The position numbers and the translations under genes were made by a program. The notes under the pieces were generated by a model, which worked only from the letters and a program-made list of their open reading frames with translations, made no database searches and had not been told where the DNA came from. Shown here piece by piece: positions 1 to 64,000 of a stretch of DNA of 64,000 nucleotides. Source of the DNA: Halomarina rubra (lineage in GTDB: Archaea; Halobacteriota; Halobacteria; Halobacteriales; Haloarculaceae); contig NZ_JALXFV010000011.1 in NCBI RefSeq assembly GCF_023699475.1, positions 1 through 64,000 on the forward strand. The letters are read 5' to 3'. The stretch's first letter is position 1. The number at the start of each line of letters is the position of its first letter.

Positions 1-105
1 CATTCCAGAGTAGTATCACCAATCGAGTTGTACCGACGATGCTTGAACTCAGTAATAGTTCAATTATAATAGTTTTAATATTTTGTGAAAATATTATTCG
101 TTATA

Positions 106-116
106 CTTTTTATAGA
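106..116 (+). promoter_or_regulatory. TATA-like promoter of the surface glycoprotein gene
   Basis: A T/A-rich box (CTTTTTATAGA) lies about 20-30 bases before the ATG at 136, inside a very AT-rich upstream segment (61-120). This is the usual spacing for a leaderless or short-leader haloarchaeal transcript. Assigned by position and composition only; no BRE was clearly resolved. Confidence 0.4.
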
Positions 117-135
117 TAAATTCTCGCAGTCTCAC

Positions 136-3100
136 ATGGCTACTCAAAGGAAATTCGCGCTCATTCTTTCAGCGCTAATTTTGCTGTCGAGTGCGATAGC
201 CGGTGTCTCCGGTCTTCCGCTCCAATCGACAGCAGAAACATCGACCGTCTCAGTCACAGGGACGGTTCAGGCAGACTCAGGGGGCGACGTCAGTGGCGTC
301 CTAATCTTCAACACGCCGGATGGGAGTTCTACAGCGCCGGTCGCTGCTGATGGCACGTTCAACGCCTCAATCACGCCGAATACGACCTACACAGTTAGCT
401 ACGTTCAGTCCAACGAGACGTCTGATGACGTTCCTGACATCTATGGGTTGGGAGGTTACAGCTTCACCAGCGACACCGACATTGGACCACAGAAGCTTCC
501 GGTAGCGCACAACCTCACAGTCCGTCTCGTCGATGAGAGCGGGGGCCCTGTCAGCGGGTCCATCAGCCTCTCGCACGCAAAGAGGACCGGCCGCCCGTAC
601 AGCACGAACGCTAACGGCGTCGTGACCGCAGACGTCTTGGGGGTGATCAACTACCAGATCAAGCCGGACGATGGGACGCTCACACCAGTCGAGAACACGA
701 CGAAGATAACCGCAGATACGACGCTCAACGTCACGCTCACACAGCCGACCACCACACCAGACCCAACGGTTTCAGGGGCGCTCGTCTACCCAGACGGCAC
801 CCCTGCAGCGGACTCACGCGTCGTCCTTAAAAGTACAACAGGAGACGTCTACGAGATGCCCCTGAATGCCTCGGGAGCGTTCAGTACTACCGTCTCACCG
901 AACGAGACGTACCATATCAGCTTCAAACAGGGCACCGCCAAGACCGGCTATCCCGACGATGGACGTGTTGACTTCTATGCGTACGGATCTATTTCCGTCG
1001 GGACGGATTCCGTTCCTCTCGGTAAAGGGATGCTCCCGGAAGGGAACGTCCTGAACCTCACCGTTGCTGATGGAACTGGCATGCCGGTTGCTGGGGCTGA
1101 AGTCCAGTTTCGGCAACGCGACGGGAAGTCGGCGTTCGTCGTTGGGACGACGACTGCAGATGGTGAGGTGCTCTTAGAGACCGCCAGCCAGCCAGGCCTC
1201 GAGGTGAATGGAACCCTCGATATGTACATCAAAACGCCAGAAGGATCCAAGCTACAAAACCAGCGCCTGCAGGTGTATATCGGCGAGTCGATGAACAAGA
1301 CGATCAACCTCTCACCGACTGCAGAACTGACCGGCCGCGTTGTCGACGTTGCGAACGAGTCGGTCAGCAATGGACACGTCACACTCTTCGGACCACGCTA
1401 TCACAATACGGGGCTCAACACCACGGGTGGGTTCACCGTCGAGGTCACGCCCTACGCTGTGTACGACGCCAAATTTAGTCAGAATATCACGGCGGGTGCG
1501 TACCCGAACGACGACGTTCCGGACGTCTACTCACTGGGAACCGTCCAGACTGGAGCTGGGACGACCGACATCGAGACGACCCATCTCCCACAGGGCCATG
1601 ACCTGAACGTCACGGTCATCAATACGGATGGAAAGCCAGTTTCGGGAGTCGACATCGTCGTTGGGCAGCATCACGACGGTCGGGATACCCTCATCTATGG
1701 GACGACCCAGGTGGACGGTCAATTCATCGCCCAGCAAGCAAGCGTGCCCGGCATTGAGGCCAGCGGCGAACTCACGGTAACTGCAAAACCAGACAGCGAT
1801 ACCGGCTATCTGCGGACATCGACATCGTTCGTCCTCAGCAACGCGACCGACGTCATGCTGGAGTTAGAACGACCGGTGAGCATCGATGGGACGATTACCC
1901 GTCCAGACGGGACTCCAGCAACGGACTACTCGGTCTACGCGACTCCGCTAAGCGACTCGGCAATGTTCAGCGCCGAACCGGATTCGACCGGTGCGTACTC
2001 GATTCCTGTCGATCAAAACATGTCGTACTCCGTCTTTGCGGCGCAGTATGACGAGACAGAACACCACATTGGAAAGCGAGACGGGCTTGCTGACCTGCAC
2101 ACGTTCGCGAATGCCTCGGTATCACAGACTGGGACGACCGTTTCACCGACGACGGTTCCAACCGGCCACGTGCTTGATGTGACCGTTGTTGATGAGGCTG
2201 GAACCCCGATCCAAGACGTCTCCGTCTCTGTTCTGGATGACAACGAGAGTACGAACACATACTCGTGGTTGACCTTCCAGACCGACCGGAGTGGGATGTT
2301 GCGACCAGATGGAGCGTCGACGGCAGGCATCGAGGTGAACGGGTCGGTCGTCGTCGATGTCTACACGCCCGAGAAGTACAAGAATCTGGATTACCAGCGA
2401 CACCTCACGGTAACCAACGACACGAGCATCACGATCACGCTTGAATCGAAGAACATCGTCAGCGGGGCGCTGGCAGATGAGACAGGCGAGACCGTCAGCG
2501 GTTCGGTGATTTTCTCGGGAATCGACGTCGAGGCCTTCGATGTCGCCCCCATCAACGATGATGGGTCGTTCGAGAAGACGCTTGACGCCGAGGGGAACTA
2601 CAGTCTCACGTTCTACCAGGCAGACGAAAACAGGGACCTGGCCCCACGCGACGGGATTACAGACCTCTATGAATTTGCGGAGGTCGATGTTTCCGGTGAG
2701 GCGTTCATGCTCAACACCATCCCCAACGCGAGCGGTGTCCTCGACATTCGTGTCATCGACCAGTATGGCAACCCAGTGAACGGCAGCTACGTCTATCTCC
2801 AGCCGACCAACGTGTCGCCAGCTGGGTCGGTCAGCTCGCTGCTCCGAACACACGAAGACGGGTACGCCTACGAGGTCGACCGCAACTACACCGGCCTCGA
2901 ACTCACCGGTGACGTTACGGTTTCGGTGTATCCGCCACAGGAGGGCTTCACCACCGATGTACAGATGCAGAACGTCACGGTGACCGGTGACCAGGAGGTT
3001 ACGTTCACGGTCGATCGGACGACCGTCCCGACGCTTACGGCTTCGACGGCCAATGCCGGCCTTGGTGAGTCGGTGACGTTCGATGTCGAGATGAACGACA

Positions 3101-5319
3101 GCGACCTCGCAACGGCATACAAGTGGGACTTCGATGGCGATGGCGTCGTCGATGCGACGACCACAGCCACCACCACCACGCACGCATACCAGCAAACTGG
3201 AACCTACACGGTAGCCCTCACCGTCCTCAACGGAACGGACCCAATCGGCTATGCGCAGACGGAGGTCACCGTCAGCGACCAGACGGCCCCCACGACGCAG
3301 TTCCAAATCGATGGCGCACCTGTTGAACTCGGCAACAGCATCGACCTCGACGCAAGCGCAGCCAGCGACAACGTCGACATCGTCGAGTACCGCTGGGAGC
3401 TGACCGCACCCGATGGGTCGACCAAGTCGATCAAAACCAAAGAGTCGGTGACGACGCTTACCCCGTCGCAGGCAGGCGAGTGGTCGCTCACGCTGACGAC
3501 CGTCGACGCAGCAGGGAACGAAGACACATCGGCTGCAGCTGTATTCACCGTTCTCACCCCAGCATCGCTCGAGACGACCTACACCGTCTCGGAGACGGAG
3601 CTGCTGACCAACGAGTCGATGACCGTCACCGCGACGGTCGAGAACACAGGCGATGTCGAAGGGTCGGCCACTGTCGCCATCGCCGTTGATGGTACAACAC
3701 AGGACAGTCAAGCGGTGACGCTCGGCGGTGGGCAGTCCAAGACTGTCGCGTTCACACTGAATCTGACGCGCGGAAAACACACGGTGACAGTCAACGACCT
3801 CGGTGGCACGACGGTCACTGCATACAAGCCAGCGACCCTCGAGACGACCTACTTGGTCGCTGAGACAACGGTTCTGACCGACGAAGCGCTCGTCGTCGAG
3901 ACGACCATCGAGAACACTGGTGACATCGATGGGACGATGACCGTACCGTTAGTGATCGATGGAGAGATCATCGACACCAAGACGGTCGCCGTCGCCGGCG
4001 GCACCAGTGAGACGGTGACGTTCGAACACACGATTACGGAGGCCGGTGAGTACGCGGTGACCGTTGGCGAGCAGTTGACCACAACCGTGACCGTCGAGCG
4101 GCCGAATCCCGACGCTCCGCAGATTACCGACATCCAGATTACGCCAGCACTCTCTGATGGTCTGTTGCCTGTAGGGACCACTGAGGCAACCGCCCTGCTC
4201 AACGTGAGCGATCCCAACGGAGACTTCAATACGAGCGGTGTGACCGTCTCGTTCGATGGCCAGGACGTCACGAACGAGACGACAATCGACGACGACAGCG
4301 TCGAATTCAACGCCACGGGGCTTACTGATGGGTCGACCTCGACACTGACCGTGGTGCTCGTCGACGAGGACGGGAATGAAGCAACGAAGACGGTCGAGCT
4401 CACCGTCGACACCGCAGACACTGGCGGCGACGACAACACTGGTGGGACCGATGGTGACACCGGTGACGTCGGTGGTGGAACGCCGGCACCTGGTGGAATG
4501 TCTCCCGCCCCAATGCCGACAGATAGCGAGGAAGACGAGCCCGTGTCACCGTTCACAATGACGGTCACCTCGACTACCAATGGTACAACCGTCGCTGTCG
4601 AGAATGCGACCGCAGAGACAAAGTTCACCGCAGAGTTCGACGACGCACTTGCAACCCAGCAGGTGACCATCGAGCACCTCGACGTTGAAATGGCTGCACG
4701 TGATGAGGCGTTCGAGATGCAGGTGAACGCTTCGGCCACTGGACCGTCGCATGCAGCTGCACTCGATACCGGCAGCGTCGTCAGCTACGTTTCGGTGGAC
4801 CGACAGGGCGTGAACGTGAATTCACTGGAGACTGCGACCGTTCACTTCACAATTGATGAAGCAGCGCTGCCCGATGACGCATCGATTTCGGACGTGACCC
4901 TCTACGGGTACGGCACCGAGTGGGAGTCGCTGAGCGCGACCCGGTCGGGGGCAACGTACGCAGTCGAGATGTCACAGTACTCGACTGTGGCTGTCGTCGT
5001 TGAGAAGCCTGCTTCAGAGCCGAGCCAGTCGACAAACGAGTCGACGTCCCAGCCGACGACCGAAACGCCCACGACTGAGACGCCAACTGAGACACCAGAC
5101 GAAGAGCCGACTGTGACGACCACGCCACCATCGACATCGACCTCGGGCCTGACGCCAACCCAAGGTGGGGACGATGCAATGAACGACGACCAGGCCCAGT
5201 TCACGAAGACGGACGCAACCGGCTCCTCTGGGTTTGGACCTGGTTTCACTGGCCTAAGTGTGCTCACGGCAGCTGCGCTCTTCGCGGCAATCGCACTGCT
5301 CGCTGGCCGCCGTGACTAA
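136..5319 (+). CDS. PGF-CTERM surface glycoprotein with five large tandem repeats, PKD and CARDB-like domains
   Basis: Secreted cell-surface protein of about 1727 aa. The ATG at 136 is preferred over an upstream in-frame start at 85 because it directly precedes a Sec signal peptide (basic MATQRK, then a hydrophobic stretch to about residue 26). Five diverged units of about 185 aa follow (about 37-960), each a carboxypeptidase-regulatory-like beta-sandwich containing a DDVPDIY/DDGRVDFY-like motif and an LxVTVxDxxGxPV motif. Next come a PKD domain (about 965-1050; WDFDGDG), a second PKD-like domain, two CARDB-like domains (about 1140-1320), a Gly/Asp linker, a PGF-pre-PGF-like domain, a Thr/Pro-rich stalk and a C-terminal GFGPGF plus membrane helix plus GRRD. 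That tail is the PGF-CTERM signal for archaeosortase A processing and lipid anchoring. Many NxS/T sequons suggest N-glycosylation. Probable role: adhesin or S-layer-associated protein. Confidence 0.9.
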   Translation: MATQRKFALILSALILLSSAIAGVSGLPLQSTAETSTVSVTGTVQADSGGDVSGVLIFNTPDGSSTAPVAADGTFNASITPNTTYTVSYVQSNETSDDVPDIYGLGGYSFTSDTDIGPQKLPVAHNLTVRLVDESGGPVSGSISLSHAKRTGRPYSTNANGVVTADVLGVINYQIKPDDGTLTPVENTTKITADTTLNVTLTQPTTTPDPTVSGALVYPDGTPAADSRVVLKSTTGDVYEMPLNASGAFSTTVSPNETYHISFKQGTAKTGYPDDGRVDFYAYGSISVGTDSVPLGKGMLPEGNVLNLTVADGTGMPVAGAEVQFRQRDGKSAFVVGTTTADGEVLLETASQPGLEVNGTLDMYIKTPEGSKLQNQRLQVYIGESMNKTINLSPTAELTGRVVDVANESVSNGHVTLFGPRYHNTGLNTTGGFTVEVTPYAVYDAKFSQNITAGAYPNDDVPDVYSLGTVQTGAGTTDIETTHLPQGHDLNVTVINTDGKPVSGVDIVVGQHHDGRDTLIYGTTQVDGQFIAQQASVPGIEASGELTVTAKPDSDTGYLRTSTSFVLSNATDVMLELERPVSIDGTITRPDGTPATDYSVYATPLSDSAMFSAEPDSTGAYSIPVDQNMSYSVFAAQYDETEHHIGKRDGLADLHTFANASVSQTGTTVSPTTVPTGHVLDVTVVDEAGTPIQDVSVSVLDDNESTNTYSWLTFQTDRSGMLRPDGASTAGIEVNGSVVVDVYTPEKYKNLDYQRHLTVTNDTSITITLESKNIVSGALADETGETVSGSVIFSGIDVEAFDVAPINDDGSFEKTLDAEGNYSLTFYQADENRDLAPRDGITDLYEFAEVDVSGEAFMLNTIPNASGVLDIRVIDQYGNPVNGSYVYLQPTNVSPAGSVSSLLRTHEDGYAYEVDRNYTGLELTGDVTVSVYPPQEGFTTDVQMQNVTVTGDQEVTFTVDRTTVPTLTASTANAGLGESVTFDVEMNDSDLATAYKWDFDGDGVVDATTTATTTTHAYQQTGTYTVALTVLNGTDPIGYAQTEVTVSDQTAPTTQFQIDGAPVELGNSIDLDASAASDNVDIVEYRWELTAPDGSTKSIKTKESVTTLTPSQAGEWSLTLTTVDAAGNEDTSAAAVFTVLTPASLETTYTVSETELLTNESMTVTATVENTGDVEGSATVAIAVDGTTQDSQAVTLGGGQSKTVAFTLNLTRGKHTVTVNDLGGTTVTAYKPATLETTYLVAETTVLTDEALVVETTIENTGDIDGTMTVPLVIDGEIIDTKTVAVAGGTSETVTFEHTITEAGEYAVTVGEQLTTTVTVERPNPDAPQITDIQITPALSDGLLPVGTTEATALLNVSDPNGDFNTSGVTVSFDGQDVTNETTIDDDSVEFNATGLTDGSTSTLTVVLVDEDGNEATKTVELTVDTADTGGDDNTGGTDGDTGDVGGGTPAPGGMSPAPMPTDSEEDEPVSPFTMTVTSTTNGTTVAVENATAETKFTAEFDDALATQQVTIEHLDVEMAARDEAFEMQVNASATGPSHAAALDTGSVVSYVSVDRQGVNVNSLETATVHFTIDEAALPDDASISDVTLYGYGTEWESLSATRSGATYAVEMSQYSTVAVVVEKPASEPSQSTNESTSQPTTETPTTETPTETPDEEPTVTTTPPSTSTSGLTPTQGGDDAMNDDQAQFTKTDATGSSGFGPGFTGLSVLTAAALFAAIALLAGRRD

Positions 5320-5437
5320 CCCGTAGCAACTTTTCGATTCTCATCGGCTTTTTGACTGCTGATGCATCGTGGATCCCCATACTCGAGAGTGAACACAACC
5401 AAGTGGTTTTGAGGATTGACTCCATCGGAAGTGAGTA

Positions 5438-6613
5438 ATGGACGAGAACAGGTCGGGAGTGTCGAGCGACCCCGCGGGGCAGACAAGCGAGGCCCTCCAG
5501 ACGGCAGTCGATCGCTATCTTCGCTCAAAATCCACAGGCTTCGACGAGAAGGGCCAGCCTACAGGGGCGTACGTCGATGCCGCAAGTTCGGAGTTACGGC
5601 GATTCGTGGGATGGATGCGTGCACGCGGGCGTGACCTCGAGGACCTCGCTGGTGATGATGGGACGCTCATCATTCGGCGGTATGCCGAACGCCTCGATGA
5701 CCGTGTTACAGCGGGGGGGATTGCCGGCTCGACCGCGAACGCGTATTTCTCGTATCTTTCGGGGTTTTTGACGTACTGTGTTCGCGATGGTCGCCTGCCC
5801 ACGAATCCAGCGCTGACCAACGCCGCCCAGGAGGCGTTGCCCGCTGATGAGTCCTCACGGACTGACCAGCAGTTCTGGAGCACCGACCAACGACGCCGCC
5901 TCGTCGCCTTCGTAGATCGACGAGCAATCGAGGCCATCGACGAGAAAGGCTTTGGCGCGACCACAGAAGCACGTGACCGGGCGCTCGTGCGTGTGCTCGC
6001 GTACTCTGCGGTGCGGGGTGCAGAGGTCCTGCGTCACCCCAAAGACGACCGCGAGGGTCGACAGGGCATTCGCTGGTCAGACGTAGATTTAGAGCGCAAT
6101 ACGCTCCGTGTGCTCGGAAAAGACCAGCATCTCGGGCCGATTGCCCTGCCTTCGAAAGCCGCAATGGGTATCGAGCGCTGGCGAGCCGTTCAGCGTCCGG
6201 CAAGCGAGGAGTGGCCCGTCTTCCCCACGGATCACGCTCCCTCGAAGTATGCCGCCGTTCGTGCGGAACTGGGCGATGTTGATGTGGCCACGTTGGCTGA
6301 GGAGGCAGGAGGAATCGATGCGCTGCTTCGTGAGCGAGATATCGCACCGCCAGCGCTCACCACCGAGGGTGCTCGCAGTGTGTTGAAGCGGCTGACTGCT
6401 GAGGCAGGTATCGAAGTGGATGATGGAGCAGGCTATCTCCAACTCCATGGCGCTCGTCGTGGCATCATCGGCGAAGTGTATCGGCGTGATCGCGGAGATG
6501 CTCAAGATTTGGCACGGCACAAAGACCTCTCGACGACACACGCCGCCTATCAGCACATCGGCGTTGAAGAACAGACCGAGCGCTTCGATGAGCATCTCGA
6601 TGAGATTGACTAA
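5438..6613 (+). CDS. Tyrosine recombinase / integrase (XerC/D-like)
   Basis: Site-specific recombinase of 391 aa. An N-terminal SAM-like core-binding domain (about 15-125) precedes the catalytic domain (about 140-385). Catalytic residues are visible: Arg193 in SAVRGAEVLR, His337 and Arg340 in LHGARR, His361 in LARHKD and the nucleophile Tyr371 in AAYQHI, so the active site looks complete. It starts 119 bp after the surface glycoprotein gene and is followed by mobile-element DNA, consistent with an integrated element. No excisionase and no tRNA attachment site were found nearby. It could instead be a resident Xer-like enzyme, but the low-GC island context favours an element integrase. Confidence 0.88.
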   Translation: MDENRSGVSSDPAGQTSEALQTAVDRYLRSKSTGFDEKGQPTGAYVDAASSELRRFVGWMRARGRDLEDLAGDDGTLIIRRYAERLDDRVTAGGIAGSTANAYFSYLSGFLTYCVRDGRLPTNPALTNAAQEALPADESSRTDQQFWSTDQRRRLVAFVDRRAIEAIDEKGFGATTEARDRALVRVLAYSAVRGAEVLRHPKDDREGRQGIRWSDVDLERNTLRVLGKDQHLGPIALPSKAAMGIERWRAVQRPASEEWPVFPTDHAPSKYAAVRAELGDVDVATLAEEAGGIDALLRERDIAPPALTTEGARSVLKRLTAEAGIEVDDGAGYLQLHGARRGIIGEVYRRDRGDAQDLARHKDLSTTHAAYQHIGVEEQTERFDEHLDEID

Positions 6614-6928
6614 GTCAGTGAATATGCTCAGGTATACGGCGAGTTAGGGAATAGCGCGTAGAGCACGAACCACCAGAGCCTCACTTGTCAGACCATTAGC
6701 TCTGATATCGATTACAACGGAAGCCATCTTCGAGCAATACAGAAAGCTCTGGGGCGACCCGTCCGGTGAAACCCGCATATTCGAGATAGACACACACGAG
6801 TACAGCCGTGGGAGGAGGCTAAAGATGGCCGATACACGCACCACTTGATTGGTTGCTGGCGGCCCCGCACAGACGTTTACTTTCACTTTGTGGATTGCGG
6901 TTAACATCCGTCCCATCGTGCTCAGCGT
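6614..6928 (+). other. Intergenic region between integrase and tnpB, with ORB-like site and short open remnant
   Basis: No complete gene is evident. An ORB-like sequence (ATTACAACGGAAGCC, 6711-6725) resembles the boxes at 8.8-9.2 kb and 24.7-25.2 kb but has a mismatch in the GGAAAC core. A + strand frame without a start is open from 6648 to 6848 and reads like a protein C-terminus (WGDPSGETRIFEIDTHEY); it may be a gene remnant but was not identified. The left end of the TnpB element should lie in this interval; its boundary could not be placed. Confidence 0.4.
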
Positions 6929-8254
6929 ATGGGTGACGACGGAGTGAATCGGACCGTGGTGATTCCCCTCGACGTCCCCACAGACCGTGTCGCCGATCTG
7001 CATGCAACCAGAATACGTGTCGCGTACTGCCAGCAACGAGCGAGCGACTTCTGCTGGGGCGATCCAAAGCGCCCAGCGGATATCGTCAGTACGTATCGAA
7101 CTGCGGAGAAGGCACTCTACCACCAGTTGCGCGCGGAGACCGAGGGGTTGCAAGCGAATCTCATCCAGAAGGCGATAAAGGACGTAATCAGTAATATGGG
7201 CTCGGCCAAGAGCAACTGGCGAGCGGGCGACCGAGTGGGCCAGCCGACATATCCTGACCACCGGAACGACGGTTCGTATGCAATCACCTACGACAAACGC
7301 GCTGCGACTTTCCACCAAGACAGGGTGTCGTTGGCCACCGTGACCAAGCGCGTTGAGTGTCGCTACATCCTGCCACGTGAACTTCAGGGGACACCGTACG
7401 AACAGTACGTCCTCAGCTCAAAATGGTCGTTTGGCACCTCGAAACTGGTATTCGATGGTGAACGCTTCTGGCTGCACGCAGTATGTACGCGATCGCGACT
7501 TATCCACCCCATATGGGCGACACAATCAGCCAAAGGCGACACAGATTCAGACACGCAAACGGGAATTAGACTTCTCGGCGTGGATCTCAATGTAAACGGC
7601 CACTCAGTAGTGACCAGTGTCGCAGGCTTTCATGGGAATGCCGACGAGTTGAACGACCGCCGGAAGCAGTTCGAACACGTTCGTGCAGGCCTCCAACAAA
7701 CCGGGACACGGTCGGCTCACCTGACGTTCCATAAGATGAGTGGCCGGGAGCGGCGCTCCTTCGACGCGTACGCCCACGATTGTGCGAACGGAATCGTCGA
7801 CGACGCTGTGCGAGCGCGGTGTACTCATGTGGTCTTTGAGGACCTCACGCGCATCCAGAAGCGTATTTCAAATGCGCCGAAATTTCAGCAGTGGCTGTTC
7901 AAGCGCATCCAGACGTATGCGGCAGACAAACTGGAACTCCAAGGCATCAAAGCCGACACGGTGAATCCACGCTACACCAGTCAACGCTGCTCAAACAGCG
8001 AGTGTGAGTCATGTACAGACGCGAATCGCGCAGGGAAGCAATTCATGTGCGTGAAGTGCGGGCTGTCACTACACGCCGATTACAATGCAGCCCGGAACAT
8101 CGCGCTACAGTGGTTCGCGGAAAATCTCGACGAAGAACATGGCCAGCCGGGCCCAACGCGTTCGGCTGGTCGGGCCACCCGTCAGCTGGCCCTGAAGTCA
8201 GGGACGCTCAGCCCAGAGGGCGTGTTTTGCGCCACCGGACGAACTGTCCACTGA
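6929..8254 (+). CDS. tnpB: IS200/IS605-family TnpB (RNA-guided nuclease, OrfB)
   Basis: TnpB protein of 441 aa. The split RuvC catalytic acids are present: Asp219 in LLGVDLNVNG, Glu304 in VVFEDLT and Asp384 in HADYNAARNIA. The zinc finger is atypical: the first cysteines read CSNSECESC (C354, C359, C362) instead of CxxC, while the second pair C374/C377 (CVKC) is normal. No tnpA is adjacent, so this is a TnpB-only element. The family uses an RNA from the element's right end to cut DNA next to a target-adjacent motif, which promotes retention of the element. The 3' hairpin follows immediately. Likely an intact ORF; activity is unproven given the altered zinc ligands. Confidence 0.9.
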   Translation: MGDDGVNRTVVIPLDVPTDRVADLHATRIRVAYCQQRASDFCWGDPKRPADIVSTYRTAEKALYHQLRAETEGLQANLIQKAIKDVISNMGSAKSNWRAGDRVGQPTYPDHRNDGSYAITYDKRAATFHQDRVSLATVTKRVECRYILPRELQGTPYEQYVLSSKWSFGTSKLVFDGERFWLHAVCTRSRLIHPIWATQSAKGDTDSDTQTGIRLLGVDLNVNGHSVVTSVAGFHGNADELNDRRKQFEHVRAGLQQTGTRSAHLTFHKMSGRERRSFDAYAHDCANGIVDDAVRARCTHVVFEDLTRIQKRISNAPKFQQWLFKRIQTYAADKLELQGIKADTVNPRYTSQRCSNSECESCTDANRAGKQFMCVKCGLSLHADYNAARNIALQWFAENLDEEHGQPGPTRSAGRATRQLALKSGTLSPEGVFCATGRTVH

Positions 8255-8256
8255 CA

Positions 8257-8288
8257 ATCCCACGAGTTCAGTCGTGGGATGCTGACTG
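8257..8288 (+). ncRNA. Right-end hairpin of the TnpB element (3' end of the presumed omega/reRNA)
   Basis: A perfect 9-bp inverted repeat (ATCCCACGA, 8257-8265; TCGTGGGAT, 8272-8280) starts 3 nt after the tnpB stop and is followed by GCTGACTG. The second TnpB element also ends in a hairpin followed by CTGACTG, so 8288 is the inferred right boundary and the guide would begin at about 8289. Transcription is inferred from the family, not seen. Confidence 0.6.
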
Positions 8289-8631
8289 GACGACCCCCTC
8301 CCCCCGTTGATTTGTTCTGCTTGATATCCTCTAAGCTGTGAGCAGAACGTTCCCTTAGAGGAGTAATCTTAGACGTCCGTCTTTGACCCTCCTTTATCGG
8401 GTTGTAAGTCACATGCAGTGAGTGCTGGCAGCAGCATTCACGAGCCGAGTAGAGGGTGGATTCTCAGTACGACCATGCTCAATACAACTCGAAAACGGGG
8501 GGTAAGTAGGCTCATCCGTTGAACCTCAAAGGGGGAGAAATGTGGGACGTACTCTCACATCTGCGATTCCACGGGATGGTGGCTGTCAACCCCCGTGGCG
8601 ACTTCATGGGTTGAGCCGCCCGGTATCGACC

Positions 8632-8664
8632 GATATACATCCGCGAAGGAGGTGTCCCTCCTCC
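8632..8664 (+). repeat. TACATCCGCGA element, copy 1
   Basis: Reads GATATACATCCGCGAAGGAG then GTGTCCCTCCTCC. It shares TACATCCGCGA and a following purine-rich to C-rich segment with copies at 8787 and 9059. The GGAGG/CCTCC halves could pair as a short hairpin. Function unknown; it occurs only alongside the orphan ORB-like boxes in this window. Confidence 0.55.
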
Positions 8665-8786
8665 TTGGGCCCCGGCTTTTGCGCATACCATTAGACAGCA
8701 CAAACTGTGTAATAGATTCGCGAGTGAGATCACCCTCGTTTAGCGAATATCCTATCAGCTCATGCTGAGACGCTAGAAAAGAGTAA

Positions 8787-8814
8787 CTTACATCCGCGAA
8801 GGTGGTCCCCCTAC
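8787..8814 (+). repeat. TACATCCGCGA element, copy 2
   Basis: Reads CTTACATCCGCGAAGGTGGT then CCCCCTAC. It lies 18 bases before the first orphan ORB-like box (8832). Confidence 0.55.
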
Positions 8815-8831
8815 CGGGCTTGACCTAGGCT

Positions 8832-8850
8832 CATACAACGGAAACACACG
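8832..8850 (+). repeat. Orphan ORB-like box 1
   Basis: CATACAACGGAAACACACG matches the box at 25222 beside the island Orc1 gene through CATACAACGGAAACAC. Same orientation as the next two boxes. No orc1 gene is adjacent. Confidence 0.55.
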
Positions 8851-8910
8851 CAAACCCTCAACAATAGGTAACCGGGCAACCCAGACTTCAACGATGTCTC
8901 CGAGTCGGAC

Positions 8911-8929
8911 CGTACAGCGGGAACACACG
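8911..8929 (+). repeat. Orphan ORB-like box 2
   Basis: CGTACAGCGGGAACACACG, one mismatch in the GGAAAC core relative to the TACARCGGAAAC consensus of the island origin. Confidence 0.5.
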
Positions 8930-9058
8930 CTTGGCAGCGATTGAGCGGCAATCGTTATACTGCTGGAAAAGAAGCCGACGCGCTAATCGAACCCCTCTAG
9001 AGGGTGGCCATCGAATTTCGCAAATGGCTACAGAGCGATCAAGGAGTTCGAATTCGAG

Positions 9059-9090
9059 AGATATACATCCGCGAGGGAGGTCCCCCCAAC
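9059..9090 (+). repeat. TACATCCGCGA element, copy 3
   Basis: Reads AGATATACATCCGCGAGGGA then GGTCCCCCCAAC. Closest to copy 1 on its left side (GATATACATCCGCGA) and to copy 2 on its right side (GGTCCCCC). Confidence 0.55.
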
Positions 9091-9147
9091 GTCACCACCG
9101 TTTTCGGAGAGCGGTGTCGAGGGGCCGTCAACCACTCCTTGGCGACC

Positions 9148-9166
9148 TATACAACGGAAACGTGCT
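9148..9166 (+). repeat. Orphan ORB-like box 3
   Basis: CTATACAACGGAAACGTGC followed by TCT; the GGAAACGTGCTCT portion is identical to that of the box at 25143 next to the island origin. This is the best match of the orphan group. Confidence 0.6.
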
Positions 9167-9427
9167 CTCATACGGTGACACGACCAGGTGGCAGTCACCC
9201 AAATGACGAGGTCGGAATCACGCAGTCGCCCACGACGTCGACCAGAAGAACCTGACAACAAATACACTTGGAACGAGGGGGATCAAGTGATTTCATCATC
9301 TCCGAAAGCATCGCCCACATTGACACAGACGACACGACCAGCGACCACACGATGTCCAAAAATTTGCAATGCTGGAAAGTGGCCAATCAGAAACACCTTA
9401 TCAGATAATGATAGCCCGGTAGAACGA

Positions 9428-9464
9428 AATTCCACACATGCACTCAATCCCCGGTAGAAGACCC
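9428..9464 (+). repeat. Left arm of a 37-nt imperfect inverted repeat
   Basis: Core ATTCCACACATGCACTCAAT followed by CCCCGGTAGA. The reverse complement recurs at 10041-10077 with only a few differences, so the arms bracket about 575 bp of non-coding DNA. Confidence 0.6.
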
Positions 9465-9666
9465 TACAATGGAGTTTGTACATGACCACTGTAGATTGGT
9501 GCGCAATCGCCTCGGTTACTGAATTGATTTCGACAGGTATCTCACACCACCTCATCGCCAACATTCTGCCGTCTCAAACCCCATAGAGACCATATAACCC
9601 CTCGTCGCAATCACCGCGTACGCTCGATGTGCGAACAAGATATGACAACTCACCGGTCGAAGATTC

Positions 9667-9697
9667 CACACATGCGTTCCGTATAGCGATTTTGGCG
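9667..9697 (+). repeat. 31-nt degenerate direct repeat, copy 1
   Basis: CACACATGCGTTCCGT, then GCGATTTTGGCG after a 3-nt variable spot. About 25 of 31 positions match copy 2 at 9855. Confidence 0.5.
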
Positions 9698-9854
9698 TGT
9701 TCAAATCGAGTCGCTGGGCGATTCAAAGACACGTATCACGAACCACTATCCACACCCCAGAGCGCTCTACAGCCCTGAATTCGAGCGAATTGGCCCTTGT
9801 GAGTGAACCGACGTCGAGTGTGAAATCGGTGCTCAGATCGCTGGATTGCGTTTG

Positions 9855-9885
9855 CACACATGGGTTCCGTCGTGCGGTTTTGGGG
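9855..9885 (+). repeat. 31-nt degenerate direct repeat, copy 2
   Basis: CACACATGGGTTCCGT, then GCGGTTTTGGGG. Shares the CACACATG core with the inverted-repeat arms on either side. Confidence 0.5.
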
Positions 9886-10040
9886 ATTTTTCGTGGTGGC
9901 CAATCGGTGGTCGCTGCGGAATTGAAACGGCGTGAAACGCCCGAATTCAGCCCGTTCAGATTCGCGTCGGAACGCCAACATGCAGGTGGCCACAACAGGG
10001 GAGACTCAACCCCGTCCAATTTCGCACAAACGCTATTCAC

Positions 10041-10077
10041 AGGGCATCTACCGGGGATTGTGTGCATGTGTGGAAAT
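10041..10077 (-). repeat. Right arm of the 37-nt imperfect inverted repeat
   Basis: On the minus strand it reads TTTCCACACATGCACACAAT followed by CCCCGGTAGATGCCCT, nearly the same as 9428-9464 on the plus strand. Confidence 0.6.
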
Positions 10078-10708
10078 CTGCGCGGTGATCGTGTTCACTG
10101 GGAGATGAGTTTCGCAGATTGCCTCGTGGATGAGCGGGCGGAGTTATTCATGAATTGTACAAGACTATCGTGTGGCTGACCATGTGTGTGCGCATGAGCG
10201 AGCGCGTTTGATCAGTGTATGGCGTGTATTCATGGAGGGTCAGTTGATCACTAGAATGTGAGACGAGCATGAGCTGTTGCTTTCCTGATCGGGTGTGACA
10301 ATACACAGTGACCGGGTGCTTTTCTCTCGCGATGGCACGTTGCTCCACAGGTGCTGGCCGTGATCGAATCGGTGGGTCGTGTGTTCTGTCGGTGAGAAAC
10401 CGTTGCTGTCACAAATTTTCGCGCTCAGAGCCGCTATGTATCGTTATTTCCACTTTGGACAACGCACGGGATATTTAAACCGGGTCAAAGGCGACACATT
10501 TTGGGGCCATTTGGAGTATGAAGCGAAGACGATAGAACCGGAAGACAACCCGGGGGTACTGTCGGGTGGTGCCGAGTCGAAATCAGCCATGAGAGAGACG
10601 TACGGACAGACAGAGTGGCAGTACCCGCTCTGATAAATTCTCGCATACCCGACTGTCAAATTTGAACGTTATTCTATTACCGGTAAGACAGTCTGTAATG
10701 AATGTACA

Positions 10709-10722
10709 AATAAACTTATATG
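10709..10722 (+). promoter_or_regulatory. TATA-like promoter of the DUF1102/signal-peptidase operon
   Basis: An AAATAAACTTATAT box lies about 36-49 bases before the ATG at 10758, in an AT-rich stretch after the repeat region. It would serve the three closely packed genes that follow. Confidence 0.4.
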
Positions 10723-10757
10723 TGATGAGTCGTACGGTAGGTGCGAGGGAGTTTAAA

Positions 10758-11300
10758 ATGGCACGTACACTCAAATTCGCGGTATTAGCGGCGGCACTGA
10801 TGCTTTCTGCATCGGTCGTGGGCGCTTCGGCATATTCCAGTGCGACAGTTGACCGGACAGCGAACATCCAAGTCGTGGGTGACTCGAATGGTGTGATTGG
10901 TCTCACCCCCGGTGGTGTTGATGGAGTTTCGAATACAGGCGGCAAACTTAGCATCGACCTCACCAACCTGAACAATAAGGCCACATTCGATTACGGTAGT
11001 CTTGGTAGCGACACTACTTTCGACACCGGAGACTCGGAAGCGTTTAGCATCACAAATGACGCAGGTGTGCAGAAAACACTAACCGCGGACTACAGTCTGA
11101 CCAATGATGATGGTAACAGCGTCAACAATCTCGTCTTTACCGTCTACGACGACTCGGGGGCCAAAGTGGACCAGTTTACCGAAGAGAGCAGTGGACTTGA
11201 TCTGACGATGGGTTCTGGAGTGACGTACCACGTAATTATCTCGGTTGACACACCAAACAGCGCTTCGGACCTAAGCGGTACGCTCAGCATTTCCGCATAA
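10758..11300 (+). CDS. DUF1102/TasA-like secreted protein
   Basis: Small exported protein of 180 aa. The ATG at 10758 gives a clean signal peptide (MARTLKF, a hydrophobic run, then SVVGASAYSS). The mature N-terminus has the DUF1102 signature VDRTANIQVVGDSNGVIGLTP, followed by an all-beta domain rich in Asp, Ser and Thr. It sits 12 bp before a SipW/Sec11-type signal peptidase gene, the classic pairing for TasA-type fibre proteins and their dedicated peptidase. I infer an extracellular matrix or pilus-like subunit. The domain call is confident; fibre formation is inference. Confidence 0.75.
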   Translation: MARTLKFAVLAAALMLSASVVGASAYSSATVDRTANIQVVGDSNGVIGLTPGGVDGVSNTGGKLSIDLTNLNNKATFDYGSLGSDTTFDTGDSEAFSITNDAGVQKTLTADYSLTNDDGNSVNNLVFTVYDDSGAKVDQFTEESSGLDLTMGSGVTYHVIISVDTPNSASDLSGTLSISA

Positions 11301-11312
11301 CCAGACATATAG

Positions 11313-12296
11313 ATGCTCCGTCGTATCGCCCTGCTAATCGCGGTACTCGCCTTTGCGGTGATAGCGTTCGGTCCACTGCACCTCTCGTACGTGACGTCGG
11401 GGAGCATGGAACCCACGCTCTCACAAGGAGACGGCTATCTCGTCATCGAGGGCCCCATCTCCGAAGGTGACATCGTCACCTTCCACAGCGAGGACCGCGG
11501 CTATGTGACCCATCGCGCTGTTGAGCAGACAGACAGCGGGTTCATCACGAAGGGCGATGCGAATCCATCGACTGACCAGGCAGCTGGCACTCCAGTCGTC
11601 ACAGAGTCGGCCATCGTCGGCCGGGTTCTCACACTCGGTGGCGGCCCACTCGTCATCCCGATGCTTGGCCCTGTGGTCGGGTTCATCGGGGCGCACAAAC
11701 TCCTCGCGTTCGGGGTTGTGGCGGCACTCTTCGCGTGGGATCTACTCGGCAGTGAGACGTCCACAAGACTCCGGGATGTGTACACGTTCGGCGAGCTCGC
11801 CCGTCCGATGTTCCTGGGGTTGATTGTCGCCTCACTGCTCGTGATGGTGTTCGCGACGAGCGTCCACCCCGCGACCTACACTGTCGAAGAGGGTGAGCCA
11901 ACCCAGCGATACTCGATACCCGCAGGTGAGACCGTCGAGCGAGAGATTAGCGTCACGACAGCGCACCTGCCGTTGACGACGATGGTGACCGATGCAAGCG
12001 GTGCAACGGTCGTCTCACAAGAGACAGAGGGTGCGACAACGACGATGATACTGGAGATACCACCCCAAGAGGTGGGGACGTACGAACCGTCAGTGCGGGT
12101 TGCGCCATACCCAGCAGTATTGCCGGGGGCGTGGCTCGAGACACTGCACGGCGTCAGTCCGTACCTCGCGCGTGTGGTCGTGTTGTTGGTGGCGTTCGGC
12201 CCGCTGTTCGCTGTGTACAGTCTGTTCTTCGATGGCGAGGCACGCATGCGCTCGGTCACGCCGCGATGGGTTGAGAAAGCGCGAGGGTTCCTATGA
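11313..12296 (+). CDS. Signal peptidase I, archaeal Sec11/SipW type, with extended C-terminus
   Basis: Membrane serine protease of 327 aa. The N-terminal helix (about 5-21) is followed by the catalytic Ser31 in VTSGSMEPTL, His67 in YVTHRAV and Asp82 in TKGDANPS. The Ser-His-Asp arrangement is that of the archaeal/ER enzyme rather than the bacterial Ser-Lys. After the catalytic domain come further helices (about 105-140 and 160-180), an extracytoplasmic beta-rich segment (about 185-280) and a last helix (about 285-305), longer than a minimal Sec11. It lies between two small exported proteins and overlaps the second by 4 bp, so it probably processes these partners rather than being the general signal peptidase. 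Confidence 0.85.
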   Translation: MLRRIALLIAVLAFAVIAFGPLHLSYVTSGSMEPTLSQGDGYLVIEGPISEGDIVTFHSEDRGYVTHRAVEQTDSGFITKGDANPSTDQAAGTPVVTESAIVGRVLTLGGGPLVIPMLGPVVGFIGAHKLLAFGVVAALFAWDLLGSETSTRLRDVYTFGELARPMFLGLIVASLLVMVFATSVHPATYTVEEGEPTQRYSIPAGETVEREISVTTAHLPLTTMVTDASGATVVSQETEGATTTMILEIPPQEVGTYEPSVRVAPYPAVLPGAWLETLHGVSPYLARVVVLLVAFGPLFAVYSLFFDGEARMRSVTPRWVEKARGFL

Positions 12297-12844
12297 GTCG
12301 GCGACGACGACGTGGTCGATCACGGCGTGTGGGACTCGTCTTGCTCCTCGTCTTCCTTGTCAGCATACTCACAGCGTTTCCGTCCGTATCATTCAGTGCA
12401 GCATCCTTAGATAGGCAAGCAAGCGTCAACGTCGTTGATGATATTGATGGAATAGTCGGACTCAATCGAAGCACAGCTCTCGTCACATCAAAGAAAAATG
12501 ACCCATCCCGACCGCTCGTGGATATCGAAAATAGCGTCGGGAGCGATGTCACAGTGACCGTGACCACGTCTTCACCGGACGGGATCACCGCACAGTTGTT
12601 CGTGAACGATACCCCAGTAAATAGCGGCGAACCATTCCAAATCTCTGCAGAGGGGTCGAAAAACGTTGAAGTAAAGGCAGACAGCAAAGGGACACTCAAT
12701 TACTCAATCTCGGTAGAAGGGGAAGGAGTGAGCGCCTCGATGACACGAACGGTCGAGGTGTACAACAACGTCAACAATGTCCCAGGGTCCACGACCCAAG
12801 AGCCACCACAGTGCGACAACAACCCGGGGAACCCGAATTGCTGA
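12293..12844 (+). CDS. Second small SipW-associated secreted protein (DUF1102-like)
   Basis: Exported protein of 183 aa whose ATG overlaps the signal peptidase stop (ATGA). It has an Arg-rich N-terminus (MSRRRRRGRSRR), a hydrophobic helix, and a mature start SLDRQASVNVVDDIDGIVGL that echoes the DRTANIQVVGDSNGVIGL of the first gene product. An all-beta domain follows, with a Cys-containing tail (PPQCDNNPGNPNC). It may be a minor subunit, anchor or initiator of the structure formed by the 10758 product. Assignment rests on the N-terminal signature and operon position. Confidence 0.6.
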   Translation: MSRRRRRGRSRRVGLVLLLVFLVSILTAFPSVSFSAASLDRQASVNVVDDIDGIVGLNRSTALVTSKKNDPSRPLVDIENSVGSDVTVTVTTSSPDGITAQLFVNDTPVNSGEPFQISAEGSKNVEVKADSKGTLNYSISVEGEGVSASMTRTVEVYNNVNNVPGSTTQEPPQCDNNPGNPNC

Positions 12845-12923
12845 GAAACAGGTTACGACAACCGGCATATTTAACAGGACATCGTCAAACAACCACCAGG
12901 AAACGTCTCAAATCGGAACATAA

Positions 12924-13991
12924 ATGATACCCGGCCTTACCAAACTCAGACTCCTGCTCGCCGATTATGACCGGGAGGTGGCAGCAGTGCTCGTCATCAT
13001 CGGTATACTCTCGCTCACGAGTGTTGGCGTATTATTGCTCACACCAGGGACGACAGCGGTAACCGAACAGCGCAACCCACAGCAGGTTGGCGCGACGGTC
13101 AACACCAGTGCGGTCGTCACCGGGAATAGCACGGTCTGGGAGCAGGGCACGCAGCTCGAAAACGAGGAGATGTATCTGGTTGAGGCCTCGCCGAATCTGA
13201 CGCTGTCTGCGACGTCAGCAGCAGATACCGCTGCAACCATCGACCAGCGTCTCGAACTCGTCTACCGAGTCGAGAATGGCGACAAGACAGTATGGGAACG
13301 CTCGGAGACGCTGGCTCAGGATAACGTCACGAACAGCGAGGGCGTGACGACGAACACGACGCTCAACGCCTCGGCAGTCCAACAGCGCCTCGATGAGATT
13401 CAAGCAGAGTTCAGTGGGGCCGGGCGCGCCCAAGCACTGATTCAGCTGAATCTCACGTATGACATGGGTGCGTACGAGGGGTCACAGATCGCAAGTTCCC
13501 AACTGACGTTCGAGGGGCGTGGTTACACACTGGGCGCGCTATCGACCGAGAAGACACACACGACGCCCGTAACGGTCGAGCAAGCAACACCGGTGAGTCC
13601 CGTGCTCCTCGGAGGGCTCACCCTGCTTGGACTCTGTTCGTTCGCTGGCGCAGCGTTCATCATGACCCAGCAGAACGCATTCGAGCCAACGGCTGCTCGC
13701 GCCGAGTTGCTCCACGACCGCCATCGCGAGTGGATTTCCGAGGCACAACTCTCGGAAGTCGATCTCGCTGCCGACCGCGTTGTCCATCTCTCGTCGCTCA
13801 CTGACCTCGTCGACCTCGCAATCGACTCCGACCGGCGTGTGATGCACGATTCTGACCGGCGTCTGTACGCTGTCTTCGATGGCTCGACGAGCTACTACTA
13901 TCGCGATGCGAGCTCGATTTCAATCGAGTCGCTCGAGAGTCACCAGGACGATAGTTCAGACACGAGCGGCGCCCTCCCCGCCGACGACTGA
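12924..13991 (+). CDS. DUF5305 domain membrane protein
   Basis: Protein of 355 aa with a helix at about 20-42, an extracytoplasmic DUF5305-type beta domain (about 45-225; several NxT/S sequons), a second helix (about 226-248) and an acidic cytoplasmic tail (about 250-355) ending SGALPADD. DUF5305 genes commonly accompany SipW-type peptidases and DUF1102 proteins in haloarchaea, so it probably serves assembly or anchoring of the same structure. It is 79 bp after the preceding gene and has a TATTTAACA box near 12870, so it may have its own promoter. Confidence 0.75.
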   Translation: MIPGLTKLRLLLADYDREVAAVLVIIGILSLTSVGVLLLTPGTTAVTEQRNPQQVGATVNTSAVVTGNSTVWEQGTQLENEEMYLVEASPNLTLSATSAADTAATIDQRLELVYRVENGDKTVWERSETLAQDNVTNSEGVTTNTTLNASAVQQRLDEIQAEFSGAGRAQALIQLNLTYDMGAYEGSQIASSQLTFEGRGYTLGALSTEKTHTTPVTVEQATPVSPVLLGGLTLLGLCSFAGAAFIMTQQNAFEPTAARAELLHDRHREWISEAQLSEVDLAADRVVHLSSLTDLVDLAIDSDRRVMHDSDRRLYAVFDGSTSYYYRDASSISIESLESHQDDSSDTSGALPADD

Positions 13992-14080
13992 ATCGCTGTT
14001 CTCCGATTTCCTTGAATCGAGAGCCTTCGCCGATTGTGCCGGAGAGTCTTGCCACCAAGCCACATTTGGTCGCTGAATCG

Positions 14081-14126
14081 GAGTTACCCCACAGTGGAGC
14101 TATAGTTTGAATTTGTGGGGTAACTC
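14081..14126 (+). repeat. Perfect 13-bp inverted repeat, terminator or mobile-element remnant
   Basis: GAGTTACCCCACA (14081-14093) and TGTGGGGTAACTC (14114-14126) pair perfectly around a 20-nt loop, 90 bp after the DUF5305 stop. It lacks a clear T-run, so it is not a canonical terminator. It lies in a 295-bp non-coding gap (13992-14286) exactly at the jump from the low-GC accessory DNA to the GC-rich glycan cluster. Confidence 0.5.
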
Positions 14127-14286
14127 TGGTCGCATCCTAAACTCACAAAAGAGAAACCACGGTTCGACAAGGCTTGAGAGGGGCGTCTTCAAGTGAACGA
14201 TAAAGCGGAGTCCCCTCCCCCAAGGAGCGATCGGAATGGGCGAGTATGGAGGACTGGTTGACCGACAACCAGCGGGCTGAGTACGT

Positions 14287-15471
14287 CTAGTCGAACGCTT
14301 CGCGCAGTTCGGCCTCCGGTTCCCACTGGCCGTCGGCGGCCGTGAACTGGAGGGCGAGCGCGGCGTGGAGCAGCGACACCTGGGTGTCGAACAGCGCGTA
14401 GAACGGCTGGAGCGGCCCGAGCGCGTCGCGCGACCCGACGGCGACGAACCCCGCGAGCGCGAGCGGCAGTGCCGCCCCGGAGACGCCGAACGAGAGGAGC
14501 GCCCCGAGCGTGAGCGTCGCCAACCCGGCGGCGAGGAGCCACGGGCCGACGAGCATGAACAGCCAGTTGAACGGCAACACAGCACGGCCGTAGCGACCGT
14601 GACGACCGAGCGCGTCCACCTGGCGGGTCAGCAGGCGAATCAGCCCCATCGCACGGCGGTCTTTCTGGGTACGGCGCTGTCGGAACCCCGAGTGGGCGGC
14701 CTCGGAGTAGCGCACGTCGGGATCGAACACGACGCGGTGGCCGTTACGCCGGATGCGGAGGGCGAGTTCGGAGTCGTCGGCCAGCGAGTCGGCGTCGACG
14801 GGGACCACGAGTTCGCGGCGGAACGCCGAGAACGGCCCGTGGAAGATAAACGTCGAGTCGAGGTGTGACTCCAGCGTCTGGATGTGTGCCTGTATCCCGC
14901 GGTAGTCCGACTCGACCTCGCTGCCACCCAGTACCTCGGCGGTGCGGCCGGTGACCGCGCCGACGTCGGGGTCGGCGAAGTTCGCCATCGCCTCGCGAAG
15001 GGCGTCTGGAGCGACCTTCGAGTCGCAGTCGGTCTTGACGATGACGTCGTTGCTCGCGGCTGCGTACCCCTCGTTGAGCGCGATGGCGAGTCCCTGGCGG
15101 GACTCCTCGCGGATGACCCGAACGGTCGGGCCGTCGTCGTCGAAGTACGACTCGACGAGGTCGGGGGTGCGGTCGTCGCTCGCGTCGACGACGATCAGTT
15201 CAAGCTTCTCGGTTGGGTAGTCGAGCGCGGCGACGTCCGCCAGTTTCCGTTCGACGATACCCGCCTCGTTGTACGTCGGCAGGACGATACTGACCGTGGG
15301 CTCGTACGCCTCCTTCTCGATAGGCGACCCCCTGGGTCGGTGCCAGCCGTACAGCACGGCGAACAACAGGTACGGGACGGCGGCAGCGACGAGCAACGCG
15401 ACCCCGAGTTCAACGAACACGGGTCGACTCCTCCCCCATGCGTTCCATAGCGTACGTTCACGGGCCAACAC
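14287..15471 (-). CDS. Membrane-anchored family 2 glycosyltransferase
   Basis: GT2 enzyme of 394 aa. An N-terminal helix (about 20-42) precedes the GT-A domain: VSIVLPTYNE, VVDASDD, a DxD-like DCDS, and DDSELALRI. Two or three membrane helices follow (about 300-375), as in processive or lipid-linked-substrate GT2 proteins. The start is GTG. It is divergent from the GT4 gene at 15603; the 131-bp space between them carries a 16-nt motif also found upstream of padR. Probably adds or polymerises sugars of a surface glycan at the membrane; donor and acceptor unknown. Confidence 0.8.
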   Translation of the reverse strand: MLARERTLWNAWGRSRPVFVELGVALLVAAAVPYLLFAVLYGWHRPRGSPIEKEAYEPTVSIVLPTYNEAGIVERKLADVAALDYPTEKLELIVVDASDDRTPDLVESYFDDDGPTVRVIREESRQGLAIALNEGYAAASNDVIVKTDCDSKVAPDALREAMANFADPDVGAVTGRTAEVLGGSEVESDYRGIQAHIQTLESHLDSTFIFHGPFSAFRRELVVPVDADSLADDSELALRIRRNGHRVVFDPDVRYSEAAHSGFRQRRTQKDRRAMGLIRLLTRQVDALGRHGRYGRAVLPFNWLFMLVGPWLLAAGLATLTLGALLSFGVSGAALPLALAGFVAVGSRDALGPLQPFYALFDTQVSLLHAALALQFTAADGQWEPEAELREAFD

Positions 15472-15499
15472 CCTTGCTACAGACAGACTACTGGATTTG

Positions 15500-15515
15500 A
15501 AAATCGGTTATCCGA
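15500..15515. promoter_or_regulatory. Candidate PadR operator shared with the padR upstream region
   Basis: AAAATCGGTTATCCGA is identical to 52081-52096, just before the padR gene. The core ATCGG-TTAT-CCGA is an inverted repeat. It lies between the divergent genes 14287 (minus) and 15603 (plus), so it could control both. Operator function is inference. Confidence 0.45.
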
Positions 15516-15602
15516 GTCGTAAACAGTTACTACTCTGATGGGTGGAGCGGTAGCGACGCTATAGCAAACCCCGAACGAAACGTGGTTGACACGATAGCAG
15601 TC

Positions 15603-16889
15603 ATGCACGTCGGGATGGTACTCAGGGGGGCGTTCCCGCACGATATCCGCGTCGAGAAGGAAGCACGGTCGCTGGTCGCCGCGGGGTACGAGGTGTCGTT
15701 GCTCTGCCTCGCTCGGGAGGACGACGACGGCCGCGCGAGCGAGCCACAGCGCGAGCGAGTGGAGGGTATCTCCGTTCACCGCATCCCACGTCGGGAGCGC
15801 TACAACGGGCCGTATCGGACCGTCAAGACCGTCCGATTCCTGCTGACGCTGACGGACGTCATCTGGAAACAGGAGATCGACCGGTTCGTCCGCGAAACGG
15901 AGGTCGACGCGCTGCACGTCCACGATCTGCCGCTGGTCCGCACCGCCCAGTCGGTCGCCGACGCCCACGGCCTCTCGCTGGTCGCCGACCTCCACGAGAA
16001 CTACCCCGAGGCCGCCCGCCAGTGGCGCATGGGGATGGCCCGCCCGCGCCGGACGGTCCAGACCGTCTTCACGCCGTACCGGCGGCTCAGACGCCTCGAA
16101 CGCGACTGCGTCCGGCGGGCCGACCACGTGCTCGCGACGACGCCCGAGGGGCGTGTTCACTACGTCGAGGACTGCGGGGCCGACCCCGAGTCGGTGAGCG
16201 TCGTCTCGAACACAGTCGACCTCGACGCCTACGACACGTCGGCCGCCCCTGTCGAGGGCTACGACGGCGAGTTCGTCGTGAGCTACGTCGGCAGCTTCGG
16301 CCCACATCGTGGCCTGGAGTCGCTCATCGACGCGATGCCCGCGCTCGTCGAGCGGGTGCCGAACGCTCGCCTCCTGCTGGTCGGAGCGGCCGGCGAGGAC
16401 GCCTACGACGAGGCGCTCCGCGAGCGGGCGGCCGCGACCGGTGTCGCCGACCGCATCACGTTCACCGGCTGGGTCGACCTCGCCGACGTGCCCCGCTACG
16501 TTGCCGCCAGCAACGTCTGTGCGGTCCCTCACGCCCACAACCCCCACACCGCGACGACGGTGCCACACAAGCTGTTCCAGTACATGGCCTCGCGCAAACC
16601 TGTCCTCGTCAGCGACGTGCCCACGCTCGCACGCGTCGTCGAAGACGCGGACTGTGGTGTAGTCGTCCCCGCGGGTGATCACGACGCGGTCGCTGAGCGA
16701 TTGGCCGACCTTGCCTCGGACGACACCCGGCGCAGCCGTCTCGGCGAGAACGCGCGGGAAGCCGCCGAGAAGGCCTACAACTGGGAGCGTGAGGGCGACC
16801 GACTGGATGCCATCTATCGCCAACTCGACGAGCGCGATGGCGACACGGCGTCCGGACGCCCGGACCGTCGTCACTCGCTGTACGCCTAA
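15603..16889 (+). CDS. Family 4 glycosyltransferase
   Basis: GT-B enzyme of 428 aa from MHVGMVLRG; an in-frame GTG at 15582 is an alternative start. The N-terminal domain contains DIRVEKEARSLVAAGYEVS, typical of GT4 acceptor domains; the C-terminal domain has VSYVGSFGPHRGLESLI and the donor-binding VPHKLFQYMASRKPVLVS. The first Glu of the usual ExxxxxxxE pattern is Gln here. Predicted to transfer a sugar from a nucleotide donor during surface-glycan assembly. It converges with the GT2 gene at 16944. Confidence 0.82.
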   Translation: MHVGMVLRGAFPHDIRVEKEARSLVAAGYEVSLLCLAREDDDGRASEPQRERVEGISVHRIPRRERYNGPYRTVKTVRFLLTLTDVIWKQEIDRFVRETEVDALHVHDLPLVRTAQSVADAHGLSLVADLHENYPEAARQWRMGMARPRRTVQTVFTPYRRLRRLERDCVRRADHVLATTPEGRVHYVEDCGADPESVSVVSNTVDLDAYDTSAAPVEGYDGEFVVSYVGSFGPHRGLESLIDAMPALVERVPNARLLLVGAAGEDAYDEALRERAAATGVADRITFTGWVDLADVPRYVAASNVCAVPHAHNPHTATTVPHKLFQYMASRKPVLVSDVPTLARVVEDADCGVVVPAGDHDAVAERLADLASDDTRRSRLGENAREAAEKAYNWEREGDRLDAIYRQLDERDGDTASGRPDRRHSLYA

Positions 16890-16943
16890 GCCGGCAGTCG
16901 AGAGCAACAGTCGTTCTGCAGGGGTGTGATGTGAATTCGGCCG

Positions 16944-17870
16944 TTAGGCCGGGCGAACACCGTCACGGACGCACCGGGCCGCCGACAGACCGCGGGTGCC
17001 GAACGGTGAGAGTGCCGCGAGCGCGAGGTGGTTCGGCGTCGGGTCGAGGCGAGCGGCGGTGACGAACTCGCCGACCGCGCGTCGGACTCGGCCGGTCTCC
17101 ACCGCCGCCAGTCCTCGCTCGCGGGCGGCCGCGGCGTCGAACTGCTCGGCGATGCCTGCCGCCTCGATGTCCGTGCGGTACTTCTCGCCGATACGCTCGC
17201 GGGCACGGACGTCGTACCCGGGCGTCCCGGTGACGTTGTCGCCGTGGTGGAGTCGTTCGGTCAGCGTCTCGGGGACGTACGCGAACTTCCAGCGTTTGGC
17301 CAGTCTGACGGTCAGGTCCCAGTCACAGGCGACCGAGAAGTCGGTGTCGAACCCGCCGACGGCACGGACGCACTCGGTGCGCAGGAGTTGGCTAGAGTGG
17401 GGCAACACCTGCATTCGGAGGAGCACGTCCGGGAACACGCTCCCCTCGACGCCGGTCGCGACGCGCTCGACGACACCGCCGGTCCGTTCGTCGGTGATGA
17501 CGCCGGCCGTGTACGCCCCACAGTAGTCGTCGCTGCGGACGGCGAGTGCGTCGAGTTGACGTTCGACCTTCGTCGGTCGCCAGCGGTCGTCGTCGCCGAA
17601 GACGCCGACGAACTCGCCGCGGGCGGCCTCGACGCCCCGGTTCATCGTCGCGGGGATGCCACGGTTCGTCTCGTTGTGGAGAACACGGACTCGGTCGTCG
17701 GATTCGTACTCGGCCAGCACCGCGCGGGTGTCGTCGGTCGACCCGTCGTTCACGACGACGACCTCACAGTCGTCGTACGTCTGGGCGAGGACGCTGTCGA
17801 TGGCCCCGCCGACGTAGCCCGACCGGTTGTACGTCGGGATGACCGCGCTCACCAGCCCCTCGGTTGTCAT
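16944..17870 (-). CDS. Family 2 glycosyltransferase
   Basis: Soluble GT2 of about 308 aa; the ATG at 17870 (MTTEGLVSAVIPTYNRSG) is chosen over an upstream in-frame start at 17912. GT-A signatures: VSAVIPTYNRSGYVGGAID, VVVNDGSTDDT, FGDDDRWRP as DxD and ACDWDLTVRLAKRW. The C-terminal region is helical without membrane segments. It is divergent from the aminotransferase gene and belongs to the glycan cluster. Confidence 0.82.
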   Translation of the reverse strand: MTTEGLVSAVIPTYNRSGYVGGAIDSVLAQTYDDCEVVVVNDGSTDDTRAVLAEYESDDRVRVLHNETNRGIPATMNRGVEAARGEFVGVFGDDDRWRPTKVERQLDALAVRSDDYCGAYTAGVITDERTGGVVERVATGVEGSVFPDVLLRMQVLPHSSQLLRTECVRAVGGFDTDFSVACDWDLTVRLAKRWKFAYVPETLTERLHHGDNVTGTPGYDVRARERIGEKYRTDIEAAGIAEQFDAAAARERGLAAVETGRVRRAVGEFVTAARLDPTPNHLALAALSPFGTRGLSAARCVRDGVRPA

Positions 17871-17974
17871 ACTAGAGACGACCCGACCCGGAGCCATCAG
17901 TACCCGCCGCATACTGTCAGGAATATGTCAGTAAAGAGGACGTAACCAAAGTGCTAGGAGTCTTGCTCGACGTA

Positions 17975-19186
17975 ATGACCGACCGCGACGAGTCCGACGA
18001 CGCGCGCGAGGGCGTCGCGTTCACCGACATCTACGTCGACGACGCCATCGTCGACCGCGTCACCGAGACCCTCCGCAGCACTCGCTACGTCAAGGGTGCC
18101 GGCGTCCAGCGCTTCGAACGCGCGTTCGCCGACCTGTGTGGCACCGACCACGCCGTCGGCGTCAACAGCGGCACCGCTGCCCTCCTCCTGTCGATGCAGG
18201 CCGCCGGCGTGGGCCCCGGTGACGACGTGTTTGTCCCTGGCCACACGTTCTTCGCCAGCGCGAGTCCCGTCCTCCACCTCGGTGCGAACCCCGTGTTCGT
18301 CGACGTCGACCCACGGACGTACACGATGGACCCGAACGACCTCGCCGCGACGGTCGCCGCCAGCGACTCGCCGAAAGCGGTCGTCCCGGTCCACCTCTAC
18401 GGCCACCTCGCCGACATGGACGCGATCCTCGACGTCGCCGACGAGCACGACCTCACCGTCGTCGAGGACTCGTGTCAGGCGCACTTCGCCACCCGCGACG
18501 GCCACACCGCCGGGGCATCAGGCGACGCCGGCGCGTTCAGCTTCTACCCCTCGAAGAACATGACCGTGGGCGGCGACGGCGGCATGCTCGTCACCGACGA
18601 CGACGACCTGGCCGCCCGTGCCCGCCAACTGCGCGATCACGGCCGGGACGACGACGGCGTCCACCAGGTCGTCGGCCTCAACTACCGGATGAGCGAGGTC
18701 GCGGCCGCCGTGGGTCACGAACAGCTCGACCGCGTCCGCGGGTGGAACGCCGCCCGCGCCACCGCCGCTGCGCGCTACGACGAGTTGCTCGCGGGCGTCG
18801 ACGGCGTCCAGACGCCAGCCGTCGCCGACGGCACACAGCACGTCTACCACCTCTACGTCGTGCAGGTTCCCGCCGCCGACCGCGACCCCCTCCGGGAGTA
18901 CCTCGCCGAGCGTGACATCGAGACGGGCATCCACTACGAGACGCCCGTCCACCACCACCCCGCCGTCGCCGAGGAAGTCGGCGACGTCCACCTCCCACGG
19001 ACCGAGGCGCTCGTCGACCGCATCATCTCGCTGCCGATGCACCCGCGCATCACCCCCGAAGAGGTCGAGATGGTCTGTGAGACCATCGAGTCGTACGTCG
19101 CCAAGCACGGGGGCGAGACCGACGTCGCCGACGTCACCGACCGCACGCCCGCCCGGACCGACGGTGGCCGGGAGGCCCGCCGATGA
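17975..19186 (+). CDS. DegT/DnrJ/EryC1/StrS sugar aminotransferase
   Basis: PLP-dependent nucleotide-sugar aminotransferase of about 403 aa; the ATG at 17975 is preferred to a GTG at 17951. Family motifs: GVNSGTAALLLSMQAAGVGPGD, the EDSCQAHFA loop and the PLP lysine Lys194 in SFYPSKNMTVGGDGG. Its stop overlaps the next gene, a Gfo/Idh oxidoreductase (ATGA). This pairing matches WbpB/WbpE-type or WlbA/WlbC-type enzymes that oxidise C3 of a UDP-GlcNAc-uronic acid and transaminate it. The exact sugar is inferred; no N-acyltransferase is adjacent. Confidence 0.85.
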   Translation: MTDRDESDDAREGVAFTDIYVDDAIVDRVTETLRSTRYVKGAGVQRFERAFADLCGTDHAVGVNSGTAALLLSMQAAGVGPGDDVFVPGHTFFASASPVLHLGANPVFVDVDPRTYTMDPNDLAATVAASDSPKAVVPVHLYGHLADMDAILDVADEHDLTVVEDSCQAHFATRDGHTAGASGDAGAFSFYPSKNMTVGGDGGMLVTDDDDLAARARQLRDHGRDDDGVHQVVGLNYRMSEVAAAVGHEQLDRVRGWNAARATAAARYDELLAGVDGVQTPAVADGTQHVYHLYVVQVPAADRDPLREYLAERDIETGIHYETPVHHHPAVAEEVGDVHLPRTEALVDRIISLPMHPRITPEEVEMVCETIESYVAKHGGETDVADVTDRTPARTDGGREARR

Positions 19187-20229
19187 GTCGGGACTACGCC
19201 GTCATCGGGACGGGCTACTGGGGGTCGAACCACGTCCGCGTCGCCAGCGAACTGCTCGCGGAGGGCCACATCGACTCGCTGACCATCTGTGACATCGACG
19301 AGGAGCGCGTCGCCGACCTCGCGAGCAACTACGGCGTCGAGTACACCACCGACTACACGACGCTCGCCGAGCGCGGCGACGACGCCGCCGTCGTCGCCGC
19401 CCCCTCCCCGACCCACCGCACAATCGCGACGGAACTCCTCGACGCCGGCCTAGACGTGCTCGTCGAGAAGCCCCTGGCGCTGTCCAGCGAGGACGCGTGG
19501 GCCATCGTCGACGCCGCCGCGGCCAACGACCGCGTGCTGGCGACGGGCCACATCTTCCGGTACCACCCGGCGCTCTGTGACCTGAAACGGCGTATCGACC
19601 GCGGCGAGTTCGGCCAGATTCGCTACCTCAACACCACCCGGTTCGCCTACCGCGCGCCCCGGTCGGACGCCGGCGCGCTGTTCTCGCTGGCCGTCCACGA
19701 CGTCGACATCTACAGCTGGCTGCTCGGTCGGGATCCTGAGCGCGTCTACTGTACGATGGACGCGACCATCCGCGAGGGTGTCGACGAGACCGCGACGCTC
19801 ACCCTGAGCTACGGCGAGGGGACGACGGGCGTCATCAACGAGTCCTGGAACGTCCCTGTCACCGAGAAGCGACGCGACCTCACCGTCGTCGGCACCGAGC
19901 GCACCGCACACGTTGATTACCTTCAGAACACAGAACTGGAGCTCCACGACGCGACGATGGTCCGCGACGGCGACGCCATCCACGCCCGCCAGGAAGGGAG
20001 CCGTCGCCACGAGACCGACGCCTACGAACCGCTGCGCGCCGAGGTAGAGGCGTTCCTGGAGGGGTGTGAGACACGGACGTCGCCGTCGGGGTCCGGGCGC
20101 GTCGGCGCACGAGCGGTCGAACTGCTCGAACGCGCCGAGGAGTCCGCCCGGACCGGCCAGGCCGTCGACGTCTCGCTGCGGGCGCGCGGCGAGCGGTCGC
20201 TCGGCACCGTCACCGAACAGTCCGATTGA
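19183..20229 (+). CDS. Gfo/Idh/MocA-family sugar oxidoreductase
   Basis: NAD(P)-dependent dehydrogenase of 348 aa. Rossmann motif at 9-14 (GTGYWG), the EKPLAL catalytic-lysine motif at 95-100, then an alpha/beta domain with HDVDIYSWLLG. It overlaps the aminotransferase by 4 bp and is almost certainly co-translated with it. Predicted to form the 3-keto nucleotide sugar that the aminotransferase uses (WbpB/WlbA-like). Confidence 0.85.
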   Translation: MSRDYAVIGTGYWGSNHVRVASELLAEGHIDSLTICDIDEERVADLASNYGVEYTTDYTTLAERGDDAAVVAAPSPTHRTIATELLDAGLDVLVEKPLALSSEDAWAIVDAAAANDRVLATGHIFRYHPALCDLKRRIDRGEFGQIRYLNTTRFAYRAPRSDAGALFSLAVHDVDIYSWLLGRDPERVYCTMDATIREGVDETATLTLSYGEGTTGVINESWNVPVTEKRRDLTVVGTERTAHVDYLQNTELELHDATMVRDGDAIHARQEGSRRHETDAYEPLRAEVEAFLEGCETRTSPSGSGRVGARAVELLERAEESARTGQAVDVSLRARGERSLGTVTEQSD

Positions 20230-20427
20230 CTCTCACCTCTCGGGCAGACGAAGAGGTCGATGCTGGCGACTGGTCACGACTCGGAATCGACACCGCCGTT
20301 CCCGCCCTCGGTTTCTCGTTTTATCGGTCGAATCTACCGAACCAAACTCTGTCTCAGGAGGCTACAGATATAGACGGCACACGTAGGGGTATGTCGTGCC
20401 ATCGGATAGACACGGAGTTGGCAAACT

Positions 20428-20586
20428 ATGGCACACTGTACACACTGCGGCGGACACATCTCGCAACGATTCCTGACGGTGTTCGGTGACGGCGAGGACC
20501 GCGTCTTCGCCTGTCCGAGTTGCTCGGCGAACGCCGGTATCGCAGAGGTCGCGAAAGAACGAGCGGGCGTCGACTGGGGACGCTGA
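20428..20586 (+). CDS. Small zinc-ribbon protein (DUF7563-like)
   Basis: A 52-aa protein with paired CxxC motifs: CTHCGGHISQRF and CPSCSANAG. The layout CxxCG-x6-F-x(3)FGDG-x(6)-CPxCS matches the proteins at 23036 and 40909 in this window. Probable nucleic-acid- or protein-binding zinc protein of unknown role. The last residues (VDWGR) differ from the paralogs. Confidence 0.8.
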   Translation: MAHCTHCGGHISQRFLTVFGDGEDRVFACPSCSANAGIAEVAKERAGVDWGR

Positions 20587-20616
20587 CGCGGGAGCTGTCG
20601 AGAACCGGGCCGACGA

Positions 20617-21420
20617 TCAATCCTCGACGACGTACTCGGTGAGCGCCGCCACCGTCGGGTCGAGCAGTTCGATGAGGTTGTCTTCGCTCTCTGGCACCCA
20701 CCCATCGGGGTCGAGGTAGTCGCCGATCCCGTGGACACTTGCCGTGGCTACATCGTGGTATCGACAGACTGCCCAGATGGCCGCCGATTCCATACACAGC
20801 GAGAGCACACCGTCGTCGCGGTACTGGCGAATCTCGGGGACCGTCTCGCGGTAGAACGCACTCATCGTCCACGTCGGGCCGCGAGCAGTGTCGAGATTCG
20901 CCTCGGTGAGCGACTCATCAAGCACACTGACGAGGTCGGACGTCGCCTCGACCGGGTCGTCGTGCTCGAGATAGTGGTACGACACTCCCTCGTCGCGAAT
21001 CGCCTCGGTAGGTAAGATGGCCGTCCTGGGGTCGAGGTCGGTCTGGAGTGCCGCCCCACCCCCGAGGTAGACGACCGCTCGTGCACCAGCGGCGATGGCG
21101 TTCTCGGCGACGGTGGCCGCGACGGGCGCGCCGATACCGACCTCGTGGACCGGAACGTAGCCCACCGACTCGGAGAGGACGAGACACCGCTGTGAGCGGA
21201 CGATGTCGACGGCCTCGACAGCTCGCTCTTCGACGTGGTCGGTCAAGTGTTCCTGGAATCCCAGCAGAATGGCCGGTGGGAGGTCGGGGACGCCCTCACC
21301 CTGTGCGTCGAGGGCATCTTCGGGCGAGAACAGCGCCTCACCGTCGTGTTTCTCCGGGAGGTTCGGAATCATGTGGGGCGCTCGAAGCGCCGGTGGAAAC
21401 CGTTTGTGGAGGTGTGACAT
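20617..21420 (-). CDS. Nucleoside phosphorylase (PNP/uridine phosphorylase family)
   Basis: Protein of 267 aa in the PNP_UDP_1 fold. Visible features are a central AGARAVVYLGGGAALQ segment, the conserved region ending in SLCMESAAIWAVCRYHDV (the Met-Glu ribose-binding pair), and a C-terminal D in GIGDYLD. It would split purine or uridine nucleosides with phosphate to base and ribose-1-phosphate for salvage; specificity cannot be set from sequence. The phosphate-binding Arg is not obvious in the usual place. It faces the zinc-ribbon gene convergently and is divergent from tnpB at 21573. Confidence 0.75.
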   Translation of the reverse strand: MSHLHKRFPPALRAPHMIPNLPEKHDGEALFSPEDALDAQGEGVPDLPPAILLGFQEHLTDHVEERAVEAVDIVRSQRCLVLSESVGYVPVHEVGIGAPVAATVAENAIAAGARAVVYLGGGAALQTDLDPRTAILPTEAIRDEGVSYHYLEHDDPVEATSDLVSVLDESLTEANLDTARGPTWTMSAFYRETVPEIRQYRDDGVLSLCMESAAIWAVCRYHDVATASVHGIGDYLDPDGWVPESEDNLIELLDPTVAALTEYVVED

Positions 21421-21502
21421 CGGTTCAACACCGTCGGCAACACACCGCGTTTTTCACCATATGAAATTGTATATGGCCAATAATATTCGCCCTAGGCCAC
21501 CA

Positions 21503-21527
21503 GTATGGCATATAAAATCCACCATAC
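21503..21527 (+). repeat. Candidate left-end hairpin of the second TnpB element
   Basis: GTATGG (21503-21508) and CCATAC (21522-21527) pair around a 13-nt AT-rich loop, 46 bp before the tnpB ATG. Subterminal hairpins are characteristic of IS200/IS605 ends. The exact left boundary and target-adjacent motif could not be fixed. Confidence 0.4.
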
Positions 21528-21572
21528 CAAACAAATGATTTATAGAAATGCCACACAACACGTGATACACAG

Positions 21573-22862
21573 ATGGAGGTGATTCGTACCGTCAAAGTCA
21601 AACTCGACGTCCCCACAGAGCGGTGCGACGACCTTCATCAGACAAAGGATCAGTTCCTCCACTGTGCGAACACCACCGCAGAATGGGCGTGGCGATACCC
21701 GAACGACTACTGCGTGACTTCAAAACGGAACGCCGAGAGCGCCCTCTACGAGCGACTTCGTGGCGAGACGGAGTTGGTTGCGAACCTCGTTCAAAAGGGG
21801 GTTCGACGCGCTATCGAAGCCACGAAAAGCGGTATCACCCGACTCAAAAAGGGCGAGAAGACGAGTCAGCCGCACTTCGATGCGTGGAGCGTCGTCTACG
21901 ACAAACGTTCTGCGACGTTCTACCGCGACCACGTGTCGCTATCCACCGTGAACGGGCGGGTCAAGTGTGACTACGTGCTTCCCGACAACCCGGAAGGAAC
22001 GCCGATTGGCGAGTATCTGCTGAACGAGGACTACGAGTTCCGTATGTCCACATTGCAGTACGACCGACCCACAGAGTCGTTCTACCTCCACGCACGGATG
22101 CGCCGAACCACAGACGAGCAGTCTACGGCTACTTCTGACACCAAGCACAGAACAGTCCTTGGTGTTGACCTGAACGTGGACGGTTCGCTCGCCGTGACTT
22201 CGACAGGCGCGTTCGTCGGGAATGCCGACGAGATGAATCATCGACGCCGAGAGTTCGAGAAGACACGTGGATCGATGCAACAGACGGGCACGCGGTCGGC
22301 CCACCTGTCGATCCAGTCGATGACCGACCGTGAACACCGCTGGATGCAAGACGAACTGCACCGCGTCTCGAATCAGATTCTCGAAGAAGCCCGCGATCAC
22401 GGTTGTACGCATATCGCATTCGAGAATTTGACCGACATTCGCAAGCGGATGGCTCGTGGGAAGCGATTCCACGTATGGGCGTTCCGGCGCCTCTACCAGT
22501 ACGTCAAGTACAAAGCCGAGATGTCCAAGGTCGTGGTTGAGCAGGTAAGTCCTGCGTACACGTCTCAGCGGTGTTCATCGTGTGGGTTTACCCACGAGTC
22601 AAATCGGCGGTCGAAACACCAGTACGTGTGTCAGAAGTGCGAGTACGAACTGAACGCGGACTACAACGCGAGCAAAAATATCGCTCGTAAACTGCTCAAG
22701 AAACTCCACTCGGGGCAAACGTCTTCGAGTGGAGGCGCACCCTGTCAGTGTGCGCTAGCGTCAGGGACGCTGAACCTGAACGGCGAGTACATCGCCTCCG
22801 TCAATTCGACGGCAGAAGGGGAGTCCACTGACAAGCCCACGACGTCAGTCGGGGGTTACTGA
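21573..22862 (+). CDS. tnpB: IS200/IS605-family TnpB (RNA-guided nuclease, OrfB), second copy
   Basis: TnpB of 429 aa with all hallmarks: Asp199 in VLGVDLNVDG, Glu284 in IAFENLT, Asp363 in NADYNASKNIA, and a normal four-Cys zinc finger (C334, C337, C353, C356). It is clearly diverged from the 6929 copy, so the two are independent insertions. No tnpA is present. The right-end hairpin overlaps the last codons (KPTTSVGGY), so the same DNA encodes the C-terminus and the presumed guide-RNA scaffold. Looks intact and potentially active. Confidence 0.92.
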   Translation: MEVIRTVKVKLDVPTERCDDLHQTKDQFLHCANTTAEWAWRYPNDYCVTSKRNAESALYERLRGETELVANLVQKGVRRAIEATKSGITRLKKGEKTSQPHFDAWSVVYDKRSATFYRDHVSLSTVNGRVKCDYVLPDNPEGTPIGEYLLNEDYEFRMSTLQYDRPTESFYLHARMRRTTDEQSTATSDTKHRTVLGVDLNVDGSLAVTSTGAFVGNADEMNHRRREFEKTRGSMQQTGTRSAHLSIQSMTDREHRWMQDELHRVSNQILEEARDHGCTHIAFENLTDIRKRMARGKRFHVWAFRRLYQYVKYKAEMSKVVVEQVSPAYTSQRCSSCGFTHESNRRSKHQYVCQKCEYELNADYNASKNIARKLLKKLHSGQTSSSGGAPCQCALASGTLNLNGEYIASVNSTAEGESTDKPTTSVGGY

Positions 22863-22865
22863 CTG
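22834..22865 (+). ncRNA. Right-end hairpin of the second TnpB element (3' end of the presumed omega/reRNA)
   Basis: AGCCCACGAC (22834-22843) pairs imperfectly with GTCGGGGGTT (22848-22857), followed by ACTGACTG. It corresponds to the hairpin plus CTGACTG at the first element; the guide would start at about 22866. It overlaps the tnpB stop codon. Confidence 0.55.
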
Positions 22866-23035
22866 AAAACGTGGTGTTCGAAACCGGCCAATAGAACCAT
22901 CTGAGGCATTTTCCAAGACACTACTATTGGAAGCTAGATTGAGAAGACGATGGAAAAAACGGGTACTCACGACCACTGGCTCGCCACCAACGACCACGAC
23001 GGCGAGCCGTGGTCGGCGATAGCGAAACGGAGTGG

Positions 23036-23179
23036 TTACTCCACTCTCGACTGAGACGCTTCGGCGATACCCGCGTTCGCGGAACACTGGGGACACGCCA
23101 GCACGTCCCCGTTCCCGTCCGCGAACACACGCGCGAAACGCTCCGAGATGTGAGCACCACAGTGGTCACATTTTCCCAT
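23036..23179 (-). CDS. Small zinc-ribbon protein (DUF7563-like), beside the island Orc1
   Basis: A 47-aa protein: MGKCDHCGAHISERFARVF, then a short acidic turn and CPQCSANAGIAEASQ. Two CxxC pairs mark a zinc ribbon. It is a close paralog of the 20428 product, sharing CxHCG, HIS.RF, DG and the CSANAGIAE block. Located between the second TnpB element and the orc1-bearing segment. Confidence 0.75.
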   Translation of the reverse strand: MGKCDHCGAHISERFARVFADGNGDVLACPQCSANAGIAEASQSRVE

Positions 23180-23289
23180 TGGAAGTTTCTGCCGAGGTAT
23201 ACTCGGCAGGTGCGGGGTAGATGCGAGGAGTGCAAAAGCACGCGGCCTGTCTTATGCAAGCCAACGGCGGTCGTACTATTGGGTAGTGC

Positions 23290-23340
23290 TCAGTCGTGAT
23301 CGAACCACGACGCCGTGTGCCGGATGTGGTGACCGTCCTT
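23290..23340 (-). pseudogene. Degenerate copy of the 3' end of the formyltransferase gene (possible attachment-site duplicate)
   Basis: On the minus strand this reads DKDGHHIRHTASWFDHD-stop, closely matching the C-terminus of the intact formyltransferase at 25586 (LDGHRIRLTASWFDN-stop). Eighteen bases are identical (23299-23316 and 25592-25609), followed by scattered mismatches. Upstream of this block the frame is closed, so it is a fragment. The two copies are direct repeats bracketing the orc1 gene and its ORBs. Confidence 0.65.
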
Positions 23341-23434
23341 GTCTCGGCCTTAATCGCCTTCAGGAAGTATGTTGGCTGGGCGTGGCTCAGCGCCATCGTA
23401 GAGCACTCATCAGAACGTACGGTCGTGGGGGGTC

Positions 23435-24652
23435 TTATTCGACGTTTTCACAGGCTCGAAGCACGGTTTCGGGGGAGTCAGTAAGATACACCGCACGGTA
23501 AGTTCCTTTCCCCTTTCCAGCACCCTTCCGCTGCTGCTGGAGGACGTCCAGATCCTCCAACTCATCGAGCAGATCACGGACACGGCGCCACGAGAGCGTA
23601 TTGATGTCAACGTTTTCGTACTCAGTCAGTTGTTCGTACTTCGCGTAGACGTCGTGGGATTTGACGACCTCACCGGTCGGTGCGTGTCTGGCTGTCAGTG
23701 CTACGGCCTGCATGACGTACTTCGACTGTACCGGTTGCGTCTGCATCATCTTGACCAGTTTGTCCTCTTCTGCCTTGTCGAGCGCTTGCTCGACGTGGCC
23801 GGTCTGGAGTGTCTGTGCCCCTTCGCGCTCGGCTATTTCTCCCGCCTTTCGGAGAAGATCGATGGCTTGTCGCGCGTCACCGTACTCCTTCGCGGCGAAC
23901 TTCGCGGCCGTCGCGAAGACGTGGTCAGCGTCCTCGTCTAGAACACTCTCGGTGAACGCATCCTGTCGAGCCTTGAGAATCTCTAACAGTTCCTTTGCGT
24001 CGTATGGAGGGAATACCAGCTCGTTCTGCGTGAGACTCGATTTTACCTCGGAGCCAAGTCGCTGCTCGAACCGTGCCTTGTTGCTGATACCAACGAGGCC
24101 GAGTTGGCATGAGTCGAGCTTCTCAGATTCCCCCGCTCGCGAGAGCGTACCAAGTGTCTCGTTTGGATCTTCGAGCTTGTCAATTTCGTCGAGGATGATG
24201 ATGCCAACGTCATAAAGTTGGTCGAACGCATCCCAGAGTCGGTCGTAGAGTCGCGAACGGGAGACACCGCCAGATGGGAAGTATACGTTTGTCTGCTCGC
24301 GGTCATTGATGCTCTCGCCTGCGGTAACGATGACCTGTGTCTCCGTACTGTTCTGCATGCAATCAACGTAGGCAACACCGATGCTGATGCCGTTGTCTGC
24401 GCCCCGGCCAACGAGTTGGCGGAGAAGATACTTCGAGCACATCGACTTGCCGACACCCGGTTTCCCGAAGATGAAGACGTTGTTTGGCTTCTGACCGTTC
24501 ATCGCCGATCCCAACTCGCTCGCCAAGTCGGTCAGTTGCTTCTCCCGACCGATGATCCGACTATCCGACTCGGGTATGGTTTCGATTCGGAGGAGGTCCT
24601 TGTTGGAGAATACGGCCCCCACCGACTCAAAGTAATCCTTTTCTTCGGACAT
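23435..24652 (-). CDS. orc1: Orc1/Cdc6 replication initiator of the island origin
   Basis: AAA+ initiator of 405 aa from MSEEKDYFESV; an upstream in-frame TTG at 24742 would run through ORB DNA and is unlikely. Walker A at 63-70 (GKPGVGKS), Walker B IIILDEIDKL, a sensor-like LGLVGISN, and a C-terminal winged helix (about 310-405) for ORB binding. It is related to but clearly different from the 38304 product. Six ORBs lie directly upstream and two more beyond an AT-rich core, so gene and origin form one compact replication module. Likely plasmid- or element-derived and a secondary initiator. Confidence 0.9.
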   Translation of the reverse strand: MSEEKDYFESVGAVFSNKDLLRIETIPESDSRIIGREKQLTDLASELGSAMNGQKPNNVFIFGKPGVGKSMCSKYLLRQLVGRGADNGISIGVAYVDCMQNSTETQVIVTAGESINDREQTNVYFPSGGVSRSRLYDRLWDAFDQLYDVGIIILDEIDKLEDPNETLGTLSRAGESEKLDSCQLGLVGISNKARFEQRLGSEVKSSLTQNELVFPPYDAKELLEILKARQDAFTESVLDEDADHVFATAAKFAAKEYGDARQAIDLLRKAGEIAEREGAQTLQTGHVEQALDKAEEDKLVKMMQTQPVQSKYVMQAVALTARHAPTGEVVKSHDVYAKYEQLTEYENVDINTLSWRRVRDLLDELEDLDVLQQQRKGAGKGKGTYRAVYLTDSPETVLRACENVE

Positions 24653-24748
24653 ACTACCTTTCTTCCCCGAATCAATAATAAGTATTCGGCAAGCGAGTTT
24701 CCGTTGAAAATCGCCTCTGAAGGAAAACAGAAGCCTTCTCAAAGAGCT

Positions 24749-25006
24749 TTACAACGGAAATGCGCGCCCGAACTGCTGTACGTTTCCGCTGTATCGTAGG
24801 TTCCAATCAGGCCACGGCCGCAGAGGATGAGTGTAGATTTCCGTTGTAGGAGTCACTGCCCAGTTTGGATTTCTGAGTCCACGAGAGTACGTTTCCGCTG
24901 TATAGCGATCGTTGAGCAGAAGATCGAGAGAGGTAGCGCTCGTTTCCGCTGTAACAACTCCCATCGCCAATGGCACTCATTAGCGGTGCCAGTTTCCGCT
25001 GTATAA
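24749..25006. repeat. Left ORB group (six boxes) of the island origin
   Basis: One box reads forward (TACAACGGAAATGCGC, 24750) and five read on the minus strand as TACAGCGGAAAC or TACAACGGAAAT (24778-24794, 24836-24850, 24883-24905, 24937-24955, 24986-25006). Spacing is about 30-60 bp. Confidence 0.75.
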
Positions 25007-25142
25007 GTTATAAATAATACACTAGTAAGTTCAGAAAAGCTTATTGAAGCACCCGACCAACCGCTCACCAAGTCCGATTAAACGTGAGGCAAGGGAGGTG
25101 TTCCGCCGACCGTCCGCCGGGGTGCACCACACCCCAATTTCC

Positions 25143-25241
25143 CATACAGCGGAAACGTGCTCTCGCACTCCCTCCACACAGTTGACCGACCTCTCTCACT
25201 CGTGTCCTCCAATCAATCGTCCATACAACGGAAACACGCAC
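25143..25241 (+). repeat. Right ORB group (two boxes) of the island origin
   Basis: CATACAGCGGAAACGTGCTC at 25143 and CATACAACGGAAACACGC at 25222, both forward, opposite to most boxes on the left of the AT-rich core. Both match the orphan boxes near 9 kb. Confidence 0.75.
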
Positions 25242-25323
25242 TCACACGCTCCAGAGAACCCATTCGACAGACGGGGTGTGAAACTCACGTTTTGACCGCT
25301 AGACGTCTCCTACCCATTGTATT

Positions 25324-25378
25324 TCATCGAGCAAACGGGGTCTCTTCTCTCTCGTCAATTACATCGAGCAAACAGGGG
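25324..25378 (+). repeat. Short direct repeat beside the island origin
   Basis: TCATCGAGCAAACGGGG (25324-25340) recurs as ACATCGAGCAAACAGGGG (25361-25378). Not an ORB; function unknown. Confidence 0.45.
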
Positions 25379-25585
25379 ACCCAATGCACTTCTTCAATAC
25401 CAACAACGAGTACGAAATTTCATCCTGGCCACCATTTTGAGAATCTGATCGGGGGAAGTCGGAGGGCGCTAGGAAACACACCGTGGGTACCGTTGGATTG
25501 CAGACATCCCATCACCGTGTTTGAGCTAGAAGCGAATCGCGGCAGAGAGACGAGAGAGACCGGGCAGAACGCGAGTTGCCCGCTA

Positions 25586-26371
25586 CTAGTTATCGAACCA
25601 CGACGCCGTCAGCCGGATGCGGTGGCCGTCAAGCGTCGTGTAGGCGGGTTCGAACGGTGGGAAGTCGAGCGCACGAATCAGGTCGTACGTTTCCTGTTGG
25701 ACCTCGTGGTCGGAACTGGCGAGACGCTCGGCGGGTATCTCCTTGCGGTCGGCGAGGCTGTCTTTGGCGTAGAAATACCGCTCCCCCTCGAATTCACTCT
25801 GAGCGGTCTCCATGTCGTCGATTTCACCGGAAACGACGTGTGGTAAGTACTCCTCGAACAGGTCGATAGACGCTGTGCGCGTCTTCTCGTACAGCGTTCG
25901 GGCGGTATCGTCCTCGGTGATGTCGACGAAGTTCCGGCCGATGACGTCGCCAGCGTCGACCTCCTCGGCCATCACGTGCAGCGTCGTCCCGTGTCGCCAG
26001 TAGTCGTCCTCGCGAGCGTTGAGGATGGAGTGGCTGAACACGTTCGAGCCGCGATAGCGCGGGAGTTCGGCCTGGTGTAGGTTGAGCGCGGCCCGCTCGG
26101 GGTGGCCGAGCAACTCGCCGTCGAGGATATTGGGATAGTAGACGCTGAGCAGATAGTCGACGTCGTACTCCAGGACGCGGCGTTCCTCGGCGAGCGTCGC
26201 CACCTCGTAGCCGTACTCCAGCGCCTGCTCGTGGACCGAGCCGTCCCACCAGCCCTCGTGGTCCCGCGGGTAGGTGACGACGAGCGGTATCTCGACGTCG
26301 GGGTGGTCGTGGAGGCGGTCGAGACACGCTTCTCCGAGCGGGTGACTGCCGAAGAAGGCGATTCGCACCAC
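25586..26371 (-). CDS. Sugar or methionyl-tRNA-type N-formyltransferase
   Basis: Formyl_trans_N fold protein of 261 aa. The catalytic triad is visible as Asn97 and His99 in LNLHQAELPRYRGSN and Asp142 in DAGDVIGR. The protein is shorter than Fmt, lies in a glycan cluster and starts within 2 bp of the upstream methyltransferase-fusion stop. It therefore most likely formylates an amino sugar from 10-formyl-THF (WbkC/FdtF-like) rather than Met-tRNA. Start is GTG. Its 3' end is partly duplicated at 23290, on the other side of the orc1 locus. Confidence 0.8.
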   Translation of the reverse strand: MVRIAFFGSHPLGEACLDRLHDHPDVEIPLVVTYPRDHEGWWDGSVHEQALEYGYEVATLAEERRVLEYDVDYLLSVYYPNILDGELLGHPERAALNLHQAELPRYRGSNVFSHSILNAREDDYWRHGTTLHVMAEEVDAGDVIGRNFVDITEDDTARTLYEKTRTASIDLFEEYLPHVVSGEIDDMETAQSEFEGERYFYAKDSLADRKEIPAERLASSDHEVQQETYDLIRALDFPPFEPAYTTLDGHRIRLTASWFDN

Positions 26372-26372
26372 G

Positions 26373-28346
26373 TCAGTCGTCCCCTCCGGTAGCGGTCGAC
26401 CCGAGCGTCGAGGCGTCGCTGCCCGATTCGTCGGCCGCGTCCGCAGCGTCGGTGGGCGACCCTTCGTCGGCGTCGTCGGTCCGCTCGGCGGGGGCGGGCG
26501 CGGGCGTCGGTACCCGTCCCGACCCCGCCACGCGTTCGCGCTCGCGGTCGAGCAGGTTCGTCAGCGCCATCAGGTGCGAGCCGACCTCGTAAGCCCCTTT
26601 GAACTGCTGGTCGGGGACGTCGATGTCGCCCGCGGTCGTCATGAACCGGATGGGGACGCCCAGGCCGCTCTCGTCGGCGAGGGTCGTCCCACGGTCGTTC
26701 TCGCCGTCGAGCCAGCGCATCGCCCGGCCGAGTTCGGCGTCGTAGTCGCGCTCGCCGCCCGCCGCGTAGTAGTGGGCGACGGCGTTGACGAAGAACGTCT
26801 GGTGGCACGCGTAGAGGAACTCCCAGTGCGGTGGACGGGCCTCGCCGCTGCCGAGGCGACGACGCAGTTCCGTCCCGAGGTACGCCCGCCGGGAGGGGTC
26901 CTCCCAGATGAACGCGCCGTCCTCGCGCATCCGCTCGTCGACGGTGTAGTCGAGGACGGCCTCGACGTTCTCCAGGTAGCCACGTCGACCGGTCACCTCG
27001 ATGGCGCGACAGAGCCCCCAGAGCGTGTACATCTGGTTCTGGTGGCGGCGGGTCGTCGGGTTCTGGAAGTAAAAGAGGGTCTTCCAGGCGTTCTGGTGGT
27101 CGACGACGGTGTCCATCGCGCGGTCGATGCCCGCCCGAACGTCGCCGTCGAGCGTCCGCTCGTAGAGGAACGTCCAGCCGTAGAGGACGAGGCTGTCCTC
27201 GCTGTGGTCGAAGCTGGTTCTGGGGTCGGCGTGCTCGAACAGGTCGTGGGCACGGTCGAGGTAGCGCTCGTCGAACACGTCGCTCGCCAGCGCGAACGCA
27301 CACGTCAGCGGGCCGAGACCGTAGCTGGGCATCTCGTCGAGCGCGCCGTCCTCGTCGATGCGCGTCTCGACGTACGACAGTTGGCGGCGGAGCTTCGCGT
27401 CGTAGCGGTCGGTGCCCAGGTCGGAGACGCGCCACTGCATCGCGCCCATTAGCGCGAACGGTGCGTAGCGCCACTGGACGTCGTCCGCAGCGGTCCAGTT
27501 CGTCGCGCGACCCAGCGCGTCGACCTCGTAGGTGAGTTCGCGGGTGACGTGACCGCCCGCCCCGTCGTCGGCCCAGAAGCCGTTCTCGTCGGTCGGCCGG
27601 AACAGGCAGTCGAGCGCGCGCTCCAGGTCGCCCTCGCGGTCGGCGGGGCGGGCGCTCAACACGAGGTAGGAGGCGTCCTCCCAGTCGCCGCTGGGGTGGC
27701 CCTCCTCGTCGGGGCGGTTCATGCGGGCGGTCTGGCGCTTCGCGAGGTCGACGAACGGCCGTTGGAGTGCGGGCGGCGCGAACACCGCGAGCTTCGAGTG
27801 CAGCCAGTAGGGGTGCTGGTAGACGAGTCGGTAATCGGCGAGCGTCCAGTCGGGTTCGAGCAGGTCGCGGGCCATCTCGGGGGTGTAGTACCGGAGGTTG
27901 TACTTCCCGCCGGTCTCGTACGGCGAGCGCGGCGTCGGGAGCGAGAAGACGAACCGGCCGGTGGGGGCGACGACCCGCCTGACCTCGGCGGTCAGCGCCT
28001 CGATGTCGAGGAAGCGCCAGTCGTACGGGCCGATGCAGACCGCGCCGTCGAAGTGGTTGTCGGGAAACGGGAGCCGCGGGGACTCGGGCGAGACCCGCTC
28101 GTAGCGACTCACGTCGTCGCCAAGCAGTTCCTCGGAGTGGTCAATGGCCGCATCGGAGAAGTCGACGCGGCAGACCTCCTCGGCGTCGAGACCGCGCGTG
28201 ACGTTCGCCTCGCTGGCGATGTCGAGGACGCGCCCGCGCTCGCCGAGCAGGTCCCACGCTTCTTCCTTCTCGGCGTCCCGGAGGTACTGGTAGACGGGGT
28301 CGGCCGGTGGCTGGTCGACCCAGCGCGTCAGCGCCTCGTCACGCAT
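26373..28346 (-). CDS. Fusion of SAM methyltransferase-like domain and alpha/alpha-toroid domain
   Basis: A 657-aa two-part protein. Residues about 30-240 are a class I methyltransferase-like fold (GRVLDIASEANVT as motif I, VCRVDF as motif II, PFPDNHFDGAVCIGPYDW, then a hydrophobic strand). Motif I lacks the usual GxGxG, so activity is uncertain. Residues about 260-625 are a helical repeat region resembling six-hairpin glycosidases or lyases (WRYAPFALMGAMQW, LVLYGWTFLYERTL, HQNQMYTLWGLCRAIE, PHWEFLYACHQTFFVNAVAH). The C-terminus is a disordered acidic/Ala-rich tail. It is translationally coupled to the formyltransferase. Possibly modifies and trims or binds the glycan; no substrate can be named. 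Confidence 0.65.
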   Translation of the reverse strand: MRDEALTRWVDQPPADPVYQYLRDAEKEEAWDLLGERGRVLDIASEANVTRGLDAEEVCRVDFSDAAIDHSEELLGDDVSRYERVSPESPRLPFPDNHFDGAVCIGPYDWRFLDIEALTAEVRRVVAPTGRFVFSLPTPRSPYETGGKYNLRYYTPEMARDLLEPDWTLADYRLVYQHPYWLHSKLAVFAPPALQRPFVDLAKRQTARMNRPDEEGHPSGDWEDASYLVLSARPADREGDLERALDCLFRPTDENGFWADDGAGGHVTRELTYEVDALGRATNWTAADDVQWRYAPFALMGAMQWRVSDLGTDRYDAKLRRQLSYVETRIDEDGALDEMPSYGLGPLTCAFALASDVFDERYLDRAHDLFEHADPRTSFDHSEDSLVLYGWTFLYERTLDGDVRAGIDRAMDTVVDHQNAWKTLFYFQNPTTRRHQNQMYTLWGLCRAIEVTGRRGYLENVEAVLDYTVDERMREDGAFIWEDPSRRAYLGTELRRRLGSGEARPPHWEFLYACHQTFFVNAVAHYYAAGGERDYDAELGRAMRWLDGENDRGTTLADESGLGVPIRFMTTAGDIDVPDQQFKGAYEVGSHLMALTNLLDRERERVAGSGRVPTPAPAPAERTDDADEGSPTDAADAADESGSDASTLGSTATGGDD

Positions 28347-28578
28347 GGCGACCCCCCGCGAGACCCGCCCCGTGGCGACCGGATGCGCGCCCGAGGACGG
28401 CCCGGTGTGGCGTCACTACCGTAATCATACTCCTCCGTGTGCGCCCCCGACCTATTGGAAATCGGACGCTAACGCGTGGCCCGCCGACCTAATCGTGCGT
28501 TTCGCGGTCGGACGACGGGGCGACGACCGACGACGAGACGGTGAGACGCCGGCGAGTCGAGGACGACGAACGCGGCCG

Positions 28579-30006
28579 TCAGCTCTCGCCGTCGGGGCGG
28601 GCGAGACCGACGACCCGCGCTCGGGTGGGGGGGTGGACGCCGAGACAGGCCGCGTAGGTCACCCCCCCGAGCGCGACGAGCGCGAGCAGCGACGCCGGCG
28701 AGTCCGGGACGACGACGCGCGACCCGGCGAAGACGACCACGCCCATCACGAGCGCCGCGCCGGTCTGTACCGCGAGGCCGTGCCAGTCGACGCGCAGGTC
28801 GATCAGCGCGGAGAGCGCGTGCCACTGGAGCGCGGCGGCGACGCCGGCGGTGAGCGCCGTCCCGACCGCCGCCCCGAGCGGGCCGTACGCGAGCGCGAGG
28901 CCGACCGTCAACACGAGGTTCGCTCCCAGACCGACGGCGTTGGTGACGAACACCGCCCGCGGTCGGTCCAGACCGAGCAGCGTCGACTGGACGACGTCCT
29001 TCACCGACTGGGCGAGCTGGCCGGCGACGAGGACGGCGAGCAGCGCGCCGCCACCGAAGCCGTAGGCGATAGCCATGAACGGCCCGCCGAGGACGGCCGC
29101 GCCGACGACGGCCGGGACGACGAGCACGAGACCGAGCGACAGCGACTCGGTGACGGCCGTCTCGATGCGCCCGTAAGCGTCGCTCGACGCCCACGCGCTC
29201 ACCGTCGGGGAGAGCGACGCCCCCACCGCGGAGCTCGCCATCGCGACGACGAGGCTCACCCGCCAGGCCGCCTCGTAGGTTCCGACGGCGGACTTCGAGA
29301 CGAACAGCGCGAGCACGAGCGTGTCCAGCCAGGAGTACGCGAGGTGGCTCACGTTCATCCCCGCGGTGTACGTCGAGAACGACAGCAGGCTGTGGAACGT
29401 CTCGCGGGTCGGAATCGCGAACCCCGTGTCGAGCAGGAGGAGCGCCGCGAGCACGCGGACGGCGTGGCCGATGAGCAGGCCGTAGACCAGCCCGATGGGA
29501 CCGGCACCGCCGACGACGAACCAGACGCTCGCACCGACGCGGGCGAGTTCGCCACCGAGTTCGAGCCCCGCGCTCGTCGCCAGCCGGCGCTCGCCGCGCA
29601 GCGCCGACAGGAGGAGCCACTGCCCCGTCTCGACGGCGATGACGGCGACGACCAGCGGCGCGACGGCCAGCCCGACGAGCGAGGAGAACGCGTCGGCGAA
29701 CAGGAGGACGGCGGCGGCGACCAGCGTGAGCGGGACGGCTACCAGCGCGAACGCACCGGTGAGGTGACGTGCGCGTTCGGCGTCGTCGGCCGCGCTCGCC
29801 AGTCGCTGGACGACGGCGCTGTCGACGCCGAAGCGGACGAGCACGGCGACGAGGACGACGACCGTCTCGAAGGTGAAGTAGACGCCGAGGCCGGACGCGC
29901 CGAGTTCCCGGGCGAAGTAGACGGTGGAGGCGAACCCGACGGCGCTGCCGCCGAGACGCGCGCCGAACAGCGCGACGCTCCCGCGGTCGACGCTGTCCTC
30001 ACCCAT
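28579..30006 (-). CDS. Polysaccharide/oligosaccharide flippase (Wzx/MOP superfamily)
   Basis: Integral membrane protein of 475 aa with about 12-14 predicted helices, beginning GSVALFGARLGGSAVGFAST as in Polysacc_synt proteins. Members of this superfamily flip lipid-linked oligosaccharides across the cytoplasmic membrane. It sits between the methyltransferase fusion and a GT4 gene and is the only flippase in the window, so it is the probable exporter of the glycan made by this cluster. Confidence 0.82.
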   Translation of the reverse strand: MGEDSVDRGSVALFGARLGGSAVGFASTVYFARELGASGLGVYFTFETVVVLVAVLVRFGVDSAVVQRLASAADDAERARHLTGAFALVAVPLTLVAAAVLLFADAFSSLVGLAVAPLVVAVIAVETGQWLLLSALRGERRLATSAGLELGGELARVGASVWFVVGGAGPIGLVYGLLIGHAVRVLAALLLLDTGFAIPTRETFHSLLSFSTYTAGMNVSHLAYSWLDTLVLALFVSKSAVGTYEAAWRVSLVVAMASSAVGASLSPTVSAWASSDAYGRIETAVTESLSLGLVLVVPAVVGAAVLGGPFMAIAYGFGGGALLAVLVAGQLAQSVKDVVQSTLLGLDRPRAVFVTNAVGLGANLVLTVGLALAYGPLGAAVGTALTAGVAAALQWHALSALIDLRVDWHGLAVQTGAALVMGVVVFAGSRVVVPDSPASLLALVALGGVTYAACLGVHPPTRARVVGLARPDGES

Positions 30007-30087
30007 CGACGCGAGCCTCCGACATTGTCGGACCGTCGGACCACGTCCGGATAGTTATATGACGGCTACCCCCGACGACCCAGAGGA

Positions 30088-31137
30088 ATGGACCCCGAGG
30101 ACGCCCACGTCGTCATGCTCTGCACCGACCCCCACCCCGCCCACGCCGGGTTCGCGCGGGCGGTGGGAGCCGAGCAGGTGGGCTTTCGCGACCGTTCGGC
30201 CGGCCCGCTCTCGGGGGGCCTCGCCGAGGACGCGCTGAACGCGTTCACCTACCCCGACGCCGACGTCTACCTCGTCGAGGGGTCCCAACCGCTGTACGCC
30301 GCGACGCTCGCGCGTGCCCGCACCGGCGCGAAGGTGGTGTACCTCTGTGCGGACCACGGCCTCTACGACCTCGGGCGTGGGTCGTTCGCGGGCCAGTCGG
30401 GGCTGAAGACGCTCGTCGGGCGGTTCGGCCGCCCAGCGGTCCGGGCAGTCGCCCGCCGGAGCATCGACGGCTGTGTCGCCGTCTCGGGGTTCGCCGCCGA
30501 GTTCGTCCGCCCGTTCGTCGGCGACGCGCCCGTTCGAGTCGCCCACCCCTACGTCCAGCCCGAACGCTACGAGGCGCTGCTGGCGCTCGACGACGCGGGC
30601 GAGGACGATGTGAACGGGCCGACCGCCCTCACCGTCGGCCGCGGCGCGCCGTACAAGGGCGTCGACCTGCTCGTCGGGGCGTGGCCACAGGTCAGAGCGA
30701 GCCACCCCGACGCGACGCTCCACGTCGCCGGTGCCGGCCACCCTGACGCCTACGCCGACGTCCCCGGCGTCGTCGTCCACGGGTTCGTCGACGACGCGCG
30801 ACTGGTCGAGCTGTTCGCCGCGAGTTCGCTGTTCGTCCAACCCTCGCGGATGGACACGTTCCCCGTCAGCACGCTCGAAGCGCTCTGTGCCGGCTGTCTG
30901 CCGCTCGTCACCGAGACCGCGGGGACGCGTTCGGAGGCCCGCGCACTCGACCCAGCGCTGGTCGTCGAGCCGACTTCCGAGGCACTCGCGACAGGCGTCT
31001 CGCGCTTTTTCGACCGACCACGCGCCGAACGGGAGACGCTCACCGCCCAGGCTCGCGAGCGGGGACGGTCGTTCGACGCGACGACCCGACGGGCGGCGTT
31101 CCGCCGGGCGTTCGAGGCCGTCGTCGAGCGACTCTGA
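30088..31137 (+). CDS. Family 4 glycosyltransferase
   Basis: GT-B enzyme of 349 aa. The C-terminal domain has TALTVGRGAPYKGVDLLVGAW for donor binding and VSTLEALCAGCLPLVTE, the E-x7-E-like nucleotide-sugar motif region. The N-terminal half is short and begins at MDPEDAHVVMLCTD. It is divergent from the flippase and converges with another GT4 gene. Confidence 0.8.
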   Translation: MDPEDAHVVMLCTDPHPAHAGFARAVGAEQVGFRDRSAGPLSGGLAEDALNAFTYPDADVYLVEGSQPLYAATLARARTGAKVVYLCADHGLYDLGRGSFAGQSGLKTLVGRFGRPAVRAVARRSIDGCVAVSGFAAEFVRPFVGDAPVRVAHPYVQPERYEALLALDDAGEDDVNGPTALTVGRGAPYKGVDLLVGAWPQVRASHPDATLHVAGAGHPDAYADVPGVVVHGFVDDARLVELFAASSLFVQPSRMDTFPVSTLEALCAGCLPLVTETAGTRSEARALDPALVVEPTSEALATGVSRFFDRPRAERETLTAQARERGRSFDATTRRAAFRRAFEAVVERL

Positions 31138-31211
31138 GCCGGGGCGACGAGCGCGTCACGCCGTGGCCGACGCTCTGAGAGGGAAGGAGGTGCTCCGAGG
31201 CGACCCGCGCG

Positions 31212-32276
31212 CTACGGGTGTTCGACGCGGCCGACGACACGTTCGTAGACGACCGTGACTCCCGCCGCGCAGTCGTCCCACGTCGACACCGGTCTGCTCG
31301 GGACGTCGCAGTCGAGTGCGACCGCACGCTCGACGGCCGCCGCGACCGCTCGTGGGGTCGGGACCGTCACGTCGACGCAGTCCTCGCGGTCGACCCAGTC
31401 GCGTAGCCCCCGGGCCGCACGGACGACGGCGGGCGTTCCGGTCGCCAGCGACTGACCGACCGTCCGGCCGGCGGGGTCGACCCCCGAGAGCGCGAGGGTG
31501 GCGCTCGCGCCGGCGTACAGCCCGGGCAGCGAGCAGCCGTCGCCGAGAAACGTGACGCGGTGTGCGAGGCCCCGCGAGCGAGCGAGGTCCCGGAGTGCGG
31601 CGCGTTCGGGACCGGTGCCCGCGACCAGCAGGTCGTACTCCGGGAGCGACGTCAGCGCCCGGACGGCGTGGTCGACGCCCGACCCGGCGACGAGGGGACC
31701 GACCGACAGGAGGTACGGTCGGTCGCGGTCGAGGGCGTCGGCGCGACGGGTGGCCACGAACCGGGCGTCGACGCCGGTGGGGACGACCGTCGCGTCGACG
31801 TCGAACTCGGCGACGAGTCGCCGACGCTCCCAGTGGCTGACCGCGACGACGGCCGCCGCACGTGCGAGTGCCCGCCCCCCGAACGGTCGGTACGCTCGCT
31901 CCGCGAGTCGACCCAGGTGGGTGACGCTCGGCCCCCGGTACTGGGGCGTGGCGACGACCGGCACGTCGGCGGCGAGCGCGGCCTGGACGAACGGGAGGCC
32001 GTGGTAGTCGTGGACGTGAACGAGGTCGGCGAGACCCTCCAGCGCCGGACCGAGACCGGGGACGAACGAAGGGCCGTCGTGCAGTCCGAGTCCGTCGAAG
32101 CGCCGGACCGAGACGCCGTCGGCGACCTCGAACACCGCGCGACCGGGGCCGCCGTCGGCGGTCACAACCGTCACCCGGTGGCCGGCGGCGGCCTGGCGAC
32201 ACGCCAGCGCGTGGACGTAGCGTGCCACGTCGCCGTCGCTGGGCGGGTAGCGACGGGTGACGTGGCACACGTGCAT
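31212..32276 (-). CDS. Family 4 glycosyltransferase
   Basis: GT-B enzyme of 354 aa starting MHVCHVTRRYPPSDGDVARY, with an N-terminal HALACRQAAAGHRVTVVTAD acceptor domain and a C-terminal LLSVGPLVAGSGVDHAVRAL donor domain. The usual E-x7-E region is altered (GRTVGQSLATGTPAVVRA). Last gene of the first glycan cluster. Confidence 0.8.
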   Translation of the reverse strand: MHVCHVTRRYPPSDGDVARYVHALACRQAAAGHRVTVVTADGGPGRAVFEVADGVSVRRFDGLGLHDGPSFVPGLGPALEGLADLVHVHDYHGLPFVQAALAADVPVVATPQYRGPSVTHLGRLAERAYRPFGGRALARAAAVVAVSHWERRRLVAEFDVDATVVPTGVDARFVATRRADALDRDRPYLLSVGPLVAGSGVDHAVRALTSLPEYDLLVAGTGPERAALRDLARSRGLAHRVTFLGDGCSLPGLYAGASATLALSGVDPAGRTVGQSLATGTPAVVRAARGLRDWVDREDCVDVTVPTPRAVAAAVERAVALDCDVPSRPVSTWDDCAAGVTVVYERVVGRVEHP

Positions 32277-32354
32277 ACCGGGCGTTCGGCGACCATCGGT
32301 TTCGTTAGGAATCGGTTACCGGGAGACAGCGGCCGGTAGCACGAGCTTTCCCGG

Positions 32355-32759
32355 TCAGTCGAGGACCGCGTCGAGCGAGGGGTCGGCGTCGCCTAACAGC
32401 CGTCTGAAGACGGTCGCGGCGTCCTCGTCAGTGATGACCGACGGGGGCGACCAGTCGCCGGTCGCGAGCGCCTCGCGCGTGGCGTCGAACCCCTGGTCGT
32501 CGACGTACCACGTCAGCAGGTGGGCGAACTCCCACGCCGCCAGCGGTGCCTCGAACGTCGCGGGTGTCGTCGAGCGCTGGCCGTCGGTCGTACGAGTCCA
32601 CAACGAGACGTCGTAGCCGTTCGCCTCGCTCTCTGGGACCGACTCCGTCGTCGAGAGGCCACCGCCCGCGTAGACGGCGACCGGGTCGACGGCGACGACC
32701 ACCCCGTCACGTTCGTACCCCCCATCCCTGTCGTTCCAGCCCGGACACGGAGAGACCAT
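32355..32759 (-). CDS. Haloarchaeal hypothetical protein
   Basis: Soluble acidic protein of 134 aa from MVSPCPGWNDRDG; an in-frame start 6 codons upstream (32777) is possible. It contains an AAWEFAHLLTWYVDDQGFDA segment and ends PSLDAVLD. I recognise no enzyme motif. It is divergent from the peroxiredoxin gene. Confidence 0.6.
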   Translation of the reverse strand: MVSPCPGWNDRDGGYERDGVVVAVDPVAVYAGGGLSTTESVPESEANGYDVSLWTRTTDGQRSTTPATFEAPLAAWEFAHLLTWYVDDQGFDATREALATGDWSPPSVITDEDAATVFRRLLGDADPSLDAVLD

Positions 32760-32891
32760 ACTCGGCGTGACCGCCACGCGGGGAAAAAACTGTCCGCTCG
32801 CGACGGGTCTCGGAGCCTCATAGCCCTCACGCCCGCGGCGAGCACCACCGACAGGGCGAGTGGTTTACCTCGCACGCCCCTTCTATCGGGT

Positions 32892-33368
32892 ATGGTATCC
32901 GAAGGCGACAGCGCACCCGACTTCACGGAGAAGGTGGCGACCGGCGACATCGAGGAGTTCACGCTCTCGGAGCGGACGGGCGACGGGCCGCTCGTCCTCG
33001 CGACGTTCCCCGGCGCGTTCACGCCGCCGTGTTCGAACGAGATGGTCGCACTCGAAGAGCACCTCGACGACTACGAGGGCGCGGGCGCGACGCTGTACGG
33101 GTTGAGCCACGACTCGCCGTTCTCGCTCAACGCGTTCCGTGACGCCCAGGACCTCTCGTTCGACCTCGTCAGCGACATGCGCGGCGACACCATCGAGGCG
33201 TACGGGCTCACCACGGACATGCCCGACATCGGCCTCTACGGCGTCGCCAACCGGGCGGTGTTCGTTCTCGACGAGGAGGGGACCGTGACGTACGTCTGGG
33301 AGGCAGACGACGCCGGCGAGGACGAACCGGACTACGAGGAGCTACTCGACGCCGTCGAGTCGGCATAA
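32892..33368 (+). CDS. 1-Cys peroxiredoxin (AhpC/TSA-Redoxin family)
   Basis: Thioredoxin-fold peroxidase of 158 aa; the ATG at 32892 gives the typical start MVSEGDSAPDF. Peroxidatic Cys47 lies in FPGAFTPPCSNEM with the family Pro40 and Thr44. There is no other cysteine, so it must use an external thiol for recycling. Reduces hydrogen peroxide or organic peroxides in the cytoplasm. It neighbours msrA, consistent with an oxidative-stress pair. Confidence 0.88.
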   Translation: MVSEGDSAPDFTEKVATGDIEEFTLSERTGDGPLVLATFPGAFTPPCSNEMVALEEHLDDYEGAGATLYGLSHDSPFSLNAFRDAQDLSFDLVSDMRGDTIEAYGLTTDMPDIGLYGVANRAVFVLDEEGTVTYVWEADDAGEDEPDYEELLDAVESA

Positions 33369-33427
33369 GCGTGGGGGGGGAACTGACAGCGAGCAGGCTA
33401 CAATAGTCGTCGACGTGGGCTGCTCAC

Positions 33428-33973
33428 TTAGGCCTCCTGTTTCACGCGGTCGGCGAACTTCTCGCGGACCTTCCGGATCTTCGGGTCGGCGTTGAACTGG
33501 CAGTAGCCGTCACCGGGGTTCTTCTCGTAGTAGTCCTGGTGGTACGCCTCGGCCTCGTAGAACGTCTCCAGCGGTTCGACCTCGGTGACGATGGGGTCGT
33601 CGTAGGCGTCCTCGGCGTCGAGTTCCTCGATGTACGACTCGGCGATGTCGCGTTGCTCCTCGTCGTGGTAGTAGATGGCCGAGCGGTACTGGCTGCCGAC
33701 GTCCGGTCCCTGACGGTCGACCGTGGTCGGGTCGTGGACGGTGAAGAAGATGGCGAGCAGTTCGGGATAGTCGATGACCGACGGGTCGTACTCGACCTGC
33801 ACGACCTCGGCGTGACCGGTCTCACCCGAGCAGACCGCCTCGTAGGTGGGGTCCTCGACGTGGCCGCCGGCGTACCCCGAGGTCACTGCCAGAACGCCCT
33901 CGACCTCCTTGTACACCGCCTCGGTACACCAGAAACAGCCACCGCCGACGGTGGCGAGTCGTGTCTCGCTCAT
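33428..33973 (-). CDS. msrA: Peptide-methionine (S)-S-oxide reductase
   Basis: MsrA of 181 aa with catalytic Cys13 in GGGCFWCTEAVY, followed by VTSGYAGGHVEDPTYEAVCSGETGHAE and a QYRSAIYYHD block, all diagnostic. Repairs oxidised methionine using thioredoxin-like reductants. Convergent with the peroxiredoxin gene. Confidence 0.96.
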   Translation of the reverse strand: MSETRLATVGGGCFWCTEAVYKEVEGVLAVTSGYAGGHVEDPTYEAVCSGETGHAEVVQVEYDPSVIDYPELLAIFFTVHDPTTVDRQGPDVGSQYRSAIYYHDEEQRDIAESYIEELDAEDAYDDPIVTEVEPLETFYEAEAYHQDYYEKNPGDGYCQFNADPKIRKVREKFADRVKQEA

Positions 33974-34096
33974 ACCCTGGCTAGGTAACTCCGACGGTTA
34001 ACTCCGGCGCGTCCGTGGAATTTCGCCGGTATCTCGCGTGGAACAGACGCGTCGTCGACGGCCCGGTCGCGAACCGGACACCGATCGGCTGCCCAC

Positions 34097-34414
34097 TCAA
34101 GCCGACAGCGCGTCGAGGTCCAGGCCGAACGTGAGGCCGTCGCCCTCGACCGAGCGAGTACACGGCACCGTCTCGCCTTCGAGCGACGTGACATCGTCGA
34201 GCGCGAGGCTGTAGGCGTCGAGCAGCGTCTTCAAGCGGCAGTTCATTCCCCAGACCGGCGGCACGGTCAGTTCTTCTTCGAAGCGGTCGCCGCTCGGGAG
34301 ACCGAGCACCACGGTCACGGTCGGGTCGTCGACGCGGACGGCGACGACGGGGAGTTCGTCCAGGCTCCCCCGTGTCGCGGTGAGCGAACGCGCGGTCTCG
34401 TCGATGTCGGGCAT
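34097..34414 (-). CDS. Small haloarchaeal hypothetical protein
   Basis: Protein of 105 aa from MPDIDETARSLTATRGS. It reads as a mixed alpha/beta domain with VTVVLGLPSGDRFEEELTVPPVWG and NCRLKTLLDAYSLALDDV. No recognised function. Frame and acidic composition support a real gene. Confidence 0.6.
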   Translation of the reverse strand: MPDIDETARSLTATRGSLDELPVVAVRVDDPTVTVVLGLPSGDRFEEELTVPPVWGMNCRLKTLLDAYSLALDDVTSLEGETVPCTRSVEGDGLTFGLDLDALSA

Positions 34415-34640
34415 ACGAGCGCGTTCGGCCGACGTGTGATAATCCCATCCGTCCCTCACGAGGGCGGTGACACCGACGCGCAGCACCCCGACCGAGCCAC
34501 GTAGGTTTGGACAAAAACCGTCTCTTCCGTCAGAACCGTCTCGGACGCCCCAGCGGTGTCGACCGGAGTCACCGAGCGAACAGGACACGACCAGTTCGGC
34601 TAATTTGGACGGTTTGGATGCCCCACCCGTAATCATTGGG

Positions 34641-34712
34641 TTGTACAGTTTGTACGATTTTTACGGTTTGGACAGTTTGTGCGGTTTGTACAGCTCGTAG
34701 AGTTTGCATGTA
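34641..34712 (+). repeat. Eight tandem 9-nt repeats (TTGTACAGT type)
   Basis: Units read TTGTACAGT, TTGTACGAT, TTTTACGGT, TTGGACAGT, TTGTGCGGT, TTGTACAGC, TCGTAGAGT, TTGCATGTA, without gaps. They lie in low-GC DNA upstream of the HNH and parA genes. The period is a multiple of 3, but no gene is supported across them. Could be a centromere-like (parS) iteron array, a regulatory array or simple-sequence DNA. Confidence 0.65.
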
Positions 34713-34826
34713 CTGTATCGTTCGGCGAGGCCGGACGGTTCGGCCAAGGATGGGTGGTCACCAGTTCATCAGTCGACGTCCACGGGAGGACGGCGTCCCG
34801 TCGACCCGAGCGCCGCGGTCGACTGA

Positions 34827-34849
34827 ACACACGACGTTTCCGGTGAAAC
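34827..34849 (+). repeat. Outlying ORB of the main-type origin
   Basis: ACACACGACGTTTCCGGTGA then AAC, matching the CACACCACGTTTCCGGTGAA boxes at 37.2-38.1 kb, but 2.4 kb away on the far side of parA and the HNH gene. Confidence 0.6.
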
Positions 34850-35067
34850 CACGCCCCAGAGCGCACGAGAAGCAATCTTCCACCGGCGTCGTACGGTCCG
34901 AGAACGGCGGCGGTTCGTCCAGGGCGGACGCGCGAGACGATTCGACCGGGCGAATGAGATGGGACGGACCGGATGGTTCGCCCATCCAAACTGGTTTGGA
35001 TAGACGAGACACGTCGGACAGTTCGGACGCAACGTACACGTCTGACATACTGTTAAGGCGACCCGTC

Positions 35068-35079
35068 CGAACCGGTTCG
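35068..35079. promoter_or_regulatory. 12-bp palindrome upstream of the HNH gene
   Basis: CGAACCGGTTCG is a perfect palindrome 40 bp before the HNH ATG and just after TACTGTTAAGG. Position suggests an operator or a protein-binding site for this transcript; no regulator can be named. Confidence 0.3.
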
Positions 35080-35118
35080 TATGAACTGGACAACAGAACA
35101 GACCACAGGGGAGCAACG

Positions 35119-35901
35119 ATGACTTGCCAGAGTCCGAACCGGGCAGACCAAAATGATGCCAGCGTTCAGTGTCAACACGAGAACTGTGTTCGCCGGTTTG
35201 GTACAGAATGGGCACGGAAAATCCACCACACACAGGTACACACCAACGGCCCTTCCGACGAAGAGTTCCTTGCTGCGCTCCGACGACTGGCTGACGAACT
35301 GGAGAGGACACCGCGAAAAAAGGACATGGACCTGCAAGGACCCCACTCGTCCCCCACCTACCAGGATCGGTTCGGCTCTTGGAACGATGCACTAGAACGG
35401 GCCGGTCTGGAGCCGAACCTCGTGCACGACACGGCAAGGAAAGTCGAGTGTGACTCGTGCAGTCGGTCGATCGTCCGTCAACCCTACAAGCTTCAAGAGA
35501 ACGAACACCAGTTCTGTTCGAAGGAATGCTACGGCGATTGGAAGGCGAAGAACCCTGGCGAGTTGATGCTATCAAGTCAGACAGGGAAAGCGAGCCCAGT
35601 CTGGAAGGGTGGTTATGTGTCACCAGAGTACGGACCGAACTGGCGTGCGATACGGAGAGGCGTCCTCAACCGTGATGAACACGTGTGTCAATCCTGCACT
35701 ATGACCGAAGAGGAGCACGTCGAGGAGTATGGTCGTTCCCTGAACATCCATCATATCAGACCTGTGAAGTCGTTCGAAAGCCCTGAGCAATCTCATTCGA
35801 TGGCCAACCTAGTCACACTCTGTACGCCTTGTCACGGTATTTACGAAGGTCACCAGTGTCGTCCGATTACTGCGCGAATACTCCCGAGGGAGGCTTGGTA
35901 A
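35119..35901 (+). CDS. HNH endonuclease with homing-endonuclease-associated repeat
   Basis: Protein of 260 aa. An N-terminal C2H2-like finger (VQCQHENCVRRFGTEWARKI then HHTQVH) is followed by a homing-endonuclease-associated repeat (about 50-100: LRRLADELERTPRKKDM then FGSWNDALERAGL), a four-Cys treble-clef region (CDSCSRS, FCSKECYGDW), a NUMOD-like patch (SPVWKGG) and a C-terminal HNH nuclease (CQSC, LNIHHIRPVKSF, NLVTLCTPCHGIYEGH). All catalytic His/Asn positions are visible. It ends 1 bp before parA. GC content and codon use are lower than in neighbours, pointing to horizontal entry, probably as a free-standing homing endonuclease. Confidence 0.82.
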   Translation: MTCQSPNRADQNDASVQCQHENCVRRFGTEWARKIHHTQVHTNGPSDEEFLAALRRLADELERTPRKKDMDLQGPHSSPTYQDRFGSWNDALERAGLEPNLVHDTARKVECDSCSRSIVRQPYKLQENEHQFCSKECYGDWKAKNPGELMLSSQTGKASPVWKGGYVSPEYGPNWRAIRRGVLNRDEHVCQSCTMTEEEHVEEYGRSLNIHHIRPVKSFESPEQSHSMANLVTLCTPCHGIYEGHQCRPITARILPREAW

Positions 35902-35902
35902 A

Positions 35903-36709
35903 ATGACCAAAAGATTGTCATTTTCAAATCAAAAGGGAGGGGTGGGCAAGACCACGATTGCTATCAACGTCGCCGGAGCGCTCAACGCCCGCGGCCGCGA
36001 CGTGCTGTTCGTCGACCTCGACCCACAGGGCAACGCGACCGAAGGGCTGGGCTTTCGCGAGGCGTACGACGAGGCCCCGCCGAGCCTGTTCGACGTGCTC
36101 ACCGACCCCGAGCAGCGCGAGTCGTTCCCCGACCTGATCCGCGAGCACGCCGAGATGGACGTCGTCCCCTCGAACATCGACATGACCGCGGCCGAACCCG
36201 AGCTGACGCTATCGCGACGAGGCGGCGAGCAGCTCGCGCTCGCCTTGGAGACCGTCGAGGCCGACTACGACTACGTGCTCGTCGACTGCCCGCCACACCT
36301 GGGCTACCTGACCGACAACGGCCTGCACGCGACCCAGAACCTGCTCATCCCCGCGCTCGCGGAGTCGACGAGCAAGCGCGCGCTCGAACTGCTGTTCGAC
36401 CACGTCGAGGCGCTGGAACTCGACTACGACATCACCATCGAGGAGCGAGGCGTCGTCGCCAACCGGGTCGAGACGACCAACGAGGGGACGGCGATGCTGG
36501 AGTGGTTCGACGAGGCGTTCCCGGACATCCCGGTCTGGGAGGTGCGCAAGCGCGTCGCCCTCCAGCGGGCGTTCTCGGCGGGCGTCTCGCTGTTCGAGTA
36601 CGACGCCGACGTCGACATGACCGAGACGTTCCTCGACGTCGCGGCGGACCTGGACGCGCAGTTCGGGTTCGAAGAGCCAGCCGCGGCGACGCCGGAGGCG
36701 GGCCGATGA
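35903..36709 (+). CDS. parA: ParA/Soj-family partition ATPase
   Basis: MinD/ParA ATPase of 268 aa. Deviant Walker A at 11-18 (KGGVGKTT), switch I region VDLDPQGNATEGLG and Walker B-like YVLVDCPPHLG. Next to the origin it likely segregates newly replicated origin DNA. The first dozen codons are AT-rich (AAA AGA TTG TCA TTT TCA AAT CAA AAG), like the HNH gene, while the rest uses high-GC codons; the composition changes abruptly around the Walker A region. It overlaps its partner gene by 4 bp. Confidence 0.92.
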   Translation: MTKRLSFSNQKGGVGKTTIAINVAGALNARGRDVLFVDLDPQGNATEGLGFREAYDEAPPSLFDVLTDPEQRESFPDLIREHAEMDVVPSNIDMTAAEPELTLSRRGGEQLALALETVEADYDYVLVDCPPHLGYLTDNGLHATQNLLIPALAESTSKRALELLFDHVEALELDYDITIEERGVVANRVETTNEGTAMLEWFDEAFPDIPVWEVRKRVALQRAFSAGVSLFEYDADVDMTETFLDVAADLDAQFGFEEPAAATPEAGR

Positions 36710-37203
36710 GCGACGACGACCGGGCGAGTCGCCTCCGCTCGCGACGGGGCCGAGCCCGCCAGCGCGTCGAGGAGCGACAACAGGCCGCAGAGGCAGCAGA
36801 GACGGCGGAGGCCACCGAGACGACCGGTACGACCGACGAGGCAAGCGCCGACGGACGAGACGAGCGCGCGACCGGGGCCGACGGTGTCGAGCAGTCGGCG
36901 GACGACGCGAGTGCGGAGAGCGCGGACACCGACGCGACGGCCGGTGCCGACGGTCGGTCCGACACGGGTGCGGACGGTGGAAGCGTCAAGGCCGAGCGCG
37001 TCGGGACGTACATGTACCTCCCCGAGACCCAGAAGCGCGAACTCGAACGCGTGTACGGGACGCTGAAGGTCCAGTACGAGTACGAGTACGACGAGGAGTT
37101 CGAGAAGAACCGCCACTTCTTCCCGGCGGTCGTCCGCCACGGACTTGAGACCCTCGACGGGATGGACGCCGCCGACGTCCGCGCGATCGTCGACGACCTG
37201 TGA
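36706..37203 (+). CDS. ParA-partner protein, candidate centromere-binding adaptor
   Basis: Protein of 165 aa starting in the parA stop (ATGA). A basic N-terminus (SRLRSRRGRARQRVEERQQ) leads into a long Ala/Thr/Asp low-complexity linker (about 28-95) and a C-terminal folded domain (about 97-165: VGTYMYLPETQKRELERVYG, EYEYDEEFEKNRHFFPAVV, GLETLDGMDAADVRAIVDDL). No ParB nuclease or HTH motif is recognised. Position and coupling to parA suggest it replaces ParB. Confidence 0.65.
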   Translation: MSDDDRASRLRSRRGRARQRVEERQQAAEAAETAEATETTGTTDEASADGRDERATGADGVEQSADDASAESADTDATAGADGRSDTGADGGSVKAERVGTYMYLPETQKRELERVYGTLKVQYEYEYDEEFEKNRHFFPAVVRHGLETLDGMDAADVRAIVDDL

Positions 37204-37218
37204 GCCGACTGAACACTG

Positions 37219-37475
37219 GACACACCACGTTTCCGGTGAACACCGACAGAGCGTCCCCACCGAGACGGACGGTGAACCACCCCACCGACGAGGGAACACA
37301 CACCGGGTTTCCGGTGAAACGGCGGGACGTCTCGCTCCGGACTCGACGACGACCACGAGGGCGACACACCGGGTTTCCGGTGAAACCACCGCACGCCGTT
37401 CCAGTCGATGCACGGGAAACGGAGGTTCGAACGCGGGCCGTCGGCGAGACACACACACCACGTTTCCGGTGAAAC
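37219..37475 (+). repeat. Forward ORB group of the main-type origin (four boxes plus G-string)
   Basis: Boxes at 37219-37242, 37297-37320, 37363-37385 and 37453-37475, each CACACCRSGTTTCCGGTGAA. Spacings are 78, 66 and 90 bp. A fifth forward box is at 38042-38064. Confidence 0.85.
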
Positions 37476-38127
37476 GGCCTCCGAGCGGGGGTGGGGGGTG
37501 AGCGACGTCGGCCGTTCCGAACGCGAACGTGGGCGACGGCATCGAGCGCGAACGCCCACCCGCGACCGAACCGGAGTCGTCGAGACCAGCCATCGTCGGG
37601 AGCGAGAGACGCTGACGGCTGCGTCCGTCACGAGACGACAGAACGGACGGGTCGGAACGGAGCAGAACGGGGAGTCCTGCAGCAGTGCCGTGTCGTTCAG
37701 GGGAGGACTCATTCCCTCAACCGACTCAGTTCCACTTTCAGTTTCACTCTACCACTCACTTACAAGTACTCAACCAGCGAAAAGTCCATCAAGTCAGTTT
37801 TAGCCAAATAAGAGAACGGCAAGCGTCGTTCTCTCGATCGATCTCTTGCAAGTGAACTCGACCCGTCGGTCGAGAATCTAGTTTCCGGCGTTCCGACCGA
37901 CTGTCGTGGTGGTTGCGCTCTCGTCGTCGCGTCCCTCGTCGTCGTCGTCGACGGTGTACGGTCGACGGACGGTCGACTGAGCTTGTCTGGAGCCTCTCTC
38001 ACTCCTCACTCGGCAGGCGACGCCCCCGAGACGGGTTCGAGGGACACACCGCGTTTCCGGTGAATCGGTCCGCCCCGACAGCTACTACCCACCCTTCGCC
38101 TCCACCCACCCCCACCCTCGAAGGCGA

Positions 38128-38298
38128 TTTCACCGGAAACGTGGTGTGTGTGTGCGGTCTGTGGATTCTGTTGGAACAAAGTCAGAAGTTGTTCAATGTG
38201 GTGGTTTTCGACGGAGCAAAAGGACGAGTGATAGAATATCACTTTCACCAGCCTGTATGGGGAACAGTCAAGACGTTTCACCGGAAACGCGGTGTGTA
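38128..38298 (-). repeat. Reverse ORB pair next to orc1
   Basis: TTTCACCGGAAACGTGGTGT at 38128 and TTTCACCGGAAACGCGGTGT at 38277 flank a 125-bp AT-rich segment; the second ends 5 bp before the orc1 ATG, so initiator binding would also repress its own promoter. Confidence 0.82.
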
Positions 38299-38303
38299 CC
38301 CAG

Positions 38304-39500
38304 ATGTCCGACGCCGACGACCTGTTCATCCGGGAGGACCCGGTGTTCGTGAACAAGGAGCTCCTGGAGATCAACCACCTCCCCGACGAGGGCCGAATCG
38401 TCGGCCGGGACGCCGAGATCAGTCAGCTCGCCAACGCGGTCAACCCCGCCATCTTCGGGCAGAGCCCGAGCAACGTCCTCATCTACGGGAAGACGGGGAC
38501 GGGAAAGTCGCTGTGTGCGAAGTACGTCTCCGGACGGCTCATCGACACCGCCGAGGAGGAGGGCGTGACGACGGACTTCGCGTACGTCGACTGCGCCCAG
38601 GACTCGACGGAGACCCAGGCGGTCCAGACCATCGCGAGTTCGCTCAACGATCCCGAGCAGACGGGGGTGAACATCCCCGACAAGGGAATCGCGACGGCGA
38701 CGTACTACAAACGGCTGTGGACCATCCTCGACGAGTGTTACGACGTCGTGCTCGTCATCCTCGACGAGATCGACAAGCTCGACAGCGACGACATCCTGAT
38801 GCAGCTCTCGCGGGCGGGCGAGGCCGGCAAACTCACCGACTGCAAGATCGGCGTCATCGGCATCTCGAACAAGATCAAGTACAAAGACCGGATGGACGAG
38901 CGCGTCAAGTCGAGTCTCTGTGAACGCGAGTTCGTCTTCCCCCCCTACGACGCCGCCCAGTTGGGCGACATCATGCAGGCGCGTTCGGACGCGTTCCGCG
39001 AGGGTGTGCTCGACGACTCTGTCATCCCGCGCGCCGCCGCGCTCGCCGCCCGCGAACACGGGGACGCCCGGAAGGCCATCGACATCCTCCGGTACGCCGG
39101 CGAGATTGCCCAGTCGACCGGTGCGGAGGTCGTCCAGGAGGACTTCGTCGTCCAGGCTCGCCAGCGCGCCGAGACCGACCGCTTTCGCGAACTCATCCGC
39201 GGCTCGACGCCCCACGCGCGCTACGTGTTGCAGGCGTTGACGCTGCTGTCGCTCAACGAGGGCGACGACGAGGCGTTCCGGACGACGCGCATCTACGAGT
39301 TGTACGAGCAGGTGTGTCGCCAGGAGGGGTCGGAGTCGCTATCGCTCCGCCGGGTTCGAGACCTCCTCAAGGAACACGCCTTCCTCGACGTCATCGAACA
39401 GTCGCGCCACAGCGGCGGCTCCGCGGAGGGGAGCTACACCGAACACCGGCTGCTCGAGGACCCCGAGGTCGTCCAGAGCGTCCTGATGGACACCGAGTGA
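38304..39500 (+). CDS. orc1: Orc1/Cdc6 replication initiator of the main-type origin
   Basis: AAA+ initiator of 398 aa from MSDADDLFIREDPVFVN; a GTG 4 codons upstream lies in the ORB and is less likely. Walker A at 62-69 (GKTGTGKS), Walker B VLVILDEIDKL, sensor-like IGVIGISNKI, and a C-terminal winged helix (about 305-398). The EINHLPDEGRIVGRD N-terminal block is typical of the conserved haloarchaeal oriC1-linked Orc1. Binds the surrounding ORBs as ADP/ATP switch to load the replication machinery. Confidence 0.95.
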   Translation: MSDADDLFIREDPVFVNKELLEINHLPDEGRIVGRDAEISQLANAVNPAIFGQSPSNVLIYGKTGTGKSLCAKYVSGRLIDTAEEEGVTTDFAYVDCAQDSTETQAVQTIASSLNDPEQTGVNIPDKGIATATYYKRLWTILDECYDVVLVILDEIDKLDSDDILMQLSRAGEAGKLTDCKIGVIGISNKIKYKDRMDERVKSSLCEREFVFPPYDAAQLGDIMQARSDAFREGVLDDSVIPRAAALAAREHGDARKAIDILRYAGEIAQSTGAEVVQEDFVVQARQRAETDRFRELIRGSTPHARYVLQALTLLSLNEGDDEAFRTTRIYELYEQVCRQEGSESLSLRRVRDLLKEHAFLDVIEQSRHSGGSAEGSYTEHRLLEDPEVVQSVLMDTE

Positions 39501-39863
39501 ACCGAGGGCGACCCGTACGTCTCGAAAGTATGATTGTCACACACAGTTGACTTAACGGCGTATTTCACCGGAAACCCGGTGTGTCCGTCGTCCGGCCGTT
39601 CCCGGTGGCGTGGTCGAACCTCCCACCTCTCTCGCGCGCGCCCCAGTGCCACCGACACCTGTGTCGTCGGTTCGCTGTCGTCTGGCGAATGATTTAAGTG
39701 GTGACAGTCAAACGCCCAGAACGACGCGGTAGTGTCGCCCTCCGTACGGTCTCTGGGCGTGCCGACCAATCTGTCGGCGGGCACTGGTCAGACCTTACCA
39801 AACTGTTTTGGTTCCACCTTGAAGACCGCTGGCCGTCTCGGGAGATGTGAAGGTCACGAACTC
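39501..39863. other. Intergenic region with a downstream ORB
   Basis: No gene seen. A reverse ORB (TTTCACCGGAAACCCGGTGT, 39563) sits 62 bp after the orc1 stop, giving the origin an ORB on both sides of the initiator gene. A T/A-rich GATTTAAGT near 39690 may be a promoter for the next gene. Confidence 0.5.
39562..39584 (-). repeat. ORB downstream of the main-type orc1
   Basis: ATTTCACCGGAAACCCGGTG then TGT, same orientation as the two boxes upstream of orc1. Confidence 0.75.
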
Positions 39864-40421
39864 ATGAACGCAACGGGAGTCACCGAAACCGAAGCCGAGG
39901 CCGACGTAGAGCCGAGCGCCCCCGAGACGCTCGCGAAAGACGACCTCTTCCACCTGCTCCAGAACGAGCGCCGCCGCCGCGCGGTCCAGTATCTGGTCGA
40001 ACAGGAGGGGAGCGTCGACATGGGCAGCATCGCCGAACACATCGCCGCCCTGGAGAACGACATCAGCGTCGCCCAGTTGACGTCGGCCCAGCGAAAGCGC
40101 GTCTACGTCGGACTGTATCAGTGTCACCTGCCGAAACTCGACGAGGCCGGCGTCATCGACTACGACAAGAACCGCGGGACGGTCAGCCGGACCCCCCTCA
40201 CCGACAGCCTCGTCCCGTACCTGACGGTCGAGAACGGCGAGGAGGAGACGGACGCTGCCGCCGAGTTCGCGGTCGTCCAGTACCCCGCCGCGGTGACGGC
40301 GCTCGCCGCCGTCCTCACCGTCGCCGGGTGGGCCTCCGTGCTCCCGGCGACGGGTCTCTGGCTCCCGACGGTGCTCACGCTCGCGTTCGCCGCCGCGACG
40401 GTGGCGACCGCAGTTCGCTGA
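39864..40421 (+). CDS. DUF7344 winged-helix protein with C-terminal membrane helices
   Basis: Protein of 185 aa; the ATG at 39864 removes an uncharacteristic non-acidic N-terminus. Residues about 28-120 form a DUF7344 winged-helix domain (LFHLLQNERRRRAVQYLVEQ, SAQRKRVYVGLYQCHLPKLD, GVIDYDKNRGTV); two hydrophobic helices follow (about 135-183). A probable membrane-associated transcription regulator. A diverged paralog is at 51276. Confidence 0.78.
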   Translation: MNATGVTETEAEADVEPSAPETLAKDDLFHLLQNERRRRAVQYLVEQEGSVDMGSIAEHIAALENDISVAQLTSAQRKRVYVGLYQCHLPKLDEAGVIDYDKNRGTVSRTPLTDSLVPYLTVENGEEETDAAAEFAVVQYPAAVTALAAVLTVAGWASVLPATGLWLPTVLTLAFAAATVATAVR

Positions 40422-40908
40422 CCGGTCTCGCTGACTCCTGTTCTCGTCTCAGTTCTCGCCGTCGTTCGTCTCGCTGTCGGTTCGTCCACGACGAGTCGAA
40501 CGGCCGCGGTCCAGCCGTCCAGCTAACCCCCCACCCGTCGAACGTCGCCGAGTGCCGGCACGCCCGGAGGGGCCCCCGACCTCTCGCTCGACTCCGGTCC
40601 TGTCGACGACCGCTTTCCGGTCGGTCCCTCCCATCGACTCTCCGCTGTGCCGTTCCGTCATCGACCGTCTTCGACCGTCTTCCCCCGTCGGCCACCGGTG
40701 ACCGTTCCTCGACCACCGGCGGCCGTCGTTGACCACCGAACGGCACGTAGCGACCACCTTCCCGACCGAACGGTCGACCTCGGGCAGTATGCCGCGCAGT
40801 AACACGACTTCGATACTCCCGAATTTTAGCGAGTAGAACCCCACTAACCGCCGTTATACTGCTGATAGCAAAGGACCTGTCCTGTGTTGTCCCAGTCGGT
40901 GTCGAACG
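40422..40908. other. Intergenic region without a supported gene
   Basis: 487 bp of Arg/Ser-biased open frames typical of GC-rich non-coding DNA, with no start signal or domain. An AT-rich patch near 40805-40870 probably holds the promoter of the small zinc protein. Confidence 0.4.
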
Positions 40909-41085
40909 ATGGATGTTGTAAACTCTGCGCGACCGACTGACTCCCAGCGGCGGTGTAACAACTGTGGCGAATTCGTCACTCGACAGTTCGTCCGCGTGTT
41001 CGGCGACAACGCCGACGAGGTCTACGGCTGTCTCAGCTGTGGAACGGCCCGTGACCTCAGAGATGGCAAACAGATCGTCCCGTAG
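40909..41085 (+). CDS. Small zinc-ribbon protein (DUF7563-like)
   Basis: A 58-aa protein with CNNCGEFVTRQFVRVFGDN and CLSCGTARD. Same architecture as the 20428 and 23036 products (CxxCG-x(4-6)-RF/QF-x-RVF-GD-x(n)-CxxC) but with a longer N-terminus and a different C-terminus. Unknown function. Confidence 0.78.
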   Translation: MDVVNSARPTDSQRRCNNCGEFVTRQFVRVFGDNADEVYGCLSCGTARDLRDGKQIVP

Positions 41086-41690
41086 CGACGGGCGACCCGT
41101 CGTTCCTGTCATTCCGCGGTACCTGTCATGTCCGCGGCCGGTGACGGCCGCACTCGTTCCTGTCGACCCGCCCGGCTGGTAGGTCGGGCGGTGGTCTCAC
41201 GTCCCCCAGCGACGGCGCTGGTCCGGGAGTCCACGTCACGTCCTCGTTCCGTGCGTTCGTCCGCCGACGGAGTCGGCGACTCCGTCCGCGGGTCGCACGC
41301 GCGCAGCGCTCGACCATCTCGACAGCGCCGGGTCTCTCGACCCCCCGACAGCATCGGGTCTCCCCGGAGACCACGTCGGACCGGTCGGGCCACCCGTCGT
41401 CCCTCACCACTGGCCGTCCGCCGCCGGCCGGACGTGGTGAGCGGGCCGAGCGGCGTGGCTCTCGGCGACTCCCCGATGTCGGCGGTTCGGTACGCCTCCC
41501 TCCGACTGTATGGACCCCGTAAACCGCACGACTGCGGTCGGTTTCTCGACGAGAAGTACCGTGAGACTGACGGTCGTGTTCGACTGACTTACACGCCGCA
41601 TAATAATGTGTCGTAGCTGAGTACGTCGGAGTTAGTGAGGTCGCACGACGCGCGTGTCACGGGGCACGTCTCGCCGACCTCGTATTAGCC
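41086..41690. other. Intergenic region upstream of glmS
   Basis: About 600 bp. Open frames here are Arg-rich and overlap on both strands, so none is supported. A CGCATAATAATG box at about 41597-41608 is the only obvious promoter-like sequence, about 85 bp before glmS. Confidence 0.4.
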
Positions 41691-43517
41691 ATGTGTGGAA
41701 TCATCGCGTGTATCGGAGCGGACGACGCGGCCGGAGACCTGCTGACCGGCCTCGAGAACCTCGAGTATCGGGGCTACGACTCGGCCGGCGTCGCCGTCCA
41801 GAACGGGAGTGGTATCGCCGTGCGGAAGCGAGCGGGCCAGATCAGCGAGCTCGACGCGGCCGTCGCGTCCGACACCCCTGCCGGTCGGGTCGGCATCGGG
41901 CACACTCGCTGGTCGACTCACGGCCCGCCGACCGACGAGAACGCCCACCCCCACACCAGTCAGTCCGGGCGGGTCGCCGTCGTTCACAACGGTATCATCG
42001 AGAACTACGAAGCGCTCCGCGCGCGCCTGCGTGAAGAGGGCTACACGTTCCGCAGTGACACGGACACGGAGGTCGTCCCACACCTCGTCGAACACTACAT
42101 GGAGGAGGGGCTGGACGTCGAGACCGCGTTCGAGCGCACGCTCGACGACCTGGAGGGGAGCTACGCCATCGCGCTGCTCGTCGACGGCGAGGACGTGGTG
42201 TACGCCGCTCGGCAGGACTCGCCGCTCGTGCTCGGCCTCGTCGACGAGGGGACCGACCGTCAGCGCTACTACCTCGCCAGCGACGTCCCCGCGTTCCTGG
42301 AGTTCACCGACCAGGTCGTCTACCTCGAAGACGGCGACGTCGTCACCGTCGACGGCGACGGCTACCGGCTGACGAACCGCCACGAGGACGGTCCCGTCAC
42401 GCGCACGCCCGAGACGGTCGAGTGGAGCGCCGAGGAGACCGGGAAAGGCGAGTACGACCACTACATGCGAAAGGAGATCGACGCCCAGCCGGAGGCGCTC
42501 CGGGGGACGCTCGCGGGCCGTATCGACGGCGACGACGTCCACCTGGAGGAGTTCCCGCCGGGGACGTTCGAGGGCGTCGAGCACGTCCACCTGCTCGCCT
42601 GCGGGACGTCGTACCACGCCGCGCTCGTCGCCGCCCGCCAGCTCACCCGCGCGGGCCTCCCGACGAGCGCGTTCCGCGCGAGCGAGTACTACGACCTCCA
42701 GCCGGTCGACGAGTCGACGCTCGCCGTCGCCGTCACGCAGTCCGGCGAGACCGCAGACACGCTCGGGGCGCTCCGACGCGCTCGCGAGGCCGACGCCCGC
42801 ACCGCCGCGGTGACGAACGTCGTCGGGTCGTCGGTGTCGCGGGAGGCCGACGACACGCTGTACATCCGTGCTGGCCCCGAAATCGGCGTCGCCGCGACCA
42901 AGACGTTCACCTCACAGGTCGTCGCGCTGACGCTCCTGACCCACCGCATCGCGAGCGACAGCGAAGCGGGGACGGTCCGGGAGGACGCTGCGGAGTTCCT
43001 CGCCGCGCTGGAGGCGTTCCCGAACGCCGTCGAGGAGCTGCTGGCGACGACCGACGCCCGGACGGTCAGCGACGACAACATGGGCCGGGACGCGCACTTC
43101 TTCATCGGTCGGGACTTCGAGTACCCGGTCGCGCTGGAGGGGGCGTTGAAGTTCAAGGAGATCACCTACGAGCACGCCGAGGGGTTCGCCTCCGGCGAGC
43201 TGAAACACGGTCCGCTCGCGCTCGTCACCACCGATACGACGGTGTACGCGCTGTTGACCGGCGAGCGCGGCGAGGAGACGCTGAAGAACGCCGAGGAGGC
43301 CAAAGCCCGCGGGACGCACGTCGTCGCCATCGCCCCGGAGGGGATGGACGTCGGCGGCGTCGCCGGCGAGGTGTTGCGCGTCCCGGACACGCACCCGGAC
43401 CTCGCGGGCCTGCTCGCGAACGTCCAGCTCCAGTTGGTGTCGTACCACACCGCCTACGGTCTGGGCCGCTCCATCGACAAACCGCGCAACCTCGCGAAGT
43501 CCGTCACCGTCGAGTGA
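41691..43517 (+). CDS. glmS: Glutamine--fructose-6-phosphate aminotransferase (isomerizing)
   Basis: GlmS of 608 aa. The N-terminal Ntn glutaminase begins MCGIIACIGADDAAGD with Cys2 as nucleophile after Met removal, and contains YRGYDSAGVAV and HTRWSTHG. Two SIS isomerase domains follow (about 285-420 and 455-590; CGTSYHAAL, TQSGETADTL, FKEITYEHAEGFASGELKHG), and the C-terminus ends KPRNLAKSVTVE. Makes glucosamine-6-phosphate, entry to UDP-GlcNAc and hence to the sugars of the two glycan clusters. Full length for the family. Confidence 0.97.
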   Translation: MCGIIACIGADDAAGDLLTGLENLEYRGYDSAGVAVQNGSGIAVRKRAGQISELDAAVASDTPAGRVGIGHTRWSTHGPPTDENAHPHTSQSGRVAVVHNGIIENYEALRARLREEGYTFRSDTDTEVVPHLVEHYMEEGLDVETAFERTLDDLEGSYAIALLVDGEDVVYAARQDSPLVLGLVDEGTDRQRYYLASDVPAFLEFTDQVVYLEDGDVVTVDGDGYRLTNRHEDGPVTRTPETVEWSAEETGKGEYDHYMRKEIDAQPEALRGTLAGRIDGDDVHLEEFPPGTFEGVEHVHLLACGTSYHAALVAARQLTRAGLPTSAFRASEYYDLQPVDESTLAVAVTQSGETADTLGALRRAREADARTAAVTNVVGSSVSREADDTLYIRAGPEIGVAATKTFTSQVVALTLLTHRIASDSEAGTVREDAAEFLAALEAFPNAVEELLATTDARTVSDDNMGRDAHFFIGRDFEYPVALEGALKFKEITYEHAEGFASGELKHGPLALVTTDTTVYALLTGERGEETLKNAEEAKARGTHVVAIAPEGMDVGGVAGEVLRVPDTHPDLAGLLANVQLQLVSYHTAYGLGRSIDKPRNLAKSVTVE

Positions 43518-43849
43518 CCATCGTCGACTGACTGGCTTCGCCACCACACGCCGGCGTCGCCGTCGCTCTCCTCCCTCGTTCGCCCGCGACGCTCAGACGG
43601 CCGGTCGCGCGAAATCTCTTCGACCAGCAGGCGTGCCCCGTGCGATTCTATCGCCCAGTGGCCGTCGCTACCCCCGGCGGCCGTCGGTCGGTCGTCGACT
43701 GTCCCACCGAGGGTGTCGAGCGGTAAAACGACCGCAACCGACGGTCACGAACGTGTAGCTGCCGATTAACTATGACCGCGAGCGGTGCTTTCTCTACCAA
43801 CGACCGTGATGTCAACCGATACGTCGAGTCCCACGGAGCGAGGCGACCC
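43518..43849. other. Intergenic region upstream of the DUF4129 operon
   Basis: About 330 bp with no supported gene. A CCGATTAACTATG stretch near 43762-43774 looks like a promoter element. Confidence 0.35.
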
Positions 43850-44578
43850 ATGAGTGGCGACCGGGTCGTCGCGCTCGCCGTGGCGCTCCTCTGCATCGTC
43901 GCGATGGGGGTCTCTGCGACTACGTTGGAATCGTCCCTCTCGTCGGACCCCGACGAGGTCATCGACCTCGACTTCGAGAACGTCCCCTTCGGGAACGACC
44001 AGGCCAAGAAGGTCAAAGAGGAGGTCAAGACGAACAAGGACGCCCCGAAAGAGGAGGTGAAAGACACCTCGCCCCAGCAGCAGTCACAGAGTCAACAGGA
44101 GCAGGAGCAACCCGACGGTGGCGACCAGGGTCCCGGTGAGGAGCAGTCGCTCTGGGACCAGCTGCTCGACCTGCTGTTAGCGCTGCTCCCGTACCTGCTG
44201 GCGGTGTTGCTGTTGCTCGCGGCGGCCGTCGTCGCCCGCCGGTACGGCTCCCGCCTGCTGGCGCTGTTCATGGCGCTGTTCCCCCAGCGCCACGGCGGCG
44301 AGGACACGACGGGCACCGAGTGGGTCGCCGACCCGCGCAACGAGATCGAACGCGCGTGGCTCGCGATGACCGACCGCGCAGGTATCGCCCGTCCCCGCCA
44401 GATGACGACCGCCGAGTGTGCGGACGCGGCCGTCGCTGCGGGCCTCGACCGCGACGCGGTCTCCTCGCTGCGCTCGGTGTTCGAGAACGTCCGGTACGGC
44501 ACCCAGCCCATCACCGACGAGGACGCCCGACGCGCCCGTGAGTCGCTGCGCCGGATGAACCTCGGAGGGAAGGTCTGA
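43850..44578 (+). CDS. DUF4129 domain membrane protein
   Basis: Protein of 242 aa from MSGDRVVALAVALLCIV; an in-frame ATG at 43772 would add a polar N-terminus before the signal helix and is disfavoured. A signal/anchor helix (about 5-25), a Gln-rich charged linker (about 45-90), a second helix (about 105-130) and a cytoplasmic DUF4129 domain (about 150-240; ERAWLAMTDRAGIARPRQMT). First gene of a tightly overlapped operon that in haloarchaea goes with MoxR ATPases and DUF58 proteins. Confidence 0.78.
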   Translation: MSGDRVVALAVALLCIVAMGVSATTLESSLSSDPDEVIDLDFENVPFGNDQAKKVKEEVKTNKDAPKEEVKDTSPQQQSQSQQEQEQPDGGDQGPGEEQSLWDQLLDLLLALLPYLLAVLLLLAAAVVARRYGSRLLALFMALFPQRHGGEDTTGTEWVADPRNEIERAWLAMTDRAGIARPRQMTTAECADAAVAAGLDRDAVSSLRSVFENVRYGTQPITDEDARRARESLRRMNLGGKV

Positions 44579-45255
44579 TGGCGTCGCTGCGCCGCGCCCT
44601 CTGGTACCTGTTCGTCGTCCTCGGCGTCCTCGTCTTCGGCGGGGCGATGGCGGTCGTCCTCGTCCCCGGACTCGGCGAGGCGCTGCCCGTCGACGCCGCC
44701 ATCACCGCGCTCGGGAGCGACTACCTCGTCGTCGCCGGTCTGGCCGTCGTCGCCCTCGGCGTCCTCGTCGTCATGCTCGTCGCGCGTGCGGCCAGCAGCG
44801 TCGACGAGGCCGCCCCCCCCGAACCGGAGTACGTCGAGTACGTCCCGGTGCTGGGCGCGGAGTTCGACGACCTCGTCGACGACGGCCTCGGCGTCCGAGA
44901 GACGTACTTCTCGGACCGTCCCGAGGAGGTCCGCGAGGACCTGCGCGAGCAGGCGACGCGGACGCTGATGCGAGCGCGCGGCGTCGCCCGAGAGGACGCC
45001 CGCGCACTCGTCGAGTCCGGCCGCTGGACCGACGACGAGGCGGCCAGCCAGTTCCTCGCGACCAACGGTGCTGCGCCCCGCTCGGCACGCATCCGGGCGG
45101 CGCTACGCGGCGAGTCGTGGCTCCAGTACGGGGCGCGTGCCGCCGCCGACGAGATCGTCGCCGTCGCCCGCGAGGCCGCCTCGAACGGGACGGCGTCGAC
45201 GAGCGACCCGGGTGAGACGCCCGGTCCGACCGGGACGCCCGGAGGTGCCCAATGA
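44578..45255 (+). CDS. DUF7269 family membrane protein
   Basis: Protein of 225 aa overlapping the previous stop by 1 base (TGATG). Two N-terminal helices (about 5-28 and 45-65) precede a cytoplasmic domain (about 80-225) with Arg/Ala-rich helices and an Ala-rich C-terminus. Belongs to the DUF4129-DUF58 operon; molecular role unknown. Confidence 0.7.
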   Translation: MASLRRALWYLFVVLGVLVFGGAMAVVLVPGLGEALPVDAAITALGSDYLVVAGLAVVALGVLVVMLVARAASSVDEAAPPEPEYVEYVPVLGAEFDDLVDDGLGVRETYFSDRPEEVREDLREQATRTLMRARGVAREDARALVESGRWTDDEAASQFLATNGAAPRSARIRAALRGESWLQYGARAAADEIVAVAREAASNGTASTSDPGETPGPTGTPGGAQ

Positions 45256-46682
45256 GCAACGCTACTGCCGACACGACGACGAAGGCCCGGGCGACGAACA
45301 CGGACGCGGCGACGGACGCGGACGCCGCGACCGACGCCGAGGTCGAGACGGCCACGTCGTCCAGCTACGGCCAGCGAGTCTCGACGGACGCCGACGGCGA
45401 CGACCTGGTCGTCGAGGGCGAGCGCCGCCGGACCGGTCGGTGGCGTGGCATCGTCGCCGTCGCGCTGTTCGCCAGCGCGGTCGGCGTCCTCGCGAACACG
45501 CCGTTCCTGTTGCTCGCGACGGTGCCGGTCGCCGCCTACGCCGCCTACCCCCGACTGACGGGGTCGCCGTCGGCCACGCTCGCCGTCGAGCGGGTCATCG
45601 ACGACGACACGCCAGACCGGGGCGACGACGTGGAGGTCACCGTCCGCATCACCAACACCGGCCGCTGGCCGCTGACCGACGTGCGGTTCGTCGACGGCGT
45701 CCCGCCGATGCTCGCGGTGCGCGAGGGGTCGCCCCGACACGCGACGTTCCTCTGGCCGGGGACGACGACGGAGTTCTCCTACACCGTCGGCGCGGAGTAC
45801 GGCCGCCACCAGTTCGACCCCGTCACAGCCCTCCTGCGGGACGTCTCCGGGGGGACCGAACTCGAAGCAGAGGTCGACTGCGACCCCGCGACGGTGCTCA
45901 CCTGCACCGACGCGGTGCCCGAGGTGCCGCTGCGAAAACAGACCCGCCACTCGACGGGCCGCCTCGTCACCGACGACGGCGGGGCGGGTATCGAGTTCCA
46001 CCGCACCCGCGAGTACCAGAAGGGCGACCCGATGAGCCGAATCGACTGGAAGCGCTACGCGAAGACGGGCCAGCTGACGACCGTCGAGTTCCGCGAGGAG
46101 CGGGCGGCGACCATCGTGTTGCTCGTCGACGCACGGCCGAGCGCCTACCGCGCCAGCGCCGAGGGCGAACCCCACGGGCTGGCGTACAACCTCGCGGGTG
46201 CGGAACAGCTGTTGACCGCGCTCGGCGAGACCCGTGACTACGTGGGTCTCGCCGCCATCGGCCGGGAGTTCTGCTGGCTCGCCGCGGGCGTCGGCCTCGA
46301 ACACGAGTTGACCGCTCGCGAACTGCTCGCGACCCACCCAGTGCTCTCGACGGTGCCGCCCGACGAGGACCCGACCGACCCCGACGAGCAGGCCGCCGAA
46401 CTCCGGAAGCGGCTGTCGGGTGACGCACAGGTCGTCCTCCTCTCGCCGCTGGGCGACGAGTACATCACGTCGCTGGCGCTGTCGCTGGAGGCCAGCGGTC
46501 ACCCCGTCACGGTCGTCTCGCCGGACGTCACGAGCGACGCGACGGTCGGCTCGCGGCTGGCGGGCGTCGACCGCGAAAACCGCATCAGCTCGCTCCGGCA
46601 GGCCGAAATTCCGGTCGTCGACTGGACGGTCGACGAACCGCTCGGCACCACCATCGTCAACTCGACGGAGGTGATGGACTGA
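45252..46682 (+). CDS. DUF58 domain protein
   Basis: Protein of 476 aa overlapping its neighbour by 4 bp. An acidic low-complexity N-terminus, two helices (about 65-100), a beta domain (about 115-230), then the DUF58 signature FHRTREYQKGDPMSRIDWKR and a vWA-like fold with a degenerate MIDAS (IVLLVDARPS). DUF58 proteins work with MoxR AAA ATPases, possibly in chaperone-like assembly of cofactors or envelope complexes; the moxR gene is nearby on the other strand. Confidence 0.88.
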   Translation: MSNATADTTTKARATNTDAATDADAATDAEVETATSSSYGQRVSTDADGDDLVVEGERRRTGRWRGIVAVALFASAVGVLANTPFLLLATVPVAAYAAYPRLTGSPSATLAVERVIDDDTPDRGDDVEVTVRITNTGRWPLTDVRFVDGVPPMLAVREGSPRHATFLWPGTTTEFSYTVGAEYGRHQFDPVTALLRDVSGGTELEAEVDCDPATVLTCTDAVPEVPLRKQTRHSTGRLVTDDGGAGIEFHRTREYQKGDPMSRIDWKRYAKTGQLTTVEFREERAATIVLLVDARPSAYRASAEGEPHGLAYNLAGAEQLLTALGETRDYVGLAAIGREFCWLAAGVGLEHELTARELLATHPVLSTVPPDEDPTDPDEQAAELRKRLSGDAQVVLLSPLGDEYITSLALSLEASGHPVTVVSPDVTSDATVGSRLAGVDRENRISSLRQAEIPVVDWTVDEPLGTTIVNSTEVMD

Positions 46683-47380
46683 TGCGCGTCGACTACCGAC
46701 CGCGTCGAGTCAGTTCGGCCATCGCCGTCCTCGCGGCGGCCGGGAGCGTCGCGGCGCTCGCGACGGTCTCCGAACAGTACCTCGCCGTCGGCATCTCGCT
46801 CGCCGGCGTGCTCGTCCTCGCGTTCGGGGCCGCCGTCTACCGTCGCGGCCTCCGAGTGCTCGGAGTTCCCATCGCGCTCGTCGGCGTCGCCGTCGGGTTC
46901 GCCGGGTTCGGCGTCGGCGTCTCGCTCGTCGGCGTCTACGACCGCAGCTTCACGTACACGGGCGAACTCATCGGGCTACTGGGCCTGCCGTTCATCGCGC
47001 TCGGCGTGTTGCCGGTCCACCGACGGCTGTCGCGACGGCTCGTCTCGCTGGGGTTCGCGTTCCTCGTCCTCGGCGTCGTGTTCACCGGCGCGGTCAACGG
47101 GACCGGTCCCGACCCCATCCCGCTGTTGCTGGGCATCGTCGCCGCCATCGTCGCCTGGGACGCCGGCGAGCAGGCCATCAACCTCGGCGACCAGCTCGGG
47201 AGCGACGCGCGAACCTGGCCCGCCGAACTGTCTCACTCCGGCGGCACCGCGGTGTTCGGCGGCCTCAGCGTCGGCACCGGTCTGGTGATGTTCAACGCCG
47301 ACATCACCGGCCTCCCGCTCGAGAGCCTGCTGTTGCTCCTCGGTGCGGCGCTCGTGTTGATGGTCGCGCTGTACAAGTAG
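46682..47380 (+). CDS. DUF7519 family polytopic membrane protein
   Basis: Protein of 232 aa with about 7 predicted helices, starting in the last base of the previous stop (TGATG). It is rich in Val/Leu/Gly and ends ALVLMVALYK. It occurs with DUF58/MoxR clusters in haloarchaea. No catalytic residues evident. Confidence 0.7.
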   Translation: MRVDYRPRRVSSAIAVLAAAGSVAALATVSEQYLAVGISLAGVLVLAFGAAVYRRGLRVLGVPIALVGVAVGFAGFGVGVSLVGVYDRSFTYTGELIGLLGLPFIALGVLPVHRRLSRRLVSLGFAFLVLGVVFTGAVNGTGPDPIPLLLGIVAAIVAWDAGEQAINLGDQLGSDARTWPAELSHSGGTAVFGGLSVGTGLVMFNADITGLPLESLLLLLGAALVLMVALYK

Positions 47381-47833
47381 CGCTCTCACAGCGGCGAATC
47401 GCTCGAACGCCCCCTTCCCTCTCGCGCTCTCCCATCCCCCAGCGACGCGGCCGCTCCGCATCCGCCGCCACGCCTCACCCCACCGGCCGTCGTTCGCTTC
47501 GGTCTCTCGGCTGTTCCACCGTCTCGGTCAACGTCGTCGCCGTCGCCACTCGCGTCTTGGTGTGGCGATGCGCACAGGCTCGGGCCGTTCGTGGCCGTCC
47601 CGTGCTCGACGCGCCGCGTGGGTGTCGTTCACCGGTCGCTCGTCGGTGGTGGAGACGACGGGCGACTCGTCCGTTCGTCGGGACGGTAGACCGACGTGAC
47701 AGAGATGTAGAATCGCGCGGCGAACGGGTGGTTCGGTCGTGACGGAGACGGTTCGACGTCCGCGACGAGTCGAGCGCGTCGCTCGCGAAGCGGGCGGCCG
47801 GAGAAATCGGTCGGAACGCGTTACGCGTCCTCG
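47381..47833. other. Convergent intergenic region between DUF7519 and moxR genes
   Basis: About 450 bp, GC-rich, no supported gene or obvious terminator stem. Frames over it on both strands are Arg-rich shadows. Confidence 0.35.
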
Positions 47834-48823
47834 TCAGTCGTCGCCAGCCGAGGGCTGGCTCTGCTGGGCGGTGTACTGGACGGTCGGCACCTCGACGTTC
47901 TCCAGGAGGTCCATGACGACCGAGCGCTTGCTGACGTTTCCGACGCGGGCGTCGGCGGTGAGCACGAGGCGGTGGGAGAGGACGGTCGGCGCGATGGCCT
48001 TCACCTCGTCGGGCGTGACGTAGGCGCGGCCGTTGATGGCGGCGAGCGCCCGGGAGGCCTCGAACAGCCGCTGGGTCGCACGCGGGGAGACACCGGTCTT
48101 GACGCGCGAGTCCTCGCGGGTCGCCCGGCAGAGCCGCGTGATGTACCGGCGGACGTCCGGGTCGGTGTGGATGGACTCGGGGGCCTCGCGGAGTGCGACG
48201 GCCTCCTCGTCGTTCGTGACGCGCTGTGCGCCGGGCATCGCCGTGTCGCGCTCGGCGCGGCGGTTGATGATCTCCAGTTCGCCCTCCTCGTCGGGGTAGC
48301 CCAGGCTCGTCTTGATGATGAACCGGTCTTTCTGGGCCTCGGGCAGCGGGAAGGTCCCCTCCTGCTCGACGGGGTTCTGCGTCGCGATGACGAAGAACGG
48401 TTCGGGGAGGGTGTGGGTCGTGCCGTCGACGGTGACCTGGCCCTCCTCCATCGCTTCGAGGAGCGCGGACTGGGTCTTCGGCGAGGCGCGGTTGATCTCG
48501 TCGGCGAGCACGATGTTTGCGAAGATGGGGCCGGGCTGGAACTCGAACTCGCGGGTCTTCTCGTTGAAGATGTGGGTGCCCGTGACGTCGGAAGGCAGCA
48601 GGTCCGGGGTGAACTGGATGCGCGAGAACGACAGCCCGAGCGCGGTGGCGTACGACCGCGCCGTCAGCGTCTTCCCGGTGCCGGGGACGTCCTCCAGCAG
48701 GACGTGCCCACGGGCGAGAAAGCCCGTGAGAACCGTTCGTAACACCTGTCTGTCGGCGATGACCGCTCGCGACACCTCGTCGAGAATCGCGTTGCTTCGC
48801 GAGTGGACCTCCTGTATCTCCAT
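47834..48823 (-). CDS. MoxR-family AAA ATPase
   Basis: MoxR ATPase of 329 aa: Walker A in EDVPGTGKTLTARS (GTGKT at 48-52), Walker B NIVLADEINRASPKTQS, sensor 1 FFVIATQNPVEQEG, and the C-terminal lid. MoxR proteins pair with DUF58/vWA proteins; here the partner operon lies convergently 450 bp away. It has a good start at 48823 preceded by an AT-containing leader. Confidence 0.93.
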   Translation of the reverse strand: MEIQEVHSRSNAILDEVSRAVIADRQVLRTVLTGFLARGHVLLEDVPGTGKTLTARSYATALGLSFSRIQFTPDLLPSDVTGTHIFNEKTREFEFQPGPIFANIVLADEINRASPKTQSALLEAMEEGQVTVDGTTHTLPEPFFVIATQNPVEQEGTFPLPEAQKDRFIIKTSLGYPDEEGELEIINRRAERDTAMPGAQRVTNDEEAVALREAPESIHTDPDVRRYITRLCRATREDSRVKTGVSPRATQRLFEASRALAAINGRAYVTPDEVKAIAPTVLSHRLVLTADARVGNVSKRSVVMDLLENVEVPTVQYTAQQSQPSAGDD

Positions 48824-49069
48824 GTGAGCGAACTGCGTCCTGAGCGGGCTTTGTTAAAGCCCGCATACGCCCGCGGGTCGGTGGAGGTCGTGGTTCACCG
48901 CCGGGAGTCGGTCGGTCGGGGGTGAGATTCCGGTTCGATGCCAGTAAAGCGCGGAAAACGCACCACGGGACGCGTTCCGGTGGCTTCGATTCACCGACGC
49001 TGTGATCGGTAATTCGACGTATAACTTTCCATAGGTCCCGTGTATCGGGTGGTGGAGCGTTTGCCGACC

Positions 49070-49492
49070 ATGAGTCAGAACCCCAACAGCGGAACCGGTA
49101 ACGCCGCACAGGGTAGTCAGGGACAGCAGTCTCACCAGGGCACCGCCCAGGGACAGCAGCCCCAGAACGCCCAGCAGGGCCAGCAGGCTCCGCAGGGCAA
49201 TGGTCAGGGAGCGCCGCAGAACCAAACCCAGCAGGGTCGGACGCGGAACAAGGGCCCCAACAGCACGACCGAGGAGGTCGGTAGCTGGTTCACCGAGACG
49301 CTCGTTCGCGCGGGCATCCTCGTCCTCGGGGTCGCAGTGATGATCTTCGCCATCGGGCAGGCAGTCGGTGCGAGCCTGCTCGAACCACTGGCGGAGTTCT
49401 TCGCTTCCGGCACTGGTGCGTGGTTCATCGTGGCGTTCCTCGCGCTCCTGGTGATGGTGGCTGCGACGAAGAGTTGGCGTACCGTCAACTGA
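49070..49492 (+). CDS. Gln/Asn-rich small membrane protein
   Basis: Protein of 140 aa from MSQNPNSGTGNAAQG; an in-frame start 10 codons earlier is weaker. Residues about 1-65 are low complexity, dominated by Gln, Gly, Asn and Ala (GQQSHQGTAQGQQPQNAQQG). Two hydrophobic helices follow (about 80-103 and 112-133), ending TKSWRTVN. Tail orientation would place the prion-like stretch on one side of the membrane. Function unknown. Confidence 0.7.
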   Translation: MSQNPNSGTGNAAQGSQGQQSHQGTAQGQQPQNAQQGQQAPQGNGQGAPQNQTQQGRTRNKGPNSTTEEVGSWFTETLVRAGILVLGVAVMIFAIGQAVGASLLEPLAEFFASGTGAWFIVAFLALLVMVAATKSWRTVN

Positions 49493-49583
49493 GTTCGCAC
49501 TACTGTCGCACATTTTTCGGGTTACCGACGCCGTAGCACGCGCCGGGGACGCTTACGAGACCGATAACTAAGCGGCTAGCCAA

Positions 49584-49610
49584 CGCAGTGTCTACTGCGC
49601 CCCGAAGGGG
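49584..49610 (+). terminator. Two adjacent hairpins downstream of the Gln-rich gene
   Basis: CGCAGT-GTCT-ACTGCG (49584-49599) is followed directly by CCCC-GAA-GGGG (49600-49610), 92 bp after the stop. They could be a terminator or a structured RNA end; there is no T-run. The rest of 49493-49798 shows nothing else. Confidence 0.35.
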
Positions 49611-49798
49611 GGTGTCGAACCTTGGGCGACCGCCGGGACCCCACGTGCCATCGTCACTGCCAGCCAATTCCCACCCCCGGCCTGGCCCACGCGTTCCTTT
49701 TCGACGACCTATCACCTTCAACGAGTAGTCACGTTCCGAGAGGATTCGGAAGATAGTAGTGTGACGCTCCGAAGCGTTGTGCCGATGAGGGGGAACCG

Positions 49799-49942
49799 GT
49801 GAGCATCATCGCGTCCATCGTCGAGCGGTATCGTGGGTCAACCCGTATCTTCGAGTGCCGTCGCTGCGGGACGACACTGTGTGAGACGGACGACGTCTGT
49901 GAGGCGTGTGGGGAGCGGTCGATAGCCGTCTACGACCTCTGA
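49799..49942 (+). CDS. Tiny zinc-finger protein
   Basis: A 47-aa protein with a GTG start 6 bp after a strong Shine-Dalgarno-like GAGGGGGAA. It contains FECRRCGTTLCETDDVCEAC and a following G, a two-pair CxxC layout (CRRC, CEAC). Not closely related to the DUF7563-like trio. Unknown role. Confidence 0.65.
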   Translation: MSIIASIVERYRGSTRIFECRRCGTTLCETDDVCEACGERSIAVYDL

Positions 49943-50011
49943 GACACGACGCGAGTGCTCGGTGTGTGCGCCACTACCACCAGTGGAATCGCTACGCTGG
50001 CAGTTATTAAC

Positions 50012-50026
50012 AGTATAATCTATACT
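50012..50026. promoter_or_regulatory. AT-rich promoter region with small inverted repeat
   Basis: AGTATA-ATC-TATACT sits in an AT-rich stretch (50000-50060), 78 bp before the next small gene, and could be a promoter/operator. Confidence 0.35.
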
Positions 50027-50103
50027 AAAATTAAGTACGAAATAGATACTTTTTCGCTATCCTATCGACTGGATTGAAGTCGCTGTCGTGAGTACGACCG
50101 GGT

Positions 50104-50283
50104 ATGTCCACCCGAGAGGAGTGGCCCACGTTCACGCTGGACTGTCAGTTCAACCCCGACGCCGAGGAAGGGTTCCCCACGCTCGCGCCCGACCAGTTGG
50201 TCGTCTACGACCCCGCGAACCGCCGCGAGGGGTGGTTGACCGCGACCCGCGGGGCGTACGTCGCGCTCGAAGAGGTCCGGTGA
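50104..50283 (+). CDS. Small haloarchaeal protein (possibly DUF7331)
   Basis: A 59-aa acidic protein: MSTREEWPTFTLDCQFNPDA with a C-terminal LVVYDPANRREGWLTATRGA. The LVVYDPxN...W pattern resembles short DUF7331 proteins, but I cannot confirm it. Its own AT-rich promoter precedes it. Confidence 0.55.
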   Translation: MSTREEWPTFTLDCQFNPDAEEGFPTLAPDQLVVYDPANRREGWLTATRGAYVALEEVR

Positions 50284-50469
50284 CCGTCGGCTCACACCCC
50301 CGATTTCACCCCTCCGTCCCTGCTCGACGGCCCGTCACTGTCGGGTCGGCCGTGACGCTCGCCCGACACGCGGCCCCCGTTCGACCGTCGTCTCCCGGCT
50401 CGGCTCGTAGATCTCGTGTCTCGGCGGATTCGATATCGTTATGTCCACGGTTTGCGACCCCGAGACACG

Positions 50470-50748
50470 ATGACCAGCAGTGGGGCGGACGACGTTCCGG
50501 CGAGTACGCGGGTGATTCGGCAGGTCGCCGACCGCGAGGCGGTCGAACCGATGCGACTCGACCCGCCACTGAACGACGTGGTCGACCCCGACGCCCTCGA
50601 CAACCTGTTCGAGCGGACGGCCCCCGGGGGGTACGTGCTGTTCGAGTACTGTGGCTACGCGGTCCGCGTCGAGAGCGACGGCTCCGTCCACGTCGAGGCG
50701 GCGGCGGACGCCGAGTCGCCACCGCCGGCCGAACTCCGAGAGGAGTGA
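50470..50748 (+). CDS. HalOD1 output domain protein
   Basis: A 92-aa protein; the ATG at 50470 is chosen because upstream residues are basic and uncharacteristic. The domain reads VIRQVADREAVEPMRLDPPL, NDVVDPDALDNLF and YCGYAVRVESDGSVHV, the HalOD1 pattern usually found at the end of haloarchaeal two-component and sensory proteins. A stand-alone copy may be a signalling adaptor. Confidence 0.75.
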   Translation: MTSSGADDVPASTRVIRQVADREAVEPMRLDPPLNDVVDPDALDNLFERTAPGGYVLFEYCGYAVRVESDGSVHVEAAADAESPPPAELREE

Positions 50749-50843
50749 CTGTCTTCTGCGGGAATAGGGATAGCTAAACCGTGGCATACCGCCGCATAAC
50801 TATACGACGTTGTGGTGTACCGATAGGTGTTCAGGGCCACGCC

Positions 50844-51065
50844 ATGAGAGAGAACATCGACACGACACAACAGCGCGACGCCGAGGTCCGAGAGGGGTCA
50901 CTGTTCGCGTGGCCTCGGTTCGAACTCGACTACACGGTCGAACCGTACGACGACGCGCCGGACCTCTACACGTTCTACCCCCACGACGCGTCGGACGAAG
51001 AGATAATCACCCAGTGGATCTCCGCGACCGAGGACGCCCTCGTCGACGTCACCGCGGTCCGCTGA
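50844..51065 (+). CDS. DUF7511 domain protein
   Basis: A 73-aa protein from MRENIDTTQQRDAEVREG. The core YTVEPYDDAPDLYTFYPHDA then SDEEIITQWISA matches DUF7511. It is about 95 bp after the HalOD1 gene and may be in the same small-gene group. Unknown function. Confidence 0.7.
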   Translation: MRENIDTTQQRDAEVREGSLFAWPRFELDYTVEPYDDAPDLYTFYPHDASDEEIITQWISATEDALVDVTAVR

Positions 51066-51275
51066 GACGCCTGCCTATCGGTACAGTCGGCCACCCACCT
51101 GTCTCACCGCGAACGACGCCGTTTCTGTCCACACGCTCACACGGTGAGTGACGACACCGGCGGCTGTCGAGTCGGGAGAGCGAGCCTCCTCGTCGACACT
51201 ACCGACGCCAGCGCTCTCGAAGCCGACGGCTCGACGAGCGGCGAGTGAGGAGAACGGTCCGCGGGTGGTCTACGT

Positions 51276-51824
51276 CTACTCCAGGTCCTCGAGTTCGAGC
51301 AGGTCGCGGCTCCCGTCCGAGCGCCGCGAGAGGAACTGTGCGCCGACGAGCGCGAGCAGGCCGACGGCGATGACGACGGCAGCGATGGCCGGCACGAGTA
51401 CGTTGGCCGCCACTGCGACGAGGAGGACGACGGCGACGGCGCTCAACCCGACGTAGTACCAGGTGAAGTCGCGGTGGTCGGACTCCTCGACGGGGAGATA
51501 GCGGACGATCTCCTCGGCTCGTTCGGTCAGCGTCACCGTGCCGTCGTCGCGGTCGTAGTCGGCGATGCCGAAGTCGTCGAGTTTCGGCAGGTGGGTCTGA
51601 TAGAGCGAGACGTACACCCGCCGCCGGGCGGTGTCGTCGAGGTCCTCGACTGGAATCTCGTTCTCCCACGCCGCGATCTGCCCGGCCAACTCGTCGATGG
51701 TCGCGGGCTCCCCGCGCGTGTAAAGGTAGTACAGGATGTATCGACGACGCGAGTTACTGAGGATGTTGAACGCGTCGTCGAGCGCCAGCTCCGTCTCCTC
51801 AGCCATCAGTGTCTCTCGTTGCAT
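51276..51824 (-). CDS. DUF7344 winged-helix protein with membrane helices
   Basis: Protein of 182 aa (or 176 from the ATG at 51806). DUF7344 domain: DAFNILSNSRRRYILYYLYT, RRRVYVSLYQTHLPKLDDFG, IADYDRDDGTV. Two helices follow (about 120-165), and a charged tail ends LLELEDLE. Paralog of the 39864 product. Candidate membrane-linked regulator of unknown target; it is oriented away from the PadR gene. Confidence 0.78.
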   Translation of the reverse strand: MQRETLMAEETELALDDAFNILSNSRRRYILYYLYTRGEPATIDELAGQIAAWENEIPVEDLDDTARRRVYVSLYQTHLPKLDDFGIADYDRDDGTVTLTERAEEIVRYLPVEESDHRDFTWYYVGLSAVAVVLLVAVAANVLVPAIAAVVIAVGLLALVGAQFLSRRSDGSRDLLELEDLE

Positions 51825-52080
51825 GTGGGTCCGTCGAGCCCCCCTCGTTCAGCTACGCTTACAGCACCGCCCCCATCGGTGGTGGGTGCCGATACCAACG
51901 TCAACATGGACTTTACTGGGTCACGTGCGCCCTTTGTTACGGACCAGCTATCGGGCTCTCGTAGGCTCACACATCGGTCTGCTAACCTCGTCCATCACGG
52001 TTAGCGAACGCCTCGCTCACGGTTGCGTCGGTGAAACAAACCGGGGGGTCAGGAAACTGACGATTTACTTGGTGACTAAC

Positions 52081-52096
52081 AAAATCGGTTATCCGA
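52081..52096. promoter_or_regulatory. Candidate PadR operator upstream of padR
   Basis: AAAATCGGTTATCCGA, followed by TATTTTAACATG, lies 14 bp before the padR ATG. The core forms ATCGG-TTAT-CCGAT. An identical 16-mer is in the divergent GT promoter at 15500. Autoregulation by PadR would fit, but it is unproven. Confidence 0.45.
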
Positions 52097-52110
52097 TATT
52101 TTAACATGTC

Positions 52111-52395
52111 ATGCAGATATTCGACCTGACCGGGTTCCAGCGTGACCTCCTGTACGTCATCGCTGGGTTGGACCAAGCGTCCGGCCAGTCAGTGAAGGAG
52201 GAGCTCGAAGCGCACACCGGCCGCGAGATAACTCACGGACGACTCTACCCCAATCTCGACGTTCTCGTCAACCGTGAACTCGTCGAGAAGGGCCAGATCG
52301 ACCGCCGGACGAACTACTACGCGGTCTCCGATTCGGGCATGGAGGCGCTTCGAAGCCGTCGCGACTGGGAAGAGCAGTACCTCTCTTTCGACTGA
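52111..52395 (+). CDS. PadR-family transcriptional regulator
   Basis: Winged-helix regulator of 94 aa: FQRDLLYVIAGLDQASGQSV, a wing with GRLYPNLDVLVNRELVEKGQ and a YYAVSDSGMEAL tail, the standard PadR pattern. It starts a second polysaccharide cluster (DUF1616, GT2, GT-C-like, beta-helix, nucleotide-sugar dehydrogenase) and is likely its regulator. Confidence 0.88.
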   Translation: MQIFDLTGFQRDLLYVIAGLDQASGQSVKEELEAHTGREITHGRLYPNLDVLVNRELVEKGQIDRRTNYYAVSDSGMEALRSRRDWEEQYLSFD

Positions 52396-52495
52396 GCCGC
52401 GGCGATAGCATCAGTATAACAATGCGCCGCAGTCGCCTCCGGACTCGTAGTAGCATGTCGTACGGTCCCTCGATTCGAACCGGGAGGTGTGTTTC

Positions 52496-53506
52496 GTGAG
52501 TGCTCGACGCTCCGGAGCGTCGGCCATCCCGTTCGACCTCATCGTCGTCCTGTTGTATCTCGGCCTGGTCAACTGGCTACTGGCCTCGAACGCACTGGGT
52601 GCGCCCGGCAACACGCTCCGCATCGTCCTGACGCTGCCGTTGGTCGTGTTCGTCCCGGGGTACGCGCTGGCGGCCGCGGCGTTCCCGCGTGCCCCCTCCG
52701 GCGAGCGCCGTGGGTCACTGCTCGACCGGGTGCGAGAGCGCCCGTCGGGCATCGACACCACCGAGCGCCTCGCGCTCGGGTTGGGGCTCTCGCTGACGCT
52801 GCTCCCCATCGTGGGCGTGCTCGTCGCGTTCCAGCCCGGACCGATGACGGCCGAGCCGGCGGTCGTCGCGCTCTCGGGGGTCGCCGCGCTGTTCACCGTC
52901 GTCGCGGCCATCCGCCGCTGGCGGCTCTCGGCTCAGGAGCGCTACGGCCTCCCGCTCGGGTACTGGAACGCCGTCACCGGCCGCTCGACCGAGGGGTCAC
53001 GCACGGACGTGCTCCTCTCGGTGGGTCTCGGCGTCTCGGTCGTCCTCGCGCTCCTCGCGGGGGGGTTCGCGATCACCTCGCCGCAGGATGCCCAGCGCTA
53101 CACGACGTTCAGCGTCGGCCACCTCGACGAGACGGGCAACTACGTCTTCGGCTCGGGCGGCGAGTTGAGCGAACCCATCGAGCGCGGCAGCGCCGTCGAG
53201 TCGGCGTTCTACGTCCAGAACAACGAACAGCAGACCGTCGAGTACACCGTCGTCATCCAGGTGCAGAAAGTCGACGACGAGGGCAACGTCGTCCAGACGA
53301 GCGGGGTCACCCGCTATCGCCAGACGCTCGAACCGGGCGAGGAGTGGATCAACCCCCACCGCACCACCATCAGCTACGAGGGTGAGAACGTCCGACTCGC
53401 CTACCTGCTCTACAAGGGTCCCATCACCGGGTCCGTGAGCATGGACACCGCCGACGACACCGGGTTCCACGCGCTCGACGTCGGCACCGAGGACGAGGAC
53501 GGCTGA
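52496..53506 (+). CDS. DUF1616 domain membrane protein
   Basis: Protein of about 336 aa; the GTG at 52496 has a GGGAGGTG Shine-Dalgarno-like sequence 7 bp upstream and is preferred over the GTG at 52487. DUF1616 pattern: PFDLIVVLLYLGLVNWLL, several N-terminal helices (to about 200), then an extracytoplasmic beta domain (VEYTVVIQVQKVDDEGNVVQ, GEEWINPHRTTI). It is typical of archaeal surface-polysaccharide clusters; function undetermined. Confidence 0.82.
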   Translation: MSARRSGASAIPFDLIVVLLYLGLVNWLLASNALGAPGNTLRIVLTLPLVVFVPGYALAAAAFPRAPSGERRGSLLDRVRERPSGIDTTERLALGLGLSLTLLPIVGVLVAFQPGPMTAEPAVVALSGVAALFTVVAAIRRWRLSAQERYGLPLGYWNAVTGRSTEGSRTDVLLSVGLGVSVVLALLAGGFAITSPQDAQRYTTFSVGHLDETGNYVFGSGGELSEPIERGSAVESAFYVQNNEQQTVEYTVVIQVQKVDDEGNVVQTSGVTRYRQTLEPGEEWINPHRTTISYEGENVRLAYLLYKGPITGSVSMDTADDTGFHALDVGTEDEDG

Positions 53507-54500
53507 CTGCGACCGGCGCGTCCGCGACGCGTCACACGCCTCTCGGCCGGACCACTCGCCGACTACCTCCCTATTCTCTCCGCGCTGACTCCTCGGCGAC
53601 GGCCACGCCGTGCCAGCCGTTTCGCCGACACACCACGCCCAGCGTTCGCCGACACGTCCCGCCACTCCTCCGTGACTGGCGCTCGGTGTCGCCAGCGCCG
53701 TCGTCGACCGAGTTCCTGGTTCGCCTCCGCCGCTCGCAGTCGTTGGCCGTCGGTGTCGGTCGCTGCTCGCCCGTCGGGAGCGTCGACCCGCCACCAGCGC
53801 CCGCGTGGTCTCGTGTTCTCGTCGGTTCGGACAGTGTGACCGGTTCGGCGGTGTGACGACGCGAGGACGTAGCGGTGTGACGATGGCTCGTCGCCGAGGT
53901 CTCCCCGCGGTCGGCCACCGGTTCCTCGCGTCGGGACTCCGACGGTCGGCCCCGACTGGGTGGTCTGTCGGTAGGTGGTCGTGACCGGTGACCTGTCGGT
54001 CGACCCGAGCGACGCGCCGACACCCGCCGTCGGCGCTCGCCGACGCCGGTCTCGGTCGTGGTGACTCTCCTCGTCGCGGTTCCGGTCGTCCGTTTCTCCG
54101 TGCGCTCACACCGACTCGGTGTGTCTCGGTCGCGTGACCGAGTCGGCGCACACTGGGTGGACGACTAGGTCGGTGGGTGTTGGCGGTCGTTACTCGTCCG
54201 CCGTGTGCCGAGACGGCCGTTAGCCCGGTCCTGACGCTTCGGACACGACGCTTAGGCGACACCCAACCGCAGTTTATCACAGCCCTAGCGAACGGGACGC
54301 TCGGGGCGTCTCGCCTGCAAGTTCCGCATAACAAAGCGCCACTTCGGAGTGTACTCTAGCAGTCAAACTCGCGCCCACCGTGGCGCAGGGGTCGACCACA
54401 CAATCCATGCAGGACGCACACGAGACACGAAGGCAGACGGAGAGCGGCCGGTGGCAGCCCACCGGCGCTCGCGAGGAGAGCGTCGCCGTCATCACGGCGA
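53507..54500. other. Intergenic kilobase without a supported gene
   Basis: Nearly 1 kb between the DUF1616 and GT2 genes. All frames are Arg/Ser/Thr-rich and overlap on opposite strands, with no start signals or domains. Local sequence is heavy in short CG-rich simple motifs (GTCGG/CCGAC). Possibly a decayed gene or regulatory spacer. Confidence 0.4.
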
Positions 54501-55517
54501 GTGGTGACCGTGTACCGTGACAACTCCGTGGGGGTCGTCGTCCCCGCGTACAACGAACAGGGCCTCGTCGGCGGCGTCATCGAGACGATGCCGACGTTCG
54601 TCGACCGTATCTACGTCGTCGACGACCGCTCGACCGACGACACGTGGGCGGAGATCCTCGAGGCCTCCGACCGCGTGAACAGCGAACGGGCACGCGAGCC
54701 CGTCGCGACGGTCGCCGACGGCGGCGTCGCCCACGACGGTCCCGTCGTCCCGATGCGCAACGACCGGAACATGGGTCGCGGCGCGAGCGTCAAGCGCGGC
54801 TTCGAGCGAGCGCTCGCCGACGACATGGACATCGTCGCGATGATGGACGGCGACGGCCAGATGGACCCCGAGGTGCTCGACCACCTCCTCGACCCTATCG
54901 TCGAGGACCGCGCGGATTACACCAAGGGCAACCGGCTGATGGCCGGCGGTGGCTGGACCGGGATGTCCCGATTCCGCCTGTTCGGGAACCACATGCTGTC
55001 GTTCCTGACGAAGCTCTCGTCGGGCTACTGGTCGGTCGGGGACTCCCAGAACGGCTACGCCGCCATCTCCAGCACGACGCTCCGCAAGCTCGATGTCGAC
55101 GGCCTCTACGAGGACTACGGCTTCGAGAACGACATCCTCGCGAAGCTCAACCTGCTCGACGCGCGGGTCGCCGACGTCCCGCACCCGGCGGTGTACGGCG
55201 AGGAGACGAGCACCATCCGCTACGGGTCGTTCATCCCGCGAGTGTCGCTGTTGCTCGCCGGGAACTTCGGGACCCGCGTCCGCTCGAAGTACCTCGGCGG
55301 CGGCTTCCACCCCGTCGCACTCTGTTACCTGTTCGCAGTGTCGGCGCTGCTCGCCGGCCTGCTCGGATCCGCGTACTCGTTCGTGCTGTGGGCGCAGGGG
55401 TCGGTGGTCCCGGCGCTGGTCTCGTCGGTCGTCCTCCTGCTCGGGGGCCTCTCGCTGGTGACGGCGCTGGCCTTCGACGTCCGGCTGAACGCCCACCTCG
55501 CCGCCGAAGCGGAGTAG
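54501..55517 (+). CDS. Family 2 glycosyltransferase, dolichyl-phosphate sugar synthase-like
   Basis: GT2 enzyme of 338 aa with a GTG start. GT-A motifs: VGVVVPAYNEQGLVGGVIET, YVVDDRSTDDTW, and MDGDGQMDPE as DxD; C-terminal helices at about 275-330. The form matches DPM1/AglJ-like enzymes charging dolichyl phosphate. The first committed transfer onto a lipid carrier is a plausible role; the sugar is unknown. Confidence 0.8.
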   Translation: MVTVYRDNSVGVVVPAYNEQGLVGGVIETMPTFVDRIYVVDDRSTDDTWAEILEASDRVNSERAREPVATVADGGVAHDGPVVPMRNDRNMGRGASVKRGFERALADDMDIVAMMDGDGQMDPEVLDHLLDPIVEDRADYTKGNRLMAGGGWTGMSRFRLFGNHMLSFLTKLSSGYWSVGDSQNGYAAISSTTLRKLDVDGLYEDYGFENDILAKLNLLDARVADVPHPAVYGEETSTIRYGSFIPRVSLLLAGNFGTRVRSKYLGGGFHPVALCYLFAVSALLAGLLGSAYSFVLWAQGSVVPALVSSVVLLLGGLSLVTALAFDVRLNAHLAAEAE

Positions 55518-55654
55518 CCGCGACCGGTGGTGTGAACTTCTAGCATAGCTAATGCAACGGCGCAGACGCCGGAAGAGGCGTAACGGCACGGTAACAAAGC
55601 GGCAACACCGATTGAGGGCACACAACAGATGAACGCGACAACCCGGAGCGAACC

Positions 55655-57916
55655 ATGAAGTACGAGGACACGCGGCGGCGGCGTCGGTCGAAGCTGCTGC
55701 TCATCGTCGGGTTCCTCGCGCTCACGTTCGCTATCGTGCGTGCGCACCTCGCGCCCGCCCAGGGGTACGAACTGTCCATCTACGGCGCGACGCCGGCCAC
55801 CGTCTGGCTCGGTGTCGCCATCGCGCTCGTCGTCAGCGTGGCTGTCACCGCGCTCCGACCGAAGGGGTGGCTCGTACCGGCGGCGCTCGGCCTCGCCATC
55901 TTCGCGACGGCGCTCGTCGTGTTCATGCCGACGGTCCGTGGCTACTTCGGCTACGGCCAGCACGACGCCATGACCCACCTGGGGTGGGCGCGTGGCATCA
56001 TCACCGGCGAGATGGAGGCCATGGACATCTTCTACCCCGGTGGCCACAGCGCCGTCGGACTCATCCACACTATCACGGGCATCTCCGTCCCGCGCTCGAT
56101 GATGCTGCTCGTCCAGTTGCTGGCGCTCGGCTACCTGGTGTTCGTCCCGCTCATCGTCCGCACGCTGGTCGACGACCTGGCGGGGACGGCTATCGCCGTG
56201 TTCGCAGCGTGCCTGCTCCTGCCGGTGACGAACATCTCGACGTACCTCGACTTCCACCCGTACACGATGACGACGTTCTTCTTCACCGTCATCCTGTTCT
56301 TGCTGTTCGAGTATCTCTCCCGACACTCGCGGGGGCTGGCGAACGGCCTGACTGCGACGGGGCTACTGCTCTTGCTCAGCACCACGGCGGCGGTGCTGTT
56401 CCACGGGCAGGTCGCGCTCAACGTCCTCATCCTGTTCGCGACCATCGCGCTCGTCCAGAAGCTCTACCGCTGGCTCCCCGGCGGGAGCGTGTTCGCGGAC
56501 GCGCGCTCGCTGGCGATGCCGACGGTGCTGTTCGGCGCGTTCTACGTCCTCTGGGCGTCGCGCTACCAGATCGTCTACACGATGTTCGGGAAGGTGTACG
56601 ACGCCGTCGCGAAGTACGTCGAAGGCCAGAACAGCCCCGGGCAGGGCATCCAGAGCCAGACCGACTCCGCCTCGTCCATCGGCGTCAGCATCGTCGAACT
56701 GTTCATGAAGCTGTTCTTCGTGAAGGCGGTGTTCGTCGCGCTGGGGGCCATCCTCGTGTTGGTCGCGCTCGCGGGCCGTCTCGACGACGAGTCGGGCGAG
56801 CGCAACGAGGCTATCACCTACTTCGCGTACGGGGGGCTGGTGCTCGGACCGTTCTTCCTCGCGCACTTCCTCGGGAGCATCTCGCGGTACTTCTTCCGAC
56901 ACGTCGGGTTCGCGATGGTCATCGCGACGCTGCTCGGCATCGTGATGATGCACTCGTTCTACCGGGCGGTCGCCGGCGGGAAGTACGAGCGCTCGGTCCG
57001 CACCATCGGGGCCGTCGCCATCCTCGGGGCGCTGTTGCTCTCGTTGCTGGTGGTGTTCCCCTCGCCGTACATCTACCTCTCGAGCAGCGGGGTTCCCCAG
57101 CAGATGCACGACGGGTACGACACCGCCTTCGAGTACAACGAGACGGACATGCGCTGGAACGGTATCCGCGGCGCGCCCGGGCGCTACGAGGACGGTCTGC
57201 GTGGTCCCTCCATCTTCCCGTGGGGTGAGATCGACGAGCAGAACCTGCTCGCGGACAACCTGACGACCCACTCACCGTATCCGTACTACTTCGCGGTCTC
57301 GGAGTTCGACCGTCAACGGGAGATCGGCGCCTATCGTGGCGCGACGTTCTCCGAGGAGGCGTTGAACTCCATCACCGACGAGGACGACGTCAGCAAGGTG
57401 TTCAGCACCGGTGAGCTGACCATCTACTACGTCGACTCCTCGAACCCGCCCGAGCAGCAAGACCAGGGCGGTGACGACGGGGCCGCCGGCGAAGGGACCG
57501 GTGGCGAGGACGCCGGGGGCGGTGACGCCGGCGAGGGTGAGGGCGGCGGCGACGCCCAGTCGACGGAGGCTCCCTCGTCCGGAACCAGCACGCCCATCCC
57601 CGTGGTGACGCCCGAACCGACCGCGACGCCCGCGCCGACCGGCGGCACCGACACGGGTGGCGACACCGGTGGCGGCGAAGCTGGCGACGGAACCGGCGGT
57701 GAGGCCGGCGACGGTACCGACGGCGGCACCGACGCCGGAGCGGGCAACGAGACGGGCGGCGACACGGGCGGGGAGACGTCGACCCCGACGGGCGGTGACA
57801 CCGGCGGCGGGACGGACACGCCCACGGGTGGCGACACCGGCGGGACCCAGACGGGCACGGGCGGCAACACCTCGGCGTCTGTCGGTTTCGTCGTCCCGCC
57901 CCGCGTCTTCGGGTAG
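55655..57916 (+). CDS. GT-C-like polytopic membrane protein with Gly/Asp/Thr-rich tail
   Basis: Protein of 753 aa. A basic N-terminus (RRRRRSKLLL) leads into about 11-13 membrane helices (to about 470). A loop after the early helices reads YGQHDAMTHLGWARGI, reminiscent of the acidic catalytic loop of GT-C enzymes. After the helices comes an extracytoplasmic domain (about 480-600), then a low-complexity stalk (about 608-735) of GG, DT, PT and GE tracts, ending VGFVVPPRVFG. No PGF-CTERM. Probably a membrane glycosyltransferase or ligase of the cluster; the GT-C assignment is tentative. Confidence 0.6.
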   Translation: MKYEDTRRRRRSKLLLIVGFLALTFAIVRAHLAPAQGYELSIYGATPATVWLGVAIALVVSVAVTALRPKGWLVPAALGLAIFATALVVFMPTVRGYFGYGQHDAMTHLGWARGIITGEMEAMDIFYPGGHSAVGLIHTITGISVPRSMMLLVQLLALGYLVFVPLIVRTLVDDLAGTAIAVFAACLLLPVTNISTYLDFHPYTMTTFFFTVILFLLFEYLSRHSRGLANGLTATGLLLLLSTTAAVLFHGQVALNVLILFATIALVQKLYRWLPGGSVFADARSLAMPTVLFGAFYVLWASRYQIVYTMFGKVYDAVAKYVEGQNSPGQGIQSQTDSASSIGVSIVELFMKLFFVKAVFVALGAILVLVALAGRLDDESGERNEAITYFAYGGLVLGPFFLAHFLGSISRYFFRHVGFAMVIATLLGIVMMHSFYRAVAGGKYERSVRTIGAVAILGALLLSLLVVFPSPYIYLSSSGVPQQMHDGYDTAFEYNETDMRWNGIRGAPGRYEDGLRGPSIFPWGEIDEQNLLADNLTTHSPYPYYFAVSEFDRQREIGAYRGATFSEEALNSITDEDDVSKVFSTGELTIYYVDSSNPPEQQDQGGDDGAAGEGTGGEDAGGGDAGEGEGGGDAQSTEAPSSGTSTPIPVVTPEPTATPAPTGGTDTGGDTGGGEAGDGTGGEAGDGTDGGTDAGAGNETGGDTGGETSTPTGGDTGGGTDTPTGGDTGGTQTGTGGNTSASVGFVVPPRVFG

Positions 57917-57987
57917 CTCCGTCGCTGAGGCGGCCGTAGAATAGGAGTAGCCGTCCTGAGGCGGCTGATTTAATACTATTACTCCCA

Positions 57988-57998
57988 ATCTTTATACC
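57988..57998 (+). promoter_or_regulatory. TATA-like promoter of the beta-helix gene
   Basis: ATCTTTATACC sits 25-35 bp before the ATG at 58023 in an otherwise GC-rich region; AT-rich TTTAATACTATTA lies just upstream. Confidence 0.4.
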
Positions 57999-58022
57999 GG
58001 TAAGGGCGTCCTTTCGAATCGT

Positions 58023-61000
58023 ATGGCACACGACTCGGAACGCGGATCGGAAAGCGACGAAATCACGAACGAGACGGCTGAAGACGGCAGTAAATCCCTG
58101 CTTAACCGCCGCTCGTACATGAAGCTCAGCGCGGCAGCGGCGGCGACGGTCGGTGCGGCGACGGTAGCGGGGACGGCCAGCGCGGCCACCTCCCGACACG
58201 GCATCTCGTTCGACCGCGTCGTCGACGCGGTCGACGACCTCGGGTGGGACCCCGACGGCGACGACCCCATCGACGTCCCGAACGACGACGGCCTGCTCAT
58301 CGAGGTCCCTCCCGGTGACTACGTCTTCCGTGGCACGGGCAGCGACGACGGTATCGTCGACGGCGACCTCCGGAACTGGGGCCTTCGTGGTCTCGGTGAC
58401 GGCCCGCGCGACGTCACCTTCCGCGCGAACAACGGCGAGTCGGGCTACTTCGTCCGCGCCGGCTACAACTCCAACGGCATCCTCCTGGAGAACTTCACCT
58501 TCGACAACACCGACGACCGTCGCGGCGGCGACATCGGGAACTTCCTGCAGGCGCAGGACAACGTCGAGGTCCACGACGTCGACCACGTCGGCTTCTCCGG
58601 GCGCGAACCGTACTGCCGCTGGTCGATGCTCCCGGCGATGAAGAGTTCGGGCGGCACCGCGAACATCGTCAACTACAACAAGACCGGCCCGTCGGTGTTC
58701 GCCGGTCACGGCGCGAGCGACGGTGGCGGTGGCGTGTTCGACCACGAGGGCCACGTCAACTTCAAGAACTGCGAGATTTCGAACCAGGGCGGTGACGGTG
58801 GCCTCTACACCGGGAAGCACAACGGCAGCATCGTCTTCGAGGACTGTGTCTTCCACAACAACGACATGGCGGGCATCCGCACCGCCGCGGGCTCGGAGCT
58901 CCGCAACTGTGAGATCGTCATCGACTGGGACAACGCGCACCCGGACAACGTCATCGACGACCAGAAGGCACCGACCGGCACGATGGGTGTCTACTTCTCC
59001 AGCGCCCAGTACGGGAAGTCGGGCGGTGGTATCTACAACTGCGACATCCGTATCCTCTCGACGTACAAGAACGCGATGGCGGGTATCCTCATCAACCCGT
59101 CCGACGGGGACATCGACATCCACAACACGAGCGTCCACGTCGACGTCGACGGTCTGCGTCCGGTCTGGTTCATGGACCCGCGCGAGCAGCGCTTCGACAG
59201 CCACACGACGCCCGACCGACCGTGGGGTGCGAGCATCAAGAACCTCGTCGTCACCGGTTCGGGCGACTGCAAGGGCAAGGCCGCGGTCATCATCGAGGGT
59301 CGTGACGGGACGACCATCACCGACTCGTGCATCCAGATGCCCAACGGCGACGGCATCCACATCGACGGCGCGGACGACTGTACCGTCGAGAACACGAACG
59401 TCAACGTCGGCGGTCGTGCGACGGCGTTCCGCGACAGCTCCGTCTCGACGAACGGCCTCACGAAGGGCGACCGCTGTCCGCTCCCCGACGAGACGTCGAC
59501 CGGCCCGAACGGCGGGTCCAGTGGCGGCTCGGGCGGTTCGGACGACTCCAGCGGTTCGGACGGCTCGAACGACAGTGGCTCCGACGGGTCGTCCTCGCAG
59601 TCGCTGACCATCACGGCCGACGCGAACATGCGCTACCACGTCCGCGCCGACAACGTCAGCGAGGCCGCCGACGCCGGCGACCAGATGCTGACCCTCGACA
59701 AGGACGGTAACGGTGCGTACGGCGCACTCGCGAAGGGCCAGTCGGTCGCGCTCACCGTCGACGCGTTCCGGTGTGCGGCCGTCGACCCCGAGGACGGCGC
59801 GACGATGAAACTCGACGACGAGGTCCTCCCCGTCGAGAACTACGGGACGATGAGCACGCCCGCGTGGGAGGTCGGTCTCGACGTCCCCGTCCCTACGGGC
59901 GGCAGCACCGACGACGGCAGTGGCGACGGCAGCGCCGACCAGCCCGAATCCGGTGACGGCTCGCCCGCAACCATCAGCATCATCGGCCTCTCGGACGACC
60001 AGGTCGCGGAGTACACGTTCACGACCGACGGCTCGGTCGAGTCGGACCCCGACCGCGGGACGTTCGACGACGAGGACAACATCTCCGGCGGCACCGTCAG
60101 CGGGACGGTCGCCGGCGGCGTCGACAGCTACATCGTCTCCGGAGCCATCACGGCCTTCGACATCACCGAGGGTGCGGAGGTCTACCGAGACGACCTGAAG
60201 GTCGACCCGCAGTCGCTCGTCGAGGAGTCGAGCGGTTCGGACGACTCGACGGACGGTTCGACGGGCGGCTCCGACGGTTCGAACGACTCCAGCGGCTCGG
60301 GCGACTCGGGTCGCGGTTCGACGGGCGGTTCGGACGGCTCGGGCGACACCACGCTCCCCGAGGGCCAGAACGTCGTCTCCGTCGTCGGCACCAGCGAGGG
60401 CGAGACCGGCGTCTACCAGTTCACGGTCACCGAGGCCGTCGAACCGAACCCCGAGAAGGGTTCGTTCGACGCCAACGACAAGATTTCCGGGACGAGCGCC
60501 GAGGGGACCGTCGCGGGCGGCGTCGACAGCTACGTCGTCACCGGTGAGTTCTCGGAGTTCGTCCTCGAGGGCTCGGCGGAGGTGTACCTCAACGGTGAAC
60601 AGGTCGACCACGAGTCGCTCGTCACCGCCGACGGCGTGCCCGAGAACAGCATCACGGTCGTCGGCACCGCCGAGGAGCCCGCGACCTACCAGCTGACGGT
60701 CGACGGCTCGGTCGTCCCGAACCCCGAGAAGGGGACGTTCGACGACGAGGACAACATCGTCGACAAGAGCGCCGAGGGCGCGGTCGTCGGCGGCACCGAC
60801 AGCTACCGGTTCTCCGGTGCGGTCACGCACTTCGAACTGAACGGGCCGGCCGTCGTCTACGTCAACGGCGAACAGGTCAGCCCCGACCTGCTCGGCGAGG
60901 TCGAGGACCCGCGACTCGGCGACCTCATCGTCGTCGACGGGACGGGCTCGAGTGGCCGCTGTGACTACCAGTTCTCGGTCGACGGCCACGTCGAGAAGAG

Positions 61001-61160
61001 CCTGGAACTCGGCGACATCGAGGCCGAGGACACCATCCGGAACGGCACCGTCGCCGGCACCGTCGAGGGCGAACGCGACGCCTACCGCTTCGCCGGGACG
61101 CTCACCGGCTTCCGCATGGACGGGTCGGCGACGCTCCGGTTCCAGCCCCAGACGAACTAA
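58023..61160 (+). CDS. Tat-exported parallel beta-helix protein with four tandem C-terminal domains
   Basis: Secreted protein of 1045 aa. Twin-arginine signal NRRSYMKLSAAAAATVGAAT (Arg29-Arg30). Residues about 55-490 form a right-handed parallel beta-helix (FVRAGYNSNGILLENFTFDN, then repeated CxI/xVF turns), as in pectate-lyase-like or carbohydrate-binding proteins. A Ser/Gly/Asp linker and a separate domain (about 525-625) follow. Four related domains of about 85-90 aa end the protein (about 645-735, 785-870, 875-960, 965-1045), sharing FDDEDNI/xGTVxGxxDSY motifs. No anchor. It lies in a glycan cluster, so it may bind, cleave or scaffold the polysaccharide. Confidence 0.8.
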   Translation: MAHDSERGSESDEITNETAEDGSKSLLNRRSYMKLSAAAAATVGAATVAGTASAATSRHGISFDRVVDAVDDLGWDPDGDDPIDVPNDDGLLIEVPPGDYVFRGTGSDDGIVDGDLRNWGLRGLGDGPRDVTFRANNGESGYFVRAGYNSNGILLENFTFDNTDDRRGGDIGNFLQAQDNVEVHDVDHVGFSGREPYCRWSMLPAMKSSGGTANIVNYNKTGPSVFAGHGASDGGGGVFDHEGHVNFKNCEISNQGGDGGLYTGKHNGSIVFEDCVFHNNDMAGIRTAAGSELRNCEIVIDWDNAHPDNVIDDQKAPTGTMGVYFSSAQYGKSGGGIYNCDIRILSTYKNAMAGILINPSDGDIDIHNTSVHVDVDGLRPVWFMDPREQRFDSHTTPDRPWGASIKNLVVTGSGDCKGKAAVIIEGRDGTTITDSCIQMPNGDGIHIDGADDCTVENTNVNVGGRATAFRDSSVSTNGLTKGDRCPLPDETSTGPNGGSSGGSGGSDDSSGSDGSNDSGSDGSSSQSLTITADANMRYHVRADNVSEAADAGDQMLTLDKDGNGAYGALAKGQSVALTVDAFRCAAVDPEDGATMKLDDEVLPVENYGTMSTPAWEVGLDVPVPTGGSTDDGSGDGSADQPESGDGSPATISIIGLSDDQVAEYTFTTDGSVESDPDRGTFDDEDNISGGTVSGTVAGGVDSYIVSGAITAFDITEGAEVYRDDLKVDPQSLVEESSGSDDSTDGSTGGSDGSNDSSGSGDSGRGSTGGSDGSGDTTLPEGQNVVSVVGTSEGETGVYQFTVTEAVEPNPEKGSFDANDKISGTSAEGTVAGGVDSYVVTGEFSEFVLEGSAEVYLNGEQVDHESLVTADGVPENSITVVGTAEEPATYQLTVDGSVVPNPEKGTFDDEDNIVDKSAEGAVVGGTDSYRFSGAVTHFELNGPAVVYVNGEQVSPDLLGEVEDPRLGDLIVVDGTGSSGRCDYQFSVDGHVEKSLELGDIEAEDTIRNGTVAGTVEGERDAYRFAGTLTGFRMDGSATLRFQPQTN

Positions 61161-61461
61161 ACGGTCGTTCGCCATCGATTCGGTCGCGTTCCGGTTCGGC
61201 GTCAGCGTTACGTCGAACATAACGCGGGTTTCTCCCGCTTTCTCGCACGCTGAGCGGCGGGGCTGTCACTCGGTGCCGAACGCGGCCGCCCGCCGCTCGT
61301 CGCGGTCGTTCACCGGTCCCTGCCGCTCGCTCCCGCCGGGGTCGTTCTCGACAGGCGTGTCATAACAAAGGACGAGTCCGCCGGATATCTAGCCAGATGA
61401 CGATGTCACGGTACTCCCCTCTGGCGCGTCGACAGCGGGGTTCTCCCGCGGAGGGTCGACG
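61161..61461. other. Intergenic region before the nucleotide-sugar dehydrogenase
   Basis: 300 bp; nothing recognisable apart from an AT-containing patch (ACAAAGGACGAGT, near 61363) that may carry the downstream promoter. Confidence 0.35.
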
Positions 61462-62742
61462 ATGACGACGGTGTGTGTCCACGGGCTCGGCTACGTCGGC
61501 CTGCCGACCGCCGCCCTGTTCGCGCACAACGGCTACGACGTCGTGGGGTTCGACGTCGACGAGCGCAAGCTCGACCGACTCCACCGCCGCGACCTCACCC
61601 TCGGCGAGGCCGACCTCGAAGCGTACATCGTCGAGGCACTCGAGGAGGGGACGCTCACGCCGTCTGCGACCGTCGAACCGGCGGACGTCCACCTCATCTG
61701 TGTCCCGACGCCGCTCGACTTCGAAGCCGAGCGCGCGGACCTGAAGTACGTCCTCTCGGCCGCCGACGCCATCACGGACGTGCTCCGCGAGGGCGACACG
61801 GTGATCCTCGAGTCGACGGTCCCGCCCGGAACCACCGAGGGGCCGCTGCGCGAGGCGCTCGAACGCTCGGGCATGCGCGCTGGCGAGGACTTCTATCTCG
61901 GGTACTCCCCGGAGACGGTGTTGCCCGGCGACATCCTCCACGAACTGCGAGCGAACGACCGGTTCGTCGGCGGTGTCGACGAGCACTCGACGGACCACGC
62001 GGCGGCGCTGTACGAGCCGTGTATCGACGGCACCGTCCACCGCACGCCCGACGCGACGACCGCCGAGTTCGTCAAACTCGCCCAGAACGCCTACCGCGAC
62101 CTGAACATCGGGTTCGCCAACGAGATGGCGCGCATCGCGCGTGACTACGGCGTCGACTCCAGAGCGGCCATCGCGCTCGCGAACCGCCACTCGCGCGTCG
62201 ACATCCTCCAGCCCGGACCGGGCGTCGGCGGCCACTGCCTGCCGGTGGACCCGCTGTTCTTCGCCCACGACTCGGAGTCGCTGGACCTCATCTACAGCGC
62301 CCGCCGGGTCAACGACGGGATGTCCCAGTACGTCGCCGACATCCTCGAAGCCGAACTCGGGTCGCTGGAGGGCAAGCGCGTCGCCGTCCTCGGCGTCGCC
62401 TACAAGGCGAACGTCGACGACACGCGCAACTCGCCGGGGCTGAAACTCGCCCAGACGCTCAAGCAGGCGACGCCCGAGCGCGCGCTCGCCGACGGCGGCC
62501 TCGCGCTCGACACGCGGGTCGCCGACCCGCTCGTCGACGACGAGAGCCTCGACCTAGTCAGCGTCGACGACGCCGTCGCGGACGCCGACGCCATCGTCGT
62601 CGCCACCGACCACGACGTGTTCCGCGACCTCGACCCCGCCGCAATCCGCGGAAAGATGCGCGGGAACCTGCTGCTCGACACGAAGGGGACCATGGACGCC
62701 GACGCCTGGACGGGTGCCGGCTTCGACGTGGTCGGGCTATGA
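61462..62742 (+). CDS. Nucleotide-sugar 6-dehydrogenase (UDP-ManNAc/UDP-GlcNAc type)
   Basis: NAD-dependent dehydrogenase of 426 aa. Rossmann GLGYVG at 8-13, an ESTVPPGTTE motif, SPETVLPGDILHELRANDR then FVGG as in WecC-type enzymes, Lys205 in EFVKLAQNAYRD, and catalytic Cys259 in GPGVGGHCLPVDP. Oxidises C6 of a UDP-HexNAc to the uronic acid. It could feed the Gfo/Idh-aminotransferase pair at 17975-20229. It overlaps the DUF354 gene by 4 bp. Confidence 0.92.
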   Translation: MTTVCVHGLGYVGLPTAALFAHNGYDVVGFDVDERKLDRLHRRDLTLGEADLEAYIVEALEEGTLTPSATVEPADVHLICVPTPLDFEAERADLKYVLSAADAITDVLREGDTVILESTVPPGTTEGPLREALERSGMRAGEDFYLGYSPETVLPGDILHELRANDRFVGGVDEHSTDHAAALYEPCIDGTVHRTPDATTAEFVKLAQNAYRDLNIGFANEMARIARDYGVDSRAAIALANRHSRVDILQPGPGVGGHCLPVDPLFFAHDSESLDLIYSARRVNDGMSQYVADILEAELGSLEGKRVAVLGVAYKANVDDTRNSPGLKLAQTLKQATPERALADGGLALDTRVADPLVDDESLDLVSVDDAVADADAIVVATDHDVFRDLDPAAIRGKMRGNLLLDTKGTMDADAWTGAGFDVVGL

Positions 62743-63818
62743 CGGTGTCCGAGCAGTCGCCCGCGGCGATGAGCCGCCAGCAACGCGTCTGGATCGACCT
62801 CGCCAGCCCATCCCACCCGTTCTTCTTCAAGGCCATCGCCGACGGTCTCGACCTGCCGACGGTCGTCACGGCCCGGGAGAAGACCGAGACGGTACCGCTG
62901 GCGAAGGAGGCGGGCTTCGAGTTCACCGTCCGCGGGAAGGACTACGACAACCAACTGCTCCGGACGATGGGGGTCCCGCTGCGGACGTTACAGCTGTCGG
63001 CGCGAACGCCCGACGCGGACGTCTCGCTGTCCCAGCGCAACGCGATGTGCGTGCTGGCCTCGAAGGCCCACGGCATCCCCTCCATCCACTTCACGGACAA
63101 CGACATCACCTACTACCTCGACACGCCGTTGGTCGAGGAGGGGTTCAACTACTTCCGGGCGATGGCGACTGCCCACGTCGTCCCCGACGCGTTCCAACTG
63201 GCCGAACTCACCGACTACGGCGCGTCGCGTGACTCCATCCACACCTACGACGGGTTCAAGGAGGAGGTCTGTGTCGCGGACTTCGAACCGGACCCCGAGT
63301 TCCTCGGGAAACTGCCGTTCGACGACTACGTCGTCGTCCGGCCAGAGGCCATCGGCGCGGCGTACGTCGACCTCGACCCCGAGGACTCGCTGGTCCCCGC
63401 CGTGCTCGAACAGGCCATCGACGCGGGGATGAACGTGGTGTACCTGCCACGGCGTCCCGGCGACCGGAAGCACGCCGCCCCGTACTCGACCGACCGCGTG
63501 TTCGTCCCCGACGACCCGCTACCGGGTCTGCAGCTGGCGTGGCACGCCGACTGCACGCTCACTGGGTCGGGGACGATGGGTCGGGAGGCCGCGGCGATGG
63601 CGAAACCCGCCGTGTCCTTCTTCCCGCACACGATGCTCTCGGTCGACCAGCACCTCGTCGAACAAGAGCGCGTGTTCCACTCACGGGACCCCGCGGACAT
63701 CGGCGAGTTCCTCACCGGTCTCTCGAAGGAGGACGTCGAACCCGACCTCGACCGCGCCCGCGCAGTGCGCGACGAGGTCGTCGACATCACGGGCAGCGTC
63801 ATCGACGACTGCACGTAG
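62739..63818 (+). CDS. DUF354 family protein (glycosyltransferase/epimerase-like fold)
   Basis: GT-B-fold protein of 359 aa starting in the previous stop (ATGA). The DUF354 block is RVWIDLASPSHPFFFKAIAD; a C-terminal SGTMGREAAAMAKPAVSFFP donor-site-like stretch. DUF354 proteins occur in archaeal surface-glycan clusters and resemble UDP-GlcNAc 2-epimerases/transferases. Coupling to the dehydrogenase suggests the same nucleotide sugar; precise reaction unknown. Confidence 0.8.
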   Translation: MTVSEQSPAAMSRQQRVWIDLASPSHPFFFKAIADGLDLPTVVTAREKTETVPLAKEAGFEFTVRGKDYDNQLLRTMGVPLRTLQLSARTPDADVSLSQRNAMCVLASKAHGIPSIHFTDNDITYYLDTPLVEEGFNYFRAMATAHVVPDAFQLAELTDYGASRDSIHTYDGFKEEVCVADFEPDPEFLGKLPFDDYVVVRPEAIGAAYVDLDPEDSLVPAVLEQAIDAGMNVVYLPRRPGDRKHAAPYSTDRVFVPDDPLPGLQLAWHADCTLTGSGTMGREAAAMAKPAVSFFPHTMLSVDQHLVEQERVFHSRDPADIGEFLTGLSKEDVEPDLDRARAVRDEVVDITGSVIDDCT

Positions 63819-63956
63819 TCGTCACCGACGCTCCCTCGCGTCGTCGCCCGCTCACGCGACGACGGTGACCGCGAACTGACCGCCGGCACTTTTCTGGTCC
63901 GTTCGACACACTGTCTCCAGAAGATACATCCCCGACCGTTCTGCACGTCGAGACGA

Positions 63957-64000
63957 ATGGAGGACAGTCGAGTGCTCGGCGTGGTGTTGGTGCTGCTCGG
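63957..64000 (+). CDS. Start of a further gene, cut by the window end
   Basis: An ATG at 63957 opens MEDSRVLGVVLVLL and is still open at the edge. The hydrophobic run suggests a signal or membrane helix. Too short to identify. Confidence 0.45.
   Translation, partial: MEDSRVLGVVLVLL

Follow-up and report, generated by a model that had tools for sequence, protein, structure and literature searches.

On balance, sequence comparison suggests that the 16-mer preceding padR probably belongs to a conserved module of operator and promoter that serves a PadR/RosR-like regulator encoded on a plasmid, and that one species carries a second copy of its own. In the window (the whole stretch of DNA analysed, bases 1–64000 of the 114,659-bp contig C3), AAAATCGGTTATCCGA is present exactly at 52081–52096 and at 15500–15515, both times on the plus strand and in intergenic DNA, as originally predicted; a search allowing up to three mismatches also recovered the reverse complement of the padR copy, because the site is a dyad. 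Since padR starts at 52111, the copy at 52081–52096 belongs to padR, from whose ATG it is separated by 14 nt, and the copy at 15500–15515 lies in the 182-bp gap between two divergent glycosyltransferase genes. The original prediction had named both settings, but its title and order of coordinates suggest the opposite assignment. Together with base 52097, the padR copy contains a perfect dyad, ATCGG-TTAT-CCGAT (52084–52097), whereas base 15516 is a G, so that the outermost pair of the predicted dyad is broken at the glycosyltransferase copy. A search of the species' own genome (4,068,489 bases, 16 contigs) gave no further place within two mismatches of the 16-mer, with 0 matches for the reversed-pattern control, while the 13-mer ATCGGTTATCCGA, with at most two mismatches, was found at 46 places (2 exact, 1 with one mismatch and 43 with two) versus 12 in the control.

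The gene set common to the seven replicons that carry padR (orc1, glmS, nucleotide-sugar dehydrogenase, glycosyltransferase, DUF7344 and DUF1616 genes) and the glycan genes annotated in related records (aglF and several glycosyltransferases) identify a plasmid of the genus that carries a glycan locus, and the window is located on such a plasmid, of the orc1/parA kind, from the haloarchaeal genus Halomarina. Matches within the genus include the plasmids of Halomarina BCD28, BND7 and PSR21 (94,505, 95,860 and 130,600 bp, respectively) and a contig of H. oriensis (84,824 bp), and orc1 is 90–97% identical in the replicons other than the window's own. Around orc1 (38292–39500), the region 37298–39590 contains several direct and inverted TTTCCGGTGAAA repeats; every one of the seven replicons has four to nine of them, for the most part close to orc1, and this region looks like the plasmid replication origin. 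In one 99,196-base contig (G006:C6), padR is present twice (L032 and L039), 90,532 bases apart, and the first 40 bases of the contig recur 90,532 bases further on; the doubled padR probably reflects the overlapping ends of a circular plasmid.

The padR gene (52111–52395, plus strand) encodes a 94-amino-acid winged-helix regulator of the PadR family (PF03551, 41.8 bits versus a cutoff of 27), whose nearest solved homologue by sequence is hsRosR (6qfd, E 2.8e-21, residues 4–87). Relatives of this PadR type are present in 278 plasmid records. As to the C-terminal dimerisation helix of PadR proteins, an AlphaFold model built from 17 sequences placed a helix at residues 74–90, with a mean pLDDT (56.2) and pTM (0.48) too low for use. 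The other six PadR orthologues are 87–98% identical to that of the window; among ten plasmid proteins compared, PadR and Orc1 (90–97%) were the steadiest, and the DUF1616 protein encoded downstream of padR on all seven replicons (52487–53506, plus strand, PF07760) was 43–67% identical.

The 16-mer site is retained in all seven genus genomes that have a padR orthologue, at a fixed distance to the ATG and with diverging flanks; an eighth genus genome (73% complete) has neither a close padR orthologue (best 69%) nor the site. In the alignment of the seven upstream regions, 21 of the 24 columns of the block [GA]ACTAACAAAATC[GC][GA]TTATCCGAT are invariant, compared with 74 of 332 (22%) over the whole intergenic alignment and 4 of 13 in the spacer up to the ATG, and none of 20000 column shuffles reached the conservation of the block. 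The dyad is perfect in four of the seven orthologues and has one left-arm mismatch in the remaining three, so its symmetry is not strictly kept. Its terminal T, which the glycosyltransferase copy lacks, is invariant across all padR copies, and the outer invariant bases of the padR sites read ATC-N8-GAT. When 80 PadR-like loci were compared (the best 80 of 590 confirmed in haloarchaea), the exact dyad was observed at one, the H. oriensis orthologue, and one other locus had it within three mismatches; PadR paralogues with a nearly identical recognition helix have no ATCGG dyad. The padR copy is very likely a protein-binding site.

The first bases of the 16-mer overlap a TAACAA element (52077–52082, plus strand, 34 nt from the ATG), and the ATCGG dyad follows directly 3′ of it; a second TAACAA, conserved in the intergenic alignment, points toward the DUF7344 gene (51934–51939, minus strand). 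TAACAA occurs 126 times on the seven replicons. In 28 of these cases an ATG that opens a frame of 80 codons lies 30–40 nt downstream; in 25 the distance is 31–34 nt, and eight of the 25 are padR itself, the doubled copy at the G006 contig ends included. The related TARCAA is present no more than 90 nt upstream in 73 of the 80 PadR-like loci (best 80 of 590). This frequency and the 31–34 nt spacing to the ATG fit a core element, in the BRE/TATA position, of leaderless or nearly leaderless mRNAs, which is how we interpret TAACAA; in Haloferax volcanii, 72% of protein-coding transcripts are leaderless (PMC4983044). TAACAA-type elements also precede glycan genes, about 31–34 nt before the ATG, and they differ from the usual haloarchaeal TATA motif, quoted as TTWT (PMC4983044); perhaps they mark promoters of a separate class, served by a particular TBP/TFB. 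We rejected TAACAA itself as the PadR operator in our main reading because the element also precedes other kinds of genes at similar distance, although a contact between PadR and TAACAA is still conceivable.

The position of the dyad directly after the TAACAA core element is consistent with a PadR/RosR-like protein that represses its own gene: a PadR dimer on the dyad would occupy the DNA immediately downstream of TBP/TFB and obstruct the polymerase, resulting in negative autoregulation. We consider PadR a likely binder of the padR-copy dyad. The original prediction, that PadR binds the dyad and regulates its own gene, agrees with the operator-like conservation of the padR copy, with its link to one padR orthologue only and with the precedent of RosR of Halobacterium salinarum, listed as a repressor of its own gene, VNG0258H (PMC4287449); PadR as the binder and the repressive sign are the parts of it that we infer.

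The second copy is flanked by a family-2 glycosyltransferase gene (14287–15420, minus strand, PF00535), for which gene calling and orthologue starts favour the GTG at 15418–15420 over a start at 15471, and by a divergent family-1/4 glycosyltransferase gene (15603–16889, plus strand, PF00534). Each gene has a TAGCAA element: that of the minus-strand gene (15474–15479) is 20 nt from the 16-mer and conserved in G006, and that of the plus-strand gene (15562–15567) is 46 nt from it, conserved in G006 and varied in G004. The 16-mer is therefore located upstream of both core promoters and over neither, and would not act there as the padR copy does. The divergent pair is also present in G006, G004 and G003 (family-2 protein 74–88% and family-1/4 protein 67–79% identical), whose gaps retain both TAGCAA elements in G006, part of them in G004 and hardly any in G003. 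The 16-mer was found in none of these three orthologous gaps, where the best matches had 5, 6 and 4 mismatches of 13, similar to shuffles. Four genus genomes do not have the glycosyltransferase pair, and three of them (G001, G002 and G005) retain padR and its site. Among the genus genomes compared, the second copy is seen in this species only.

How far chance accounts for the second copy depends on how the question is framed. By itself, an exact 16-mer repeat is unremarkable in the window, which contains 59 exact repeats of at least 16 nt (34 direct and 25 inverted); the pair described here has the lowest G+C content of them (0.38). With the padR operator as a given query, Markov models of order 0–4 trained on the 114,659-bp contig predict 2.4e-6 to 3.9e-6 exact second copies per 64 kb and 1.5e-4 to 2.5e-4 per genome. 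When any 16-mer common to two short intergenic gaps is counted (28 gaps, 5,966 bp), at least one was obtained in 2% of 1000 simulations (mean 0.02), the one observed being this pair. In all DNA left uncalled by a crude gene caller (22,166 bp), eight shared pairs were observed versus a simulated mean of 0.24, the other seven being located in other regions. The pair was picked by eye, yet its padR copy is conserved on independent evidence, and the true chance therefore lies between about 3e-6 per window (operator as given query) and about 0.02 (all comparable intergenic repeats). Duplication or transposition was rejected as the origin of the second copy, as the identity does not extend past the 16 nt on either side and no larger copied segment was seen.

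The reading that takes the padR copy for a genuine operator and the glycosyltransferase copy for a functionless coincidence comes close to an even chance without reaching it. The absence of the copy from all three orthologous gaps, the abundance of exact repeats in the window, the short-gap simulations and the missing final dyad base speak for it. Against it stand the low number of second copies expected from the padR operator (about 3e-6 for a window and 2e-4 for a genome) and the copy itself, which lies in a promoter gap, outside coding DNA, and is, apart from the padR site, unmatched elsewhere in the genome at up to two mismatches. That the glycosyltransferase copy is functional has, from the same sequence data, a similar probability, slightly under one half.

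For RosR, position relative to Tfb correlates with the sign of regulation, upstream sites activating and downstream sites repressing (PMC4287449). Carried over from RosR, this rule would predict self-repression at padR and, should PadR bind the second copy upstream of both core promoters, activation at the glycosyltransferase pair, the likeliest target being the minus-strand gene, whose core element is 20 nt away. A more specific and rather doubtful proposal is that the PadR/RosR-like protein recently recruited the divergent glycosyltransferase promoter in one species through a new exact operator copy, with opposite signs by position. If true, PadR and its two sites would form a minimal circuit tying surface-glycan make-up to the plasmid.

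Since padR and its promoter always travel together, the dyad could be bound by another factor, such as the protein of the DUF7344 gene next door. The gene of this protein (51276–51824, minus strand, PF24035) is divergent from padR and adjoins it on all seven replicons, and the same padR promoter has a second conserved dyad upstream of its core promoter, GTCAG-N4-CTGAC (52048–52061, plus strand). Its inner part, TCAG-N4-CTGA, is present in six of the seven orthologues at a constant 22 nt upstream of the ATCGG dyad, has at most one further match per replicon, and could be where PadR binds instead. Such an arrangement would also agree with the lack of the ATCGG dyad at PadR paralogues. However, the overlap of the ATCGG dyad with the padR core promoter is the classic place for autorepression, and the PadR relative RosR autoregulates, so we regard binding by another regulator as unlikely.

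The original proposal, in which a single PadR coordinates two glycan clusters, is quite improbable if read as a conserved regulon. Two exact intergenic copies and glycosyltransferases in both neighbourhoods are in its favour, but the second site is conserved in none of the three orthologous glycosyltransferase gaps, most relatives have no second site, and three genus genomes keep padR and its operator without the glycosyltransferase pair. Searches beyond the species were made with a 17-mer at up to two mismatches in 146 family genomes and gave 42 places versus 4 in the reversed-pattern control, which is imperfect for G+C-rich coding DNA; 10 places were in the genus and 32 outside. Loci were inspected for 30 of the 42: all seven in the genus are beside PadR, and none of the 23 inspected among the 32 outside has a PadR-like ORF beside the match, six of these 23 falling in one same conserved CDS. 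Further genus sites within two mismatches were limited to G005:C2:257073 and G006:C6:65595, each in a single genome. These two and a weak site at 92721 of the G005 plasmid, 20 bp beyond a stop codon, were rejected as regulon members, as they are not repeated in other genomes; no glycosyltransferase is among the seven annotated features listed for the region of G005:C2:257073. IMG/VR viral contigs contain 13 exact 16-mers, a count that may be of the order expected by chance in a collection of that size. A regulon joining the two glycan clusters exceeds the evidence, although shared control is possible; the data point instead to an autoregulatory operator that is conserved, plus one additional copy specific to this species, and disfavour an ancestral two-cluster regulon. 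Still less probable is that the conserved block is a core promoter alone with an accidental dyad, which would agree with the frequency of TARCAA upstream of PadR-like genes and with the presence of such elements before other genes at similar distance, but not with a conservation that runs past the core element to CCGAT, or with an exact dyad restricted to the orthologue among the 80 loci (best 80 of 590).

As operators of small archaeal regulators go, the padR site appears ordinary but well supported. To our knowledge, few archaeal regulators have a defined operator, and no paper on this site was among those listed by literature searches. The padR site offers a 14-bp dyad that seven species have kept at one and the same place in a short core promoter, together with a natural species-specific second copy. 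It could be used to test whether regulation changes sign with position relative to the basal factors, as has been proposed for RosR, and whether the gain of a single operator can rewire haloarchaeal glycan genes.

Bacterial PadR/LmrR operators have the form ATGT-N8-ACAT. Like the Halomarina site, they are short inverted repeats at the regulator's own promoter, with the same spacing as ATC-N8-GAT, but their arm sequence is different and Halomarina has the archaeal basal machinery. CsmR of H. volcanii recognizes a semi-palindrome by the TATA box, TATCA-N4-TGATA, with the same 5 + N4 + 5 architecture as ATCGG-N4-CCGAT; it differs in sequence and in its 65 associated genes, and the main text of its description does not contain the term 'PadR' (PMC13286277). 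The closest comparison is with RosR (VNG0258H; hsRosR structures 6qfd, 6qua and 6ez1), which, like the Halomarina PadR, is a PadR winged-helix protein with the motif HGRLYPNLD; RosR binds palindromes (PMC4287449), as would the Halomarina PadR. Its consensus, TCGnCGACGAGnTCGnCGAC, is unlike the Halomarina site, the two having only TCG...CGA in common when compared by eye (PMC4287449), and for this reason we did not classify the Halomarina PadR as RosR. RosR is moreover an oxidative-stress regulator with about 100 or more targets, while the Halomarina site has two copies.
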